Source of the DNA: Rhodospirillaceae bacterium
Lineage (GTDB): Bacteria; Pseudomonadota; Alphaproteobacteria; Bin65
Direction: 5' to 3'
Assembly: GCA_028819475.1 (NCBI GenBank)
Contig: JAPPLJ010000008.1
Span: 1-64,000, forward strand
Length of the DNA: 64,000 nucleotides
Part shown: one piece after another, positions 1 through 64,000 of the stretch
How positions within the stretch are numbered: position 1 is the first letter of the stretch
Layout of the letters: the number at the start of each line of letters is the position of its first letter
Program-made: the position numbers and the translations under genes
The notes under the pieces: model-generated
What the model saw: only the letters and a program-made list of their open reading frames with translations
The model's database searches: none
What the model was told of the DNA's origin: nothing

Positions 1-46
<46 letters not shown>

Positions 47-107
47 CGGACCCTGGCGCAGTGCTGGGATCGGACGGCGGCGCAGCGGCAGACGACCCCT
101 CCCCTAA

Positions 108-128
108 CCCCTCCCCCAAGGGGAGGGG
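108..128. repeat. C/G-rich palindrome downstream of cobH
   Basis: Nine-base arms (CCCCTCCCC and GGGGAGGGG) are separated by a 3-base loop, preceded by another CCCCTCCCCTAA stretch. Short C-rich/G-rich palindromes of this style occur as dispersed intergenic repeats in many high-GC bacteria. This copy lies about 50 bp beyond the cobH stop codon and could act as a 3' stem-loop. There is no U-run, so it is not a canonical intrinsic terminator. Confidence 0.45.
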
Positions 129-179
129 GATTCGAGCGGCGCCCTGTTGCAGTAGCTTCCAAGGGACTTTCCCTACGGA

Positions 180-812
180 TCATTCGCGGTCGCTCGCCAG
201 CGCATTGACCGCTGCGGTCGCCATGGCGCTGCCGCCGCGCCGGCCGCGCACGATGAGATGGGGCAGGTCCGTCCGGGCCGCCAGCGCTTCCTTGGACTCG
301 GCCGCGCCGACGAAGCCGACCGGCACGCCGATCACCGCCGCCGGCGCCGGCGCACCTTCGTCCAGCAATTCGAGCAGGCGGAACAGCGCCGTCGGCGCGT
401 TGCCGATGGCGACGACGGCGCCGGCCAGCCGCTCGCGCCACAGGTCGACCGCCGCTGCCGACCTGGTCGTTTCCATGCGCTTGGCGAGTTCCCGGACAAC
501 CGGCTCGTCGAGCGTGCAGACGACCTCGTTCCCGGCCGGCAGGCGCGGCCACGTGATGCCGCTGGCAATCATGTTGGCGTCGCACAGGATCGGCGCGCCG
601 GCGCGCAGGGCCGCGCGCGCGGCTTCTGCAAAACCCGGCGAGAATCCAAGGTCGCCCGCCAGATCGACCATGCCGCAGGCGTGGATCATGCGTACTGCCA
701 CCCGCGCCTCTATCCCGGACAGGCCGGAAAGGTCGGCTTCCGCCCGGATCGTCGCAAAAGACTGTTGGTAAATCGCTTCGCCGTCGCGACTGTAGTCGTA
801 GTACCGCGCCAC
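180..812 (-). CDS. cobH: Precorrin-8X methylmutase CobH
   Basis: A 210-residue protein that moves the C-11 methyl group of precorrin-8X to C-12, giving hydrogenobyrinic acid in the aerobic cobalamin pathway. It is cytosolic. The segment R-M-I-H-A-C-G-M places a His at residue 44, matching the catalytic His43 of the family. The C-terminal half carries the expected [10 protein letters not shown] motif. The start is taken as GTG at 810-812, which gives the usual family length of about 210; the open frame continues upstream only as antisense to cobG. It is the last gene visible in the minus-strand cob operon, 11 bp after cobG, and the operon probably continued past the window edge. Confidence 0.93.
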
Positions 813-823
813 GTTGCCCGTCC

Positions 824-2154
824 CTATTCCGCCGCGGTCCCGACGGTTTCCGGGACCGGGATTTTGCAGACCGCCGAAAGCGGGGTCGCCAGGGCCTCCG
901 CCGCGGCTTCCCGCGCCAGATTCGTGAGGTCCGGCGCATCGCCCGCCCGTCCGTTCCGGACAAGATCGTAACCGCCCGGCATCGCGACCAGCGCCGCACC
1001 GGCCGGCGCCGGATGGGCGCAGCCTTTCGCGCAGCCCGAGACATGGAGCAACCCCGTTCCCGGCAGCCCGGCAGAGGCCAGGAAGGCTGCGTCGGCGCGG
1101 GTGTCCGCATATCCGCTCGCACAACGCGGCCGGCCGGCGCAGGCGACGATCCTGCGGCGCGGATCGTCGGGTTCCGCGACGAGCCCGATATCCGCGGCCG
1201 TATTTCGGAGGTCGAAGGCGTCCGCCGGCGAAACGCCCCACAGGACAAAGGATTTCCAGGGCGTTACCCGGATTGTGCCATCGGCATAGCGCCGCGACAG
1301 GCCTGCCAGCGCAACGAGCCCGTCGGCTTCCATGCTGCCGAACGGCGCGGCAATCGCGAAATACCCCCATGCCGCGTCCCGCACCGGAGCGAAGCCGGCC
1401 GGCGGAGGTTCCGCCGCTCGCGGCGGTCCGGATTCCACCAGCCGAACCCCGTTCAGGCCCGCCGCCTCGAAAACGGCATCGACGCCGCAGGCGGCAACCA
1501 TCGATTTCATGCGCCGGGCCGAGGATGTGGCCGCCGCGTCTTGCGCCCCTTTTCTCCATGCCAGAAATGCCATCAGCAGCCGGCGGACCGCGTTTTCCAC
1601 CGCATCTTCCGGCAGGCGGAGCGCACGGTCGCCGCCGGCCAGCTCGACCGTCAGGCGATCACCGTCGGCCCGGATCGCGATATCCGCCGTGCGGCCGGCG
1701 AGCGGCAGGGCGACCCCGGCGTCGACCAGCAGGCCGAACTTGTCCGGCAGCGCATGGAGGGCCTGATCGTTTTCCAGAACAGCGCTCAACCGGTGCGCCA
1801 GAGCATGCGAATCGAAGCGCACAGCGGGATCGTCTGGCCCCAGCGGATCGGCGAGGACGTTGCGCACCGCCTCCGCCTCCGGCGTCGCGGCGGCAAGCCC
1901 GATCCCGGCCATCGCCGCAGCGAAACCGCCGACCGTACCGTCCGTCAGGCCGCGGACTTGCAGATGGCCCCGGTTGGTCGGCTCGATCATGCCGTTGCCG
2001 TAGCGCCGGGCCGCCTGCGCGACAGCCTCCGCCTGCCCGGCCGTCAGCGTCGCCGCGCGCGGCTTGATGCGCACCAGCAGACCGTCGCCCGACTCCATGG
2101 GCGTCAACAGGGACGGGCACCAGCCTTTGGTTACCTTTTCGATTGACGGGCCGG

Positions 2155-2158
<4 letters not shown>
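824..2158 (-). CDS. cobG: Precorrin-3B synthase CobG
   Basis: A 444-residue member of the nitrite/sulfite reductase ferredoxin-like family. CobG is the oxygen-dependent monooxygenase that converts precorrin-3A to precorrin-3B, so its presence marks the aerobic cobalamin route. Two ferredoxin-like half-domains are visible. The 4Fe-4S/siroheme-type cysteine pattern lies near the C-terminus as C-A-G-R-P-R-C followed by H-V-S-G-C-A-K-G-C. The ATG at 2156-2158 overlaps the cobN stop codon in an ATGA junction, which implies translational coupling. cobH follows 11 bp downstream. Confidence 0.9.
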
Positions 2159-5526
<3,368 letters not shown>

Positions 5527-5529
5527 GGG

Positions 5530-6567
5530 TCAGGCAGCAAGCGCCGCGGTAATGGCCGGGCGGTCCATGCCGGTCTGCCCGATGACGACCAGACGGGTCT
5601 CACGGCTTTCTTCGACAGCCCAGGGACGGTCGTAGTGATGGTTGATCCGTTGCCCGACTCCCTGAACGGCAAGGCGCATCGGCTTGCCGGCGACCGCGAC
5701 GAACCCCTTGATCCGGAGGATGTCGTGCGCGGCCGCAATGCGCGACAGGCGGTCGGCGAACGACTCCGGCGACGCGATTTCCCCGAGCGCCACGTCAAAG
5801 GATTCGAAGTCGTCGTGCTCGTGGTCGTCCTCGCCGTCATGGTGCGACGGCCGGGCGGCCAGATCGTCCTCCGCCGCTGCGTCGAGGCCGAGCAGGATCG
5901 CCGGATCGACCGCGCCTTCCTGCGTTGCAATCATCCTGAGCGAGCGGCCGGCCGACTCGGCGATCGACTCGCGCAACTCCGGCAGCGTCTCCGCCTCCAG
6001 CAGGTCCGTCTTGTTGAGGACGACGATATCCGCCGCCATGAGCTGGTCTTCGTAGAGTTCCTGGAGCGGGTTGTCGTGTTCGATGGAGGGGTCTTCCCGG
6101 CGCATCGCCTCGACGGCCTCCAGATCGTCGGCGAAGCGGCCTTCGGCGACCGCCGGACCGTCGATCACGGCGACCACGCCGTCCACCGTCATGCGGGATC
6201 GGATGTCCGGCCAGTCGAACGCCTTTATCAGCGGCTTGGGCAGCGCCAGGCCGGAGGTTTCGATCACGATATGGTCGGGCGGTTCGTCCCGGTCGATCAG
6301 CGCCTGCATGGTCGGCAGGAAATCGTCGGCCACGGTGCAGCACAGGCAGCCGTTGGCCAGCTCGACGATATTCTCCTCCGGGCAGTCCTCGATCCCGCAG
6401 CTCTTCAGCGTCTCGCCGTCGACGCCCTCCGCGCCGAACTCGTTGACGATGACGGCGAGCCGCCGGCCGTTCGCGTTGCCGAGCAGATGGCGCACCATCG
6501 TGGTCTTCCCGGCGCCGAGAAAGCCGGTGATGATGGTGGCGGGAATTTTGGCGGCGGAATAGCTCAT
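5530..6567 (-). CDS. cobW: CobW, COG0523 GTPase of cobalamin synthesis
   Basis: A 345-residue G3E-family metal-handling GTPase, thought to deliver cobalt to CobN. Visible motifs: Walker A G-F-L-G-A-G-K-T-T near residue 15, the metal-binding C-x-C-C motif (N-G-C-L-C-C-T), and the N-K-T-D guanine-specificity motif. A His/Asp/Glu-rich loop (H-H-D-G-E-D-D-H-E-H) follows and probably binds metal. The C-terminal CobW domain is present. The ATG at 6565-6567 overlaps the stop codon of the DUF1636 gene by four bases. Its place immediately before cobN supports the cobalt-delivery role over other COG0523 functions. Confidence 0.93.
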   Translation of the reverse strand: MSYSAAKIPATIITGFLGAGKTTMVRHLLGNANGRRLAVIVNEFGAEGVDGETLKSCGIEDCPEENIVELANGCLCCTVADDFLPTMQALIDRDEPPDHIVIETSGLALPKPLIKAFDWPDIRSRMTVDGVVAVIDGPAVAEGRFADDLEAVEAMRREDPSIEHDNPLQELYEDQLMAADIVVLNKTDLLEAETLPELRESIAESAGRSLRMIATQEGAVDPAILLGLDAAAEDDLAARPSHHDGEDDHEHDDFESFDVALGEIASPESFADRLSRIAAAHDILRIKGFVAVAGKPMRLAVQGVGQRINHHYDRPWAVEESRETRLVVIGQTGMDRPAITAALAA

Positions 6568-6974
6568 GCATTCTCTCGCGGTTCGGGGAGATCGTCGGGA
6601 TGGGCCGGCACGCGGGCGACGATGACGTCGCGCAGGGAAGGCGCGCGCTTCGACGGCATGACCACGCCGGTCTTCGATGCGGCGTAGACCAGCGCGTAGT
6701 CGATCACGTCGTCCGCCAGCTCGGCCGAGAGGTAGCCGGCGAGATAGGCCCATTTGCCCGGCGCCGAGACCGCCAGGCTGCAGCCGTGCTCGCAGTTGGC
6801 CATGCAGGTGACCGGATTGACCCGGACCGAGTCCGCCAGATGCCGCACGTGCAATCGGTCCACGACCGCCGCGTGCAGCCGGGCGCCCGCGGTGTCCTCG
6901 CCCGGCGCGGCGGGTTCCTCCCCCGCCGGCTTGCAAGTCAGGCAGATATGCAGAACCGGGCGCCGGTCGGTCAT
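6564..6974 (-). CDS. DUF1636 ferredoxin-like protein of the cob operon
   Basis: A 136-residue protein of the DUF1636 family, which is recurrently encoded beside cobW/cobN. It has a thioredoxin-like 2Fe-2S ferredoxin appearance. The cysteine pattern I-C-L-T-C-K near the N-terminus, with V-T-C-M-A-N-C-E-H-G-C in the middle, would fit a metal or Fe-S site. The ATG at 6972-6974 is preferred to an upstream in-frame ATG because it begins next to the conserved T-D-R-R-P-V-L-H-I-C-L-T-C segment. It is the first gene of the minus-strand cob operon. Electron transfer to CobG or cobalt handling are both plausible; neither is shown here. Confidence 0.8.
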   Translation of the reverse strand: MTDRRPVLHICLTCKPAGEEPAAPGEDTAGARLHAAVVDRLHVRHLADSVRVNPVTCMANCEHGCSLAVSAPGKWAYLAGYLSAELADDVIDYALVYAASKTGVVMPSKRAPSLRDVIVARVPAHPDDLPEPRENA

Positions 6975-7052
6975 CCTTATGTGCCCCTGTTGCACCCTGT
7001 CCGGCCCGGCTGCATCCAATTTGCGCCTAGGCTAAAGGCATCGTCGCCGCTA

Positions 7053-7080
7053 CTTATGCGTGCGCCCGAAGGGGTGTCAA
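7053..7080 (-). promoter_or_regulatory. Candidate promoter of the DUF1636-cobW-cobN-cobG-cobH operon
   Basis: On the minus strand a perfect TTGACA (7080-7075) is followed after 16 bp by CATAAG (7058-7053), which matches four of six -10 bases. Predicted transcription would start near 7046, leaving a leader of only about 70 nt before the DUF1636 ATG. That is too short for a full cobalamin riboswitch, and no B12 box is visible. Confidence 0.45.
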
Positions 7081-7147
7081 GCGAATGGCCGGGCCGGTTC
7101 CGGGCGGCGAATTCGGGAACCGCCGGACCGCACGATCCGGGAGCGCC

Positions 7148-7669
7148 ATGACTCTCGATAACCTCACTCTCGTCCTCGGAGGCGCACGCTCGGGCAAGAG
7201 CCGCCACGGCGAGGCGCTGGTCGAGGCCGCGCCGCCGCCCTGGTACTACATCGCGACCGCCGAAGCCCTGGACGACGAAATGCGCCGGCGCATCGACAAA
7301 CACCGGAAACGGCGCGGCGCCGATTGGCGGACGGTCGAGGCGCCGCTCGACCTCGCCGCCGCCCTGGACGCCGCCCCGGACGGCGCGCCCGTATTGGTCG
7401 ATTGCCTGACGCTGTGGCTCAGCAACCTGATGCTCGAGGACCGCCCGGTCGGCCCGGCGGCAGACGGATTGATCGAGGCGCTGGAGCGCCGGAATGGCAG
7501 GACCGTACTGGTTTCGAACGAAGTCGGCCTGGGAATCGTCCCGGAAAACCGGCTCGCCCGGGACTTCCGCGATGCCGCCGGCAACCTGCACCGCAGGGTT
7601 GCTGCAATCGCGCAACATGTGCACTTCATGGTGGCCGGGATTCCCATGATCGTCAAAGGACCGCAATGA
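7148..7669 (+). CDS. cobU: Adenosylcobinamide kinase / guanylyltransferase CobU (CobP)
   Basis: A 173-residue bifunctional enzyme that phosphorylates adenosylcobinamide and then transfers GMP to it during nucleotide-loop assembly. Walker A G-G-A-R-S-G-K-S lies near residue 11. The segment R-I-D-K-H-R-K-R-R contains the His that carries the GMP in the family. The ATG at 7148 gives the usual length; an upstream in-frame ATG adds a sequence without family similarity. It overlaps cobO by four bases (ATGA). It is the first gene of the plus-strand cobU-cobO-cobQ operon, divergent from the DUF1636-cobW operon. CobP is the name in the Pseudomonas scheme. Confidence 0.92.
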   Translation: MTLDNLTLVLGGARSGKSRHGEALVEAAPPPWYYIATAEALDDEMRRRIDKHRKRRGADWRTVEAPLDLAAALDAAPDGAPVLVDCLTLWLSNLMLEDRPVGPAADGLIEALERRNGRTVLVSNEVGLGIVPENRLARDFRDAAGNLHRRVAAIAQHVHFMVAGIPMIVKGPQ

Positions 7670-8280
7670 GCGACGACACCGAACAGAATGCCCGCCACAA
7701 GGCGAAGATGGCCCACCGCAAGGCGGTGCAGGATGCCGAGGTCGCCTCGAAGCAGATCGAGAAGGGCCTGCTCATGGTCCATACCGGCACCGGCAAGGGC
7801 AAGTCGACCGCCGCCTTCGGCCTGGCCCTGCGCATGATCGGCCGGGGCCGCAGGGTCGGCGTCGTCCAGTTCATCAAGGGTGCTTGGTCGACCGGCGAGA
7901 AGATCGCGCTCGAGGCGATGGCGCCGGACATGGTCGAGTGGCACGCGCTGGGCGAGGGCTTCACCTGGGAGACCCAGGACAAGGCGCGCGACATCGCGGC
8001 GTGCCGGAAGGCCTGGGAGACCGCGCGCGCCATGATGGCGAACCCGGACTTCGGCTTGGTGATCCTGGACGAACTGAATATCGCCCTGCGCTACGATTAC
8101 CTGCCGCTCGACGAGGTGCTGGCGGGGCTGGCCGCGCGGCCCGAGACGCTGCACGTCGCGGTGACCGGCCGCAACGCCAAGGCGCCGCTGGTCGAGGCCG
8201 CCGATCTCGTCACCGAGATGACTCTCGTGAAGCATCATTTCAAAGCCGGCGTGAAGACCCAGGAGGGGATCGAATACTGA
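7666..8280 (+). CDS. cobO: Cob(I)yrinic acid a,c-diamide adenosyltransferase CobO
   Basis: A 204-residue ATP:corrinoid adenosyltransferase of the CobA/CobO family that adds the upper 5'-deoxyadenosyl ligand to cob(I)yrinic acid a,c-diamide. The P-loop H-T-G-T-G-K-G-K-S-T is at about residues 38-47. Family motifs V-V-Q-F-I-K-G and L-D-E-L-N follow. The N-terminal helix (H-K-A-K-M-A-H-R-K) is typical for the group. Its start overlaps the cobU stop codon, and cobQ begins about 30 bp later, so the three genes form one transcription unit. Confidence 0.94.
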   Translation: MSDDTEQNARHKAKMAHRKAVQDAEVASKQIEKGLLMVHTGTGKGKSTAAFGLALRMIGRGRRVGVVQFIKGAWSTGEKIALEAMAPDMVEWHALGEGFTWETQDKARDIAACRKAWETARAMMANPDFGLVILDELNIALRYDYLPLDEVLAGLAARPETLHVAVTGRNAKAPLVEAADLVTEMTLVKHHFKAGVKTQEGIEY

Positions 8281-8304
8281 TGCCCCCCAAGGGCGTTTAA
8301 GGCA

Positions 8305-8349
8305 GAGCGGTCATGGGCGGAGCGGTCATGGGCCGGGCGGTCATGCTGC
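8305..8349 (+). repeat. Three 15-bp tandem units over the cobQ start
   Basis: Units at 8305-8319, 8320-8334 and 8335-8349 share the core GCGGTCATG, so three in-frame ATG codons occur at 8313, 8328 and 8343. The first two units differ at one base; the third has drifted at its end. Because the unit is a multiple of three, copy changes would alter the CobQ N-terminus without a frameshift. Confidence 0.75.
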
Positions 8350-9827
8350 AGGGCACCGGGTCGAATGTCGGCAAATCGGTCCTCGCCGCCGGCCTGCTGC
8401 GCGCCCTGTCGAACCGCGGTCATACGGTCAGCCCCTTCAAGCCCCAGAACATGTCGAACAACGCCGCGGTCACGGCCGACGGCGGCGAGATCGGCCGGGC
8501 CCAGGCGCTCCAGGCGCGGGCGGCGCGCGTCGCCCCGAGCGTTCACATGAATCCGGTCCTGCTCAAGCCGAGTTCGGAGACCGGCGCGCAAATCGTGGTG
8601 CAGGGCAAGGTGACGGGCGACGCCCGCGCCCGGGAGTTCCAGACCATCAAACCCCGGCTGATGCCGCAGGTGATGGAGAGTTTCGGGAAAGTGCGCCGGG
8701 GCGCGGATTTCATCGTCGTCGAAGGCGCGGGCAGCGCATCGGAAACGAACCTGAGGACCGCCGACATCGCCAACATGGGCTTCGCCGCCGCCGCCGACAT
8801 TCCCGTGGTGCTGATCGGCGATATCGACCGCGGCGGCGTGATCGCCTCGCTCGTCGGCACCGGGGCCGTCATCGCACCGTCGGACGCGGCCCTGGTCGCC
8901 GGCTTCATGGTCAACAAGATGCGCGGCGACCCTTCCCTGTTCGACGACGGCATGGCGGAGATTGCCCGGCGCACCGGCTGGCCGGCTCTTGGGCTGGTGC
9001 CCTTCTTCGAACCGGCCCGCTACCTGCCCGCCGAAGATTCCTATGACCTCTCGGCCCAGAACGGAGACGGGAACGACGAGGGGAACGGCGACGGGGACAC
9101 AGGTGGCGCGGCGGGCAAGCCTGTCCGGATTGCCGTGCCACACCTGCCGCGGATCGCCAATTTCGACGATCTGGACCCTTTGAAAGCCGAGCCGGATATC
9201 GACCTGAAGCTGGTTGAGCGCGGCGCACCGCTGCCGCCCGGCCTCGACCTTGTCATCCTGCCCGGCAGCAAGGCGACGATCGCGGACCTGTCGGCCTTAC
9301 GCGACGAAGGCTGGGATATCGACATTCTCGCCCACCGGCGCCGCGGCGGGCGGGTCCTCGGCCTGTGCGGCGGTTTCCAGATGCTCGGGCGGACGATCTC
9401 GGACCCGGACGGTCTGGAAGGTCCGCCCGGATCGGTCGATGGCCTGGGCCTGCTGGAGGTCGATACCGTCCTGACCGCCCCGAAAACGGTCGCCGAAGTC
9501 ACGGGCGAATCTGTCGGGGGCGGCACGCCCTTTTCCGGCTACGAAATTCATATGGGCCGGACCTGCGGGCCGGATGCGGAGCGGCCGGTCCACCGGCTGT
9601 CCGACGGCAGGCCGGACGGCGCGCGTTCGGCCGACGGCCGGGTTGTCGGCACCTATGTGCACGGGCTGTTCGGCAGCGACCGGCACCGTGCCGAATGGCT
9701 GCGCAGCTTCGGCGCGAAGAGCGGTATCGATTCGCACGATGCCCTGGTCGACCGGACCCTCGACGAGCTGGCCCGCCACCTCGAAGCGCATGTCGATCTG
9801 GACCGCCTGATCGCTATAGCGCGATAG
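8313..9827 (+). CDS. cobQ: Cobyric acid synthase CobQ
   Basis: A 504-residue glutamine-dependent amidotransferase that amidates four side chains of adenosylcobyrinic acid a,c-diamide. The N-terminal synthetase domain opens with [12 protein letters not shown] (P-loop-like) and [10 protein letters not shown]. The C-terminal class I glutaminase domain has the nucleophile in [11 protein letters not shown] and the His in Y-V-H-G-L-F. Between the domains is an acidic, low-complexity Asp/Gly/Asn-rich insertion (about residues 249-269). The longest start is given. The ATG at 8328 would match the family better, since relatives usually start a few residues before M-x-Q-G-T. The 3' end overlaps the convergent cbiB by 14 bp. 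Confidence 0.93.
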
Positions 9828-10797
9828 CGAGAAACAGGATGCAAACCGCAGCGGCCTGGAACGTGCAGGCCCGGCGGTAGAGACCGAGCGCCCGGTCAAT
9901 ATCGTTCGGCGTCGCCGCCGCCCGTCCGTCGCCCATCCACGGGTCGTCGACGAAGGATTCGGCATACTGCCGCGGACCGCCGAGGCGCAGGCCGAGCGCC
10001 CCGGCCATGGCGGCTTCCGGCCAGCCGGCGTTGGGCGAATGGTGGCGGCGGGCATCGCGCCGGACCGCCCGGAGCGCGCCGGCCGGCGACGCGCCGGGCA
10101 TCGCCATCGCCGCAAGCACGATCCATCCCGCGCTCAGCCGCGACGCCGGCAGGTTGACCAGATCGTCGAGCCAGGCGGCAAAGCGGCCGAACTGCCCGTA
10201 GCGTTCGTTCCTGTGGCCGATCATGCTGTCCGCCGTGTTGATCGCCTTGTAGGCCGCCGCGCCGGGCAACCCGAACAGGGCGCACCAGATCGCCGGCGCC
10301 GTCACGCCGTCGGAAAAATTCTCGGCGAGGCTTTCGATGGCCGCGCGGGCGACGCCGGCCTCGTCCAGGGCCGCCGGATCGCGGCCGACGATGCGCGCAA
10401 CCTGCTTTCTCCCTTCCGGCACCCCCCCGAATGCAAGTCCTTCCCGAACCGCCGCCACATGGTCGTAGAGGCTACGCTGCGCGAAAAGGGACGACGCGAG
10501 AACGGCCAGGCAGAGCACGGCGGCGAGCCACGGCAGAAGCCCGACGGCCATACCCTGCAGTATGGCGGCAGCGCCGGCCGAGACGATCAGCATTGCCGCA
10601 ACGCACCACACACCGTTGAGGCGCCGCTGCGGATCGGGCAAGGTCGGCCGGTTCCAGCGGCGCTCGATCCGCTCGACGAGCGCGCCGATCCACATAACGG
10701 GATGGCCCAGCAGGCGGGTCAGGCTCTTCGGATAGCCGAACGCCGCCTCGACCAGGAGGGCGGCGGCCAGGAGAAGCAGATTGGTCTCGAACCACAT
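9814..10797 (-). CDS. cbiB: Adenosylcobinamide-phosphate synthase CbiB (CobD)
   Basis: A 327-residue integral membrane protein that attaches the aminopropanol arm (or its phosphate) to adenosylcobyric acid. Several hydrophobic segments are visible: near the N-terminus ([10 protein letters not shown]), around residues 65-110, and in the C-terminal third. Family motifs include the N-terminal E-A-A-F-G-Y-P, then [22 protein letters not shown] and H-S-P-N-A-G-W-P-E. The ATG at 10795-10797 is chosen; a GTG 12 bp upstream is possible. It diverges from cobC with a 60-bp gap and overlaps the 3' end of cobQ. Called CobD in the Pseudomonas scheme. Confidence 0.92.
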
Positions 10798-10857
10798 TTC
10801 GGCCGTCACGATCCCCGCCGCAGCCGGACGGGCCCCGAACGGGCTGGAGTCCGCCGC

Positions 10858-11862
10858 ATGATTCGCCACGGCGGCGATCTCTCCCGTCTGCGCCGGCGGT
10901 TTCCGGACGCGCCGGAACCGCTGATCGACCTGTCGACCGGCATCAACCCCTTTTCCTATCCCGTGCCGGCAATCCCCGACACAGCCTATACGCGCCTGCC
11001 GGAGCAGGCACAAATCCGACAGCTCAAGGAAGCGGCAGCGGGCGCCTACGGCACACGCGATCCGGAGTTGGTCGCCGTCGCCGCGGGAACCCAGCTCCTT
11101 ATCTCGACCCTGCCGCGCATTCTCCCGGCGGCACAGGTCTCCGTCCTCGCGCCGACCTATGGCGAACATGCCGCCGTCTGGTCGGCCGCCGGCGCCGCGG
11201 TCATCGAAGGCGGGGAACCGGACGTGCTGCATTCCGGCAGCGTCGCCGTCCTGTGCAATCCGAACAATCCCGACGGGCGAAGGCTGGATGCAGCGGCGAT
11301 CGAAACCCTGCAATCGCAAAGGGCGCGGCGCGGCGGCCGGCTGATCGTCGACGAGGCCTTCGCCGAATTCGGCGACGCACATCTGAGCGTTGCGCCCGCC
11401 GTTCCGCTGCCGGGCCTGATCGTTCTGCGCTCGTTCGGCAAGGCCTACGGGCTGGCCGGCGTGCGCCTCGGCTTCCTGATCGCGGAGCGCGGCATCGTCG
11501 AGCGGGTGGAACAGGCGCTCGGGCCGTGGCCGGTTTCCGGCGTCGCGATACACATCGCCTGCATGGCGCTCAACGACGCGGCGTGGCGGCAGGAAACGGC
11601 CGGGCGGCTGACGACGGCCGGCGCCAGGCTGGCTTCGCTGCTGGCCGGATACGGCCTCGAATCGGTCGGGTACACGTCGCTCTTCCGCCTGGTGCGGCAC
11701 GAGAAAGCGCCGGCCGTGGCCGACGCGCTGGGACGCGCCGGAATCCTGGTCCGCGACTTTCCGGACCGGCCCGACTGGCTGCGCTTCGGCCTGCCGCCCG
11801 ACGAGGCCGCCTGGACCCGGCTCGACAGCGCCCTGGCGGCAGTGCCCGACGAATCGCAATAG
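10858..11862 (+). CDS. cobC: L-threonine-O-3-phosphate decarboxylase CobC
   Basis: A 334-residue class I/II PLP-dependent enzyme that makes (R)-1-amino-2-propanol phosphate for the cobalamin nucleotide-loop linker (CobD in the Salmonella scheme, CobC in the Pseudomonas scheme). It starts M-I-R-H-G-G-D-L and has the family D-L-S-T-G-I-N-P-F near residue 24. The N-P-N-N-P-D-G loop is in the middle. The PLP-binding Lys lies in R-S-F-G-K-A-Y-G-L-A-G. It is divergent from cbiB, its pathway partner, and convergent with cobS. The long in-frame extension upstream is antisense to cbiB and was discarded. Confidence 0.92.
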   Translation: MIRHGGDLSRLRRRFPDAPEPLIDLSTGINPFSYPVPAIPDTAYTRLPEQAQIRQLKEAAAGAYGTRDPELVAVAAGTQLLISTLPRILPAAQVSVLAPTYGEHAAVWSAAGAAVIEGGEPDVLHSGSVAVLCNPNNPDGRRLDAAAIETLQSQRARRGGRLIVDEAFAEFGDAHLSVAPAVPLPGLIVLRSFGKAYGLAGVRLGFLIAERGIVERVEQALGPWPVSGVAIHIACMALNDAAWRQETAGRLTTAGARLASLLAGYGLESVGYTSLFRLVRHEKAPAVADALGRAGILVRDFPDRPDWLRFGLPPDEAAWTRLDSALAAVPDESQ

Positions 11863-11895
11863 CCGGCCCGGCGCGCGCATCGTGCGGCCACCATC

Positions 11896-11924
11896 GTAGG
11901 GGAGGGTTTGAAACCCTCCCCTAC
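11896..11924. repeat. Perfect 14-bp-arm palindrome between cobC and cobS
   Basis: Arms GTAGGGGAGGGTTT and AAACCCTCCCCTAC are perfect reverse complements around a single central base. The palindrome sits 34 bp after the cobC stop codon and about 115 bp from the end of the convergent cobS. It could form a strong stem in either transcript, and the placement suits a bidirectional terminator, but no U-run follows. Similar G-rich/C-rich palindromes with a TTT/AAA centre are seen as dispersed repeats in many genomes. Confidence 0.6.
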
Positions 11925-12038
11925 AGCGCCGGGTCAATGGGACGGAAGAGGATGCGAGGCGCGCGGCGGCCGGGCCACGACAAATCGCGATACATCACGA
12001 CATTTCCCGACACGTCCGCGCGTCGTGACCTTCCTGCC

Positions 12039-12809
12039 TCAGAGGCAGGCCAGCAGGCCGAGATAGGCGCCGATCTCGCTGACCTGCTGGGTCGCGCCCA
12101 GGGTGTCGCCGGTATAGCCCTTCAGCTTCGGCTGGAAAAACGCCCGGGCCGCTACGTGGCCGCAGATTGACCCGATGAGCGCGCCGAAGGCGGCAGCCGG
12201 AGATGCGGCGAGTCCCAACAGGACCAGGCAGGCCAGCGCCGTCCCTCCGGCGGTCAGGTGTGCGGTCTGTGTGACCGGGCCGGCAACCGGGCTCGCGATT
12301 CCGGACGATCGGACATAATTCGCTGTCGCGATCACGACCACGACGCTCCACCGGCTGAGTCCGTGCGCAGCGATCAGGAGGGCGAAGCCGATCCACGGCG
12401 GCACGCCCGCGACGGCGAAAACCCTGACCGCGAGGATGAGTCCGAGCGCGAGCACGCCGTAAACGCCGATCCGGCTGTCGCGCATGATCTCCAGCGCGCG
12501 CTCGGCGGTACGCCCGCCGCCGATGCCGTCCGCCGTGTCGGCGAGCCCGTCCTCATGCATGGCGCCGGTCAGCAGCGCGGTGGCGGCAAGGGCCAGCACG
12601 GCCGCAGAGAACGGACCGAACAGGCCGTATGACGCCGCAAAGACCGCGCCGCCGGCCAGCCCGACAAGGATGCCGACCGCCGGATAGTAGCGCACGGCCG
12701 CGGCGTCGAGCTCGGGCGCGTAATCGATGCCCCGGGCGGCCGGAACCCGCGTCAGCATCTGGCAGGCGATCCGGAACAGGAGCCATTGGCGGGCGAGCGC
12801 GGACCGCAT
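12039..12809 (-). CDS. cobS: Adenosylcobinamide-GDP ribazoletransferase CobS (CobV)
   Basis: A 256-residue polytopic membrane enzyme that joins adenosylcobinamide-GDP and alpha-ribazole (phosphate), the last step of cobalamin assembly. The catalytic acidic motif H-E-D-G-L-A-D-T-A-D-G is at about residue 85, and R-D-S-R-I-G-V-Y-G follows. Around it are several hydrophobic segments rich in A, L, G and V. It lies 15 bp downstream of cobT, so the two are co-transcribed. CobV is the Pseudomonas-scheme name. Confidence 0.93.
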   Translation of the reverse strand: MRSALARQWLLFRIACQMLTRVPAARGIDYAPELDAAAVRYYPAVGILVGLAGGAVFAASYGLFGPFSAAVLALAATALLTGAMHEDGLADTADGIGGGRTAERALEIMRDSRIGVYGVLALGLILAVRVFAVAGVPPWIGFALLIAAHGLSRWSVVVVIATANYVRSSGIASPVAGPVTQTAHLTAGGTALACLVLLGLAASPAAAFGALIGSICGHVAARAFFQPKLKGYTGDTLGATQQVSEIGAYLGLLACL

Positions 12810-12824
12810 CCCACGCCCCCGGCC

Positions 12825-13850
12825 CTAGGCCGGCCCGCTGACGCCGGCGCTCTCGAAACTCGCCATGTCCGTGAGCATCGCCGACGACGCCCGGACGACC
12901 GGCCAGGCCAGCAGCGCGCCGGTGCCTTCGCCGAGGCGCATCTCCAGGTCGAGGATCGGCCGGGCGGCGAGCGCATCGAGCATCGTCCGGTGCCCGTGCT
13001 CGGCAGAGCGATGGGCGTAGATCAGGTTGCGTTCGGCCGCCGGTTCGATACCCAGGGCGACGACGGCAGCGGCGGTGGCAATGAACCCGTCGACCAGAAC
13101 CGGCCTGTTCGATTGCGCCGCGCCCAGCATGGCCCCGGCCATCATCGCGATTTCGAATCCGCCATATTCCGCCAGCGCCTGCGCGGCACCCAGGTCCGGC
13201 GCGGTCCGTTCGGCGGCAGCTTCGAGAATGGCTGTCTTGTGCGCCAGGCCGGCGTCGTCCAGCCCGGTGCCGCGCCCGGCAAGGTCGGCGACCGGGAGGC
13301 CGAGCAGCTTGTGGGCGAGGAGCGTCGCCGCGGAGGTGTTGCCGATACCCATTTCGCCGAAGCACAGGACATCAGCCGGGCTTTCTTCGGCAAGCTGCCG
13401 GCCGGCCCGCAAGGCGTCGTCGCGCTGCGCCCCGGTCATTGCAGGCTCAACAAGGCAGTTGCGGGTCCCCGGCCCGATGCGCCGCTGCACGAGATCGGGA
13501 TGATCGATCGGGTCGCCGCCCACACCGGCATCGACCACCCGGACCGACGCGCCGACCGCTTCGGCAAAGACGTTGGCCGCCGCACCGCGATTCAGAAAGT
13601 TCAGGACCATTTCCCGGGTTACAGCCTGGGGATACGCGGATACGCCTTCCGCCGCGATGCCGTGGTCCGCCACGAAGATGGTCAGTTCGCAGGAGTCGAG
13701 CCGGGGCGCGACGGTTCCGGTCGCGCGCGCCAGTTGCAGCGCGACCGCCTCGACCTGCCCCAAGGCGCCGAGCGGCTTGGTCTTGCTGTCGATCAGGTCC
13801 CGGACGGTCCGCTCAAAGTCGGCGTCCGGGCCGGCATTGCGATCCGTCAT
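12825..13850 (-). CDS. cobT: Nicotinate-nucleotide-dimethylbenzimidazole phosphoribosyltransferase CobT
   Basis: A 341-residue cytosolic enzyme that makes alpha-ribazole phosphate from nicotinate mononucleotide and dimethylbenzimidazole. Family motifs are T-K-P-L-G-A-L-G near residue 24, V-A-D-H-G-I-A-A-E-G-V-S-A-Y-P, and G-E-M-G-I-G-N-T-S-A-A in the middle. R-L-G-E-G-T-G-A near the C-terminus contains the catalytic Glu. The gene should not be confused with the chelatase subunit also called CobT. It is followed by cobS after 15 bp. The MoxR gene upstream ends 58 bp before it and may share its transcript. Confidence 0.94.
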   Translation of the reverse strand: MTDRNAGPDADFERTVRDLIDSKTKPLGALGQVEAVALQLARATGTVAPRLDSCELTIFVADHGIAAEGVSAYPQAVTREMVLNFLNRGAAANVFAEAVGASVRVVDAGVGGDPIDHPDLVQRRIGPGTRNCLVEPAMTGAQRDDALRAGRQLAEESPADVLCFGEMGIGNTSAATLLAHKLLGLPVADLAGRGTGLDDAGLAHKTAILEAAAERTAPDLGAAQALAEYGGFEIAMMAGAMLGAAQSNRPVLVDGFIATAAAVVALGIEPAAERNLIYAHRSAEHGHRTMLDALAARPILDLEMRLGEGTGALLAWPVVRASSAMLTDMASFESAGVSGPA

Positions 13851-13908
13851 GGGATTCGGCGGCGCCCCGTACCGTCGCGTCTCTTGCCCGCGCCTTGTTG
13901 TCCCCGCC

Positions 13909-14763
<855 letters not shown>

Positions 14764-14935
14764 CGAAAGGCCTGTGGTTCGGGACTGAGCGCGCTGGCGG
14801 CGGCGCACCCGCATGGGTGGCCGCACCCTAGGCGGGACCGGCGCGCCGATCAAGCGGCGGTCTGTCCGCCGGCCTTGAGCCGGAAAGCGGCGGTCCGGAG
14901 CGGCGATCGGGCAAGGGCGGCTAATTTGGGTGTCG

Positions 14936-14964
14936 TTCGAACCCGGAATTTAAATCGATACAAT
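14936..14964 (+). promoter_or_regulatory. Candidate promoter of the coiled-coil membrane protein gene
   Basis: TACAAT (14959-14964, five of six -10 bases) is preceded after 17 bp by TTCGAA (14936-14941, weak -35). The -10 box sits in a locally AT-rich patch 44 bp before the ATG. The sequence around it (CGATA-CAA-TATCG) is also a small inverted repeat that a regulator could use. Confidence 0.35.
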
Positions 14965-15007
14965 ATCGGTGTCGACAGCTGCGCAGCGGCGGTGATAATG
15001 TTGCGCC

Positions 15008-15514
15008 ATGATCGTGAACCTGGCCGGATTCGTTGCGCTCGGCGCCATGCTGCTCACGCTGTTTACGTGGCTGCGCCAGGATAATCGTGCGCTGCGCGCC
15101 GAGATGCGCGCCGAAATCAAGGAACTTCGCGCCGAAATGAACGCCCGCTTCGCGAAGCAGAGCGAAGAAATGAACACCCGCTTCGAGAAACAGGGCGAAG
15201 AGATGAACGCCCGATTCGGGAAACAGAGCGAAGAGATCGGCCAGTTGCGTGATCGGACGGCGCGCATCGGCAAAGAGGTCGACCAGCTGCACGAACGGAC
15301 GGCGCGCATTGGCGAAGAGATCGACCAGCTGCACGATCGGACGGCGCGCATTGGCGAAGAGATCGGTCAACTTCGCGAACGCACGGTACGCATTGGCGAA
15401 GATATCGGCCAGTTGCGCGAGCGATCGGCGCGCATCGAGGGTCTGCTGGAGGCAAACATACTGCGCGGCAAAAGGGGCGCCGCGCCGGAACCGCCGCATC
15501 CCGAAGCCGCCTGA
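15008..15514 (+). CDS. Membrane-anchored coiled-coil repeat protein, function unknown
   Basis: A 168-residue protein not assigned to a named family. Residues 4-22 form one hydrophobic segment (likely N-terminal anchor), followed by charged sequence to the end. Residues 44-76 are three 11-residue units of the form M-N-A-R-F-x-K-Q-x-E-E. Residues 77-146 are five 14-residue units of the form I-G-E-E-I-x-Q-L-x-x-R-T-A-R with small shifts. The tail is Pro/Ala-rich. The pattern predicts a long rod that changes from hendecad to heptad packing. The two repeats are also visible in the DNA (33-bp units at 15137-15235, 42-bp units at 15236-15445), so recent expansion is likely. It stands alone between moxR and mfd. 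Confidence 0.75.
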   Translation: MIVNLAGFVALGAMLLTLFTWLRQDNRALRAEMRAEIKELRAEMNARFAKQSEEMNTRFEKQGEEMNARFGKQSEEIGQLRDRTARIGKEVDQLHERTARIGEEIDQLHDRTARIGEEIGQLRERTVRIGEDIGQLRERSARIEGLLEANILRGKRGAAPEPPHPEAA

Positions 15515-15880
15515 ACCCGCCCGAATCCGCCTGCGGCGCCGAAGCGATTTCGGCGGCCGGCCCCTTTCGCGGAGGACTGCCGGCGGCACGGGCGCGGTGC
15601 GAGGAATAATATTATCCGGAATACGAAATTATCTCTTGACATTTCCAGTTTTGTTCTCTATTTGATCTCTTATCAGCGCCCGGAGTGCGTCTGCCGCAGT
15701 CCACAACAATATAGGTATAAATACCTTATTGCGATTAAATTGCATCTTTCCCGAGGAGATTTTTCCGGCAATTCCAAGGAGTTAGAAAGAACGGGCTGCA
15801 AAAAAATTGGAAAAATCAGACCGGTCTGTCCATTTTAAGCCGGCAAAAAATCGGGCAATTTCAACCGGCCCGCGGCTCGG
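15515..15880. other. AT-rich intergenic stretch, no gene seen
   Basis: The 366 bases between the coiled-coil gene and the 3' end of mfd have a markedly lower GC content than the flanks, especially 15600-15850. No convincing coding sequence is visible. It contains a TTGACA at 15636-15641 without a good -10 box and a perfect inverted repeat AGGTAT-AA-ATACCT at 15713-15726. A purine-rich AAGGAG near 15777 is not followed by a start codon at a useful distance. It could hold a small RNA or a remnant of foreign DNA. Confidence 0.5.
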
Positions 15881-18800
15881 TCAAGGCCCGCCGCCGGTCT
15901 CCGCGCCGCCGGTCTCCGCGCCGCCGGTCTCCGGGACGCCGGACCCCTCCCTTCCGCCCGCCAGCCCGGCCAGAATCTTCAGGATGGTCTTGACGCCGCG
16001 CATCCGGGCGGCGGCATCCTCCCAGTTGCGGCGGAACAGCAGCGTCTGATCCGGGCGCAGGGTCACCGTGCCGCGCTCGCCGGCGATGTAGGCGACCAGG
16101 GCGTCCGCGTCCGGAAACAGGTCGTCGTGGAAGGCGATCGCCGCGCCCTTGGGGCCGGCGTCGATCTTCGCGACATGGGCGGGATAGCACAACTGCTTGA
16201 TCGCAACGGTCTCGATCAGGTTTTCGACCTCGGGCGGCAGGGCGCCGAACCGGTCGACCAGTTCGGCGGCAAAACCGTCGAGATCGGCGGGCTCGGCCAG
16301 GTCCGACAGGCGGCGGTACAGGCCGAGACGGGCGCCCAGGTCCGGAACGTAGGTCTCGGGAATCAGTACCGAGGCGCCGAGGTTGATCTGCGGCGACCAG
16401 CGCGCCCGGGCGGGGGCGGCATCGGCATCCTCTCCCTGCCGCGCTTCGGCGACCGCCTCTTCCAGCATCTGCTGGTACAGTTCGATCCCGATTTCCCGGA
16501 TATGCCCGGACTGCTCCTCGCCCAGCAGGTTGCCGGCGCCCCGGATGTCCATGTCGTAGCTGGCGAGCGAGAAACCGGCGCCCAGCGTATCCAGGGTCTG
16601 CATGACTTCCAGCCGCTTCAGGGCCGTGCCGGTGATCTTCCGGTCCTCCGGCAGGGTCAGATAGGCGTAGGCGCGGGTCTTCGAGCGCCCGACCCGCCCG
16701 CGCAGCTGATAAAGCTGGGCGAGGCCGAACCGGTCCGCCCGGTGCAGGACGATGGTGTTGACCGTCGGGATGTCGAGGCCGGATTCGATGATGTTGGTCG
16801 AGAGCAGGATGCGCACCTCGCCGTCGTAGAATCGCGCCATGACCTGCTCGAGGTCCGCCGCCGCCATCTGCCCGTGGGCAATGGCGTAGCGTACGCCGGG
16901 CGCCAGGCGCGTCACCCGCTCGGCCAGAAGATCGAGGTCGCGGATGCGCGGGCAGACCCAGAAAACCTGCCCGCCGCGCAGCAATTCCCGGCGGATGGCC
17001 TCCTCGATGACCACCGAATCGTAGGGCAGCACAAACGTGCGCACGGCGAGCCGGTCGACCGGCGGCGTCGCGATCAGGCTGAGGTCACGCACGCCGGCGA
17101 GCGCCAGTTGCAGCGTCCTCGGGATTGGCGTTGCGGTCAGCGTCAGGACATGGACGTCAGCGCGCAGCGTCTTCAACCGCTCTTTCTGGGCGACGCCGAA
17201 ATGCTGCTCCTCGTCGACGACCGCCAGGCCGAGCGTGCGGAAGCGCACGGTCTTGCCCAGCAGGGCATGGGTGCCGACGACGATATCGAGGGTCCCGGCC
17301 TCCAGCTCCTTTCGGGTGCGCGCCGCCTCAGCCGGCGCCACGAGGCGGGACAGTTGGCCGACCCGGACGGGAAACCCCTCGAACCGCTCCCGGAAGGTCC
17401 GGAAATGCTGGCGCGCCAGCAGGGTCGTGGGGACGATCACGGCGACCTGCAACCCGGCCATGACCGCCGCGAACGCCGCGCGCAGGGCGACTTCCGTCTT
17501 GCCAAAGCCGACATCGCCGCACACCAGCCTGTCCATCGGCCGGCCGGACGCCAGATCGTCCAGGGTCTCGTCGATCGCACGGATCTGATCGTCGGTCTCG
17601 GCGAAGGGGAACCGCGCGGAGAACTCCCGGGCCGGGCCCTGCGATCCGTCCGCGACCGGCGCCTTGCGCAATTCGCGCCGGGCGGCAATCGCGATGAGCT
17701 GCCCGGCCATTTCCGCAATCCGGCCCTTCACCCTGGCCTTGCGCGCCTGCCAGGCCGTGGTGCCCAGCCGGTCCAGCGTGGCGGTTTCCGAATCGCTGCC
17801 GAAGCGGGACAGCACGTCCATATTCTCCGCCGGCACGAAGAGCGTGTCGCCGCCCTGGTAGGCGAGGCGCAGGCAATCGTGGTCCGCACCGGCGGCGGCG
17901 ACGGTCTCCAGCCCCTCGTAGCGGCCGATGCCGTGCTCGCGATGGACGACCAGATCGCCCTGGCTCAGCGTCGACAGTTCGGTGAGGAAGGCGTCGGTCC
18001 TGCGGTCTCTTCCGGGCCGGCCGCGCAGCCGGTCGCCGAAGATGTCCTGTTCGGTGATGACGACCAGGTCGCCGCTCTCGAAGCCGTGGTCGAGCTCCGC
18101 CACGGCCAGGAACAGGCCCTTTTTCTGCCCGTCCCACCGGTCGATCCGTTCGGGCGACAGGCCGCCGGCCTCATTCAGGAGGCGGGCGAGCCGCTCGCCC
18201 GAACCGGCGCTGCCGGCGAGCAGGACCACCGGCCGGCCGGAGCGCCGCACCGCCTTTATGTGCCCGCTCACCGCTTCGGCGACCGGAACCTTCTCGCTCG
18301 CCCGGATATCGGCGAAACTGCGGCCGGCGCGGCCGGAGATTGTAGCATCGGGCACGTCGGAGGCCATGCCCTCCGGTGCGGCAAAGGGCGAGAAGGTGCC
18401 GGCGTTCGTGCGGCGGAGCAGCCCGGTCCACTCTTCCCCGTCCAGAAAGAACCGGCCGGCCGGCACGGGTTTGTAGACGAACTGTCCTGCCGATTTCGGC
18501 GCATCGTCCATATGGCTGCGCCGCGCTTCGAAATAGTCGGCGATCGTATCGAGCCGGGCCGCGACCGCCTCGGCCGCCTGAAAGTCGAGGGTGACGCGTG
18601 CATCGGGCACATAGTCGAACAGGGTGGCCATCCGGTCGTAGAACAGCGGCAGCCAGTGCTCCATGCCGGGAAAGGCCTGGCCCGCCGAAACGGCCTCGTA
18701 CAGCGGATCGCGGGTCGGATCGCCGGAAAAGGCCGCGCGGTAGGAATCGCGGAAACGGGTGATCCGCCGGTCGGTCAGCACCAGTTCCGACACCGGCCGC

Positions 18801-19438
18801 AGAACGACCCGGCCGCTCGCCCGGATCGTGCGCTGGGTCAACGGATCGAAGCGGCGGATCGCCTCCAGGTCGTCGCCGAAAAAATCCAGCCGCACGGCGT
18901 AGTCCAGCCCCGGCGGATAGATGTCGAGCAGGCCGCCGCGCAGGGCGTATTCGCCCGGCTCGCGCGCGGTGCCGACCCGCCGGTAGCCCTGCCGGAGCAG
19001 ATAGCGCAGCACCGCCGCCATCGGCGTGCGCTGGCCCTTCTGCAGGGCCACCAGCGACTTGTGGAAGGTTTCCGCCGGCGGCACGCGCTGCAGGGCGGCG
19101 CTCACCGTCGTAACGACCAGCCTGGGCTTGCGCCCGCTTCGCCCGGCCAGCCGCGCCAAGGTCGAGGCGCGGGCGGCGAGGATATCGGCGTGGGGCGAGG
19201 CGCGGTCGTAGGGCAGGCAGTCCCATGCCGGAAAGCGCAACAACGCAGCCTCCGGCCGGAAGAAGCGGACCAGGGACACGATCTGGCTCAGGCGGCGATC
19301 GTCGGCCGCAACATGGACAACGTCGCCCCCGGCCGACAGCGCCGCCAGGATGCGCGCGTCGATACCGGCGGGCGCGCCGTGAATGACGCCCGCGCCGGCC
19401 CGGTGACGCGGCCGTTCCTGCGCCTCGGCCTCAGGCAT
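15881..19438 (-). CDS. mfd: Transcription-repair coupling factor Mfd
   Basis: An 1185-residue superfamily 2 translocase that removes RNA polymerase stalled at lesions and recruits UvrA. The N-terminal UvrB-homology region is followed by an RNA-polymerase-interaction domain (G-D-L-V-V-H-R-E-H-G-I-G-R-Y-E-G). The RecG-like motor has Walker A G-D-V-G-F-G-K-T and the D-E-E-Q-H-F-G-V box. A C-terminal TRCF domain completes the protein. Length is normal for the family. The extreme C-terminus ends in a short E-T-G-G-A repeat encoded by three 15-bp units. Its start overlaps sdhE by 8 bp, as often seen in alphaproteobacteria, so the two are translated from one transcript. Confidence 0.96.
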   Translation of the reverse strand: MPEAEAQERPRHRAGAGVIHGAPAGIDARILAALSAGGDVVHVAADDRRLSQIVSLVRFFRPEAALLRFPAWDCLPYDRASPHADILAARASTLARLAGRSGRKPRLVVTTVSAALQRVPPAETFHKSLVALQKGQRTPMAAVLRYLLRQGYRRVGTAREPGEYALRGGLLDIYPPGLDYAVRLDFFGDDLEAIRRFDPLTQRTIRASGRVVLRPVSELVLTDRRITRFRDSYRAAFSGDPTRDPLYEAVSAGQAFPGMEHWLPLFYDRMATLFDYVPDARVTLDFQAAEAVAARLDTIADYFEARRSHMDDAPKSAGQFVYKPVPAGRFFLDGEEWTGLLRRTNAGTFSPFAAPEGMASDVPDATISGRAGRSFADIRASEKVPVAEAVSGHIKAVRRSGRPVVLLAGSAGSGERLARLLNEAGGLSPERIDRWDGQKKGLFLAVAELDHGFESGDLVVITEQDIFGDRLRGRPGRDRRTDAFLTELSTLSQGDLVVHREHGIGRYEGLETVAAAGADHDCLRLAYQGGDTLFVPAENMDVLSRFGSDSETATLDRLGTTAWQARKARVKGRIAEMAGQLIAIAARRELRKAPVADGSQGPAREFSARFPFAETDDQIRAIDETLDDLASGRPMDRLVCGDVGFGKTEVALRAAFAAVMAGLQVAVIVPTTLLARQHFRTFRERFEGFPVRVGQLSRLVAPAEAARTRKELEAGTLDIVVGTHALLGKTVRFRTLGLAVVDEEQHFGVAQKERLKTLRADVHVLTLTATPIPRTLQLALAGVRDLSLIATPPVDRLAVRTFVLPYDSVVIEEAIRRELLRGGQVFWVCPRIRDLDLLAERVTRLAPGVRYAIAHGQMAAADLEQVMARFYDGEVRILLSTNIIESGLDIPTVNTIVLHRADRFGLAQLYQLRGRVGRSKTRAYAYLTLPEDRKITGTALKRLEVMQTLDTLGAGFSLASYDMDIRGAGNLLGEEQSGHIREIGIELYQQMLEEAVAEARQGEDADAAPARARWSPQINLGASVLIPETYVPDLGARLGLYRRLSDLAEPADLDGFAAELVDRFGALPPEVENLIETVAIKQLCYPAHVAKIDAGPKGAAIAFHDDLFPDADALVAYIAGERGTVTLRPDQTLLFRRNWEDAAARMRGVKTILKILAGLAGGREGSGVPETGGAETGGAETGGGP
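15891..15935 (-). repeat. Three 15-bp tandem units in the mfd 3' end
   Basis: Units at 15891-15905, 15906-15920 and 15921-15935 are nearly identical (CCGCCGGTCTCCGCG on the plus strand, the last ending GGG). They encode E-T-G-G-A repeats at the very C-terminus of Mfd. The length is a multiple of three, so copy-number change would stay in frame. Confidence 0.8.
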
Positions 19439-19709
19439 GGCGTGTCCGTTGAAAGGCGATCACGTCACGCAGCACCGGCGTGTCGTAGGCCGGGTCCGGC
19501 GGTTCAAACCCTACGATCCAGCCATAGACGTCGGGATCGGGCGCCATCAGCAGATCCTCATACTGGGCGAGGGCCGCCTCGTCGTAATCGGCCAGCCGGG
19601 CATCGGCGAACGGCCCGAACAGCAGGTCCAGCTCCTTGGTCCCCCGGTGCCAGGAGCGAAAGGTCAGCCGCCGCCGCCAGGTTTCGATGTTTTTGTTTTG
19701 TTCCGCCAT
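19431..19709 (-). CDS. sdhE: FAD assembly factor SdhE
   Basis: A 92-residue member of the SdhE/Sdh5 family (DUF339), which promotes covalent attachment of FAD to the succinate dehydrogenase flavoprotein subunit. The family core is recognisable: R-R-L-x-F-R-S-W-H-R-G-T-K-E-L-D-L-L-F-G, with the conserved R-G-x-x-E-x-D pattern (here R-G-T-K-E-L-D), then Y-D-E-A-A-L-A-Q-Y-E-D-L-L. The ATG at 19707-19709 gives normal length. It is the first gene of an sdhE-mfd transcript and lies divergently from recG. Confidence 0.93.
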   Translation of the reverse strand: MAEQNKNIETWRRRLTFRSWHRGTKELDLLFGPFADARLADYDEAALAQYEDLLMAPDPDVYGWIVGFEPPDPAYDTPVLRDVIAFQRTRHA

Positions 19710-19891
19710 AAAACCTGTTTGCGCCCCGAAACCGGGCGTCCCCGCGGCACATTCCATAACCCGCAACGGCCGGCTCGTCACACGCGACGCATCGGCGCTC
19801 CGCCATCGTCCGGCAGATTCGGCCGTTCGTCGGTGGCCGGGCGCGCTCTCCGCTCTTGCGCTGCGGGCCAAGCCTTCGGACACTCTCCGTC

Positions 19892-21973
19892 ATGCGTCCG
19901 CAATCCCTGTTCCCGATCTTCGGCGATATCGGCGCGCTGCCGGGCATCGGCCCGCGGCTGAAGGGGCTGGTGGCGCGGGTCGCCGGGCCGCGCATCGTCG
20001 ACCTGCTGTGGACCCTGCCGACCGGGCTGGTCGACCGTCGCCATGCCCCGAAGGTCGCCGAAGCCGTGATCGGCGAGATCGCCACCATCACCGTGCGGAT
20101 CGACGCGCACGAACAGCCGGGCGCGCCAAAGCGGCCCTATCGCGTCATCTGCTCCGACGAAACCGGCTTCCTGACCCTGGTGTTTTTTCACGCCAAACAG
20201 GACTGGCTGGAAAAGACCTACCCGGTCGGAGAGACCCGGGTGGTCAGCGGCCGGGTCGACGAGTTCGGCGGCGGCCGGCAGATGACCCATCCGGATTTCG
20301 CAGTCCCGGCGGCACAGGCGGACAGCATCCGGATGGTGCATCCCGTGTATCCGCTCACCCAGGGTTTGACGCGCACGGCCATGAAGCGGGCGATCGACGG
20401 CGCGCTCGATCGCGCTCCCGTGCAGCCGGAATGGGCCGATGCAGCCCTGATCGCGCAGCGGCAATGGCCAGACTGGCGCGAGGCCCTGCAACGGGCGCAC
20501 CGGCCGGAAAGCGGGCCGGACCTGCTGCCGGATGCTCCGGCGCGGGCGCGTCTCGCCTATGACGAACTGCTGGCGACCCAGCTCGCCCTGCTGCTCGTGC
20601 GCCGGCGCCAGCGGCGCGTCCAGGGCCGTGTGCAGGCCGGCGACGGCCGCCGGCGCGCAAAGATCGCCGGCGCCCTGCCCTATTCCCTGACCGGTTCGCA
20701 GGAATCGGCGTTGGTCGAGATCACCCGCGACATGGCGGCGCCGGCGCGCATGGCCCGGATGCTCCAGGGCGATGTCGGCAGCGGCAAGACAGTCGTGGCG
20801 CTGCTGGCGATGGCAGCGGCGGTCGAGGCCGGCGGCCAGGCCGCGCTGATGGCGCCGACCGAAATCCTCGCCCAGCAGCATTGCGAGACACTCCGGGGCC
20901 TGGGCGCGCCGGCCGGTCTGCGGGTCGAACTGCTGACCGGGCGGCTCAAGGGCGCCGGACGAAAGGCGCTCACCGCGGACATCGAAGCGGGAAACGTCGA
21001 CATCGTCGTCGGCACCCACGCGCTGTTCTCGGAGGACGTGAATTTCCGCGACCTCGGGCTGATCGTCATCGACGAGCAGCACCGGTTCGGCGTCCAGCAG
21101 CGCATGGCGCTCGCCGGCAAGGGCAGCGGCGTCGACATGCTGACAACGACGGCGACGCCGATCCCGCGCACCCTGATGCTGGCGGCCTACGGCGATATCG
21201 ACACCTCGAAACTGACCGAGAAGCCCGCCGGGCGCCAGCCGGTGGACACCCGCGCCATGCCGCTCGACCGGCTCGAACAAGTCGCCGCCGGCATCCGCCG
21301 GACCATCGACGGCGGCGCACAGGCATTCTGGGTCTGTCCGCTGGTCGAAGAATCCGATGTCCTCGACGTCACCGCGGCGACGGCGCGGCACGCCTGGCTG
21401 CAGGAGCGCTTCGGCGGGACCGTCGAACTGGTCCACGGCCGGATGAAGCCGGCGGAGAAAGACGCCGCCATGCAGCGCTTCCTGGCGAACGAGACGGCCG
21501 TTCTGGTCGCCACGACGGTGGTCGAGGTCGGCGTCGACGTCCCGAACGCCAGCGTCATGGTGATCGAACACGCCGAGCGATTCGGCCTCGCCCAGCTCCA
21601 CCAGCTGCGCGGCCGGATCGGGCGCGGCGCGCGCAAGTCCTCTTGCGTGCTGCTTTACGAGCCGCCGCTCGGCGAGACAGCGCGGGCGCGGATCGACGTG
21701 CTGCGCAAGACCGACGACGGCTTCGTCATCGCCGAGGAAGACCTGCGCCTGCGCGGCGGCGGCGAGGCCCTGGGCACGCGCCAGAGCGGCATGCCGGCCT
21801 TCCGGCTGGCGCGCTTTCCCGAACATGGCGGCCTGCTGGAGATCGCCCGGACCGACGCCCGCGTTGCCCTGGAACGGGATCCGGAACTCAAAAGTCCGCG
21901 CGGCGAAGCCCTGCGCACCCTGCTCTATCTGTTCGAACGCGAGGAAGGCGTCCGGATGCTGCGCTCGGGATAG
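19892..21973 (+). CDS. recG: ATP-dependent DNA helicase RecG
   Basis: A 693-residue branch-migration helicase that remodels stalled forks and Holliday junctions. The N-terminal wedge/OB domain spans roughly residues 60-160. The motor domains have Walker A G-D-V-G-S-G-K-T and D-E-Q-H-R-F-G-V-Q-Q-R. The Q-L-R-G-R-I-G-R-G motif VI and the C-terminal L-R-G-G-G-E-A-L-G-T-R-Q-S-G motif are also present. The ATG at 19892 is followed by the usual R-P-x-x-L-F-P-I-F opening. It is divergent from sdhE-mfd. Confidence 0.96.
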   Translation: MRPQSLFPIFGDIGALPGIGPRLKGLVARVAGPRIVDLLWTLPTGLVDRRHAPKVAEAVIGEIATITVRIDAHEQPGAPKRPYRVICSDETGFLTLVFFHAKQDWLEKTYPVGETRVVSGRVDEFGGGRQMTHPDFAVPAAQADSIRMVHPVYPLTQGLTRTAMKRAIDGALDRAPVQPEWADAALIAQRQWPDWREALQRAHRPESGPDLLPDAPARARLAYDELLATQLALLLVRRRQRRVQGRVQAGDGRRRAKIAGALPYSLTGSQESALVEITRDMAAPARMARMLQGDVGSGKTVVALLAMAAAVEAGGQAALMAPTEILAQQHCETLRGLGAPAGLRVELLTGRLKGAGRKALTADIEAGNVDIVVGTHALFSEDVNFRDLGLIVIDEQHRFGVQQRMALAGKGSGVDMLTTTATPIPRTLMLAAYGDIDTSKLTEKPAGRQPVDTRAMPLDRLEQVAAGIRRTIDGGAQAFWVCPLVEESDVLDVTAATARHAWLQERFGGTVELVHGRMKPAEKDAAMQRFLANETAVLVATTVVEVGVDVPNASVMVIEHAERFGLAQLHQLRGRIGRGARKSSCVLLYEPPLGETARARIDVLRKTDDGFVIAEEDLRLRGGGEALGTRQSGMPAFRLARFPEHGGLLEIARTDARVALERDPELKSPRGEALRTLLYLFEREEGVRMLRSG

Positions 21974-22094
21974 GCGCCAATTGGCGGCGACTCCTTCGGA
22001 TTCCTCCGGCCGGCACCTATATTCCGGAATCATCGGCCCGTCCGGTGGAACCCGAACCGGGTCACGGGCTCGACAAGCTTCTCGGGAAGCAGAC

Positions 22095-22958
22095 ATGCCG
22101 GAGTTCATCAGCGCCAGCGAACCGGCCATCAGGCTCGGTTTCTTTCTCGGCATTTTCGCCCTGGTCGCGCTGTGGGAGATCGCCGCGCCGCGGCGGTCGC
22201 TCTCCCGGCCGCGCTGGCTGCGCTGGTACGGCAATATCGGCATCGTGGCGCTCAACACGGTCCTGGTGCGGTTGATCTTTCCGCTGGCGCCCGTCGGGCT
22301 GGCCCTGCTCGCAGCGGAACGCGGCTGGGGCCTGCTCAACGCGGTCCCTCTGCCCTTCTGGCTCGAGGTCGCGATTGCCGTCGTCGTGCTGGACTTGGTC
22401 ATCTATCTCCAGCACGTCATGTTCCACGCCGTGCCGGCGCTGTGGCGGCTGCACCGCATGCACCATGCCGACCTGGATTTCGACGTGACGACCGGCTCCC
22501 GGTTCCATCCGGTCGAGATCGTCCTTTCTGTCCTGCTCAAGCTGGCCGCCGTCGCCGTGATCGGCCCGCCGGCCGTTGCCGTGCTGATTTTCGAGGTGCT
22601 GCTGAACGGCACCTCCATGTTCAATCACGGCAACGTGCGCCTGCCCGCGGCGCTCGACCGGGCGTTGCGCTGGATCGTCGTGACGCCGGACATGCACCGG
22701 GTCCACCATTCCGACATCCCGGCGGAGACCAACAGCAATTTCGGCTTCAACCTGCCCTGGTGGGACCGGCTGTTCGGCACCTACCGGGCGCAGCCGGCAC
22801 TTGGCCACGAGGGAATGACGATCGGTCTCGATACCTTCCGCGACACGGACGAGCTGCATTTGCACCGAATGCTCTTGCAGCCTTTCCGGCGCGGCAGGGG
22901 CGGCTACGCGATCAACCGCCGACCCTGGGACGGCGGCGGGGACGGCGGGGACTCCTGA
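22095..22958 (+). CDS. Sterol desaturase / fatty acid hydroxylase family protein
   Basis: A 287-residue polytopic membrane di-iron enzyme of the fatty acid hydroxylase superfamily. At least four hydrophobic segments precede or flank the histidine boxes H-V-M-F-H, H-R-M-H-H and H-R-V-H-H, which ligate the two irons. The family N-F-G-F-N-L-P-W-W-D-R-L-F-G-T-Y motif follows. Substrate cannot be told; related bacterial proteins hydroxylate lipids or carotenoids. The ATG at 22095 is chosen because it precedes the first hydrophobic segment; the in-frame extension upstream is antisense-like tail from recG. It ends 6 bp from the convergent SDR gene. Confidence 0.85.
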   Translation: MPEFISASEPAIRLGFFLGIFALVALWEIAAPRRSLSRPRWLRWYGNIGIVALNTVLVRLIFPLAPVGLALLAAERGWGLLNAVPLPFWLEVAIAVVVLDLVIYLQHVMFHAVPALWRLHRMHHADLDFDVTTGSRFHPVEIVLSVLLKLAAVAVIGPPAVAVLIFEVLLNGTSMFNHGNVRLPAALDRALRWIVVTPDMHRVHHSDIPAETNSNFGFNLPWWDRLFGTYRAQPALGHEGMTIGLDTFRDTDELHLHRMLLQPFRRGRGGYAINRRPWDGGGDGGDS

Positions 22959-22964
22959 CCCCGG

Positions 22965-23669
22965 CTACACCGAGCGCGTGATGCCGCCGTCGACGCGGAT
23001 ATTCTGGCCGGTGATGTACGCGCCGCCCGGCGATGCCAGAAAGGCAATGGTTTCGGCAATCTCGCCGACCGTGCCGTAGCGCTGCATCGGGATTGTCGCG
23101 CTGAATTCCGCCTGCTCCGGGAAGCTGTCGATATAGCCCGGCAGTACGTTGTTCATGCGGATATTGTCGGCAGCGTATTTGTCGGCGAAGAGCTTGGCGT
23201 AGGCGCCGAGCCCGGCCCGGAACACGCTCGACGTGGGGTAGGTCGGCGACGGCTCGTAGGCGGCATAGGTCGAGATGTTGACGATGGCGCCGCCGTCCTG
23301 GCGCTGCATGACCGGCGTCACCAGCCGGGCTGCGCGCACGACGCAGAGGAAATAGACCTCCATGCCGGTGTGCCAGTCGTCGTCGCTGATCTCCAGGATC
23401 GGCGCCCGCGGGCCGTGGCCGGCGCTGTTGACCAGCACGTCGATCCGGCCCCAGGCCGCTATCGTCTTGTCGACCAGCGCCTGGAGATCGTCGTTCGACC
23501 GGTTGGACCCGGTGACACCGACGCCGCCCAACTCATCCGCCAGCGCCTCGCCCTTGCCGGAAGAGGACAGGATGGCGATCCGGTAGCCCAGTTCCGCCAG
23601 TCTGCGGGCCGCCGCGGCGCCCATGCCGCTACCCGCCGCCGTCAGCACGGCAACCTTTTCGTCAGCCAT
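22965..23669 (-). CDS. SDR-family oxidoreductase with altered active site
   Basis: A 234-residue short-chain dehydrogenase/reductase fold. The dinucleotide motif T-A-A-G-S-G-M-G is at residues 10-17, N-S-A-G near residue 85, and the catalytic-type Ser lies in V-N-I-S-T-Y-A-A-Y. The Tyr motif reads Y-P-T-S-S instead of Y-x-x-x-K, so the usual Lys is missing. The C-terminal G-Q-N-I-R-V-D-G-G-I is typical. NAD(P)-binding is likely; catalysis by the classical mechanism is uncertain. It is monocistronic, convergent with the desaturase gene. Confidence 0.82.
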   Translation of the reverse strand: MADEKVAVLTAAGSGMGAAAARRLAELGYRIAILSSSGKGEALADELGGVGVTGSNRSNDDLQALVDKTIAAWGRIDVLVNSAGHGPRAPILEISDDDWHTGMEVYFLCVVRAARLVTPVMQRQDGGAIVNISTYAAYEPSPTYPTSSVFRAGLGAYAKLFADKYAADNIRMNNVLPGYIDSFPEQAEFSATIPMQRYGTVGEIAETIAFLASPGGAYITGQNIRVDGGITRSV

Positions 23670-23891
23670 CGTAGCCCCTCTCCCCGGAAATCGTTTCGCC
23701 GCGGACCGGTTGTAGCGGAACTGCCAGGTCAGTCACCGGAAAATGTCAGCGCGCCGGGGAAACCCGATGCCAAGCGGCGCAGGCCTCCCGCCCCGCCGCA
23801 TCGGATGCGGCGGCCCCGGTGGCCTGGATTGCCGAGCGGCGACCGGTGGACGCCACCCCCGGAAGGAGCAGCGCCCAAGGCCGTCCGTTGC

Positions 23892-25211
23892 CTACAGCTT
23901 CTGTTTGCGGAAGTCGAAGCGCGGCGGCAGCAAGGATTCCATTTCCGCGCGCGGGATCCGCCGCTTGACGACGAATTTGTCGCTCAGAACTTGGCTCATA
24001 TAGCAGTCGATCATGCCGCTGTGATCCTCGCCGCGCAGCAGCTTGGCCCCTTGCGGATGCGCGAGGGAATTTTCCATCTCCAGGCCTTCAAGCGCCTGGA
24101 TGGCGCCCGGCGTGTCCTTCTTGCGCTGCCAGCCCGACGCTTCGATGGCCTTTTTCAGCACGAAAAAGTTCTCGTAGGACTGCCAGGCATGGCTCTTCGC
24201 CATGACCCGGTCGGAGCCGTTTTCCTGGGCATGGACCGGATCGATATTCATCATTTCGATGAATTTCTTGTGGTGCTCGTCGTTCTTGTACTCCAGCGGG
24301 CGCGGGAAGTTCTCGAGGAAATAGACGTTTTCCGCGGCGCCGTTGATCGCTTTCGGGTGGATCGCCTCGATCGTGCCACTGACGGAGTACATCTTCATCT
24401 TCTCGTCGAGCCGCATTGCCTTCGACTGGGTATAGAAGGCGACCGACAACGCGCCGAAAAAGACCGAGAACAGGACCTCGGTTTCTTCCGGAATCTTCGC
24501 GAGATACGGCACCAGATCCTTCGTACCCAGCGGCACCGCGATCGGATCGTTGACCTTGCCACCCATCGATTCGATCAGCTTGCGATGTTCCTGGTGATGA
24601 CTGTGGCCCCAGGCATAGTCGGGGAAGATCATCGTCCAGTTCTTGCCGAGATTCTTGAAAGCCCAGGGAGCGCCCGCCGCCGCCAGGGCGTAGGTGTCGG
24701 TGCCGGTGCGGAAACTGTAGCGCGAGCCCCTGGAGCCGGTTGCTTCGGTCGCCTCGCCGGCGGAGAAATAGGGCGTCTTCAGTTCGGTCGCGATCGGGAT
24801 CGACGCGAGCATGATGCCGGAATGGACGGAGCCGACGACGAAACGCGCTCTTGAGCGCTGAATCAGCGAACGCAGCTTGCGCGCGCCCGCAGCCGGATTC
24901 GATTCCGTATCGACCACCGGCACTTCGAGCTTCCGGCCGGCGATGCCGCCGCCCTCGTTGATCAGCGTCGCGGCAGCCTTGGCGCATTTGTCGTGCCAGT
25001 AGCCCCACGACGAAAATCCGCCCGTCAGTTCGCATTGATGCCCGATCACTATGGGTCCGCTCTCCTTGGCGACGAGATCGCGGGTGAGCGACAGATAGGC
25101 TGTCGACGCCACCGCGCCGCCGGCCAGGGCGGTCTGCAAGAAAGACCGGCGCGGCAGTTCCGTCCGAACCTTCTTTGCAGTCGAATTGCTTTTCTCGAAT
25201 TTGCGGGTCAT
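23892..25211 (-). CDS. ABC transporter substrate-binding protein (Leu/amide type), Tat-exported
   Basis: A 439-residue periplasmic binding protein of the branched-chain amino acid/urea/amide type (Peripla_BP_6). The N-terminus carries a twin-arginine signal (R-R-S-F-L-Q at residues 21-26, then a hydrophobic A/G/V segment). The mature start is V-I-G-H-Q-C-E-L-T-G. The ligand is unknown; the G-x-x-x-S-W-G-Y-W and Y-F-S-A-G-E-A-T segments resemble amide- or urea-binding relatives more than LivJ. It is the last gene of the operon livH-livM-livG-livF-SBP, 20 bp after livF. Placing the binding protein last is less common. Confidence 0.85.
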   Translation of the reverse strand: MTRKFEKSNSTAKKVRTELPRRSFLQTALAGGAVASTAYLSLTRDLVAKESGPIVIGHQCELTGGFSSWGYWHDKCAKAAATLINEGGGIAGRKLEVPVVDTESNPAAGARKLRSLIQRSRARFVVGSVHSGIMLASIPIATELKTPYFSAGEATEATGSRGSRYSFRTGTDTYALAAAGAPWAFKNLGKNWTMIFPDYAWGHSHHQEHRKLIESMGGKVNDPIAVPLGTKDLVPYLAKIPEETEVLFSVFFGALSVAFYTQSKAMRLDEKMKMYSVSGTIEAIHPKAINGAAENVYFLENFPRPLEYKNDEHHKKFIEMMNIDPVHAQENGSDRVMAKSHAWQSYENFFVLKKAIEASGWQRKKDTPGAIQALEGLEMENSLAHPQGAKLLRGEDHSGMIDCYMSQVLSDKFVVKRRIPRAEMESLLPPRFDFRKQKL

Positions 25212-25231
25212 TTCCTTACTCCCTAAAGTTT

Positions 25232-25930
25232 CTAAGCGGCCATACCGAGATACCGATGAATGACATCGGGCTGGGTCTTGAGGTCTGCAGCGCTCGACCG
25301 ATGGACGATGGCCCCTTTTTCCATCAGGTAGATGACGCTGCAAATCTTGAAGGCTGTCACCAGATTTTGCTCGACAAGAAGAATGGAAACGCCGGTCTTG
25401 TTGATCTTGCGGATTTCGGACCGGATTTCCTTGATCAGGATCGGCATGATTCCTTCGGTCGGCTCATCGAGTATCAGCAGTTTGGGCTGCATGACGAGGC
25501 AGCGCGCGATCGCCAGCTGTTGCTGCTCGCCGCCGGACAGCGTGCCGCCCTTTTGAGTGAGCCGTTCCTGCAATTGCGGGAAGCGACCGAACACCAGGGC
25601 GCGTTGCTGCGCCGACGGTTCGCTCCTGAGGCCGAGAAAGAGATTCTCCTCGACGGTGAGATTCGGAAAAATCCCCCGCCCCTGGGGAACATAGCCGATG
25701 CCGTGAGCCGGCACCCTGTGCGCCGCAAGACCGGTAAGGTCGACGCCGTCGAACGTCGCCCGCCCCGCCGAGGCCCGGACAAGACCCATGATCGCCTTCA
25801 GCGTGGTCGTCTTGCCCACGCCGTTGCGGCCCAGCAGACCGACGATTTCGCCGTCGGCGACATCCAGCGAAACGCCCTGGAGCACTTCCACCTTGCCGTA
25901 ACTGGCGTGAAGGTCGCGCACCTCAAGCAT
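25232..25930 (-). CDS. livF: Branched-chain amino acid/amide ABC transporter ATPase LivF
   Basis: A 232-residue ABC ATPase. Walker A G-R-N-G-V-G-K-T-T is at residue 34, the signature L-S-G-G-E-Q-Q-Q near residue 132, and Walker B L-L-I-L-D-E-P-T-E-G just after. The short length and G-Y-V-P-Q-G-R segment are characteristic of LivF. It overlaps livG by 8 bp in the same operon. Confidence 0.9.
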   Translation of the reverse strand: MLEVRDLHASYGKVEVLQGVSLDVADGEIVGLLGRNGVGKTTTLKAIMGLVRASAGRATFDGVDLTGLAAHRVPAHGIGYVPQGRGIFPNLTVEENLFLGLRSEPSAQQRALVFGRFPQLQERLTQKGGTLSGGEQQQLAIARCLVMQPKLLILDEPTEGIMPILIKEIRSEIRKINKTGVSILLVEQNLVTAFKICSVIYLMEKGAIVHRSSAADLKTQPDVIHRYLGMAA

Positions 25931-26693
25931 CGGGATCGTCCTCGTCGTCCTCTTCTTCGCCGAGATAGGCTTCCCGCACAGCAGCGTTGTTCGCGATCTC
26001 GTCCGGAGCGCCCCGGGCGAGGATGCCGCCCTGCGCCATTACCGTGATCCTGTCGGCGAGATCGAACACGACCGGCATGTCGTGCTCGATGACGATAATA
26101 TCGACCGCCTCGGCCAGATGGCGGATTTTCTCGACCGTCGCCGCGGTTTCCGCCGGCCCCATCCCGCAGATCGGCTCGTCGAGCAGGAGAAGGGACGGCC
26201 CGGTGGCCAGGGCTATGCCGATTTCCAGCAAGGCGACGTCGCCGTAGGACAGTGTGCCCGCCGGGACGCTGCGCAGCCCGGAAAGGCCGGTCTGTTCCAG
26301 GATTTCGTCGACGCGCTCGGCGGTCCGGCCGAAGCGGGAGCGGCTGGCGAAGGGATGCATGACGCCCTGCCTCGCCTGCGCCGCGATCCACAGATTTTCC
26401 GCCACGGTCATCGAATCGAAGACGCTCTTGATCTGCAGCGACCGGCTCATGCCGAGACGGCTGATCCGGTGCGGCGCCATCCCCGAGATATCCGTGCCGC
26501 GAAACCGCACCGTGCCGGAATCCGATTTGAGCATGCCGGAGATCGTGTTGAACAAGGTCGTCTTGCCGGCCCCGTTCGGGCCGATAATCGCGTGCAGCAC
26601 GTCCGGTTCGAAGTCGAGCGTCACATGGTCCAGCGCAACCAGGCCGCCGAAGCGCTTGGTCAGGTTGTCGATCTCCAGCATGGGCGCGGTCAT
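25923..26693 (-). CDS. livG: Branched-chain amino acid/amide ABC transporter ATPase LivG
   Basis: A 256-residue ABC ATPase, partner of LivF. Walker A is G-P-N-G-A-G-K-T-T. The R-S-L-Q-I-K-S-V-F Q-loop region and the L-S-Y-G-D-V-A-L-L signature variant (serine-tyrosine-glycine, usual in LivG) are present. Walker B L-L-L-L-D-E-P-I-C-G follows. It ends with an acidic tail (E-E-E-D-D-E-D-D). It overlaps livM by 4 bp and livF by 8 bp. Confidence 0.9.
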   Translation of the reverse strand: MTAPMLEIDNLTKRFGGLVALDHVTLDFEPDVLHAIIGPNGAGKTTLFNTISGMLKSDSGTVRFRGTDISGMAPHRISRLGMSRSLQIKSVFDSMTVAENLWIAAQARQGVMHPFASRSRFGRTAERVDEILEQTGLSGLRSVPAGTLSYGDVALLEIGIALATGPSLLLLDEPICGMGPAETAATVEKIRHLAEAVDIIVIEHDMPVVFDLADRITVMAQGGILARGAPDEIANNAAVREAYLGEEEDDEDDPDA

Positions 26694-27736
26694 GAGCGAC
26701 CTTCGCCGCGGACCGGCGCGGCGGCGGCGTCCTCTTCGTGCGGCGGCTCCCCTCCGGCCGCCCGATTCGGGGACGGCTGGGTCAGGCGGTCAAGCAACGC
26801 ATTCCAGAAACCCATCAGCCCCTTGGGCGCGAAGATAACCGTCAGAATGACGACGATTCCGACCAGAATGGGATAGTGCTCCCACATATTGGAAAGTTCT
26901 TCGCGGACGACGATCAGGAGCGCGGTGCCGACCACCGGGCCGAACAGCGTCCCCGCACCGCCGATGATCGTCCAGACCACGCCCTCCCCGGACACATGAT
27001 AAAACATGTACGTCGCCGAAGCATAACGCCCGAACATGGCGAACAGGCACCCCGCCAGCCCGGCGAACGCGCCCGCGATCACGAAGGCCGACCAGCGCAG
27101 GAAGTAGACGTTCAAGCCGATCAGGGATGCGCGAACATCGTTCTCCCGTACCGCCATGAGCGCCATGCCGAACGGGCTCCGGACGATCAGGAACTTCACG
27201 AAATAGGCCGCTGCTACAACTGCGAGAATAAAGAAATACTGCACCGTCTGGTCTGTGAGGCTGAGTTCGAATTCGCCGATTTCCAGCATGGCCGGCATGA
27301 CAAAACTCGTTCCGTCGTCGCCGCCGGTCAGCGGTTTCGCGCTCAAGGCGATAAAGTAGAAAATCAGCGAGAAGACGACGGTGATGATCGCGAAATAATG
27401 CCAGGTGAGCCGGACCGCGAGCGCGCCGGTGATCGCCGCCGTTCCGACGGCAACCGCCATGCCGAGCCCCAGGGCCGGCCAGAATCCGAGTCCGAGCTTG
27501 GCGATGCCGATTGCAACGCCGAACATGCCCATCCCGAAAAACAACGCCTGCCCGAAAGACAGCAGCCCGGCATAGCCGAACAGAATATTGACGCTTGCCG
27601 CGAACAGGGACCAGATCAGGACTTCGGCCAGGATATCGAGCCAGAATTCGTGTTCGAGCGCCTGCAGGATCCAGGGCGCCACGATCAGAAGCGCCACAAC
27701 GGCAAGCAGGACGGTACGGTCGATGCGCGCCTTCAT
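26690..27736 (-). CDS. livM: Branched-chain amino acid/amide ABC transporter permease LivM
   Basis: A 348-residue inner-membrane permease with about nine to ten hydrophobic segments. The LivM signature G-Y-A-G-L-L-S-F-G-Q-A-L-F-F-G is near residue 55 and the EAA-like loop R-E-N-D-V-R-A-S-L-I-G-L is in the second half. The ATG at 27734-27736 overlaps the livH stop codon (ATGA); longer in-frame starts run antisense into livH. The C-terminal 30 residues are hydrophilic. Confidence 0.9.
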   Translation of the reverse strand: MKARIDRTVLLAVVALLIVAPWILQALEHEFWLDILAEVLIWSLFAASVNILFGYAGLLSFGQALFFGMGMFGVAIGIAKLGLGFWPALGLGMAVAVGTAAITGALAVRLTWHYFAIITVVFSLIFYFIALSAKPLTGGDDGTSFVMPAMLEIGEFELSLTDQTVQYFFILAVVAAAYFVKFLIVRSPFGMALMAVRENDVRASLIGLNVYFLRWSAFVIAGAFAGLAGCLFAMFGRYASATYMFYHVSGEGVVWTIIGGAGTLFGPVVGTALLIVVREELSNMWEHYPILVGIVVILTVIFAPKGLMGFWNALLDRLTQPSPNRAAGGEPPHEEDAAAAPVRGEGRS

Positions 27737-28590
27737 CGCGTTGCGCCGGTGAAGAGCCCGTGCGGCCGTGCAATCAGAACGGCGCTCATGAGGCAGAGCG
27801 ATACGATGCGCGCGACTGTCGGATCGGTGAAGCTGGTCACCACGCCTTCGGTAACGGCAAGAAGAACCGCGGCGGCCACCGTTCCCGGCAGGTTGCCCAG
27901 GCCCCCGATTATGACCGCCATGAAGCAGAAGGGCAGCACATCGACGCCGGTCTGGAAGTCCACGGTTGTGATCGGCGCGGCAACCGCCCCGCCGAGCGCG
28001 GCCATCGAGAATCCGAGGGCGAAGGTGACCATGTAGACAGTGCGCGCCGGCACCCCCATGGCAAGCGCGGTGTCGCGGTCGAAGCGGACGGCGCGCATCC
28101 ACGTACCCAGCTTCGTGCGATGCAGGAAGGCGAAGAACACGAAGATCGCGACGACGGAAACCGCCGCCGCAAAGATCCGGTAGTAATCATACTCTATGCC
28201 GAAGAGCGGTATCGTTCCTTCGATCGGCGGCAGAATGCGTTTCGGGGCGGCGCCATAGCCCGCCCGCACGACTTCCTGAATGATGATCGAGAGGCCGAAC
28301 GTCGCCACGATGGAGAGCGCCGCCATGCCGCGGATCGGCTGAATGACCGAGCGCTCGACCAGGGCCCCCAGCAAGAAGCCCAGCAGCGGCACGATCAGGA
28401 ACGCGAGCCAGTAGTTCCCGGTCGCTTCGAGCACGAACCAGGTGAGGACCGTCCCCACCATGAAAAAATCGCCGTGCGCCAGATTGATGATGTCGAGCAG
28501 ACCGAAGATGATCGATAGGCCAAGCGCGATCAGCGCAATGATCAATCCCCAGACCAGGCCGTTCAGGGCCAAGGCGATGACAAGATCCAT
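27733..28590 (-). CDS. livH: Branched-chain amino acid/amide ABC transporter permease LivH
   Basis: A 285-residue inner-membrane permease. It has the LivH opening N-G-L-V-W-G-L-I-I-A-L-I-A-L-G-L and the characteristic I-I-N-L-A-H-G-D-F-F-M-V-G near residue 37. About eight hydrophobic segments are visible. It is the first gene of the operon. The 189-bp gap upstream should hold the promoter, but no convincing -35/-10 pair stands out. Confidence 0.9.
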   Translation of the reverse strand: MDLVIALALNGLVWGLIIALIALGLSIIFGLLDIINLAHGDFFMVGTVLTWFVLEATGNYWLAFLIVPLLGFLLGALVERSVIQPIRGMAALSIVATFGLSIIIQEVVRAGYGAAPKRILPPIEGTIPLFGIEYDYYRIFAAAVSVVAIFVFFAFLHRTKLGTWMRAVRFDRDTALAMGVPARTVYMVTFALGFSMAALGGAVAAPITTVDFQTGVDVLPFCFMAVIIGGLGNLPGTVAAAVLLAVTEGVVTSFTDPTVARIVSLCLMSAVLIARPHGLFTGATR

Positions 28591-28779
28591 TGGCCGGCTG
28601 CTTACCCGAAGCGCTTTCCGCTATGCCGGAACCCGCTTCCGATTACGTCCGCGAGAGAGTTCAGGGTGAGATACAATTGGTAAAGTGTCCCCCGGTTTGA
28701 AAAAATGCGCGCAATCGAGGAATTTCCCGATCACCGCGCAAACGGTTCTCCGATTTGGAAAAGCTGGTTTGAACCGGCC

Positions 28780-29457
28780 CTATGCTGCCTGGACTGCGGC
28801 GCGAACCGCCGCCTCGCGCTGGGCCTGACGCTCGCTCGCCGCGGAACGGGCCGCCGCCTCGATGTCTGCGCCCGCCGCTTCCGGCGATCCGGCATCGAAC
28901 GGCGGCTGCGGATTGTATTCTATTGCGAGTTGTATCTTTTTCGCGACATCCGGGCCGAACAGTTCGCCGGCAACGGTCAGGGCGAAATCGATCCCGGCCG
29001 TCACCCCGCCGCCCGAGATGATGTTCCCGTCGATGACGACCCGGGACGGGTCCGGAATCGAGCCAAACGCCGACAACATTTCCCGCGACATCCAATGGCA
29101 CGCCGCCCGCCGCCCCTTCAGAAGCCCCGCCGCTCCGAGGACCAGAGAGCCCGTGCAGACCGACGTGACGTAGCGCGCGCCCTGGGCCTGCCGGCGAAGA
29201 AAATCCAGAGTGTCCGTATCCGTCAGCAGGGCGTTCATGCCGGCGCCGCCCGGCACGCAGACGAGGTCCAGCTGAGGACAGTCGTCATAGTTCACATCCG
29301 GCAGAATCCGCATTCCGCCGCCGGACCGCACCGGGTCGAGGGATTTCGAGACCAGCAGCACCTCGGTGTCGGGAAAATTGCAAAAAACCTCATGCGGCCC
29401 GGTCATATCGAGTTGCATAATGTCGGGAAAAAGCAGCAAGCCAATTCGAAATGCCAT
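28780..29457 (-). CDS. inhA: DJ-1/PfpI-family isonitrile hydratase-like protein
   Basis: A 225-residue DJ-1/PfpI superfamily protein. With the ATG at 29455-29457 the key residues fall at Asp17 (in M-Q-L-D-M-T-G-P-H-E), Cys101 and Thr102 (S-V-C-T-G-S). These are the same positions as the catalytic residues of Pseudomonas isonitrile hydratase InhA, which adds water to isonitriles to give N-formamides. The C-terminus has an Ala-rich helix. The longer in-frame extension upstream has no family similarity. It is a single gene between the liv operon and the RND pump; substrate is inferred from active-site numbering only. Confidence 0.8.
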   Translation of the reverse strand: MAFRIGLLLFPDIMQLDMTGPHEVFCNFPDTEVLLVSKSLDPVRSGGGMRILPDVNYDDCPQLDLVCVPGGAGMNALLTDTDTLDFLRRQAQGARYVTSVCTGSLVLGAAGLLKGRRAACHWMSREMLSAFGSIPDPSRVVIDGNIISGGGVTAGIDFALTVAGELFGPDVAKKIQLAIEYNPQPPFDAGSPEAAGADIEAAARSAASERQAQREAAVRAAVQAA

Positions 29458-29715
29458 GTCAGGACCATCGATTTCCATCCACCCGACAGGATGATTCCAC
29501 GATTTAGAAAGCCTTGCAACCTGCCGACTCCCAAGGCTTTGCAACGCTCCGGCAAATACGATCGGTTCGCGGATTCTCCCGGCCGCGGCGCGTCGACGGA
29601 ACGTCTCCGACGAGCCTGAGTCCGGCGAAAGATGCGTCCGCACGAATTCCGGTCGCCTTCGCCGGCGGGACTTTAGCGCGGTCCCGGTTTCCACCGGCAA
29701 AGCCGGCGGGCGACG

Positions 29716-32700
29716 TCACTCGGCCGGAACCGGCACCCCGGCGGCGCGCGGGTCGCGGCCCTGGAATACGCGCCCGAAATCGGCCTGGATGGCGATCAGC
29801 GACGGCACGACGAACAGGACCAGCAGGGTTGCGACCATCAGGCCGAAGACCAGCGTAATCGCCATCGGGATCAGGAACCGCGCCTGGAGGTCGGTCTCGA
29901 ACAGGAGCGGAGTCAATCCGCCGATGGTCGTCGCCGAGGTCAGGATGATGGCGCGCAGACGGTCGCGCGCGCCGTTGGCAATCGCATCGTAGACCGGCTC
30001 CCCGGAATCGATGCGTTCCTTCACCACCGACACCAGGATGATCGAGTTGTTGACCACGATGCCCGACAGGCCGATCAACGCAATCAGGCTGAGGATGCTC
30101 AGGTCGAAGCCCATCAGATAGTGGCCGAGCACCGCACCGATGAAACCCATCGGGATCACCGACATGACGACCAGCGGCCGCAGATAGCCGGCGAACACCC
30201 AGGCGAGGATGATGAAGATCAGGGTGAGGCCGATGCCGGCGCCGATCTGCATGTCCTTGAAGGTGCGCCTCTGCTCCTTGTCGCGCCCTTCGAAGCGGTA
30301 TTCGACGCCGTATTTCCGGGCGATGTCGTCCAGTCCGGACTTTTTCATTTCGGCGACCGCCTGCTGGGTCGTCATCACGCGGGTGTTCAGATCGGCCGTC
30401 ACGGCGACCTCGCGCAGCCCGTCCTCGCTCTTGACCCGGGCGAATCCCTGTTTTTCCCGAATGCTGACGACGGCGCCCAGCGGCACGAATCTGCCGTTGG
30501 GCGCGCGCAGATGCAGGCTGTGCAGCGCTTCCGAACTCAGCCGGTCTTTCGGGAAGCGCACCCGGACGACGACCTCCTCGTCGCCGCGCGCAAACCGCTT
30601 GGCGATCGCGCCCTCGAAGGTGTTGCGGACCTGGCGGCCGACGCTTTCCGTCGTGAAGCCGAGTGCCCGGCCGCGCGGGGTCAGTTCGAGGAGCGTCTCG
30701 ATCTTGCCGTAGGGCAGATTGTCTTCCGTCGCCCGGACGCCGGGAATCGTCTTGAGGACGAGCTTCAGTTCCTCGGCCGCCTTCTTGAGTTCGACGGTCG
30801 AGGCGCCGGTCAGGCGGACATCGACATCCCGGCCCGGCGGCCCGCCGGTTGCCGACTTGATCTTCAGTTGCTGCTGCCCGGGCATGCTGCGAATCCGCTG
30901 TTTCCAGGCCGCGATGAATTGTTCTGACAGGATCGTGCGCCGGTCGGCCGGGACGAGCTGCACGAACATGCCGCCGACATGGCCGCCCCGGACCGGCGAT
31001 TCGTTCGGCCGGGTGCCCAGGGGGTAGCCGATCACGCTGTAGCTGAAGCGGACCAGGCCGTTCTTGCCGCCGGTCAGGTGGCGTTCCGCGGCGCGCATGG
31101 CCCGTTCCATCTCCTCGACCATTGTCTTTGTGTGCGCCCGCGGCGTCCCGGCGGAGAACTCGACGGTGGCGAAGACGTTGTCGACCTCGGGATTGGCGAA
31201 GAAGACAAAATTCATGCGTCCGCCCGCAACGATGGACGCGGCGCCGATCAGGGCGGCGAGCGCCAGCGCGACGGTCGTATAGCGCCAGCGTATCGTCGCG
31301 CGGACGATCGGGAGAAAGATCCGCTCGCGGAAAAATTCGAACGCGCGGTCGAAGCCGCGCTTGAACGCCATCAGGATGCGGACAAGCAGGCGAAGAGCCA
31401 GAACCAGGGGAATCACAGGCCAGAGCCAGACGAGCGGGATGCCGAACAGGGGTGCGAACCAGCCCGCGCGCCCGCGCCGCCGGGCGGTGAGTTCCAGCGC
31501 GTGGCGCATATGACCGGGCAGCACGAGGAAGCATTCGACCAGGCTGGCGATGATCACGGCGATCACCACCAGCGGGATCGTCCGGATGATCGAGCCGATG
31601 ACGTCGGTAATCAGCAGCAGCGGCAGGAACGCCGCAATCGTCGTCAATGCCGCGCAGATTACCGGCGTCGCCATGCGCCGGGCGCCCGCTTCGGCGGCCA
31701 GCTTGTTGTCGTAGCCCTGCCGGTGCAGCGCCTCGGAATGCTCGCCGACGACGATGGCGTCGTCGACGATGATGCCGATGGCCATGATGATGCTGAACAG
31801 GCTGACCATGTTTATCGACTGGCCGGACAGCCACATCACCAGCATCGTCGCCGCCAGAGAGATCGGGATGCCGGCAGCCACCCAGAAAGCCACCCAGCCG
31901 TTCAGGAACAGGAACAGGACGATCAGCACGATGATCAGGCCGGACGCGCCGTTCTCGAGCAGCAGGTTGATGCGGCTGCGGACCAGTTCCGCCTGGACGT
32001 CGAAACGCTCCAGTTTCAGGTTGGGCGGCAGGGTCGGGCCGATTTCAGCGAGATACCGGTCGACCTCGTCCGCCAGGATCAGGGCGTCGTCCGCCGGCGT
32101 GCGCTTGGCGTGCAGTTCGATGGCGCGGTTGCGGCCGCGCCAATAGGTCCGCCCGTCGTCGTCGAAGGCCTCCCGCACATTCGCGATGTCGCGCAGCAGG
32201 ATTTTCTCGCCGCTCGCCAGCGATTTGATCTCGATCCTGCCGAGTTCCCGGGCCGATTTGACGTCGCCGACGCTGCGCAGCTGGCGTTCCGCCCGGCCCG
32301 CGACGTCGCCGGACGGGACATCCTGCGTGATCTGGCGGATTTTCTGGGCAACCTCGTTCAGCGTAAGTTCGAGGCGGCGCAGCGTTTCCGGCTTGATTTC
32401 GACCAGAATTTCCTCGTTGCGACCGCCGCCGATGTCAATCTTGTCGATGCCCCGGCGGAGCAGACCGTCGCGGACCTGCTTGGCGTAGACTTTGAGCGCG
32501 GCCTCCGAATACGGCCCGGACACCAGGATGCGCGACAGGGTATCGTAGCGTACGATGCGCCGGACGGTCGGCGTCTCGGCATCCTGCGGCAGGGTGGTGA
32601 CCTGACCGACCGCCGTTTCGATGTTCGAGAGCGCGCTCTGCATGTCCGAGCCCGCTTCGAATTCGACAGCGACCGAGGCCCGCCCTTCGAACGCCGACGA

Positions 32701-33027
32701 TTTCACCGCCTTTACGCTGTCGATAAAACGAACTTCCCGTTCGACGGCCTGAACGATGTTGCTGTCGACATCGCTGGCGCTGGCGCCGGGCCATGCGACG
32801 GAGACCAGCACGACATCGATGCCGAAATCGGGAAAGAACTGCGTGGTCATCCGGTACAGGCCGAAGAAGCCGGCGACCAGCATCAGCACCATCAGCAAAT
32901 TCGCCGCCGTGCGATGCCGTGTAAACAGGCCGATCAGATCGTTCTTGCGGCGGATATTGCGCGGCCCGTATCCGGTCTCGGACCGCGTGCTGCCGGGCTC
33001 CCCGGAACGATCTGCCGAAGCGCTCAT
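29716..33027 (-). CDS. RND efflux transporter (AcrB/HAE1-type permease)
   Basis: A 1103-residue proton-driven inner-membrane pump of the RND superfamily. The N-terminal TM1 (R-T-A-A-N-L-L-M-V-L-M-L) is followed by a first periplasmic domain. TM4 has the proton-relay pair in G-I-I-V-D-D-A-I-V-V-G-E. The second half is the expected internal duplication with a second cluster of hydrophobic segments near residues 930-1080. It is slightly longer than AcrB because of N- and C-terminal extensions. It follows its adaptor gene after 10 bp; no outer-membrane channel is encoded nearby. Substrates cannot be predicted. Confidence 0.92.
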   Translation of the reverse strand: MSASADRSGEPGSTRSETGYGPRNIRRKNDLIGLFTRHRTAANLLMVLMLVAGFFGLYRMTTQFFPDFGIDVVLVSVAWPGASASDVDSNIVQAVEREVRFIDSVKAVKSSAFEGRASVAVEFEAGSDMQSALSNIETAVGQVTTLPQDAETPTVRRIVRYDTLSRILVSGPYSEAALKVYAKQVRDGLLRRGIDKIDIGGGRNEEILVEIKPETLRRLELTLNEVAQKIRQITQDVPSGDVAGRAERQLRSVGDVKSARELGRIEIKSLASGEKILLRDIANVREAFDDDGRTYWRGRNRAIELHAKRTPADDALILADEVDRYLAEIGPTLPPNLKLERFDVQAELVRSRINLLLENGASGLIIVLIVLFLFLNGWVAFWVAAGIPISLAATMLVMWLSGQSINMVSLFSIIMAIGIIVDDAIVVGEHSEALHRQGYDNKLAAEAGARRMATPVICAALTTIAAFLPLLLITDVIGSIIRTIPLVVIAVIIASLVECFLVLPGHMRHALELTARRRGRAGWFAPLFGIPLVWLWPVIPLVLALRLLVRILMAFKRGFDRAFEFFRERIFLPIVRATIRWRYTTVALALAALIGAASIVAGGRMNFVFFANPEVDNVFATVEFSAGTPRAHTKTMVEEMERAMRAAERHLTGGKNGLVRFSYSVIGYPLGTRPNESPVRGGHVGGMFVQLVPADRRTILSEQFIAAWKQRIRSMPGQQQLKIKSATGGPPGRDVDVRLTGASTVELKKAAEELKLVLKTIPGVRATEDNLPYGKIETLLELTPRGRALGFTTESVGRQVRNTFEGAIAKRFARGDEEVVVRVRFPKDRLSSEALHSLHLRAPNGRFVPLGAVVSIREKQGFARVKSEDGLREVAVTADLNTRVMTTQQAVAEMKKSGLDDIARKYGVEYRFEGRDKEQRRTFKDMQIGAGIGLTLIFIILAWVFAGYLRPLVVMSVIPMGFIGAVLGHYLMGFDLSILSLIALIGLSGIVVNNSIILVSVVKERIDSGEPVYDAIANGARDRLRAIILTSATTIGGLTPLLFETDLQARFLIPMAITLVFGLMVATLLVLFVVPSLIAIQADFGRVFQGRDPRAAGVPVPAE

Positions 33028-33037
33028 CGGGGCGGCG

Positions 33038-34414
33038 TCACTGGGTCTTGCGGGCAGACGCAGAGGGCACGTTGACCTTCAGGCCCGGCCCGATTTCCGG
33101 AAATGTACGTGCCACGACCCGGTCGCCGTCGGCGATTTCGCCCCGCACCAGGATATCGTTGCCGACCCGCCCCGCCACAGTCACCGGCCGCCGGACCAGG
33201 CGTTCGTCGACCGCGATATACACGAACCGGCCGTCGTCGAGGGCGTCATCCGGCAGCCGGAACACATCCCGGTAGGTCGTGTCCGCCATCCTGACCTCGA
33301 CGAAGACGCCGGGCCGCAGCAGGGTCGTGGTGTCCGTCGCCTCCAACCGGGCGAAGAGGTTGACCCCGCCGCTGGCGCTCGACACCAGGCCGGAAACGCG
33401 GGCGATGGTCGCGGGAAAGGCAAAATTCCGGCCGCCGGTCTGCCAGACGACCGATGCGGGCCGGCCGATCACCCTGCCCTCGCGGACCAGGCGGCCGTAC
33501 TGGGCGTCGCTGACCTGGAACTCGACCTCGAATCGCCCGGCGTCGGTCAGGCGGGCGATCTTGTCGTTGACGCCGACCTTCTTGCCGATTTCGGTGAAAA
33601 TGTCGCTCAGGAATCCGTCGAACGGGGCGACGAGCCGGGTATCGCGCAGGTTGCGTTCGGCGCGGGTGAGCGCCCATTCGGTGCGCGCAATGACCGCCTT
33701 CTGCTGCACGAGGCGCGCTTCCAGCGTCGCGGCCCGGCGGATGCGTTCGTCGAGCTTTTGCTGTTGGCTGCTCAGCGCAAGTTTCGAATCGTCGAGCAGT
33801 TTCGCGGTGCCGGCGCCGCGTTCGAGCAACGATTTCCGCCGGGCGAGATCGCGCTGACGAAGTTCGATCTGGTTCCGTGCGTGCCGGATCAGGGCCTTTT
33901 CGCCCTTCAGGTCCGCCTCGATTTCGGTCAGGCGCGCCTGCGACTCGGACAGCTGGGTCTTCCGTTCGGTTACCGCGATCCGGTAGTCGAACGGATCGAT
34001 CTCGACCAGCAGATCGCCTTTTCGGACGATGCCGCCATCGGAGAAGGTCGTGGCGACGCGGACGACCCGGCCGGAGACCAGGGGCCGCAACTCGACATCG
34101 CGCCCGGCGACGATATTGCCGTAGAGCACCAGCCGCGGCACGACCGTGGCCTTGGACGCCGTGACGGTGTCGATGAAATAAACCTTCTCCGCCACCGGCT
34201 TGCGAACGACCTCCGGCCGGGTGGCCATCATATACTGGAAGGCCAGGAACGCGCCGCCGAGGACGGCCACCGGGACGGCCGCCTTGAACAGCAGGAGGAT
34301 ACCGCGGCCGAGCGCGCGGAAAAAACCGCCCTTGCGCGTCCGGGGCGCGGCAGCCGCCCCGCTATCTCCCGACGGCTGAGCTGGACGGTCTTCTCGTTGA
34401 GCTTCGGCAGTCAT
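33038..34414 (-). CDS. RND efflux periplasmic adaptor (membrane fusion protein)
   Basis: A 458-residue HlyD/AcrA-type adaptor. A basic cytoplasmic start is followed by one hydrophobic anchor (about residues 40-60), instead of a lipoprotein signal. A lipoyl/barrel-sandwich segment (S-G-R-V-V-R-V) flanks a coiled-coil hairpin from roughly residue 150 to 260, rich in E, Q, K and R. Beta-barrel and membrane-proximal domains follow. The ATG at 34412-34414 is chosen as the start of the hydrophilic leader. It is the first gene of the two-gene efflux operon. Confidence 0.9.
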   Translation of the reverse strand: MTAEAQREDRPAQPSGDSGAAAAPRTRKGGFFRALGRGILLLFKAAVPVAVLGGAFLAFQYMMATRPEVVRKPVAEKVYFIDTVTASKATVVPRLVLYGNIVAGRDVELRPLVSGRVVRVATTFSDGGIVRKGDLLVEIDPFDYRIAVTERKTQLSESQARLTEIEADLKGEKALIRHARNQIELRQRDLARRKSLLERGAGTAKLLDDSKLALSSQQQKLDERIRRAATLEARLVQQKAVIARTEWALTRAERNLRDTRLVAPFDGFLSDIFTEIGKKVGVNDKIARLTDAGRFEVEFQVSDAQYGRLVREGRVIGRPASVVWQTGGRNFAFPATIARVSGLVSSASGGVNLFARLEATDTTTLLRPGVFVEVRMADTTYRDVFRLPDDALDDGRFVYIAVDERLVRRPVTVAGRVGNDILVRGEIADGDRVVARTFPEIGPGLKVNVPSASARKTQ

Positions 34415-34690
34415 GAGCGCCGACTTTCCTGAATTTGCGGCCGGGCAATCGGCTTGCGGACCGCGCGTTCGACAAATTGGTGAACGACCCGCGCATTGCG
34501 AGTCCGTCGCAGCTTTATACGGCAAGTTACGTCAAATTCTGCAATTTTTCCATTGCGTCGAAATCAGGAACGATGCGGGGGACAAGCTTCCTCCTTCGCC
34601 CTGCCGCCTTCCCGTCCGCCACGAAAGGGCTTGACCTTTGCGGCCGGTCGGGGTCCGTCTGGCGCTTCCGGACAGGAGCCGCAGCCAGCG

Positions 34691-35143
34691 ATGACACGCG
34701 CGGAATTCGACGACGCCTTTCAGAGGCACATGACCTGGCTGCTCACCGGCGGCAAGGCCGGGGCGCAGGGAAATTTCCGCGGCGCGGCGCTCGACGGCTT
34801 CAACCTGCACGGCCATACGCTGGAAGGCGCCGACTTCGAGGGCTGCTCGCTGCGCGGCGCCGAACTGATCCGGGCAGACCTTTCGCGCGCCAACCTGAGG
34901 GGGGCGGACCTGTCCGGCGCGTTCATGCACCGCGCCCTGCTGGTCGAAGCCGACCTGACCGGGGCGGATCTGACGGCCGCCGAGATCAACCATGCCGATC
35001 TGGAACGCGCAAGGCTGGCCGGCGCCAACCTCGCCGGCGCCGATCTTCACGAAGCTCGGCTCGACAATGCGGATCTCGCCGGCGCGCGGCTCGACGGGGC
35101 AATGGTCGACGGGGCCCTGGGCCTGGCCGGCGGGACTGCATGA
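34691..35143 (+). CDS. Pentapeptide-repeat protein
   Basis: A 150-residue protein. After a short N-terminal helix, residues about 28-140 form some twenty tandem pentapeptides of A-(D/N)-L-x-x type (for example G-A-D-L-S, R-A-N-L-R). These fold into a right-handed quadrilateral beta-helix. Function is not predictable: some relatives mimic DNA and protect gyrase, most are uncharacterised. The ATG at 34691 fits the repeat start. It is followed after 52 bp by the gamma-carbonic anhydrase-like gene and diverges from the efflux adaptor. Confidence 0.82.
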   Translation: MTRAEFDDAFQRHMTWLLTGGKAGAQGNFRGAALDGFNLHGHTLEGADFEGCSLRGAELIRADLSRANLRGADLSGAFMHRALLVEADLTGADLTAAEINHADLERARLAGANLAGADLHEARLDNADLAGARLDGAMVDGALGLAGGTA

Positions 35144-35195
35144 CGGCCGGCGTCCGGATCGACAGTCCCTTCGCCGTTTGAGGAGCTTGCGCCCC

Positions 35196-35732
35196 ATGAC
35201 CCTGTACAGCCTGAACGGATTTTCGCCCGACTGCCATGAATACAGCTGGGTGGCGCCCAACGCCACGCTGATCGGAAAGGTAGTCCTGGGGAGGGACGCC
35301 AGCGTCTGGTGGCAGGCGGTGCTGCGCGGCGACAACGAGCCGCTTGTAGTGGGCGAAGGCAGCAACATCCAGGATTTCGCCATGCTGCACACCGATCCCG
35401 GCATTCCCCTCACCGTCGGCCGGGACGTCACGATCGGCCATCATGTCACCCTGCACAGCTGCACGATCGGCGACGGTTCCCTGATCGGCATCGGCGCGAC
35501 GGTCCTGAACAATGCGGAGATCGGGCCGAACTGCCTGGTCGGCGCCGGCGCGCTCGTCACCGAGGGCAAGGCGTTCCCGGAGGGCTCGCTGATCGTCGGG
35601 TCGCCGGCCAAGGTGGTCCGCCGGATGGACGAGAAGCAGATTGCCGCCATCCGGCTCAACACGACATACTATGTTCAGAATGCCCGGCGTTACCGGGACA
35701 GGCTGAAGAAACTGGCAGAGCCCGGCGGGTAG
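35196..35732 (+). CDS. Gamma-carbonic anhydrase-like hexapeptide-repeat protein
   Basis: A 178-residue left-handed beta-helix protein of the YrdA/PaaY/CaiE group. Hexapeptide repeats run through the middle (I-G-x-x-x-x). Three likely zinc ligands are His65, His82 and His87, arranged H-x16-H-x4-H as in gamma-class carbonic anhydrases. A C-terminal helix (R-R-Y-R-D-R-L-K-K-L) follows. Possible roles are carbonic anhydrase or CoA-thioester hydrolysis (PaaY-like). The aromatic-catabolism operon begins just downstream on the opposite strand, so a PaaY-like role is conceivable. Confidence 0.87.
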   Translation: MTLYSLNGFSPDCHEYSWVAPNATLIGKVVLGRDASVWWQAVLRGDNEPLVVGEGSNIQDFAMLHTDPGIPLTVGRDVTIGHHVTLHSCTIGDGSLIGIGATVLNNAEIGPNCLVGAGALVTEGKAFPEGSLIVGSPAKVVRRMDEKQIAAIRLNTTYYVQNARRYRDRLKKLAEPGG

Positions 35733-35755
35733 CGCGCCGGGCCGGCCGCCCGGCC

Positions 35756-36874
35756 CTATCCCCACACCTCGCGGGCGACGTCGGCGATCAGGCCGAGCTT
35801 CGCCCATTGCTGCGCGGCGCTCAGTTCGTTGCCGTGATGGGTGCTCGAGAAGCCGCATTGCGGGCTGAGGCACAGCCGGTCCAGCGGCAGGAAGGCCGAC
35901 GCTTCATCGATCCGCCGCAGCAGGTCGCCCCGGTCTTCCAGGTCGCCGGTCTTGGTCGTGACCAGGCCGAGCACGACATGCTTGTCGTCGGAAGCGTGCG
36001 CGAGCGGTTCGAAGCCGCCTGCGCGGCCGGTATCGTATTCCAGGAACAGACCGTCGACGGCCAGGGTCGGGAACAGGGTCTCCGCGACGCGGCCGTATCC
36101 GCCTTCGGCGACCCAGCTGCTCTTGAAATTGCCACGGCACATATGGGTCGTGACGGTCAAGCCCGCCGGCCGGTCGCGCAGCGCCTCGTTGGTGACGTCG
36201 CGATAGAGGTGCAGCACCTCGTCCGGGTCCTCGCCGCGGTCGCGGAAGCCGGCGCGCTGGCTGTCGTCGCACAGATAGGCGAAGCTGACATCGTCGATCT
36301 GCAGGTAGGTGCAGCCGGCGTCCGCCAGCGCGGCGATCTCCTGCCGGTAGGCCGCCGCGAGGTCGGACCAGAACAGGTCCATGTCGGTATAGGCCGCCGG
36401 ATCGACGGCTTTTCTGCCGGCGCGCAGCTGCATCATGCCGGGACCGGGAATCGTGATCTTCGGCGTCGCGCCGGGCGCGAGTTCGTCGACCGCCGCCTTC
36501 AGCCGCCGGAACGCCCCGACGAAAATGCCGCCGTCCGGCCAGCCGACCTTGCCGATGCAGCGGACCAGCGGCGGCTGTTCGGCAATCTTGAATCCGCCGC
36601 CCAGTTCGGTGTGCCACAGTTCCATGCCGTCGAACCCGGCGAGAAAATCGAGATGCCACCAGTCGCGCTGGTATTCGCCGTCCGTGATCGCCCGCAGGCC
36701 GGCGTCACGCTGGCCAGCCACGACATCGCGGATCGCCTGCCCCTCAATGCTGCGGAATTCGTCCTCCGCCATCGCTCCGGCCTGCCAACGCCGCCGGGCG
36801 TCCGCCAGCACCTGCGGCCGGAGCAGGCTGCCGACATGGTCGGCGCGGAACGGCGGACTCGTACGCTCGCTCAT
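35756..36874 (-). CDS. MetE C-terminal-like zinc methyltransferase/thiol transferase
   Basis: A 372-residue protein with the TIM-barrel catalytic domain of cobalamin-independent methionine synthase and epoxyalkane:CoM transferase relatives, without the MetE N-terminal half. It opens R-A-D-H-V-G-S-L-L-R-P. Probable zinc ligands are in T-T-H-M-C-R-G-N (His, Cys) and L-S-P-Q-C-G-F-S-S (Cys). It is the last gene of the seven-gene ring-cleavage operon, overlapping the upstream gene by 4 bp. A free-standing MetE-like protein in such an operon could transfer a methyl or thiol group on a pathway intermediate; methionine synthesis is less likely. Substrate unknown. Confidence 0.82.
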   Translation of the reverse strand: MSERTSPPFRADHVGSLLRPQVLADARRRWQAGAMAEDEFRSIEGQAIRDVVAGQRDAGLRAITDGEYQRDWWHLDFLAGFDGMELWHTELGGGFKIAEQPPLVRCIGKVGWPDGGIFVGAFRRLKAAVDELAPGATPKITIPGPGMMQLRAGRKAVDPAAYTDMDLFWSDLAAAYRQEIAALADAGCTYLQIDDVSFAYLCDDSQRAGFRDRGEDPDEVLHLYRDVTNEALRDRPAGLTVTTHMCRGNFKSSWVAEGGYGRVAETLFPTLAVDGLFLEYDTGRAGGFEPLAHASDDKHVVLGLVTTKTGDLEDRGDLLRRIDEASAFLPLDRLCLSPQCGFSSTHHGNELSAAQQWAKLGLIADVAREVWG

Positions 36875-37881
36875 GCTGTTTGGTTCTCCTCAGCTGGGCC
36901 GCCGTCATAGCGGTACAGGCCGGCAATCGCCGCCTTCTGGGCCGCCAGGGCGTAGACGATATCGATGGTCGGCGTGTCGATACCGGCGATGTCGCCCATT
37001 TCGCGCACGGCATTGACGATAACGTCGAGTTCGACCGGCCGCCCTTGCTCGTAGTCCTGACGGGTCGAGGTCTTGAAGCCGGCCAGCGAACCGCCGAGAT
37101 CGATGCGCGCCTCGGCCGTCATGCCGGGTTCGAGGCCGAAATGCATGCCGACCGCCGCCGCCTCCTCGAACATGTCCAGCATCAGCCGCCGGATGTCCGG
37201 CGTCGCGGCCAGGACATCGTTGATCGCTCCCGTAATCATGCTGATCGGCGCGAATGGCAGGTTGCCGAGCAATTTGATCCACACCTCCTGTTGAATGCCT
37301 GCCGTCGCTTCGGTGCCGATTCCGGCAGCGGTCATGGCGTCGGCCAGGCCTGTGACCCGCGAACTCAGCGTGCCGTCGGGTTCGCCCAGGATGAAGCGGT
37401 TCAGTTTGTTGTGCCGGATCAGGCCCGGCTCCGGCACGTCGCAGGCGATATGGATGACACAGCCGACCAGACGTTCCCGGTTGCCGAACCGGGCGAGCGC
37501 CCCGTCGCCGTCGACCGTCCGAAGCGTCAGGCCGTCATGGTCGCCGAATCCGTCGAACATCCACCACGGAATGCCGTTCATCGCAGTCACGACCGGCGTT
37601 TCCGGCCCCAGCAGCGGGCCGAGCACCGGCAAAATGCCCGGCAGGGACGGCGCCTTCACCGCAACGATGACACAGTCGTGCGGGCCGAGGTTTGCCGGAT
37701 CGTCGGAAGCCTCGACCGCGGCCGTTATCCGGCGCCCCTCGAAATCGAGGCGAAGGCCGCCGTCGCGTATGGCATCGAGATGGGCGCCGCGGGCGACGAC
37801 CGAGACCTCATGGCCGGCTTCGGCCATCAATGCGGCGATGAAACCGCCGATCGATCCGGCGCCGACGATGCAGAGCTTCAC
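36871..37881 (-). CDS. Ketopantoate reductase-family (PanE/ApbA) dehydrogenase
   Basis: A 336-residue NADP-dependent 2-oxo-acid reductase fold. The Rossmann motif G-A-G-S-I-G-G is at residues 7-13 and the A-V-K-A motif near residue 73. The C-terminal domain has the family segment E-V-W-I-K-L-L-G-N-L (active-site Lys) and later E-L-D-V-I-V-N-A. Location between a class II aldolase and a MetE-like gene in an aromatic operon argues that it reduces or oxidises a pathway 2-oxo acid and is not the pantothenate enzyme. It starts 1 bp before the aldolase gene ends and overlaps the next gene by 4 bp. Confidence 0.85.
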   Translation of the reverse strand: MKLCIVGAGSIGGFIAALMAEAGHEVSVVARGAHLDAIRDGGLRLDFEGRRITAAVEASDDPANLGPHDCVIVAVKAPSLPGILPVLGPLLGPETPVVTAMNGIPWWMFDGFGDHDGLTLRTVDGDGALARFGNRERLVGCVIHIACDVPEPGLIRHNKLNRFILGEPDGTLSSRVTGLADAMTAAGIGTEATAGIQQEVWIKLLGNLPFAPISMITGAINDVLAATPDIRRLMLDMFEEAAAVGMHFGLEPGMTAEARIDLGGSLAGFKTSTRQDYEQGRPVELDVIVNAVREMGDIAGIDTPTIDIVYALAAQKAAIAGLYRYDGGPAEENQTA

Positions 37882-37882
37882 G

Positions 37883-38677
37883 CTACGCCCTGTAGCTTGG
37901 ATCGACCGCGTCGACGGTCCGGCGCAGCGCGTCGAACACGTTCTGGCCGCCGCCGTATTTCCGGTCGAACTGCAGATTGACCCGGGCGCACTGCTGGCGG
38001 ACTTCCTCGGCCAGCGGAATCGACGGGCCCGGTATCCCTTCGGCGGCCATCTGGATTTCGCAGGCCCGGTTCAGGGTCCACAGGCGGGCAAAGGCTTCGG
38101 CAATGGTCTCGCCCCAGCTCAGCAGGCCGTGGTTGCGCAGGATGAGTTGGCGCTTGTCGCCCAGGCTGGCGAGCAGGCGGACCTTTTCGCCGGGATTGAC
38201 CGTGATGCCTTCGAAATCGTGATAGGCGACCTGGTTGTAGATCTGAGCCGAATAGAAATTGTTCCAGTCCAGCCCGGCTTCCTTGCACGCCACCGCCATG
38301 CCGGCGGTCGTGTGGGTATGCATGACGCAATGGGCGGTGGGGTGATGGCCGTGAATGGCGCTGTGGATCGGCAGGCCGGCCGGATTGATACCCCAGGCGC
38401 TGTCGCCGATGACGTTCCCCTCGAGGTCGATCTTGACCAGGTTGGACGCCGTCACCTCCCGGTACATCAGGCCGAACGGATTGATCAGGAAATGGATGTC
38501 GATGCCCGACGCGCTTTGCGGCACCCGGGCGGTGATGTGATTGAAGATCAACTCGATCCAGCCGAGATGGTCGAAGATGCGGTAACACGCCGCCAGTTCG
38601 ACCCGCATCAGCCATTCCTCTTCCGCGATATGCGCGGGCCGGTTCGCGAGATCGTCCAGCGTTACGGAACCGTCCAT
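37883..38677 (-). CDS. Class II aldolase/adducin-family protein
   Basis: A 264-residue zinc-dependent aldolase-like protein. The N-terminal I-F-N-H-I-T-A-R-V motif is near residue 44. Zinc ligands are in M-H-T-H-T-T-A-G and later in L-R-N-H-G-L-L-S-W-G. In catabolic operons such enzymes cleave or decarboxylate hydroxy-acid intermediates. Here it stands where hpaI (a class II pyruvate aldolase of a different fold) would be expected, so it may replace it. It lies 10 bp after ligB-like and 1 bp before the ketopantoate reductase-like gene. Confidence 0.85.
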   Translation of the reverse strand: MDGSVTLDDLANRPAHIAEEEWLMRVELAACYRIFDHLGWIELIFNHITARVPQSASGIDIHFLINPFGLMYREVTASNLVKIDLEGNVIGDSAWGINPAGLPIHSAIHGHHPTAHCVMHTHTTAGMAVACKEAGLDWNNFYSAQIYNQVAYHDFEGITVNPGEKVRLLASLGDKRQLILRNHGLLSWGETIAEAFARLWTLNRACEIQMAAEGIPGPSIPLAEEVRQQCARVNLQFDRKYGGGQNVFDALRRTVDAVDPSYRA

Positions 38678-38687
38678 CCTTGCCTCC

Positions 38688-39509
38688 TTACTGAACGCTC
38701 ATCGTCGCCACCGTGCACCCGACGGCGAAGATCGGGATCGGCGCGTAGAACAACAGCTCGCCGGTCGCGCCTTCCGTCGCCGCGGCGACCGTAATGAAGG
38801 TGCGGATCTCGAAGCCGCCATGGCCGGCCTCGCGATACACCTCCTCGTCGGTATATGCGAGCAGTTCGTCCTTGCGGTTGTTGACGAACTTGTCGAGGAA
38901 ATCCCGGTCGAACGCTTCGTTGACCGTGCCGCTGTCCGGCGTGCAAGGCCAGTGGGAAATGCCGCCGGTGCCGATCAGCGCGATGCGCTCCGGCGCCGCG
39001 TCGCAGGCCTCGCGCAGCGCCCGGCCGAACGCCCAGGTGCGGTGCAGCGGGGTGAGCGGCGGTTCCTGGCAGTTGATGTTGATGGGAACCACCGGCAGGT
39101 CGTAGCGCGGCGTCAGAAAATGCAGCGGCACCGAGATGCCGTGATCGAATTTCCACTCCTGGGCATAGGCGACATCGCAATCGTCCATGATCCGGGTGAT
39201 GAGCCGCTTCGAAAGGTCCGGCGCGCCGGGAATCCGCCGCCGCTCGATGCCCAGCCACGCCTCGTCCTCGATCGGGCCTTCGTAGAAGTCCGCCATGCCG
39301 ATGCAGTAGGCCGGCATGTTGTCGAAGAAGAAATTGGCGAAATGCTCGGCGCCGACGACCACGAGGGCGTCAGGCCGGCTCGCTTCCAAGGCGTCGCGCA
39401 GGCGGTGGTAATTCGCATAAAACTCGTCGCGAATCGCCGGATCGGCCAGATGCGCACGGCCGGTGATCCCGGGGGCGTGGCTGCCGACGCCGGCAAAGAC
39501 CAGCGGCAT
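38688..39509 (-). CDS. LigB-like class III extradiol dioxygenase catalytic subunit
   Basis: A 273-residue catalytic subunit of the LigAB/class III extradiol dioxygenase superfamily, which opens catecholic rings with Fe(II). His11 (in G-S-H-A-P-G), His56 (V-G-A-E-H-F) and the Glu in G-H-G-G-F-E-I near residue 240 are the likely iron ligands. A catalytic-base region S-H-W-P lies in the C-terminal half. The ATG at 39507-39509 gives the family start. With the LigA-like subunit 4 bp upstream it forms a two-subunit dioxygenase like protocatechuate 4,5-dioxygenase. Its hpa neighbours suggest homoprotocatechuate or a related catechol. Confidence 0.88.
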   Translation of the reverse strand: MPLVFAGVGSHAPGITGRAHLADPAIRDEFYANYHRLRDALEASRPDALVVVGAEHFANFFFDNMPAYCIGMADFYEGPIEDEAWLGIERRRIPGAPDLSKRLITRIMDDCDVAYAQEWKFDHGISVPLHFLTPRYDLPVVPININCQEPPLTPLHRTWAFGRALREACDAAPERIALIGTGGISHWPCTPDSGTVNEAFDRDFLDKFVNNRKDELLAYTDEEVYREAGHGGFEIRTFITVAAATEGATGELLFYAPIPIFAVGCTVATMSVQ

Positions 39510-39513
39510 CGCG

Positions 39514-39816
39514 CTAGTCCTCCAGCATGGCGTAGAGCCCTTCGCGCACCCTGCCGTGTTCGGCAACGCCGTCGCGCATGGCCTGGATGTAGTCCGCCCA
39601 GGGATATTGATGCATCGCCGCATAATGCATCAGGAGCTGGCCGTTGACGCCGAGCACGAACAGCAGGCCGATATCCGGCTTGCGGATCGCCTCCAGCTCT
39701 TCGTCTGTCAGCTCGTATTCCCCCAACACGCTTTCCGGATCGGCCTCGAAGCGCTCGCGCACCCGGCGATCGCGGTTGAGCTGGTACATCAGTTTCTGGA
39801 CGTAATAGAGGCTCAT
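39514..39816 (-). CDS. LigA-like small subunit of extradiol dioxygenase
   Basis: A 100-residue helical protein of the LigA family, which caps the active site of LigB. It has the typical L-M-Y-Q-L-N-R-D (substrate-cap helix), E-Y-x-L-T-D-E-E near residue 34, and H-Y-A-A-M-H-Q-Y near residue 64. It sits 4 bp downstream of hpaE and 4 bp upstream of the ligB-like gene. A separate LigA subunit is unusual beside hpaE/hpaF, whose classical partner HpaD is a single-chain enzyme. Confidence 0.85.
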   Translation of the reverse strand: MSLYYVQKLMYQLNRDRRVRERFEADPESVLGEYELTDEELEAIRKPDIGLLFVLGVNGQLLMHYAAMHQYPWADYIQAMRDGVAEHGRVREGLYAMLED

Positions 39817-39820
39817 CGTT

Positions 39821-41341
39821 TCAGGCGCCCAGTCTCGGGATTCGGTGATCGCCCAGCGCGACGCAGATATTCTTGGTCTCCATGTAGAAATCGAAGCTGT
39901 AGTCGCCGCCGTCCCGACCGATCCCGCTTGCCTTGGTGCCGCCGAAGGGCGACGGCAGGTGCCGGATATTCTGGGAGTTGACCCAGATCATGCCGGCGTC
40001 GAGCGCATTGGCGACCCGGTGGGCGCGGCCGACATCGCCGGTCCACAGATAGCCGGCCAGCCCGTAGCGCACGTCGTTGCCGATGCGCACGGCCTCGTCC
40101 TCGTCCTCGAAGGGAATGACGGTCAGTACGGGGCCGAAAATCTCCTCCTGGGCGATGCGCATATCGGTCCGGGCGCAGGTGAACAGGGTGGCGCTGACGA
40201 AATTGCCGGCATCCGAAAAGGCCGAGCGCGCGCCGCCGGCGGCAACGGTCGCACCGTCCGCCTTCGCCACGTCCATATAGCCCAACACCTTGTCGAAATG
40301 GACGGGATGGATCAGCGGGCCGACCTCGGTCTCCGGATCCAGCGGATGGCCGACCCGGATGTTGCGCACCCGCGCCGCCAGCTTCTCCACGAAGGCGTCG
40401 TGGATGCTGCGCTGGACGAGGAGCCGGCTCGACGATGTGCAGCGCTCGCCGTTCAGCGAGTAGATCATGAACACGGCTGCGTCGAGCGCCCGGTCCAGAT
40501 CCGCATCCTCGAACACGATCACCGGATTCTTACCGCCCAGTTCGAAATGCACCCGCTTCAGGGTCGGTGCGCCCTGGGCCATGATCTTCGAACCGGTCGC
40601 CGATTCGCCGACGAAGGCGATGGCCCTGATCGCCTCGTGCTCGGTCAGCGCGACCCCCGCATCCTCGCCCAACCCGTGCACCAGGTTGTGCGCGCCGGCG
40701 GGCAGGCCGGCCTCCTGGCTGATTTCGGCGAGGATCGTGGCGGTGAGCGGGCTCCATTCGGCCGGCTTGTGGACGACGGTGCAGCCTGCCGCGAGGGCCG
40801 GCGCGATCTTCCAGGTCGACAGCATGAAAGGCGTGTTCCACGGCGTGATGACGCCAACCGGGCCGATCGGCTGCCGGGTCGTGTAGTTCAGGTGCTCGTC
40901 GGCCGGCAGCGCCAGACCGTCCGCCGCCTCGGGCGCGCGGTCGGCGAAATAGTGGTAGTTGGCCGCCGACCGTTCTGCCGCCGCTTTCATGAAGCGGATC
41001 GTCTGGCCGGTATCGAGGCATTCGAGCAGGGCGATCTCCTCGCGGCGCGCCACGATGAGGTCGGCGATCCGGTGCAGGATCTGCTTGCGCGCCTTGCCGG
41101 AGGCCGTACGCCAGTCCGCAAACGCCGCCTCGGCCGCTTCGGCGGCCTTGCCGATCTCCGCCGCCGTGCCACGGGCAACGTCGCAGAGTTTGGAATTGTC
41201 GACCGGGGTCAGGTTCTCGAAGGTCTTGCCCGACGCACCCGGATCCGGCGCGCCGCCGATATAATGCGGCAGGATGCCGGCGCAGATACGCTCCCGGTAG
41301 GGTGCCAGCTTCGCCAGATGCTCGGTCAGCATATCGGTCAT
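39821..41341 (-). CDS. hpaE: 5-carboxymethyl-2-hydroxymuconic-semialdehyde dehydrogenase HpaE
   Basis: A 506-residue NAD-dependent aldehyde dehydrogenase. The general base lies in H-F-E-L-G-G-K-N-P and the nucleophile in N-G-E-R-C-T-S-S-S. The cofactor loop is I-T-P-W-N-T-P-F. It oxidises the semialdehyde produced by extradiol cleavage of homoprotocatechuate. Assignment to HpaE instead of another ALDH rests on overall similarity, on the ATGA overlap with hpaF, and on hpaG-hpaR across the divergent promoter. The first reaction substrate could differ since the ring-cleaving enzyme here is LigAB-like. Confidence 0.85.
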   Translation of the reverse strand: MTDMLTEHLAKLAPYRERICAGILPHYIGGAPDPGASGKTFENLTPVDNSKLCDVARGTAAEIGKAAEAAEAAFADWRTASGKARKQILHRIADLIVARREEIALLECLDTGQTIRFMKAAAERSAANYHYFADRAPEAADGLALPADEHLNYTTRQPIGPVGVITPWNTPFMLSTWKIAPALAAGCTVVHKPAEWSPLTATILAEISQEAGLPAGAHNLVHGLGEDAGVALTEHEAIRAIAFVGESATGSKIMAQGAPTLKRVHFELGGKNPVIVFEDADLDRALDAAVFMIYSLNGERCTSSSRLLVQRSIHDAFVEKLAARVRNIRVGHPLDPETEVGPLIHPVHFDKVLGYMDVAKADGATVAAGGARSAFSDAGNFVSATLFTCARTDMRIAQEEIFGPVLTVIPFEDEDEAVRIGNDVRYGLAGYLWTGDVGRAHRVANALDAGMIWVNSQNIRHLPSPFGGTKASGIGRDGGDYSFDFYMETKNICVALGDHRIPRLGA

Positions 41342-41748
41342 TCGGCCGCCTCCGCGGTTTCCGCCCGCGCTTTCATATGGTCCCGAATCGTGCCGGCCTT
41401 GAAGTTCAGGTCCGGATGAATCTCGGCGATTTCGAAGGAAAGGGCAACCGGCCGGCGCGCCAGTAGGCCCGCCATATGATCGTTGAGGGCGGCGAAAACC
41501 GCTTCTCCGGCGCCGCGCAAAGTCCGAATGTCCCGCCCGGCGCCGACCCGCAACTCGACATGGACGAAGCCGTTGTCCGGATGGCCGTCGGCGACCCGGT
41601 AGGAGTCCCGCGGCAGCGCCCGGCAGCGGATGCCGGCCAGCGGGAACACGCCGGTGCCGGCCGCAACCCCGGTCAGCCGTTCGAACAGTTCCGGCAGGTC
41701 CAGGGCCTCTTCCAGATTGCGCGAATACTCGATCCGGAAATGCGGCAT
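41338..41748 (-). CDS. hpaF: 5-carboxymethyl-2-hydroxymuconate isomerase HpaF
   Basis: A 136-residue member of the CHMI/tautomerase superfamily. It begins M-P-H-F, so removal of Met exposes the catalytic N-terminal Pro. It isomerises 5-carboxymethyl-2-hydroxymuconate between enol and oxo forms in the homoprotocatechuate route. The ATG at 41746-41748 is fixed by the conserved P-H-F-x-I-E-Y-S start. It is the first gene of the minus-strand operon, about 60 bp downstream of the operator/promoter pair. Confidence 0.87.
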   Translation of the reverse strand: MPHFRIEYSRNLEEALDLPELFERLTGVAAGTGVFPLAGIRCRALPRDSYRVADGHPDNGFVHVELRVGAGRDIRTLRGAGEAVFAALNDHMAGLLARRPVALSFEIAEIHPDLNFKAGTIRDHMKARAETAEAAE

Positions 41749-41781
41749 GTCGGGAGTCCCCGCTCCTCGCGGCAGCACCGA

Positions 41782-41810
41782 TTGACCGGCCGCCGCCAAA
41801 CCATTAACAT
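41782..41810 (+). promoter_or_regulatory. Candidate plus-strand promoter of hpaG-hpaR
   Basis: TTGACC (41782-41787), a 17-bp spacer and TAACAT (41805-41810) form a plausible sigma-70 promoter directed towards hpaG. Its -10 box lies inside the TTAACATGTTAA palindrome, so a repressor bound there would block it. The leader would be roughly 85 nt. Confidence 0.5.
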
Positions 41811-41815
41811 GTTAA
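41804..41815. promoter_or_regulatory. Probable HpaR (MarR-family) operator
   Basis: TTAACATGTTAA is a perfect 12-bp palindrome in the only divergent gap of the hpa locus. AT-rich palindromes of this type are common MarR-family operators. It overlaps the -10 box of the plus-strand promoter and lies at the predicted start site of the minus-strand promoter, an ideal position for repression of both. The regulator gene hpaR is in the plus-strand unit and would then also repress itself. Confidence 0.6.
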
Positions 41816-41844
41816 GTAATATGGCCGGCCGCTTCCGCTGTCAA
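41816..41844 (-). promoter_or_regulatory. Candidate minus-strand promoter of the hpaF operon
   Basis: On the minus strand, a perfect TTGACA (41844-41839), a 17-bp spacer and TATTAC (41821-41816) give one of the best sigma-70 matches in the window. The predicted start site falls in the adjoining palindrome at 41804-41815. Confidence 0.55.
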
Positions 41845-41902
41845 TCGGATGGCCGGCGTGCGCAGGCCACAAAAACAGACCCGTAACCGGAGAAATTTTC
41901 CT

Positions 41903-42784
41903 TTGAAACTTTTGAGCTTTCGTGCCGACGGGCGGGACCGGTGGGGCGCGGCCGACGGCGCCGGCGCAATCGATCTCGGCGCACGTCTGGGCCGCTATCC
42001 CGATCTATTGTCCCTGTTGCGCGCCGAAGCGCTGGCCGAGGCCGAAAAGGCCGCCCGCGGCGCGCCAGCGGACTATGCGCTGGAGGATATCGCCTTCCTG
42101 CCGCCAATTCCCGACCCGGACAAGACGGTGTGCATCGGCGTGAACTACGCAAACCGGGACGACGAATATGTCGACAGGTCGGCGCAGGCGAAATATCCCA
42201 ACGTCTTCATGCGCACGCCGGGGTCGCTGACCGGTCACGGCCAGCCGGTCCTGCGGCCGCCGGAATCCGAACAGTTCGACTATGAGGGCGAGATCGCCAT
42301 CGTCATCGGCAAGCCGGGCCGGCGCATTCCGCAGGACCGGGCCGAAGACCATATCGCCGGCCTGACCTGCATCAACGAAGGTTCGGTCCGCGACTGGATG
42401 CGCCACGGCAAGTTCAACATCACCCAAGGCAAGAATTTTGAGCAATCCGGCGCCGCCGGCCCCTGGATGGTGACGGCCGACGAATTCGACGGTTATGACG
42501 ATCTGCGCGTCACGACGCGGGTGAACGGCGAGGTCCGGCAGGACGATACCACCGCCAACATGATCTTCGGCTTCCGCTATCTGATCGCCTACGTTTCGGC
42601 CTTCACGGCGCTGAAACCGGGCGACGTGATTTCCACCGGCACGCCGACCGGCGCCGGCGCCTTCTTCGACCCGCCGAAATGGCTGGTGCCCGGAGACATG
42701 GTGGAGGTCGAGGCGGCGGGCATCGGCACCCTTGCCAACAGGGTCGCGGACGACGAGAGTCCGCCCGCCCGGTTCGGCGGATGA
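41903..42784 (+). CDS. hpaG: Fumarylacetoacetate hydrolase-family protein, HpaG-like
   Basis: A 293-residue FAH-superfamily enzyme, probably the 2-hydroxyhepta-2,4-diene-1,7-dioate isomerase / decarboxylase of the homoprotocatechuate pathway. The FAH metal site is visible in F-D-Y-E-G-E-I-A, with I-N-E-G-S-V-R-D and S-T-G-T-P-T-G further on. The proposed start is TTG at 41903, giving L(M)-K-L-L-S-F-R-A-D-G, with GGAG ten bases upstream; an ATG 54 bp earlier gives an atypical basic extension. One FAH domain is present, whereas enterobacterial HpaG has two. It overlaps hpaR by 4 bp. Confidence 0.83.
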   Translation: MKLLSFRADGRDRWGAADGAGAIDLGARLGRYPDLLSLLRAEALAEAEKAARGAPADYALEDIAFLPPIPDPDKTVCIGVNYANRDDEYVDRSAQAKYPNVFMRTPGSLTGHGQPVLRPPESEQFDYEGEIAIVIGKPGRRIPQDRAEDHIAGLTCINEGSVRDWMRHGKFNITQGKNFEQSGAAGPWMVTADEFDGYDDLRVTTRVNGEVRQDDTTANMIFGFRYLIAYVSAFTALKPGDVISTGTPTGAGAFFDPPKWLVPGDMVEVEAAGIGTLANRVADDESPPARFGG

Positions 42785-43245
42785 ACGGCGACGGTCTTCC
42801 CGATCCGCCGATGCGGGATTTTTCCCGCTCGCTGCCGATGGCGCTGCTCAGGGCGCGCGAAGCGGTGATGGACCGGTTCCGGCCGTCGCTGCGCGATTTC
42901 GGCATTACGGAGCAGCAATGGCGGGTGCTGCGCGCCCTCCATGACCGCGGCGAGGTCGAGACCGGCGCGCTGGCCCACCTGTGCTGCCTGCTGACCCCCA
43001 GCCTCAGCCGCATCCTGAAGCATCTTGAATCGACCGGTCTGGTCTCGCGCCGCCCCGCGCCGTCCGACCAGCGCAGGACTCTTGTCGCCATTTCGCCGGA
43101 AGGCCGCGCGCTGCTCGAACGTCGGGCGCCGTATTCGGAAGCCCAGTACCGCGCCATCGAGGACGCGTTCGGCAAGGACCGGGTCGACGCCCTGTACGAG
43201 ACGCTCGAAAACCTGCACGACGCGCTGGAAAAGGAAAAATCGTGA
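42781..43245 (+). CDS. hpaR: Homoprotocatechuate operon regulator HpaR (MarR family)
   Basis: A 154-residue winged-helix transcriptional regulator. The region M-R-D-F-S-R-S-L-P-M-A-L-L-R-A-R-E and F-G-I-T-E-Q-Q-W-R-V-L-R-A-L matches HpaR. The recognition helix is around T-P-S-L-S-R-I-L-K-H-L, and the wing is R-R-P-A-P-S-D-Q-R-R. HpaR is a repressor released by pathway aromatics. Its start overlaps the hpaG stop codon (ATGA). The likely operator is the palindrome at 41804-41815. Confidence 0.88.
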   Translation: MNGDGLPDPPMRDFSRSLPMALLRAREAVMDRFRPSLRDFGITEQQWRVLRALHDRGEVETGALAHLCCLLTPSLSRILKHLESTGLVSRRPAPSDQRRTLVAISPEGRALLERRAPYSEAQYRAIEDAFGKDRVDALYETLENLHDALEKEKS

Positions 43246-43329
43246 TTTGACTGATAACCGGTGCGGGTTGACACTGTTCGCCAGCTGTCGATGCGGCAGC
43301 GCGGTGACACCCTGTCGAGGAGGCGCCGT

Positions 43330-43455
43330 ATGACGAACGATCCACCGGACGAACTTCCGGGCCGTCGGCTCCGTCGACACCCCGAACCGGTCGACGGACG
43401 ATACGGCCCGCTCCCGAAAGAACATCCAGTAAATTTGCGCGACTCTACAAGCTGA
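43330..43455 (+). CDS. Possible small protein after hpaR, 41 residues
   Basis: A 41-codon reading frame starts at an ATG with an excellent Shine-Dalgarno GAGGAGG (43317-43323) six bases upstream. The product would be hydrophilic, Arg/Pro-rich (for example G-R-R-L-R-R-H-P-E-P) and resembles nothing I recognise. The 3' end of the frame overlaps the first stem of the folded RNA candidate at 43434. It may be a real small protein, a leader peptide, or chance. Confidence 0.3.
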   Translation: MTNDPPDELPGRRLRRHPEPVDGRYGPLPKEHPVNLRDSTS

Positions 43456-43570
43456 GTCGCTGTGATCGGTCCGAGAGACCGTTACGCGCAAAGGCGCTGA
43501 ACCCCGTCTGACTTCACGCCCGCTTCAACCCGAAGCCGGCGTCGCAAGCGGCGGGGTTCTTACGTTTTTT
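43434..43570 (+). ncRNA. Candidate structured RNA with terminator-like end
   Basis: Several stems can form at once. TTTGCGC (43434-43440) pairs with GCGCAAA (43486-43492), enclosing hairpins GACTC/GAGTC (43441-43458) and CGGTC/GACCG (43467-43481). Downstream, AACCCCG (43500-43506) pairs with CGGGGTT (43552-43558). It encloses a hairpin with arms ACGCC/GGCGT and GCTTC/GAAGC (43516-43542) separated by one C-C mismatch. A TTTTTT run follows at 43565-43570. The element lies between hpaR and the convergent Fic gene, so it is either a separate small RNA or an elaborate 3' end. No known family was recognised. Confidence 0.45.
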
Positions 43571-43731
43571 CCGGGAAAGATCGGGATTTGTGTCCTTTCC
43601 TGCGACGGCGGGACGAAGCCGGTGGATATTGCTAACGCTGCTCTTTCGTTGATATTCGGCCCGACCGATCATCCCGCCCCGGATTTGTTCCGGCGCCCAG
43701 GGCCGTGAAGCGAGGCCGGCCGGGCCCGCCG

Positions 43732-44931
43732 CTACGATGGATCGATATCTGCAAACAGGTTCGGGAATAGCCGCTCGCGATAGTCGAGCGGGAACGACGG
43801 GCGCACCGGCGTCTTCGGCGATGCAGAGGCCAGAAATCCGGCCTCGACGAGTTTCCGCAGCGTATTCCGGGCTGTTCGCTCCGAGGTGTCGAGGGCGATG
43901 CCCGCCCGACCCCGCTCCAGTTCGCCGTTGTGCAGCACGGCAGCCGCGAGGGCCGGCGCCCGCCTGTCGTCGACGACGTCCGCGACAAGGCGGCGATACC
44001 GACGCTCCAGCCCGGCCAGATCGAAGAGCTTCGTCGAAAAGGCGATCTGGTCGAGCATCACCTTCAGGAACCAGATGCTAAATTCCCGAAGCGCCGCTTC
44101 GGAGAGGTTGCCGCGCCCGTCGCGGTCGCCCCGGCGTTCGCTGTCGGCATGATCCATCATCCGCCTGTACTCGCCCCGGTCTTCGAGACCGCGGGCCAGC
44201 CCGCGCGAAATCGACCACAGGCCCTGGGCGCCGATCCCCGCGTTCAGTGCCATGGCGTGCGACATCAGGCGGCTGACACGCCCGTTCCCGTCCGGAAAGG
44301 GGTGGATGTAGTTCAACCGATGATGCGCCGCGGCGATCGCGATGATCCGGCCGCTGGCCGACCCCTCGGCGGACCCGAAACGCCGCTCGAAATACGCCAT
44401 GAAGTCCGGGACGCGGTCGGACGAGGGCGGCCGGTGCCGGCCGACCGCAACCTCTGCGTCGCCGTCCCGGCGCATGCGGCCCGGCACGATCTCCTCTCGC
44501 CGGCCGTCCGGGTGTTCGACGAACCGGAATTCTTCCGGCATCTCCCCGTAGAATGCCCCGTGGATCCAGGCGAGAAACGCCACCGAGGTCGGCGATGGCA
44601 GCTCTCCCGCCAGGTGCACCTCGTCTATCCGTTGCTGGACGATGACGTGGGCGCGCGCTTCGAGCGCCAGAGGGCGGGTTTCTTCGTCGAGTTCGGCGCC
44701 GGCAAGGGCGCGTTCGATATCGTGCGGCCGGGTGTTGTGGCCTTCGATCAGGTTGGAATAATAGCAGTTCATCAGCCGCACGAGGCCGGCCAGTTCCGCG
44801 GCGCTGCCCGGATGCAGGCCGGTTCCCAGGCCGTGCGCGGCCCGTTCGACCTCTACCGCGAGGTCGGCCAGTTCGGCCGGAATATGCTCCTCGAACAGGC
44901 ACGGTTCGATCCTGCCGGGTGTTTCGAGCAT
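43732..44931 (-). CDS. Class II Fic-domain protein (putative AMP transferase)
   Basis: A 399-residue Fic protein. The inhibitory helix S-N-L-I-E-G is N-terminal (Ser59, Glu63, Gly64), which defines class II. The catalytic loop H-P-F-P-D-G-N-G-R-V-S-R is near residue 214 and is complete, so the enzyme should be able to transfer AMP (or another nucleotide) to a protein target when the inhibitory Glu is displaced. The C-terminal third contains a winged-helix-like region (T-S-E-R-T-A-R-N-T-L-R-K-L). The target is unknown. It stands alone; the AT-rich stretch directly upstream (44932-45010) may contain the promoter and suggests transfer. Confidence 0.9.
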   Translation of the reverse strand: MLETPGRIEPCLFEEHIPAELADLAVEVERAAHGLGTGLHPGSAAELAGLVRLMNCYYSNLIEGHNTRPHDIERALAGAELDEETRPLALEARAHVIVQQRIDEVHLAGELPSPTSVAFLAWIHGAFYGEMPEEFRFVEHPDGRREEIVPGRMRRDGDAEVAVGRHRPPSSDRVPDFMAYFERRFGSAEGSASGRIIAIAAAHHRLNYIHPFPDGNGRVSRLMSHAMALNAGIGAQGLWSISRGLARGLEDRGEYRRMMDHADSERRGDRDGRGNLSEAALREFSIWFLKVMLDQIAFSTKLFDLAGLERRYRRLVADVVDDRRAPALAAAVLHNGELERGRAGIALDTSERTARNTLRKLVEAGFLASASPKTPVRPSFPLDYRERLFPNLFADIDPS

Positions 44932-45121
44932 ATATGTTGCCGATCTCTATTTGCAAGAATATTCAAATAAATAAGCATTTTATATATCACTGGCAAGATA
45001 TTTTGCCGATCTTGATTGCCGGTTTTGCCTGCCGGTCTCCGATCTTGCTTCTCGACTGTTGTTCGGCGCGGTGCCACCGGACCGGCGACCGGCGGCGCCG
45101 GGAATTCAGGACCAGCCGCCG

Positions 45122-45646
45122 CTAGGCGTCCGCGCCGGTAAGCAGCCCCGCACAATCGGCGGCGGCGCGCTGCGCCCGGTCGGCGAGCGCCGGACCGTCG
45201 GCGCTGCTGATCGGGTGTTCGATCACGACGAAGGGGTAGCCGTCGGCACCGAGCACACGGGCCATCAATTCGGCCGCGCTGACGAAGGATTCCGTCATGA
45301 TGCCGGCGGAGGGAATCCCGAGGCGTTCTCCGGCAACCGCATCGTGCAAACTGCACGACGAGCAGCTGCCTCAGTCGCCGACCCCGGCGACCAGCGCGTG
45401 CCAGCGCTTCGCCTCGTCCATCAGCGCCGCGTCCGCCGGCGCGCTGAAGTTGGACTTGGTGCGCAGCACGACCTGCGCGACGCCGTAGCGCTGCCGGAGT
45501 TCCGTCTCGAAGGCCGAGAAGAAGCCTTTTGTGCCTTCCTTGCCGTTGGAGATCACCCCGACGATCGCGCCCTCGAGCGCGGCAAGCCGGGCTGCCGGCG
45601 CGAACGCCGTTGCGCCTTCCTCGTGCGACGGGTCGAGTAGCTGCAT
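45122..45646 (-). CDS. UGSC-family selenoprotein with in-frame TGA (Sec92)
   Basis: The frame runs from ATG 45644-45646 to TAG at 45122-45124, interrupted by one TGA at 45371-45373. Reading TGA as selenocysteine gives a 174-residue protein with Sec at residue 92 in V-G-D-U-G-S-C-S-S-C-S-L-H-D-A-V. U-G-S-C is the signature of the UGSC-containing selenoproteins first noted in marine metagenomes. The parts before and after the TGA share one frame and similar codon use and read as one conserved protein. A hairpin immediately follows the TGA (45332-45370). The start has GGAGG nine bases upstream and lies 26 bp after the partner gene. Function is unknown; the motif suggests thiol/selenol redox chemistry. 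A sequencing error hiding a Cys codon would give the known C-G-S-C form. Confidence 0.82.
45332..45370 (-). promoter_or_regulatory. SECIS-like hairpin directly after the UGA codon
   Basis: Reading the minus strand from the base after TGA, GGCAGCTGC pairs with GCGGTTGCC (nine pairs, two G-U). After an internal loop, CGTGCA pairs with TGCACG around a 3-base loop. A 39-nt stem-loop starting at the UGA is the position bacterial SECIS elements use to recruit SelB. The loop does not copy the E. coli fdhF loop, but bacterial SECIS loops vary. Confidence 0.55.
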
Positions 45647-45672
45647 CTTCTCTTCGCCTCCGGGCTGGCCGG

Positions 45673-46722
45673 TCAGGGTATTTCGCAATCGACGCAGGCG
45701 CCGATGGCGACGGTCACCGCCCGGCTCTTGTCGCCCAGCCAGGGCGGGATAACGGCGCCGAAGCCGCCCGCCGGGCCGCCGGCGGCGACCACCAGCAGGT
45801 CCTCCGGCGCGGTCAGGGCGGCATATTCCCGATCGCCCCGGTCGCGCACCACGGCCGCTTTGCCGCACTCGGCCCACTCGGCCCGTCGGATGCGCGCCTT
45901 CTCAAAAATGCAGGCACGGATATCGGCCTTGGACCAGCCGGCGGCGTTGAAATGGGCGCGCAGCTGCGGCGGGACGACGATCGCGTAGTTGCCGGGCCAG
46001 ATTGAGTAATGGCGCATGTTGGCGCGCATTTCGGCTGCGTAGGTATCAAGAATTTCTTCCGGAACCGTGGTCCATTCGTTCATCAGCTGACGCGGCGCGC
46101 CGGCCGCCATGACCGTGACGCTGGACGCGCCGGGCGGCACGCCGCGCTCGTCGGCAAGCGGCAGCCAGTCCGAACCAGCCTCGTCCTCGGCCAGGCAATA
46201 GCTGAACTTGCCCGGATGGCCGAGCGACGAGCGGTCGATGGCGCCGGGCCGGACATCGAGCAGGTTGATCAGGCACAGGCGGACCGCCCGGCCGATAACC
46301 GTCGAGGCGCGGTCGCTCGATGCCAGCGCATTGAAGGTCGGGTCCATACCGATCTCGGCGGCGATCGGCCCGTTGACGATGACCAGCACGGCGCAGCCGC
46401 CCGTGCTGGCGGTCGCGCCGTGCAGCAGGAAGGGTTCCTGGAGCATTGCCGTGAATGCCGCCACGACGACCGGGAAATGCATCGGCAGGCAGCCGGCCAT
46501 GACGGCGTTGACCGCCAGCTTCTCGGCGGTCAGCGCGCGGGCGCGCACCGGCTCGATGCCGACCAGATGGTCCGGCGCGAGCATCGCCCATTCCAGGCAT
46601 GCTTCGACGGCCTCCGCCGTCGGCGGCACGACCGGCAGGCCGTCGGTCCAGCCCCGGCTGTGGTAGAATTCCTGCGCCGCCACGACATCGGCGACATCGT
46701 AGCGCCGGGATGCGAGCTCCAT
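45673..46722 (-). CDS. Conserved protein of unknown function, UGSC partner
   Basis: A 349-residue cytosolic-looking protein not assigned to a named enzyme. It has a strong motif near the N-terminus, R-G-W-T-D-G-L-P-V-V-P-P-T. Conserved-looking segments follow: H-G-A-T-A-S-T-G-G-C-A near residue 105 and A-S-S-D-R-A-S-T-V-I-G-R-A near residue 135. The C-terminus is G-A-C-V-D-C-E-I-P, a possible C-x-x-C redox pair. The ATG at 46720-46722 has GGAGG five bases upstream. It is transcribed with the selenoprotein, 26 bp upstream of it, which suggests a two-subunit enzyme. It diverges from a molybdenum hydroxylase operon. Confidence 0.7.
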   Translation of the reverse strand: MELASRRYDVADVVAAQEFYHSRGWTDGLPVVPPTAEAVEACLEWAMLAPDHLVGIEPVRARALTAEKLAVNAVMAGCLPMHFPVVVAAFTAMLQEPFLLHGATASTGGCAVLVIVNGPIAAEIGMDPTFNALASSDRASTVIGRAVRLCLINLLDVRPGAIDRSSLGHPGKFSYCLAEDEAGSDWLPLADERGVPPGASSVTVMAAGAPRQLMNEWTTVPEEILDTYAAEMRANMRHYSIWPGNYAIVVPPQLRAHFNAAGWSKADIRACIFEKARIRRAEWAECGKAAVVRDRGDREYAALTAPEDLLVVAAGGPAGGFGAVIPPWLGDKSRAVTVAIGACVDCEIP

Positions 46723-46931
46723 CGGTCCTCCAGGGGCCGGGCATGGCCGTCGGTCGGAAAATCGCACGCATCGTGGCGCGGCACGTCTACAGGCGCAAGC
46801 GCGGAACCTTCGCGCCGCGTCTGCAGGGCGAGTAACCGGCCCGGAAACAGGTTCAGGGTGACAGGCCGCGGACGAGCGGATAGCGTTGCCGGCGCTCCTC
46901 GGACCCCGAATTCGGAAGGATTGCCGCGCGC

Positions 46932-47789
46932 ATGTATGAAGTCGCCCAGTCCGGGCTGATCGCCACTTCCTACCGGGACATCCCGCCCTTTCCGGTGATC
47001 GCCCCGGAAAGCGTGGACGAGGCGGTCGCGGCGATGGCCGACGCAGAGGGGCCGGTACCCTATGCCGGCGGCACGGACCTTTGCGGCGCGGTGCGCGAGG
47101 GCAAGCCGATCGGCACGCTGATCTGGCTGAAGCGGCTCGGCGAACTGCGCGGCGTGCGCGTCGAGGGAGACACGCTGTCCATCGGCGCGCTGACGACCCA
47201 CGCGGAAGGAGCGGCGTCGGACGCGACGGCGGCGATTCCGGGCCTGGCCGAGGCCTGGTCGAAGCTCGGCAAAATGCGCATCCGCCTGAGCGGCACCGCC
47301 GGCGGCAACCTGATGGCGCGCCACACCCGCTATGAATTGTCGATCCTGCTGACCGCACTCGGCGGCACGGCGCGCTTCGTTTCGGGCGAGGGCGCGGCCG
47401 GGCTGACATCGGCGGAAATCTGGGACCGGGCGGAGCCGCCGCGGTCGCTGCTGACGCGCCTGTCGATCCCGCTCGCCACGGATCTGCGGCTCGATTACGA
47501 CCGCTCTCTGCGCCCGCTGATGACCCAGGCGCTCGCTACGTGGCGCGACGGCGCCGGCAAGCCGTGCGGCCGGGCCGTCATCGCCACCGAATATCTGCGG
47601 CCGGTCGCGCTTGATCTCGACCTGGCAGGGACGGGAGCCGGGACGGGCGCCAAGGCCATCGCAGCAGCGGCGTTCGAGGCTCTGCCGACCGATTTCGCCG
47701 ACCCGGCGAGCGGTAACGCCTGGCTGCGCCGGGCCGGTGCTGCGATCCTTGCCCGGCAACTTAGCCGGATGGAGGCGGCCCGTGCCTGA
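46932..47789 (+). CDS. Molybdenum hydroxylase FAD-binding (medium) subunit
   Basis: A 285-residue FAD-binding subunit of the xanthine dehydrogenase / CO dehydrogenase (CoxM) family. The FAD-binding P-Y-A-G-G-T-D-L motif is near residue 43 and the A-G-G-N-L-M family motif near residue 120; S-I-G-A-L-T-T-H-A-E lies between them. It passes electrons from the Fe-S subunit to its acceptor. It overlaps the Fe-S gene by 8 bp. The order FAD, Fe-S, Mo subunit is typical of such three-subunit hydroxylases. Substrate unknown. Confidence 0.85.
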   Translation: MYEVAQSGLIATSYRDIPPFPVIAPESVDEAVAAMADAEGPVPYAGGTDLCGAVREGKPIGTLIWLKRLGELRGVRVEGDTLSIGALTTHAEGAASDATAAIPGLAEAWSKLGKMRIRLSGTAGGNLMARHTRYELSILLTALGGTARFVSGEGAAGLTSAEIWDRAEPPRSLLTRLSIPLATDLRLDYDRSLRPLMTQALATWRDGAGKPCGRAVIATEYLRPVALDLDLAGTGAGTGAKAIAAAAFEALPTDFADPASGNAWLRRAGAAILARQLSRMEAARA

Positions 47790-48279
47790 CCGCCTCGACC
47801 CCCGCTTCGACGTCTCCTTCACCCTGAACGGGGCGCCGGTCGATGCCGCGACGACCACGTCGACCACCTTGGCCGACCTGCTGCGCGAACGGCGGGACGG
47901 GCGCGGCACCAGGCTGGCCTGCGAACGCGCGGTGTGCGGCGCCTGCACGGTCCTGGTCGACGATGTGCCGCGCGCAAGCTGTTCGGTCTTTGCCTTCGAG
48001 GTCGCGGGCAGTGCGGTCAACACCATCGAAGGACTGGCCGACGATGGCGAATTGAGCCCCGTGCAGGCCGCCTTCGCCGACAACTCTGCCTTTCAGTGCG
48101 GCTTCTGCACCGCCGGCATGATCCTGCTCACCGAGGCGCTGCTCGCCTGCGATCCGGACCCGGACGAGGCGACGATTCGCGACTGGATCAGCTCCAACAT
48201 TTGCCGCTGCACGGGCTACAGCCTGATCCTGGAGGCGGTGCGCGACGCCGCGCGGCGTAAACGGGAGACGGCCCCATGA
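47782..48279 (+). CDS. Molybdenum hydroxylase 2Fe-2S (small) subunit
   Basis: A 165-residue CoxS-type subunit with two 2Fe-2S clusters. The N-terminal plant-type ferredoxin set is C-E-R-A-V-C-G-A-C-T followed by a Cys after 13 residues, and the C-terminal set is C-G-F-C-T and C-R-C-T-G-Y. Start is taken as GTG at 47782, overlapping the FAD subunit gene; no ATG fits the N-terminus. Its end overlaps the large subunit by 4 bp. Confidence 0.88.
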   Translation: MPDRLDPRFDVSFTLNGAPVDAATTTSTTLADLLRERRDGRGTRLACERAVCGACTVLVDDVPRASCSVFAFEVAGSAVNTIEGLADDGELSPVQAAFADNSAFQCGFCTAGMILLTEALLACDPDPDEATIRDWISSNICRCTGYSLILEAVRDAARRKRETAP

Positions 48280-50588
48280 CCGAATTGCCGCTGCGCAATA
48301 TCGGCCGGACGGACCGGCGCGTCGACGCCGCCGAGAAGGTGTCGGGCCGGGCGGCCTACACGACCGATATCGACCTGCCGGGCATGCTGCACGCGAAGGT
48401 GTTGCGCAGCCCGCACGGCCACGCCCGCATCCGGTCAATCGACGCTTCGGCGGCGCGCGCCATGCCGGGGGTCCACGCCGTGCTGACCCGGAACGAGACC
48501 GCGGCGATCCCGATGCCGGTCTACGGCTATTTCATCAAGGACCAGCCGATCGTCGCGACCGACAAGGTGCGCTACGAGGGCGACATCGTCGCCGCCGTCG
48601 CCGCCGAAGACGAGGGCACGGCCAACCGGGCGCTCGCGGCGATCCGCGTCGAGTACGAGCCGTTGCCCGCCGTCACCGATATCGAACGCGCCTCGGACCC
48701 CGACGCCCCGGAACTGTTCGAGGAACCGCCCATCGGCATCGTACCGAAATACGGTACCGGCGCCTCGGGCGAACTGCGGCCGCGCAAGAACGTCTGCTAC
48801 CGCTTCTCCTACGAGACCGGCCCCGCCGACGCCTTCGCCGAATGCGATCACGTCTTCGAGGACGTGTTCCATTTCTCGCGCATGCACCACTTCCACCTGG
48901 AGCCCTTCGTCTGCGTCGCCGACTGGGCGCACGAGGACCGGATCGAGCTGTGGACGAGCTGCCAGAACCCGTTTCCCGTACGCAAGGAGATCGCCCGCAT
49001 CTTCGGCATCGCCGAGAACCGGATCACGGTGCGCGTGCCTTATATCGGCGGCGGCTTCGGCAGCAAGAACGGCTGCAAGACCGAGCCGGTGGCGCTCGCC
49101 CTCTCCCGCCTCGCCGGACGGCCGGTGCGCTTCTGCCTGACCCTGGAGGAAGGCTTCCTCACCAACACCCAGCACGCCGCGATCCTGAAGGTGAAGACCG
49201 GCGTCATGGCGGACGGCACGCTGGTCGCCCGGGAAAGCGAGATCCTGCTCGATTCCGGCGCCTATTCCGACGGCAGCCCGCTGGTCGCCGAGAAGGCCGG
49301 CTACCGCATTCCCGGCCCCTACCGCTACCGGCATATCAAGACCGACTGCTACTGCGTGATGACCAACACGGCGCCGGCCGGCCCGTTCCGCGGCTTCGGC
49401 GGCACCCAGACCAGCTGGGCCTGCGAATCCCAGATCGACATGATCGCGCATCGGCTCGGCATCGACCCGTATGAGATGCGGCGGAAGAACCTGATCGACC
49501 TGGGCGAGCCCTTCGTGCCCGGCGAGAGCGGCATGGACAGCGACCTGCGCGAAGGCCTCGACCTGGTCGTGCGCGAACTGGGCTACCGCCGGCGGGGCGA
49601 ATTGCGAGACGACGGACCGGTCAAGCGGGGCATGGGCCTCGCCATCGGCTTCAAGGACGGCGGCGGGGTCAACAAGCCGGCGCTCGCCCGGGTCAAGGTC
49701 TCGACCAACGGCGACATCTTCCTGCAATGCGGCACCGCCGAGATCGGCCAGGGCGCGCACACGGCGCTTTCCGCCGTGGTCGCCGAACGTCTCGGCGCCG
49801 ACCGTTCCCGGGTCCGCTACATGCCGGTCGATACCGACCACTCGCCCTTCGACCAGGGCACCAACGCCAGTTCGGCGATCTCGGTGATGGGCCAGGCGGT
49901 CGACCGGGCGGCGCTGGCCGCGCGCCGGCAGATCCTCGATTTCGCCGCGGACATGCTGGACTGCCCGGCCGAAGAGTTGAATTTGCAGGACTGGGAAATC
50001 CGCCGGGGCAACGAGGCCCATCCGCTCGCGCCGATGGTCATGGGCCATTTCGGCGGCACCGGCTGGGAATTCGTCGGCGAGGGTTTCCACAAGGCGGAGA
50101 ACAGCCACGCCGCACCGCTCGAAGCGCCCTGCGTGTTCTGGGAGATCGGCTGGGGCGGCGCCCAGGTCGCCGTCGATACCGAGACCGGCCTGGTCACGGT
50201 CGAGAAGCTGTTCGTGACCGGCGATGCCGGCCGTGCGATCCATCCCCTGGCCTGCCGCGGCCAGGACGAGGGCGCCGCCCTGATGGGCCTGTCCCAGGCC
50301 CTGTTCGAGCGCATGATCTACGACGGCCCGCGGCTGGTGAACGGCGACGCGCTGACCTATCGGGTGCCGCTCGCCGACGACCTGCCGGCGGATTTCCGCT
50401 CCGTCACCCAGGAACAGGGCCACGGGCCCGGCCCGTTCGGCGCCAAGGGCATGGGCGAAGGCGGCATGCTGCCGGTCGCCAGTGCGATCGCCAACGCGAT
50501 CTACGACGCCGTCGGCGTCCGCCTGACCGAACTGCCGCTCACGCCGGAACGGGTTCTGGCCGCGCTGGCGGACAAAGAGGACGTGTAA
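48276..50588 (+). CDS. Molybdenum hydroxylase molybdopterin-binding (large) subunit
   Basis: A 770-residue catalytic subunit that binds the Mo-pterin cytosine dinucleotide cofactor. The glycine-rich G-G-G-F-G-S-K motif is near residue 263, the F-R-G-F-G-G motif near residue 371, and the catalytic Glu lies in G-A-K-G-M-G-E-G-G. The A-Y-R-C-S-F-R loop of true aerobic CO dehydrogenase is absent, so it is not a form I CO dehydrogenase. Likely substrates are an aromatic heterocycle, aldehyde or purine-type compound. The following CMD-like gene, 34 bp downstream, probably belongs to the same unit. Confidence 0.88.
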   Translation: MTELPLRNIGRTDRRVDAAEKVSGRAAYTTDIDLPGMLHAKVLRSPHGHARIRSIDASAARAMPGVHAVLTRNETAAIPMPVYGYFIKDQPIVATDKVRYEGDIVAAVAAEDEGTANRALAAIRVEYEPLPAVTDIERASDPDAPELFEEPPIGIVPKYGTGASGELRPRKNVCYRFSYETGPADAFAECDHVFEDVFHFSRMHHFHLEPFVCVADWAHEDRIELWTSCQNPFPVRKEIARIFGIAENRITVRVPYIGGGFGSKNGCKTEPVALALSRLAGRPVRFCLTLEEGFLTNTQHAAILKVKTGVMADGTLVARESEILLDSGAYSDGSPLVAEKAGYRIPGPYRYRHIKTDCYCVMTNTAPAGPFRGFGGTQTSWACESQIDMIAHRLGIDPYEMRRKNLIDLGEPFVPGESGMDSDLREGLDLVVRELGYRRRGELRDDGPVKRGMGLAIGFKDGGGVNKPALARVKVSTNGDIFLQCGTAEIGQGAHTALSAVVAERLGADRSRVRYMPVDTDHSPFDQGTNASSAISVMGQAVDRAALAARRQILDFAADMLDCPAEELNLQDWEIRRGNEAHPLAPMVMGHFGGTGWEFVGEGFHKAENSHAAPLEAPCVFWEIGWGGAQVAVDTETGLVTVEKLFVTGDAGRAIHPLACRGQDEGAALMGLSQALFERMIYDGPRLVNGDALTYRVPLADDLPADFRSVTQEQGHGPGPFGAKGMGEGGMLPVASAIANAIYDAVGVRLTELPLTPERVLAALADKEDV

Positions 50589-50622
50589 CGGGCCCGACAT
50601 TCAACCCAACCCAGGAGAAACC

Positions 50623-51003
50623 ATGGATCAGGATCTGTTCGAGACCGGCCTGGCGCAGCGCCGGGCGACCCTCGGCGCGGAGTATGTGCAGAAAGCGCTG
50701 GACAATGCCGACGATTTCACCCGGCCGTTCCAGGAGGCGATGACCGCCTGGTGCTGGGGCTTCGGCTGGGGCGACGACGCTATCGACCCCAAGACCCGCT
50801 CGCTGATGAACCTCGCCATGATCGGCGCGCTCGGCAAGATGACCGAGTGGGAGACCCATTGCCGGGGCGCGCTCGGCAACGGCGTCACCAGGGAGCAGAT
50901 CCGCGCGGCGTGCCACGTCGTCGGCATTTATTGCGGCGTGCCCCAGGCCCTCGAATGCTTCCGCGTCGCCCGCAAGGTGCTGGAGGAAAAGGGCGAACTG
51001 TAA
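50623..51003 (+). CDS. Carboxymuconolactone decarboxylase (CMD)-like protein
   Basis: A 126-residue all-helical protein of the CMD/AhpD-like superfamily. The family core R-S-L-M-N-L-A-M-I-G-A-L-G-K and the H-C-R-G-A-L-G-N-G-V-T stretch are visible. It lacks the AhpD C-x-x-C pair, so a peroxidase-type role is unlikely. As the fourth gene of the hydroxylase unit it may act on the product of that enzyme, for example as a lactone decarboxylase. An AGGAGA Shine-Dalgarno precedes the ATG. Confidence 0.82.
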   Translation: MDQDLFETGLAQRRATLGAEYVQKALDNADDFTRPFQEAMTAWCWGFGWGDDAIDPKTRSLMNLAMIGALGKMTEWETHCRGALGNGVTREQIRAACHVVGIYCGVPQALECFRVARKVLEEKGEL

Positions 51004-51010
51004 CGGCGCC

Positions 51011-52183
51011 CTACGCCGTCTCCTCGAACAGCTCCCGGCCGATCAGCATGCGGCGGATCTCGCTGGTGCCGGCGCCGATCTCGTAGAGCTTGGCGTCGCG
51101 CAGCAGGCGGCCGGTCGGGTATTCGTTGATATAGCCGTTGCCGCCTAGGGCCTGGACCGCCTCCAGCGCCATCCAGGTCGCCTTCTCCGCGGCGTAGAGG
51201 ATGGCGCCGGCGGCATCCTTGCGGGTGGTCTCGCCGCGGTCGCAGGCCTTCGCCACGGAATAGACGTAAGCCTTGGACGCATTCATCGTCGTGTACATGT
51301 CGGCAATCTTGCCCTGCATGAGCTGGAACTCGCCGATCGGCCGGCCGAACTGCTTGCGCTCGTGGATGTAGGGCACGACGACATCCATGCAGGCCTGCAT
51401 GATGCCGAGCGCCCCGGCGGCGAGCACGGCGCGCTCATAGTCCAGGCCCGACATCAGGACGTGGACGCCCTCGTTGACCTCGCCGACGACATTCTCCTCC
51501 GGCACCTCGCAGTCCTGGAAGACGAGTTCGCCGGTCGGCGAGCCGCGCATGCCGAGCTTGTCGAGCTTCTGGGAGGTCGAGAATCCCGCGAAGCCCTTCT
51601 CGATCAGGAAGGCGGTGATGCCGCGCGGGCCGGCCTCCGGGTCGGTCTTGGCGTAGACGACCAGCGTGTCGGCCTCCTCGAAATTGGTGATCCACATTTT
51701 CGAGCCGTTGAGCACGAAGCGGTCGCCCTTGCGGTCGGCGCGGGTGCGCATCGAGACCACGTCCGAGCCCGCGCCCGGCTCCGACATGGCGAGCGCGCCG
51801 ACATGCTCGCCGGAGATCAGTTTCGGCAGGTAACGGCGCTTCTGCTCCTCGTTGGCGCAGCGCCGTATCTGGTTGACGCACAGGTTGGAATGGGCACCGT
51901 AGCTCAGGCCCACGGAACCCGAGGCGCGGCTGACTTCCTCGACCGCCACGGCATGTTCGAGATAGCCCATGCCCGCGCCGCCGTATTCCTCCTCCACCGT
52001 GATGCCGTGCAGGCCCAGATCGCCCATCATCGGCCACAGATGGCGCGGAAAGCTGTCGGTGCGGTCAATCTCCGCCGCCAGCGGCGCGACATGGTCCGAC
52101 GCAAAGGTCATCACCGAGTCGCGGATCATGTCTGCGGTTTCGCCGAGGTCGAAATTCAGCGAGGGAAGCTGGTTCGGGATCAT
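51011..52183 (-). CDS. ivd: Isovaleryl-CoA dehydrogenase
   Basis: A 390-residue acyl-CoA dehydrogenase, first step of the leucine-degradation branch after isovaleryl-CoA. It has the ACAD motifs [10 protein letters not shown] and W-I-T-N near residue 165. The catalytic Glu of the IVD position lies in [12 protein letters not shown]. The C-terminal flavin/tetramer motif is [13 protein letters not shown]. Assignment to IVD over other short/branched ACADs rests on that Glu context and overall similarity. No other leucine-catabolic gene is adjacent. It is convergent with the CMD gene (7 bp). Confidence 0.85.
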
Positions 52184-52321
52184 GGCGGATCGTCCCGTGT
52201 GTTGTTCGGCGCGCCGGCTTAGCGCCGACCGGCATGACTACATAACGATTCCGCTCGCCGCTATGGAGTCAATTACCGACGCGGAACGACACCGGGAGGC
52301 GGCGCACGCAGCGCCGCCGCG

Positions 52322-53701
52322 TTACCCGAGCGGTTTGCCGATATCGTCGAAATACTCCCGCGTGACCTTGAAGACCATGGGCGCCAGCAGCAACAGCCCG
52401 ATCAGGTTGGGGATTGCCATCAGCCCGTTAAGGGTGTCCGACAGGTTCCACACCAGATCCACCTTGACGTTGGCGAAGGCGAGCGCAGCGGCCACCCATA
52501 ACCCGCGGTATATGAACAGACTCTTCTCCCTGAACAGGTATTGCCAGCACCGTTCGCCGTAATAGGACCAGCCGAGAATGGTGGTGAACGCGAACACCGC
52601 CAGCGCGATGGTCACGATATACTGGCCGCCGGCTATGGAGGCCTGGAAACCGGTCGAGGTCAGCACCGCGCCGGTCAGCCCGCCGCCGTCCGAGCCGGTC
52701 ATCGTCCACGCCCCGGAGGTCAGGATCACCAGCGCCGTCATCGTGCACACGATGATGGTGTCGATGAAGGTGCCGAGCATGGCGATGAGGCCCTGGCGCA
52801 CCGGGCTGTTGGTCTGCGCCGCCGCGTGCGCGATGGCGGCCGAGCCCAGGCCGGCCTCGTTCGAGAACACCCCGCGCGCGATCCCGAAGCGGATCGCGGC
52901 GGCGACAGCCGCCCCGGCAAAGCCGCCCGTCGCGGCGGCCGGCGTGAAGGCATAGGTGAAGATCATGCCGATCGCGTCCGGGATCGCGGTGACGTTGATG
53001 GCGAGGATCAGCAACGCCGCGCCCAGATAGAGCACGATCATCGCCGGCACCAGCTTGCCTGCGACATCGCCGATCCGCCGGATTCCGCCGATGACGACGA
53101 TGCCTACCAGCGCCGCGACGACCACCCCGGTCACCCATGTCGGCACCCCGAAGCTGTCGATCAGCACGGCCGCCATGGAGTTGACCTGCACCGCATTGCC
53201 GATTCCGAACGCGGCGACCGCTCCGAAAACTGCGAATGCGATTCCCAGCCACTTGCCGAGCTCGGGAGCGAATTCGCCGACGCCGTTGCGCAGATAGTAC
53301 ATCGGCCCGCCGACATACTTGCCCGTCGCGTCGACCTCGCGGTAGGTGACCGCGCACACCGCTTCGGCGTATTTTGTGGCCATGCCGAACAGCGCGATCA
53401 GCCACATGTAGAAGATGGCGCCCGGTCCGCCCAATGCAATCGCAGTGGCGACGCCGGCGATATTCCCCGTTCCGACGGTCGCGGACAGCGCCGTCATCAG
53501 CGCGTTGAAGGGCTTGACCTCACCCTCTCCGACTGCCTGGTTCTTGTCGAACAGCAGCCGGAAGCCATAGCCGACCTTCCGCCACGGCATGAACACCAGG
53601 CCCAGCGTCAGCAGCAGCCCGGTCACGCCGAGGATGCCGAGCATCGGCGGGCCCCAGGCGAAGGCGTTGATGGAATCGATGATTGAGTTAATCCGGTCCA
53701 T
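52322..53701 (-). CDS. Sodium:alanine/glycine symporter (AGCS family)
   Basis: A 459-residue inner-membrane transporter with about ten to eleven hydrophobic segments. The AGCS signature T-A-L-S-A-T-V-G-T-G-N-I-A-G-V-A-T-A-I is near residue 75 and G-P-G-A-I-F-Y-M-W follows. R-G-V-F-S-N-E-A-G-L-G-S-A-A-I-A-H-A-A-A marks the family second signature. The ATG at 53699-53701 precedes a GGGAG Shine-Dalgarno on the minus strand. A stable hairpin (53736-53779) lies in the leader. Confidence 0.92.
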   Translation of the reverse strand: MDRINSIIDSINAFAWGPPMLGILGVTGLLLTLGLVFMPWRKVGYGFRLLFDKNQAVGEGEVKPFNALMTALSATVGTGNIAGVATAIALGGPGAIFYMWLIALFGMATKYAEAVCAVTYREVDATGKYVGGPMYYLRNGVGEFAPELGKWLGIAFAVFGAVAAFGIGNAVQVNSMAAVLIDSFGVPTWVTGVVVAALVGIVVIGGIRRIGDVAGKLVPAMIVLYLGAALLILAINVTAIPDAIGMIFTYAFTPAAATGGFAGAAVAAAIRFGIARGVFSNEAGLGSAAIAHAAAQTNSPVRQGLIAMLGTFIDTIIVCTMTALVILTSGAWTMTGSDGGGLTGAVLTSTGFQASIAGGQYIVTIALAVFAFTTILGWSYYGERCWQYLFREKSLFIYRGLWVAAALAFANVKVDLVWNLSDTLNGLMAIPNLIGLLLLAPMVFKVTREYFDDIGKPLG

Positions 53702-54024
53702 GCCGTCTCTCCCGCAATTTGCGCCGGGAAAGAAAGCCACGGCGCAGGCCTCTCGGATGCCAACGCCTGCGCCCGTGGCACTACCGGTCCAGATCGCGGA
53801 AAGCCCATCATGTCATCGAAGGGGCGTCAATATCGTTCCCGACGGACATGAGCCGGCGAAGCCGGCGGCAACTTTCCGATGCCCGGCGGACGGCGGATTT
53901 TTTTGAGGCGCAGCGTGGCCTTCAGCGCACCGGTCGGCCTCGGCCGGCACGACCCCGTATCGACTTCACGAGTTCTTGAGAATTCGAAAGCACGCGCCGG
54001 ACCACAGGTGCCGGCCGGTGGCGC
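53702..54024. other. Gap between the diaphorase gene and the symporter gene
   Basis: 323 bases with no gene. It contains the leader hairpin at 53736-53779, and a short perfect hairpin GCCGGC-GAA-GCCGGC at 53852-53866 that may end the upstream transcript. A T7 run at 53898-53904 faces the plus strand, on which there is no gene. A TTGACG near 53830 (minus strand) lacks a good -10 box. Confidence 0.5.
53736..53779 (-). promoter_or_regulatory. Long leader hairpin of the symporter gene
   Basis: GCCACGG-CGCAGGC (53736-53749) pairs with GCCTGCG-C-CCGTGGC (53765-53779): fourteen base pairs with one bulged C, and a 15-base loop. It begins 35 bp upstream of the start codon on the minus strand. Glycine riboswitches often precede this transporter family, but the conserved glycine-aptamer core is not visible, so only a structural call is made. 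Confidence 0.4.
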
Positions 54025-55719
54025 TCAGGTCGTCGATTCGTCCGGGAAATGCCGGAAGATCGACAGCAGCGGGTTGGCCGCCGCCTGGCCGAGGCCGCAG
54101 ATCGAGGCGTCGGTCATGGCCGCCGACAGTTCCTGCAATAGCGGCTCGTCCCAACTGTCGCGCTGCATCAGCTTGACCGCCTTTTCGGTGCCAACCCGGC
54201 AGGGCGTGCACTGACCGCAGCTCTCGTCTTCGAAGAACTGCATCAGGTTGAGCGCGCAGGCTTTCATGTCGTCCTTATCGGACAGTACAACCACGGCGTG
54301 GGAGCCGACGAAGGAGCCGAATTTCTCCAGCACGCCGAATTCGAGCGGCTGGTCTGCCATCGACGCCGGCAGGATGCCGCCCGACGCGCCGCCGGGCAGA
54401 TAGCCTTTCAGCGTGTGGCCCTCGGCCATGCCGCCGCAATATTCGTCGATCAGTTCGGTAAGCGTTATGCCGGCGGGTGTCAGCTTGACGCCGGGTTCCT
54501 TCACCCGGCCCGAGACGGAATAGCTGCGCAGGCCCTTGCCGCCGTTGCGGCCGTGACCGGCGAACCAGTCCGCGCCCTTCTCGACGATGACCCGAATCCA
54601 GTACAGGGTCTCGACATTGTTGACCAGGGTCGGCCGGCCGAAAATCCCGTTCTGCGAGACATAGGGCGGGCGGTGCCGCGGCAGGCCGCGCATGCCCTCG
54701 ATCGATTCGATCATCGCCGATTCTTCGCCGCAGATATAGGCGCCGGCGCCGCGCCGCAGATGGATTTCGGTGTGCGGCGCCAACCCGGCCGCTTCAAGCG
54801 CGGCGATCTCGGCCAGCAGGATCTCGCGGTCCTGGGGATATTCGTCGCGCAGGTAGAAATAGACCGCTTCCGCCTCGACCGCCCAGGCGGCGACCAGCAT
54901 GCCCTCAAGCACCTTGTGCGGTTCGGTGTCCAGATAGTAGCGGTCCTTGAACGTGCCGGGCTCGCCCTCGTCCGCATTGACCGCCATCAGGCGCGGACCC
55001 GGCTCAGCGCGCACAAAGCGCCACTTCTGCCCGGTCGGGAACCCGGCGCCGCCCAGGCCACGCAGCCCGGCATCGCTCAGGATCTCGATGATCTCATCCG
55101 GCGTGCGCCGGCCGTCCAGGCAATCTTCCAACAGGCGGTAGCCGCCCTGCGCCCGATAGGCCGCCAGGTCCTGATAGGGCGGCACGGCCGGGTGGGTGTC
55201 GCCAGCGCGGATGGCCGCCTCGACGGTCTCGACGGTGGCATCGACGACATGGTTGTGGCCGACTTCGGCGACCGGCGCGGACTCGCAGCGGCCCATGCAG
55301 GGTGCGCGCACGATGCGCACCGCGGCCGGGTCCACGCCGGCATCCAGCGCTTCTATCAGGTCGTCCGCGCCCGCGATCATGCAGCTGATGCTGTCACACA
55401 CCCGGACGGTGAGGGCCGGCGGCGGCGTCTCCTCCTCCTTCACCACGTCGAAATGGGCATAGAAGGTCGCGACCTCGTAGACCTCGGTCTGGGCCAGCTT
55501 CATCTCCTGGGCGAGCGCCGCGAGATGGGCCGCCGACAGGTGGCCATACGCATCCTGAATCAGGTGCAGGTGCTCGATCAGCAGGTCGCGCCGGCGCGGC
55601 GCATCGCCGAGCAGCGTCCGAACCCGGTCGAGCGCTGCCGGATCGACCTGGCGGCCCTTGGGCGTCGGGCGTGCTTTGCGCCGCCCCGTCTTGGCGGCCT
55701 GGCGGGGGACATCCGTCAT
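54025..55719 (-). CDS. NuoE-NuoF fusion, NAD-dependent formate dehydrogenase beta-type subunit
   Basis: A 564-residue NAD-reducing diaphorase module. The N-terminal 170 residues are a NuoE-like 2Fe-2S thioredoxin fold with cysteines in V-C-D-S-I-S-C and C-M-G-R-C. The NuoF-like part has G-L-R-G-L-G-G-A-G-F-P-T-G-Q-K-W, N-A-D-E-G-E-P-G-T-F-K-D-R and G-E-E-S-A-M. The 4Fe-4S cysteines are in E-S-C-G-Q-C-T-P-C. Such fusions normally pair with a molybdenum formate dehydrogenase alpha subunit, which is not next to it. It lies 143 bp after soxG, so it may oxidise formate derived from sarcosine oxidase formaldehyde. Confidence 0.82.
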   Translation of the reverse strand: MTDVPRQAAKTGRRKARPTPKGRQVDPAALDRVRTLLGDAPRRRDLLIEHLHLIQDAYGHLSAAHLAALAQEMKLAQTEVYEVATFYAHFDVVKEEETPPPALTVRVCDSISCMIAGADDLIEALDAGVDPAAVRIVRAPCMGRCESAPVAEVGHNHVVDATVETVEAAIRAGDTHPAVPPYQDLAAYRAQGGYRLLEDCLDGRRTPDEIIEILSDAGLRGLGGAGFPTGQKWRFVRAEPGPRLMAVNADEGEPGTFKDRYYLDTEPHKVLEGMLVAAWAVEAEAVYFYLRDEYPQDREILLAEIAALEAAGLAPHTEIHLRRGAGAYICGEESAMIESIEGMRGLPRHRPPYVSQNGIFGRPTLVNNVETLYWIRVIVEKGADWFAGHGRNGGKGLRSYSVSGRVKEPGVKLTPAGITLTELIDEYCGGMAEGHTLKGYLPGGASGGILPASMADQPLEFGVLEKFGSFVGSHAVVVLSDKDDMKACALNLMQFFEDESCGQCTPCRVGTEKAVKLMQRDSWDEPLLQELSAAMTDASICGLGQAAANPLLSIFRHFPDESTT

Positions 55720-55862
55720 CGAAGAAACCTAGGGTTCCAGCCGGTCCGGTCGATATCGTTTCTGTCCGATGGAGAGGTGACTAACCGATCGGGCGCGTCC
55801 GGTCGAGGCGCGAAAGCCGCCGCCTGTCGCGACCAAACAGCCGCTCGCCCGGTGATTCCGTT

Positions 55863-56486
55863 TCAGGCGCCATCGCCCGCGGCCGGTTTCAGGGTGAAGC
55901 CGTATTCCCGGGCCGCATCGGCCAGCCAATTCCAGAGGAAACGCGCATTGGACCGGCTGACGGTCACGTCGAAGACCGCCGGTTCTCCGTCTTCGAGACG
56001 CGCGATGACGACCGTGACCCGGCCGAACAGCGTGCGCGCCGCGGACCCGGCCGGGAAAGCGTCCGGGTGCAGGTCGACGGTCGCCGCCTTGGCGAGAACC
56101 TCGCGTGCCCGCGGCCCGGAAACGCCGATGGCGAGCCAGGCGTCGGAAATGTCGGTCGCGCCGACCGGGCCGCCCGCGTCGGTCTGCAAGAGCCGGTCGG
56201 CAAGCTTGCGATCGGCGCAGCGCAGCTGCCACCAGTCCGGCCCGAAGCGGAACAGCGTGCCGCGGGCGCCCGATACCGCCCGCGCAACCGGTGGCGAGAC
56301 CAGCCCCGCCGGCTTCTTCAGGAAGCCATCGAGCGATGCGCGGTCGCGGCAGCGCAGATCAAGCAGGACCATCGGCGGCCCGGCCGTCAGGACAACGGCA
56401 GCCGGGTCCGGCCCCCGTTCCCGTGCCGGAAGGGCGAGCGGATGGATCGGGGCGAGCGGCTCAGCCACGCAAGCGTCCTCCGTCAC
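55863..56486 (-). CDS. soxG: Sarcosine oxidase gamma subunit SoxG
   Basis: A 207-residue gamma subunit of heterotetrameric sarcosine oxidase, structurally related to the GcvT-like fold. Family segments include H-P-L-A-L-P near the N-terminus and F-D-V-T-V-S-R-S-N-A-R-F-L-W-N-W-L near residue 175. Its start overlaps the 3' end of soxA by 26 bp. It is the last sox gene before the diaphorase module. Confidence 0.87.
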   Translation of the reverse strand: MTEDACVAEPLAPIHPLALPARERGPDPAAVVLTAGPPMVLLDLRCRDRASLDGFLKKPAGLVSPPVARAVSGARGTLFRFGPDWWQLRCADRKLADRLLQTDAGGPVGATDISDAWLAIGVSGPRAREVLAKAATVDLHPDAFPAGSAARTLFGRVTVVIARLEDGEPAVFDVTVSRSNARFLWNWLADAAREYGFTLKPAAGDGA

Positions 56487-59475
56487 GGTCGTAGAAGACC
56501 GGGTCGACGACCCGCGCGGCGTCTGCGCCCTCTTCCAGCTTCAGGACATGGACGGTATCGCCCGTGCGGTTGCGGCCGTTCTTGAGCAGGGCGAGCGCAA
56601 AGCCGCCGTTCAGGCTCGGCGACCGGTAGCTGGAGGTGACATGCCCGAGCATCGTCACCGGCGGTTCCTGGGACGGATCGTTGACGATCTGCCCGCCCTC
56701 CGGCAGCACCGTCCCGCTGTCCAGCGGCAGCAGGCCGACCAGGTGCTTGCGGTCGGGCCGCGCCGTGTCGGGCCGGCTGTAGGAGCGTTTGCCGATGAAG
56801 TCCTTGCGCTTGCTGACGGCCCAGCCCATGCCGACATCCTGGGGCGTCACCGTGCCGTCGGTTTCCTGCCCGACGATAATGAAGCCCTTTTCCGCGCGCA
56901 GGACGTGCATGGCTTCGGTGCCGTAGGGTGTTGCGCCGCCGCTGATCAGCGCCTGCCAGAGCGCAAGGCCGTAATGCGCCGGTACGTTGATCTCGTAAGA
57001 GGCCTCGCCGCTGAAACTGACCCGGAAGATACGGGCCGGCGCACCGAGTATGGCGCCGGTCCTGACCGCCATATGGGGAAACGCCTCGTCCGACCAGTCG
57101 ATGTCGCTGTCCAGGCCCGTCACCAGGTTGCGCGCTTCCGGCCCCGCGACGGTCGCGGTCGCCCAGGCTTCCGTTACCGAGGTCGCAAACACCCGAAGAT
57201 CCGGCCATTCGGTCTGCAGCCACAATTCGAGCCAGTTCAGCACTGTGGCGGCGTTGCCGGTCGTCGTGGTCATCACATAATGGTCGTCGGCGAGCCGCGC
57301 GGTCACGCCGTCGTCGAAGATCATGCCGTCTTCGTGGCACATCAGGCCGTAGCGGGCGCGGCCGACCTTCAGCGTCTCCCAGTCGTTGGTGTAGACGCGG
57401 TTCAGCAGCGTAACCACGTCCGGCCCCTTGAGGTCGATCTTGCCGAGCGTCGAAGCGTCCATGACGCCGACCGCGTTACGCACGGCCGAGACCTCGCGGT
57501 CGATCGCCTGTTCCAGCGATTCTCCGGCCCGCCGGTAGGCGTATGGCCGCTTCCACTGGCCGACATCCTCGAAGACCGCGCCGTTGGCTTCGTGCCAGTC
57601 GAACATCGGCGTCTCGCGCACCGGGTCGAACAGCGCGCCGCGGTCCCGCCCGGCGAGCGCGCCGAACGGGATCGGCGTGTAGGGCGGGCGGAAGGTCGTG
57701 GTGCCGACAGCGTCCGGCGACCGGCCGGTCTCCATGCCCATAAGCGCCAGGCCGGTCACGTTGGCGGTCTTGCCCTGGTCGGTGCCCATGCCGAGCGTGG
57801 TGTAGCGCTTGAGATGCTCGACCGAGCGGTAGTTCTCGCGCGCCGCAAGAGCGACGTCCTTTACCGTCACGTCGTTCTGCAAATCGACGAACGCCTTGCC
57901 CCTCCGGTCGCCGGGCTGGCGGGCGGTGACGGCCCAGAGGGGTTGGATCGGCGCGCCGGCCGCGCCGTCGTCGGTTTTCAGCACCGGCTTGCGGATGCGT
58001 TTCGTCCGGCCGGCTGCCCGGGCCGCATCCCGGCCTGCGGCATAGCCCTGTTCCAGGCACTCCGCGAGCGCGCCCGCGCCGGTTACCGCGCCAGCAGCCC
58101 GAACGCCGAGCGCACTCAGGTCGTCCGGTACGAAACAGGCGTGCGCCTCGTTCCAGACCGGCCGTGCCCCGCGATGAGAAGCCAGATGGAGGGCCGGATT
58201 CCAGCCGCCGGATACGCCGACCAGATCGGCGTCGACCGGACTTGGAGAGCCTGCGATTTCACCGTCCGCCCGAACCGGAGCGATCTTCGCGCCGCGAATG
58301 CGCCTGTCGCCCGCGACCGCCGCAATTGCGCATCCCGTTTCGAGGTCGATCCCGGCGCTGCGGACCGCCTCCGCCAGCGCGGCCGGAGGCGATTCGCGGG
58401 CGTCGGCCAGGGTCACGGCAATGCCGGCCTGCGCCAGCAAGAGGGCGGTGCGATACGCTGAATCGTTGTTGGTTCCCAGCAGGACCTGCCGCCCCGGGAC
58501 CACGGCGTAGCGCCCGGCATAGTGCCGGACCGCGTTGCCCAGCATCACGCCCGGCGTGTCGATGTTGGCGAAGGCGTAGGGCCGTTCGTGGGCACCGGTC
58601 GCCAGCACGATCTGCCGGGCCCGGATGCGCCACAAGCGCAGCCGCGGCAGATGCGCCGGCGCGTCCGGCCCGAAATGGTCGCCGACGCTTTCGACGGCAG
58701 TCGCGAAATTGTCGTCATACAATCCGGCAACCGTTGTGCGCGTGAGAACCGTCACGTCCGGCGCCGCGCCGAGCGTCTCCATTGCGGTCGCGGTCCAGTC
58801 CATCGCCGGCGCACCGTCAATGCCGCGGTCGCCGGCCAACAGGTCACCGCCCGGCTCGGCCTGTTCGTCGGCGAGGATGACCCGGCTCCCCCGGCTCGCC
58901 GCCGCCAGCGCTGCCGAGAGGCCGGCCGGGCCGCCGCCGACGACAAGCACGTCGCAATGGGCGTTCATGCGCTCGTAGCGGTCCGGGTCCGGCCCCGCCG
59001 GGGCCCGGCCGAAACCGGCGGCGCGCCGGATGAAAGGCTCGAACAGTTTCCACCAGCGCCCGGCGCCGATGCCGGCGCCCATGAAGGTCTTGTAGTAGAA
59101 GCCCGACGGAAAGAGGGGCGAGAGCCAGTCGTTGACCCGCATCAGGTCGAAATCGACCGACGGCCAGGCGTTGACGCTCGAAGCGGTCAGGCCGCCGTAG
59201 AGCTCGATCTGGGTCGCGCGCAGGTTGGGCTGACTGCGCGCGCCGGACTCGAGTTGGACCAGCGCATTAGGCTCCTCCGCGCCCGCGGCGTGGATCCCCC
59301 GCGGACGATGGTATTTGAAGCTGCGGGCGAGTGGAAAGGCGCCATAGGCCAGCAGGGCCGAAGCCAGAGTATCGCCAGCGTAGCCGGTGAAACTTTCGCC
59401 GTTGAACGAAAAGCCGAGCGCCGCGGCCCGGTCGATCCGGCCGCCGGCGGACAAGCGGAATTGCGGCCCGCTCAC
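56461..59475 (-). CDS. soxA: Sarcosine oxidase alpha subunit SoxA
   Basis: A 1004-residue subunit. The N-terminal 2Fe-2S-like/hydrogen cyanide synthase A-type region contains A-G-D-T-L-A-S-A-L-L. The NAD-binding Rossmann motif V-V-G-G-G-P-A-G-L-S-A-A is near residue 178. The C-terminal GcvT-like domain binds tetrahydrofolate and captures the methylene group of sarcosine. Length is typical. It overlaps soxD by 4 bp and soxG by 26 bp. Confidence 0.95.
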   Translation of the reverse strand: MSGPQFRLSAGGRIDRAAALGFSFNGESFTGYAGDTLASALLAYGAFPLARSFKYHRPRGIHAAGAEEPNALVQLESGARSQPNLRATQIELYGGLTASSVNAWPSVDFDLMRVNDWLSPLFPSGFYYKTFMGAGIGAGRWWKLFEPFIRRAAGFGRAPAGPDPDRYERMNAHCDVLVVGGGPAGLSAALAAASRGSRVILADEQAEPGGDLLAGDRGIDGAPAMDWTATAMETLGAAPDVTVLTRTTVAGLYDDNFATAVESVGDHFGPDAPAHLPRLRLWRIRARQIVLATGAHERPYAFANIDTPGVMLGNAVRHYAGRYAVVPGRQVLLGTNNDSAYRTALLLAQAGIAVTLADARESPPAALAEAVRSAGIDLETGCAIAAVAGDRRIRGAKIAPVRADGEIAGSPSPVDADLVGVSGGWNPALHLASHRGARPVWNEAHACFVPDDLSALGVRAAGAVTGAGALAECLEQGYAAGRDAARAAGRTKRIRKPVLKTDDGAAGAPIQPLWAVTARQPGDRRGKAFVDLQNDVTVKDVALAARENYRSVEHLKRYTTLGMGTDQGKTANVTGLALMGMETGRSPDAVGTTTFRPPYTPIPFGALAGRDRGALFDPVRETPMFDWHEANGAVFEDVGQWKRPYAYRRAGESLEQAIDREVSAVRNAVGVMDASTLGKIDLKGPDVVTLLNRVYTNDWETLKVGRARYGLMCHEDGMIFDDGVTARLADDHYVMTTTTGNAATVLNWLELWLQTEWPDLRVFATSVTEAWATATVAGPEARNLVTGLDSDIDWSDEAFPHMAVRTGAILGAPARIFRVSFSGEASYEINVPAHYGLALWQALISGGATPYGTEAMHVLRAEKGFIIVGQETDGTVTPQDVGMGWAVSKRKDFIGKRSYSRPDTARPDRKHLVGLLPLDSGTVLPEGGQIVNDPSQEPPVTMLGHVTSSYRSPSLNGGFALALLKNGRNRTGDTVHVLKLEEGADAARVVDPVFYDRDGGRLRG

Positions 59476-59753
59476 CCGTCCGCCTCCGGCGCGACGCCGC
59501 CGAACACGCCGGTCTCGCCATGCTCATGACTCACCGTATGGCGCACCAGAGTGAACCAGCGGCCGCAGCCGTGGGTGTGCACCCACTGTTCCTTGAACCG
59601 GCCCTTCGTGTTGGTGCGCATGAAAACGTAGTCGGCCCATTCGGCGTCGCTCAGCTTTTCCGGCTCCGGCGGCCGGGCGATGTCCGCTTCGCCGCCGCAA
59701 CTGAACTCGCTCTCGTCGCGCAGTCCGCAATAGGGACACCGGATCAGCAGCAT
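59472..59753 (-). CDS. soxD: Sarcosine oxidase delta subunit SoxD
   Basis: A 93-residue zinc-binding subunit. Zinc ligands are C-P-Y-C-G near the N-terminus, the Cys in F-S-C-G-G-E-A, and the H-T-H-G-C-G-R-W motif. The K-E-Q-W-V-H-T-H-G-C-G-R-W-F segment is diagnostic. It lies 19 bp after soxB and overlaps soxA by 4 bp. Confidence 0.92.
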   Translation of the reverse strand: MLLIRCPYCGLRDESEFSCGGEADIARPPEPEKLSDAEWADYVFMRTNTKGRFKEQWVHTHGCGRWFTLVRHTVSHEHGETGVFGGVAPEADG

Positions 59754-59772
59754 GCGTCCCCTCTCCCTGCCT

Positions 59773-61023
59773 CTAATGCGCCACGGCCGCCGCGCCGTGC
59801 TCGTCGATCAGCGCGCCGGTGGTGAAGCGGTCGAGCGAGAAAGGCGCGGCGAGCGGATGCGGTTCGTCGCGCGCGATCGTGTGGGCGAAGGCCCAGCCGG
59901 AGCCGGGCGTCGCCTTGAAGCCGCCGGTGCCCCAGCCGCAGTTGAAGTAGAGCCCTTCAACCGGGGTTTTCGACAGGATCGGGCTGGCGTCGGGGCAGGT
60001 GTCGACGATGCCGCCCCAGCTGCGCATCAGGCGCAGCCGCGAGAAGACCGGGAACAGTTCGACCAGCGCGCCCATCTGGCCCTCGATGATCTGCCAGCTG
60101 CCGCGCTGGGCGTAGCTGTTGAAGCTGTCGATGCCGGCGCCGATCACCAGTTCGCCCTTGTCCGACTGGCTGACATAGACGTGCACGGCGTTCGACATCA
60201 CGACGCAGTCCAGCACCGGCTTGATCGGCTCGCTGACCATCGCCTGGAGCGGATGGCTGTCGATCGGCAGGCGGAAACCGGCCATGTCTGCGAGTACGCT
60301 GGCGTGGCCGGCCACGACGACGCCGACCTTGCCGGCCTTGACGGGGCCGAGCGTGGTCTGGACGCCGGTCACCCGGCCGCCGTCCCGGTCGATGCCGGTG
60401 ACTTCGCAATTCTGGATTATATCGACGCCGCGGTCGTCGGCCGCGCGCGCGAAGCCCCAGGCGACCGCGTCGTGGCGCGCGATGCCGCCGCGGCGCTGCA
60501 GGGAGGCGCCGAGGATCGGATAGCGGACGTCCTTCGATATGTTGATTGCCGGCACCAGCTTCTTGATCTCAGCCGGCGTCAGGATTTCCGAATCGACGCC
60601 GTTGCCGCGGATGGCGCGGACCCGGCGCGACATTTCCTTCAGGTCGTGCTCGTTATGCGCCAGGTTAAGGACGCCGCGTTGGCTGAGCATGATGTTGAAG
60701 TTCAGTTCGCGGCTCAGGCCCTCATAAAGCTGCAGCGCCTTTTCGTAGATCGCTGCGCTCTCGTCCCACAGATAGTTGGAGCGGATGATCGTGGTGTTGC
60801 GGCCGGTGTTGCCGCCACCGAGCCAGCCCTTTTCCAGCACCGCGACATTGGTGACGCCGTGCTCCGCCGCAAGATAGTAGGCGGTCGCCAGCCCGTGGCC
60901 GCCGCCGCCGACGATGACGACGTCGTACTCCGGCTTCGGCGCCGGGCTGCGCCAGGCCTGCGGCCAGTTGCGGTGGCCGGTCAGCGCATTCCGGGCCAGC
61001 GAAAAGATCGAATACCGCTGCAT
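59773..61023 (-). CDS. soxB: Sarcosine oxidase beta subunit SoxB
   Basis: A 416-residue catalytic flavoprotein of the DAO family that oxidises sarcosine to glycine. The Rossmann motif [16 protein letters not shown] is near residue 37. The segment [11 protein letters not shown] contains the His that anchors the covalent FMN in this family. C-terminal [11 protein letters not shown] is the family FAD motif. The ATG at 61021-61023 has an AAGGGG ribosome-binding site. First gene of soxBDAG. A DNABII pseudogene lies just upstream. Confidence 0.95.
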
Positions 61024-61032
61024 CGCTGCCCC

Positions 61033-61275
61033 TTATGGCAGGGTCCGAGAGGTCGTCAAGCGCGGGATGCGGCGGGATTGGCGCGGCTCGCAGTACGAAG
61101 CTGCCGAACCCAGTGATCTTCACGGCCTCGCCCCCGAGAATGTCTGCAAGACGCCGCCCGATTCCCGGGCCGACGCCGTGTTCAAGGCGTCCATCGGCGC
61201 CCTCGGGCTGCTGGAAAACCTCGTCGTCTGCGCCGACGAGCCGGGTGAGATTGGCGGTGAGCGCTATGCCGTGGT
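61033..61275 (-). pseudogene. Frameshifted HU/IHF (DNABII) gene remnant
   Basis: Between lysR and soxB three reading frames together give an HU/IHF-like protein. One minus frame reads A-N-L-T-R-L-V. A second reads T-R-F-S-S-S-P-R-A-P-M-D-A-L-N-T. The first resumes as I-G-R-R-L-A-D-I-L-G-G-E-A-V-K-I-T-G-F-G-S-F-V-L-R. The second continues P-R-Q-S-R-R-I-P-R-L to a TAA at 61033-61035. G-E-x-V-K-I-x-G-F-G-S-F is the diagnostic core of the DNABII family. At least three frameshifts separate the parts and no start codon is clear, so it is a decayed gene. The right boundary is approximate. Confidence 0.5.
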
Positions 61276-61340
61276 CGCCTGCGGAACCAAAGTAATCCAC
61301 GACCCGTCTAGACGCTCTAAGGACCGAGCCTTCCGTCGGG

Positions 61341-62324
61341 CTATTGCGATCCGCCCCGAGACCGCAGACGACCACCGCTTCGGCTTTGCGGCCGGGAAAC
61401 GGTCACATCCATGTCGGGGAAATTGAACGAACTGCCCGGAAAATTGATCCGTGTTGCTGCGTAAAGGTCTTCGATGAAGACCTTCATCGCCGGGGACACA
61501 AACCGCCTCGGATCCCACAGCACCGACATGTTGAAGCCGAGCAGGCGATCACCGTGGCAGATCGGGATCGCCCTGTCCTCAAGCGGACCGAGCAGAACCG
61601 TCGAAGGTACCACGGCGATCCCCTGGTCCGACTCGACCAGCGCCAGCAGGCAATGCGGGCTGTCACTCTCTATGAGAATCTGCGGGTTGATGTTGGCGAC
61701 CTGACAAACGCCATCGAAAATACGCCGCGTCATGAATTGTGGTTTCAAAAGCAGTATCGTCTCCGACGCCAGTTCCCCGATGTCGACTCTCGAGCGTCCG
61801 GCGAAGCGACTCCCGGCCGGAACCACCGCCAGGAGACTTAGGGGCAGCAACGGCCTTCCTGCGAGCGCGGAGTTCGAAGGCAGTCCGGCGATCGCCAGTT
61901 CCAGATCGCCACTCTCCAGGCGCTGGCTCAGCCGCGCAGAGCCGTCTTCCACCAGCTTGATTTCGATGTCGGGCGACCGCCGGCGGAACGTCGCCAGAAA
62001 CCGCGCGACCACGCTTTCCATCGTTTGCGGCGTCGCGCCGATCCGGAGCACTCCCCTGGAACCCTTCGCCAGCGCCTTCGCCCGCAGACTCAGAGCATCG
62101 ACATCATTGAGGATTGCCTTGCTGCGGTCGAGGAGGTCCCGCCCCGCCGCCGTCAGTTCGATATGCCGCCCGATGCGATCGAACAGGCGCACCCCGAGTT
62201 CTTCTTCCATCAGAAGAACCTGCCTCGAGAGGGCGGACTGGCTGATACGCAGCCTATCTCCAGCGCGGGAGAAACTCATCTCCTCCGCGACCGCCGCAAA
62301 ATAACGAAAGTGGGTGAGCTTCAT
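61341..62324 (-). CDS. LysR-family transcriptional regulator
   Basis: A 327-residue LTTR. The N-terminal winged helix (residues 1-60) has F-S-R-A-G-D-R-L-R-I-S-Q-S-A-L-S-R-Q-V, the classical recognition segment. A two-lobed effector-binding domain follows. About 30 extra hydrophilic, Arg/Ser/Gly-rich residues lie at the C-terminus. It is divergent from the isochorismatase-fold gene with a 126-bp AT-rich gap, so that gene and the ABC transporter after it are the likely targets. It could also affect soxBDAG downstream. Confidence 0.9.
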   Translation of the reverse strand: MKLTHFRYFAAVAEEMSFSRAGDRLRISQSALSRQVLLMEEELGVRLFDRIGRHIELTAAGRDLLDRSKAILNDVDALSLRAKALAKGSRGVLRIGATPQTMESVVARFLATFRRRSPDIEIKLVEDGSARLSQRLESGDLELAIAGLPSNSALAGRPLLPLSLLAVVPAGSRFAGRSRVDIGELASETILLLKPQFMTRRIFDGVCQVANINPQILIESDSPHCLLALVESDQGIAVVPSTVLLGPLEDRAIPICHGDRLLGFNMSVLWDPRRFVSPAMKVFIEDLYAATRINFPGSSFNFPDMDVTVSRPQSRSGGRLRSRGGSQ

Positions 62325-62450
62325 GCCTCAATTTATATCGAAATTAGCTAGGTTTTGGAACTAAATTGCATTGGACAAATACATGAGCAGCTTCCCATAA
62401 TCGACTGTCTGCCGTTGCGGCATCGATTCAAACAGGTGGGCAGCAGAGAC

Positions 62451-63149
62451 ATGGTTCCGGAACTTCACGAACAATGGAGGCCACTCGACTTTCCCGGCCT
62501 GCTAACCTCCAACGTCGCTTTCCTCAATACCGATTCCCAAAACAGCATATTGAATCCCGAAGGTTGTCTGACCCACGAACGGATCTGGGTTGACGCCAAC
62601 GAGCAAGGCGGCCCGCTGTACAACACGCTGCGCCTGGCCGAAGCTGCCCGCAGCGTCGGCATGCCGTTCCTGTGGCTGCGATACGACCGTTTCATCGGCG
62701 AAATTGAGCCCGTGAACGAAATGGATCGCGTGCAATACCATTTCTGGAACAAGGATTATGTCGGCGACCGCGAGAAGAAGGACTGGGAAGCCGATCTCGT
62801 CCCCGAGGTGAAGGCGATCATGGAGCCTGGCGACATCACCCTGGTCTATCCGGGATGGAGTGTCTTCACGGGGACACCGGTGAACCGGTGGCTCAATCAA
62901 TGGCACACGCGGACATTGTTGATCTCCGGCTACCACACCGACTGGTGCATCGAGATGGCCACCCGGCACGCCCGCGAACTGGGCTACATGCCGGTCGTCG
63001 TCGGCGATGCCTGCGGCAGCACCCGGCCGCTGCACGACCAGACCTTGGAGCAGATCAATAACTGTTACGCACCAGTGATGGCGACGGAGGCGGCGGTCGG
63101 TTTCATCGCTGAAGGATTGTCCAGGCGCGACCGCCACGCCGCGGAATAG
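62451..63149 (+). CDS. Isochorismatase-family cysteine hydrolase
   Basis: A 232-residue protein with the isochorismatase-like fold. The N-terminal catalytic Asp is at residue 28 (L-N-T-D-S-Q-N-S). The nucleophile is in Y-H-T-D-W-C-I-E-M-A-T, followed by A-R-E-L-G-Y. The region that normally carries the catalytic Lys reads V-Y-P-G-W-S-V-F-T-G-T, with Tyr at the expected Lys position. Substrate unknown; amide-type substrates (N-carbamoyl compounds, ureas, biuret) are typical. The ATG at 62451 is preferred to a TTG 96 bp earlier, which adds an unrelated extension. It precedes a LivG-type ATPase gene. Confidence 0.82.
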   Translation: MVPELHEQWRPLDFPGLLTSNVAFLNTDSQNSILNPEGCLTHERIWVDANEQGGPLYNTLRLAEAARSVGMPFLWLRYDRFIGEIEPVNEMDRVQYHFWNKDYVGDREKKDWEADLVPEVKAIMEPGDITLVYPGWSVFTGTPVNRWLNQWHTRTLLISGYHTDWCIEMATRHARELGYMPVVVGDACGSTRPLHDQTLEQINNCYAPVMATEAAVGFIAEGLSRRDRHAAE

Positions 63150-63335
63150 GATGCGGCCCGGAGCCACCCCCGTAAGCCGTCCGCGGCCGCACGGGTGCCG
63201 GCTCCCCTAGGCGCACGCCGCGCAGTTTTCTCAGGGGGGTACGGCGATTTTCGCAGCAACCGGTAATCAACGCAAACCCTTCGCCTGCGCCGTGGAATTT
63301 GCGAACGAAGCGGTCTCGTTCCAGGCGGCTCGAGC

Positions 63336-64000
63336 GTGAACAGGGAAGCGGACAGCGATGCTGACCGGCGGTTCGACAGCGCACATGCCGAGGATGTCGT
63401 CGCCGACGAAGTCCGGGACACGAACCCTGTTCGCTACCGGTCGGAAGCGCCGATATTGCGGACCGAGTGCATCTCTCTTTCGTTCGGCGGGGTGCGGGCT
63501 CTGATCGATGTGGGATTCGACGTGCTGACAGGGGAGATCCTTTCGATCATCGGTCCCAATGGCGCCGGAAAGACGTCGATGGCCAACGTAATCAGCGGCC
63601 TGTACCGGCCGACATCCGGGCGCATTTTCTTCAAAGGTCAGGACCGAACTGCCTCCTCGCCGCAGGCGGTCGCGGCGTTGGGCATCGCACGTACATTTCA
63701 GAATCTCGCGCTCTTCCGCGGCCTGACGGTGATCGAGAACATCCTCGTCGGTCGCCATCTGCACATGCGCACCGGCCTGTTCGCCGGCGGGATCCACTGG
63801 GGCCCGGCGCGGCGCGAAGAGCTCGAAAATCGCCGCAGGGTCGAAGAGATTGTCGAGTTTCTGAACCTCACGGAATACCGGACTCGGACCGCCGATACGC
63901 TGCCCTACGGCCTTCAGAAGCGGGTCGAACTGGGGCGTTCGCTGGCCGCCGAGCCCGCAATGCTTATCCTGGACGAGCCCATGGCCGGCATGAACCGGCA
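63336..64000 (+). CDS. ABC transporter ATPase, LivG type (partial, cut by window end)
   Basis: The first 221 codons of a LivG-like ATPase run off the right edge. Walker A G-P-N-G-A-G-K-T-S is at codons 73-81, the Q-loop region A-R-T-F-Q-N-L-A-L-F follows, and L-P-Y-G-L-Q-K-R-V-E-L-G-R is the LivG-style signature. Walker B L-I-L-D-E-P-M-A-G is at the end. The GTG at 63336 is a tentative start, giving about 45 extra hydrophilic residues before the ABC domain; a TTG at 63462 is the alternative. It is probably the first component of a transporter feeding the isochorismatase-fold hydrolase. Confidence 0.82.
   Translation, partial: MNREADSDADRRFDSAHAEDVVADEVRDTNPVRYRSEAPILRTECISLSFGGVRALIDVGFDVLTGEILSIIGPNGAGKTSMANVISGLYRPTSGRIFFKGQDRTASSPQAVAALGIARTFQNLALFRGLTVIENILVGRHLHMRTGLFAGGIHWGPARREELENRRRVEEIVEFLNLTEYRTRTADTLPYGLQKRVELGRSLAAEPAMLILDEPMAGMNR

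What the first reader, a model, noticed from the sequence alone, without database searches (positions are those of the whole stretch)
43434..43570. Densely folded RNA candidate after hpaR
Seen: a two-hairpin multiloop closed by a 7-bp stem is followed by a 7-bp stem around a nearly perfect 10-bp hairpin and then six T. This much nested pairing in 137 bases is far above what the rest of the gap shows. It matches no RNA family I know and has no downstream gene on its strand.
Basis: partly seen in the sequence, partly recalled or inferred. Interest (0 to 1): 0.5.

Follow-up and report, generated by a model that had tools for sequence, protein, structure and literature searches.

The report
Genus-specific structured small RNA after hpaR
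The folded stretch is the 3' half of a conserved RNA-like element of roughly 285 bases, found so far only in one genus of bacteria known from metagenome bins (some from sponges); its structure is well supported, but whether it is transcribed and what it does are unknown.

Summary
The folding is real (z -5.1, 0 of 200 shuffles as good), but it is the 3' half of a longer unit. In 5 of 6 other genomes of the genus a conserved block runs from the hpaR stop codon to the terminator-type hairpin (43247-43560) and ends abruptly. It holds a promoter-like TTGAC(A) that scores in 2 of 6 genomes only, two 5' hairpins, a Shine-Dalgarno/ATG, a long stem, an A-rich linker, three small hairpins and the terminal hairpin. 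Compensatory and G-U changes keep the helices; paired positions exceed four-fold sites of hpaG+hpaR in 15 of 15 genome pairs, unpaired ones in 3 of 15. "No downstream gene" holds in the window, but 3 of 6 genomes have a same-strand Meth_synt_2 gene there and a fourth a remnant. No Rfam match up to E=10; no credible match outside the genus in 385 class genomes drawn. Best reading: a small RNA, probably trans-acting; transcription, targets and function untested or unknown.

The parts
43247..43275 (+). Promoter-like element: TTGACT (43247-43252), 17-nt spacer, GACACT (43270-43275); directly behind the hpaR stop codon
   Evidence: TTGAC invariant in 6 of 6. The sigma-70 scan scores this place in 2 of 6: TTGACA-17-GATAAT, 11/12, in G004 and TTGACA-17-GACAAT, 10/12, in G003; not in the window, G001, G005 or G002.
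43284..43300 (+). Hairpin 1 (GCTGTC/GGCAGC), near the inferred 5' end
   Evidence: 100% of cells paired, 3 of 6 pairs vary on one side (G-U type changes)
43302..43328 (+). Hairpin 2, holding the Shine-Dalgarno-like AGGAGG (43318-43323) partly paired
   Evidence: 98.1% of cells paired; alignment
43330..43455 (+). Small ORF, 41 aa here, 15 aa in G002, G003 and G004, 44 in G001, 87 in G005; start ATGACGAACGA invariant, remainder not conserved as protein
   Evidence: no Pfam match up to E=1
43358..43410 (+). Hairpin 3: outer stem CGGGCCGT/ACGGCCCG, inner stem TCCG.CGAC/GTCG.CGGA, conserved loop CCCGAACCG
   Evidence: 93.8% of cells paired in both stems, one pair with changes on both sides
43411..43438 (+). 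A-rich linker, variable in sequence and length; possible Hfq or RNase E site (inference)
   Evidence: alignments; lowest identity of the unit, 0.55-0.62
43439..43460 (+). Hairpin 4 (GCGACTC/GAGTCGC)
   Evidence: 100% of cells paired, one pair with changes on both sides
43467..43481 (+). Hairpin 5 (CGGTC/GACCG); in G004 CGATC/GGTCG, one compensatory pair and one U-A to U-G
43486..43497 (+).
43499..43559 (+). Terminator-type hairpin (GAACCCCG.../...CGGGGTTC) with covarying upper arm; followed by TTACGTTTTTT (43560-43570)
   Evidence: helices 8 and 9 (98.8% and 91.7% of cells paired; 3 pairs with changes on both sides, all in helix 9); identity 0.29-0.36 after 43575

Best explanation
The feature is the 3' domain of a structured small RNA of roughly 285 nt (about 43282-43567, + strand) that lies directly behind hpaR. 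I think it most likely has its own promoter and intrinsic terminator and works as a trans-acting regulatory RNA: conserved single-stranded segments (the ATGACGAACGA segment, the CCCGAACCG loop) would contact mRNAs or a protein, while the hairpins give stability. Read-through from the hpaG-hpaR genes could add to its level and tie it to 4-hydroxyphenylacetate catabolism. Shown: conservation, helices with covariation, restriction to the genus in the genomes searched, synteny with hpaR. Inferred: transcription, start site, termination, trans action, Hfq or RNase E, link to aromatic catabolism.
For: Orthologous place behind hpaR in 5 of 6 other genus genomes. On 71 pairs, 96.9% of cells pair (0 of 500 shuffles reach this), 9 cells have changes on both sides (4 of 500), covariation score 0.165 (1 of 500). 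Many G-C to G-U variants pair only on the + strand. Paired positions are more conserved than four-fold sites in 15 of 15 genome pairs. The promoter-like element reaches 11/12 in G004 and 10/12 in G003. The structure holds in G000 and G001, which have no Meth_synt_2 neighbour (paired 0.98, unpaired 0.87).
Against: No transcript data. The promoter scan scores in 2 of 6 genomes only. The U-tract next to the stem is short and interrupted, and the simple terminator scan did not score this hairpin in any of the 6 (same calls). Two covariation counts are not above shuffles: pairs with double-sided change, 6 (61 of 500 reach it), and further pair types, 26 (134 of 500); with partners slid by +3 the covariation score is still 0.129. 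I left 9 of RNAalifold's 80 pairs out of that count, 4 of them broken in 1-2 sequences. The 5' domain alone does not tell the strands apart (z -3.8 and -3.7). No convincing target came from two limited pattern searches. The best conserved step, 43325-43349 (0.90), holds the ORF start, which suggests translation may matter.
Confidence: 0.55

Rival explanations
1. It is the processed 3' untranslated region of the hpaG-hpaR mRNA: terminator, stability element, or an sRNA released by RNase E without a promoter of its own.
For: Conserved link to hpaR; starts at the hpaR stop codon; in G006 neither a close hpaR orthologue nor the RNA is found. A promoter scores in only 2 of 6 genomes. A perfect TTAACATGTTAA palindrome upstream of hpaG in 6 of 6 is a likely HpaR site (inference).
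Against: TTGAC with a -10-like hexamer at 17 nt is conserved in position between hpaR and the RNA and close to consensus in G003 and G004. The G007 hpaR homologue (59%) has no such 3' region (that genome is 75% complete). Length and order exceed what a terminator needs.
Confidence: 0.2
2. It is a cis-acting leader (attenuator or riboswitch-like) of the Meth_synt_2 gene that lies behind it on the same strand in G002, G003 and G004.
For: Same-strand Meth_synt_2 gene (PF01717) within about 0.3 kb of the RNA core in 3 of 6 genomes, 91-92% identical in G002 and G003 to that of G004; a 30-aa, 93% identical remnant in G005 behind fic; terminator-like hairpin and a leader-type small ORF.
Against: About 0.2 kb lies between terminator and gene, and by eye it is unlike between G004 and G002/G003. 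The structure is kept in G000 and G001, where no trace of the gene was found within the 10.3-kb loci. In G005 an antisense fic gene separates RNA and remnant. Homologues at 71-78% exist in G007-G010, but R1 finds no full-length RNA there. Only a 4-bp conserved alternative pairing for the terminator's 5' arm was found. The ORF has no methionine run.
Confidence: 0.15
3. It is a small mRNA or dual-function RNA whose main product is the short peptide beginning MTN(D/E)PP.
For: AGGAGG at good distance from an invariant ATGACGAACGA; the ORF start lies in the best conserved step, 0.90.
Against: Lengths are 41, 44, 87, 15, 15 and 15 aa in the 6 genomes and a one-base difference shifts the frame after codon 16. 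By eye most substitutions after codon 7 change the residue. A second conserved part, 43475-43524 (0.85-0.86), lies outside the ORF in 5 of 6 genomes. No Pfam match up to E=1.
Confidence: 0.08

Closest known systems
Alphaproteobacterial trans-acting small RNAs (e.g. AbcR, the alpha-r families; recalled, general kind only)
   Same: Intergenic, hairpins, terminal hairpin with T-rich tail, same class of host
   Different: No Rfam family matches this DNA up to E=10; longer, two-domain, with a start-codon region inside
Dual-function sRNAs such as VcdRP of Vibrio cholerae (PMC8672173; listing and start of abstract only)
   Same: A candidate sRNA carrying a small ORF with a ribosome-binding site
   Different: The ORF here is not conserved as a protein beyond its first codons
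3'UTR-derived sRNA such as the one released from glutamine synthetase mRNA (PMC9731577; listing and start of abstract only)
   Same: Lies directly behind metabolic genes
   Different: A promoter-like element stands between hpaR and the RNA, near consensus in 2 of 6 genomes

Membership tests
Any Rfam 15 family | Score at or above the gathering threshold | tested here: not met
   0 matches in the whole window; 0 matches up to E=10 for 43240-43590
Stand-alone bacterial sRNA | Conserved RNA secondary structure with compensatory change | tested here: met
   six sequences only, and two of five covariation measures are not above shuffles
Stand-alone bacterial sRNA | Own promoter | tested here: inconclusive
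   scored in G003 and G004, not in the window, G001, G005, G002
Stand-alone bacterial sRNA | Intrinsic terminator | tested here: inconclusive
   large conserved GC-rich hairpin with a short interrupted U-tract; the simple scan scored it in 0 of 6
Stand-alone bacterial sRNA | Discrete transcript | not testable with these tools
   no RNA data
Trans-acting base-pairing sRNA | Conserved complementary target | tested here: inconclusive
   two segments searched in 6 genomes; one recurrent site followed and judged antisense of a coding sequence, other matches not followed
Transcription attenuator or riboswitch leader | Regulated gene directly downstream | tested here: inconclusive
   none on the strand in the window, G001 and G005; an intact Meth_synt_2 gene in 3 of 6 genomes about 0.2 kb past the terminator
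Transcription attenuator or riboswitch leader | Conserved antiterminator alternative | tested here: not met
   only 4 bp with the terminator's 5' arm in the truncated alignment

The most novel reading that the evidence does not exclude
A new two-domain RNA family, unique to one genus of bacteria known from metagenome bins (some from sponges), in which a translated start region in the 5' domain (hairpin holding the Shine-Dalgarno sequence and invariant ATGACGAACGA) controls the stability or release of a 3' regulatory domain, linking aromatic-acid catabolism to other genes.
Probability: 0.15. Interest if true: 0.6.

Novelty: new member of a known kind. Interest (0 to 1): 0.35.

Why it matters
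It is a comparatively well-supported structured RNA candidate in a lineage met here only as metagenome bins, with a clear window of conservation, six natural variants and a fixed genomic neighbour. If transcribed, it would be a lineage-specific regulator in bacteria that include sponge symbionts, and sponge metatranscriptomes could test that directly.

Tried and rejected
Repeat or mobile element: in its own genome the next best match has E=0.2; no match in plasmids or phages at E up to 0.01, and none in viral contigs to an exact degenerate core pattern. Wider distribution: R1 matched 4 of 385 class genomes, all of this genus (stricter filters; G001 and G005 were not in that draw). Weak R1 hits: in G010 one of 28.3 bits covering only the terminator part, whose locus reads like protein-coding sequence by eye (untested), and one of 18.1 bits; in G004 a second hit of 18.1 bits, E 0.95. 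R2 gave 10 of 385, 4 in this genus and 6 at E 0.006-0.08, which over 385 genomes I take for chance. HpaR control of the RNA's own promoter: TTAACATGTTAA occurs once per 10.3-kb locus, upstream of hpaG, none near the RNA at up to 2 mismatches.

Targets: the complement of the ORF-start segment gave 59 matches in 6 genomes at up to 2 mismatches, 6 of them the RNA itself, against 0 for the reversed pattern. I attribute the excess to codon usage (inference). I followed only the one site that recurs in 6 of 6; it reads as the antisense of a conserved MKNDP-type coding frame. The complement of the terminator arm gave 15 matches including the 6 RNAs, against 16 for the reversed pattern; three 2-mismatch sites recur in 2-3 genomes and were not followed. 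Attenuator: no strong alternative fold.

Alignment A1 had three loci on the wrong strand and was discarded; A3 and A4 were replaced by A6 for the core because of ragged ends and a shifted hairpin. Of RNAalifold's 80 pairs I left out 9 (columns 18-46, 47-52 with 180-185, 55-56 with 63-64) before the count; 4 of those 9 are broken in 1-2 of 6 sequences.

Literature: the listed top results (10 each) show no report of this RNA; I read passages of PMC5649159 and PMC12879404 only, and listings with abstract starts for the rest.

Full report
What is there. The window is part of a 4.48-Mb, 72-contig genome. An FAA_hydrolase gene (41849-42784) and a MarR gene (ending 43245) lie on the + strand and a Fic-domain gene on the - strand at 43732-44931. 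The gap between hpaR and fic holds the finding. Folding of 43434-43570 on the + strand gives z -5.07 (0 of 200 shuffles as good); the - strand gives z -3.91 (0 of 200).

Extent and relatives. A 335-base query (43246-43580) matches its orthologous place behind hpaR in 5 of 6 other genomes of the same genus, E 5.9e-47 to 4.6e-136. In the sixth, G006, the best hpaR-like protein is 30% identical (E 7e-12) and R1 has no match. G007 of the same family has a 59% identical hpaR whose 3' side lacks the RNA. Of 385 class genomes drawn, R1 (core) matched 4, all of this genus. R2 (5' domain) matched the same 4 plus 6 weak hits at E 0.006-0.08, no more than 385 searches would give by chance. bin65 is a bin from the sponge Aplysina aerophoba (PMC5649159, abstract start and passages); the origin of the other bins was not looked up.

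Anatomy. Mean identity among the six is 0.55-0.90 in 25-base steps from 43250 to 43574 and 0.29-0.36 after that; the lowest steps within the unit are the promoter spacer (0.61) and the linker (0.55-0.62). The unit begins with TTGAC, invariant, directly behind the hpaR stop, and a -10-like hexamer 17 nt later: GATAAT in G004 (11 of 12), GACAAT in G003 (10 of 12). In the window, G001, G005 and G002 the scan does not score it. Then follow hairpin 1, hairpin 2 with AGGAGG, an invariant ATGACGAACGA, a two-part stem-loop with loop CCCGAACCG, an A-rich linker, hairpins 4-6 and the large terminator-type hairpin (coordinates under parts).

Structure evidence. On the 281-column alignment of six sequences, with 71 of RNAalifold's 80 pairs, 96.9% of 426 cells pair (0 of 500 shuffles), 9 cells have changes on both sides (4 of 500) and the covariation score is 0.165 (1 of 500). 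The number of pairs with a double-sided change (6; 61 of 500) and of further pair types (26; 134 of 500) are not unusual. Partners slid by +3 still reach 57% paired and a score of 0.129; the other slides stay at 36-42% and at most 0.053. The many G-C to G-U changes favour the + strand. Paired positions are 82-98% identical in the 15 genome pairs and above four-fold sites of hpaG+hpaR (67-92%) in 15 of 15; unpaired ones are 56-90% and above four-fold sites in 3 of 15. The structure used for that split comes from the same alignment, which helps it somewhat.

The downstream gene. In G002, G003 and G004 a Meth_synt_2 gene lies behind the RNA on its strand. G005 keeps a 30-aa remnant (93% identity) behind its fic gene, with a piece of the C-terminus joined to it. 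G000 and G001 show no match at E up to 10 within their 10.3-kb loci. A tree of hpaG+hpaR pairs G005 with G004, G002 with G003 and G000 with G001; rooted on G007, G000/G001 branch first (support 0.89). So the gene may have been gained after that split and then broken in G005, or lost twice. Either way the RNA stays intact where the gene is absent or broken, and by eye the DNA between terminator and gene is not alike between G004 and G002/G003. A pure leader function is therefore unlikely, though not excluded.

The small ORF. It has a good Shine-Dalgarno sequence and an invariant start, in the best conserved step of the unit (0.90), but codes for 41, 44, 87, 15, 15 and 15 residues in G000, G001, G005, G003, G002 and G004, with a frame-shifting one-base difference after codon 16. 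Translation of the start region may tune folding or decay; a conserved protein product is unlikely.

Function. Most likely a small RNA with its own transcription unit, or else one cut from the hpaR mRNA. Transcription, trans action and the link to aromatic catabolism are inferred. The region upstream of hpaG carries a perfect TTAACATGTTAA palindrome in 6 of 6 loci, a candidate HpaR site; none lies near the RNA's promoter, so HpaR could reach the RNA only by read-through. Two pattern searches for complementary targets in six genomes gave no convincing target; only one recurrent site was followed.

Known or new. No Rfam family matches, and no plasmid, phage or viral match was found. The top listings of four literature searches show nothing like it. 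The kind, a lineage-specific bacterial small RNA, is well known; this family appears unnamed.

Noticed in passing
window 45122-45652, - strand: Probable selenoprotein of the UGSC family: reading one in-frame TGA (45371-45373) as selenocysteine gives ...GVGD-U-GSCSSC..., PF24696 UGSC, E 1.9e-46. PMC2398784 is a paper on marine selenoproteins that uses the term UGSC (listing only). SECIS and tRNA-Sec were not looked for.
   Followed up: partly
window about 41804-41815: Perfect palindrome TTAACATGTTAA upstream of the hpaG-like gene, invariant in 6 of 6 genus loci; likely HpaR operator (inference). G007 has a longer version, TATTTAACATGTTAAATA (by eye).
   Followed up: partly
L072 (G005), behind fic: Meth_synt_2 pseudogene: about 30 N-terminal residues joined to about 17 C-terminal ones, the middle missing.
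   Followed up: partly
window 43732-44931, - strand: Fic-domain gene next to the RNA in G000 and G005 only, of six, though these are not sister genomes; patchy gain or loss.
   Followed up: no
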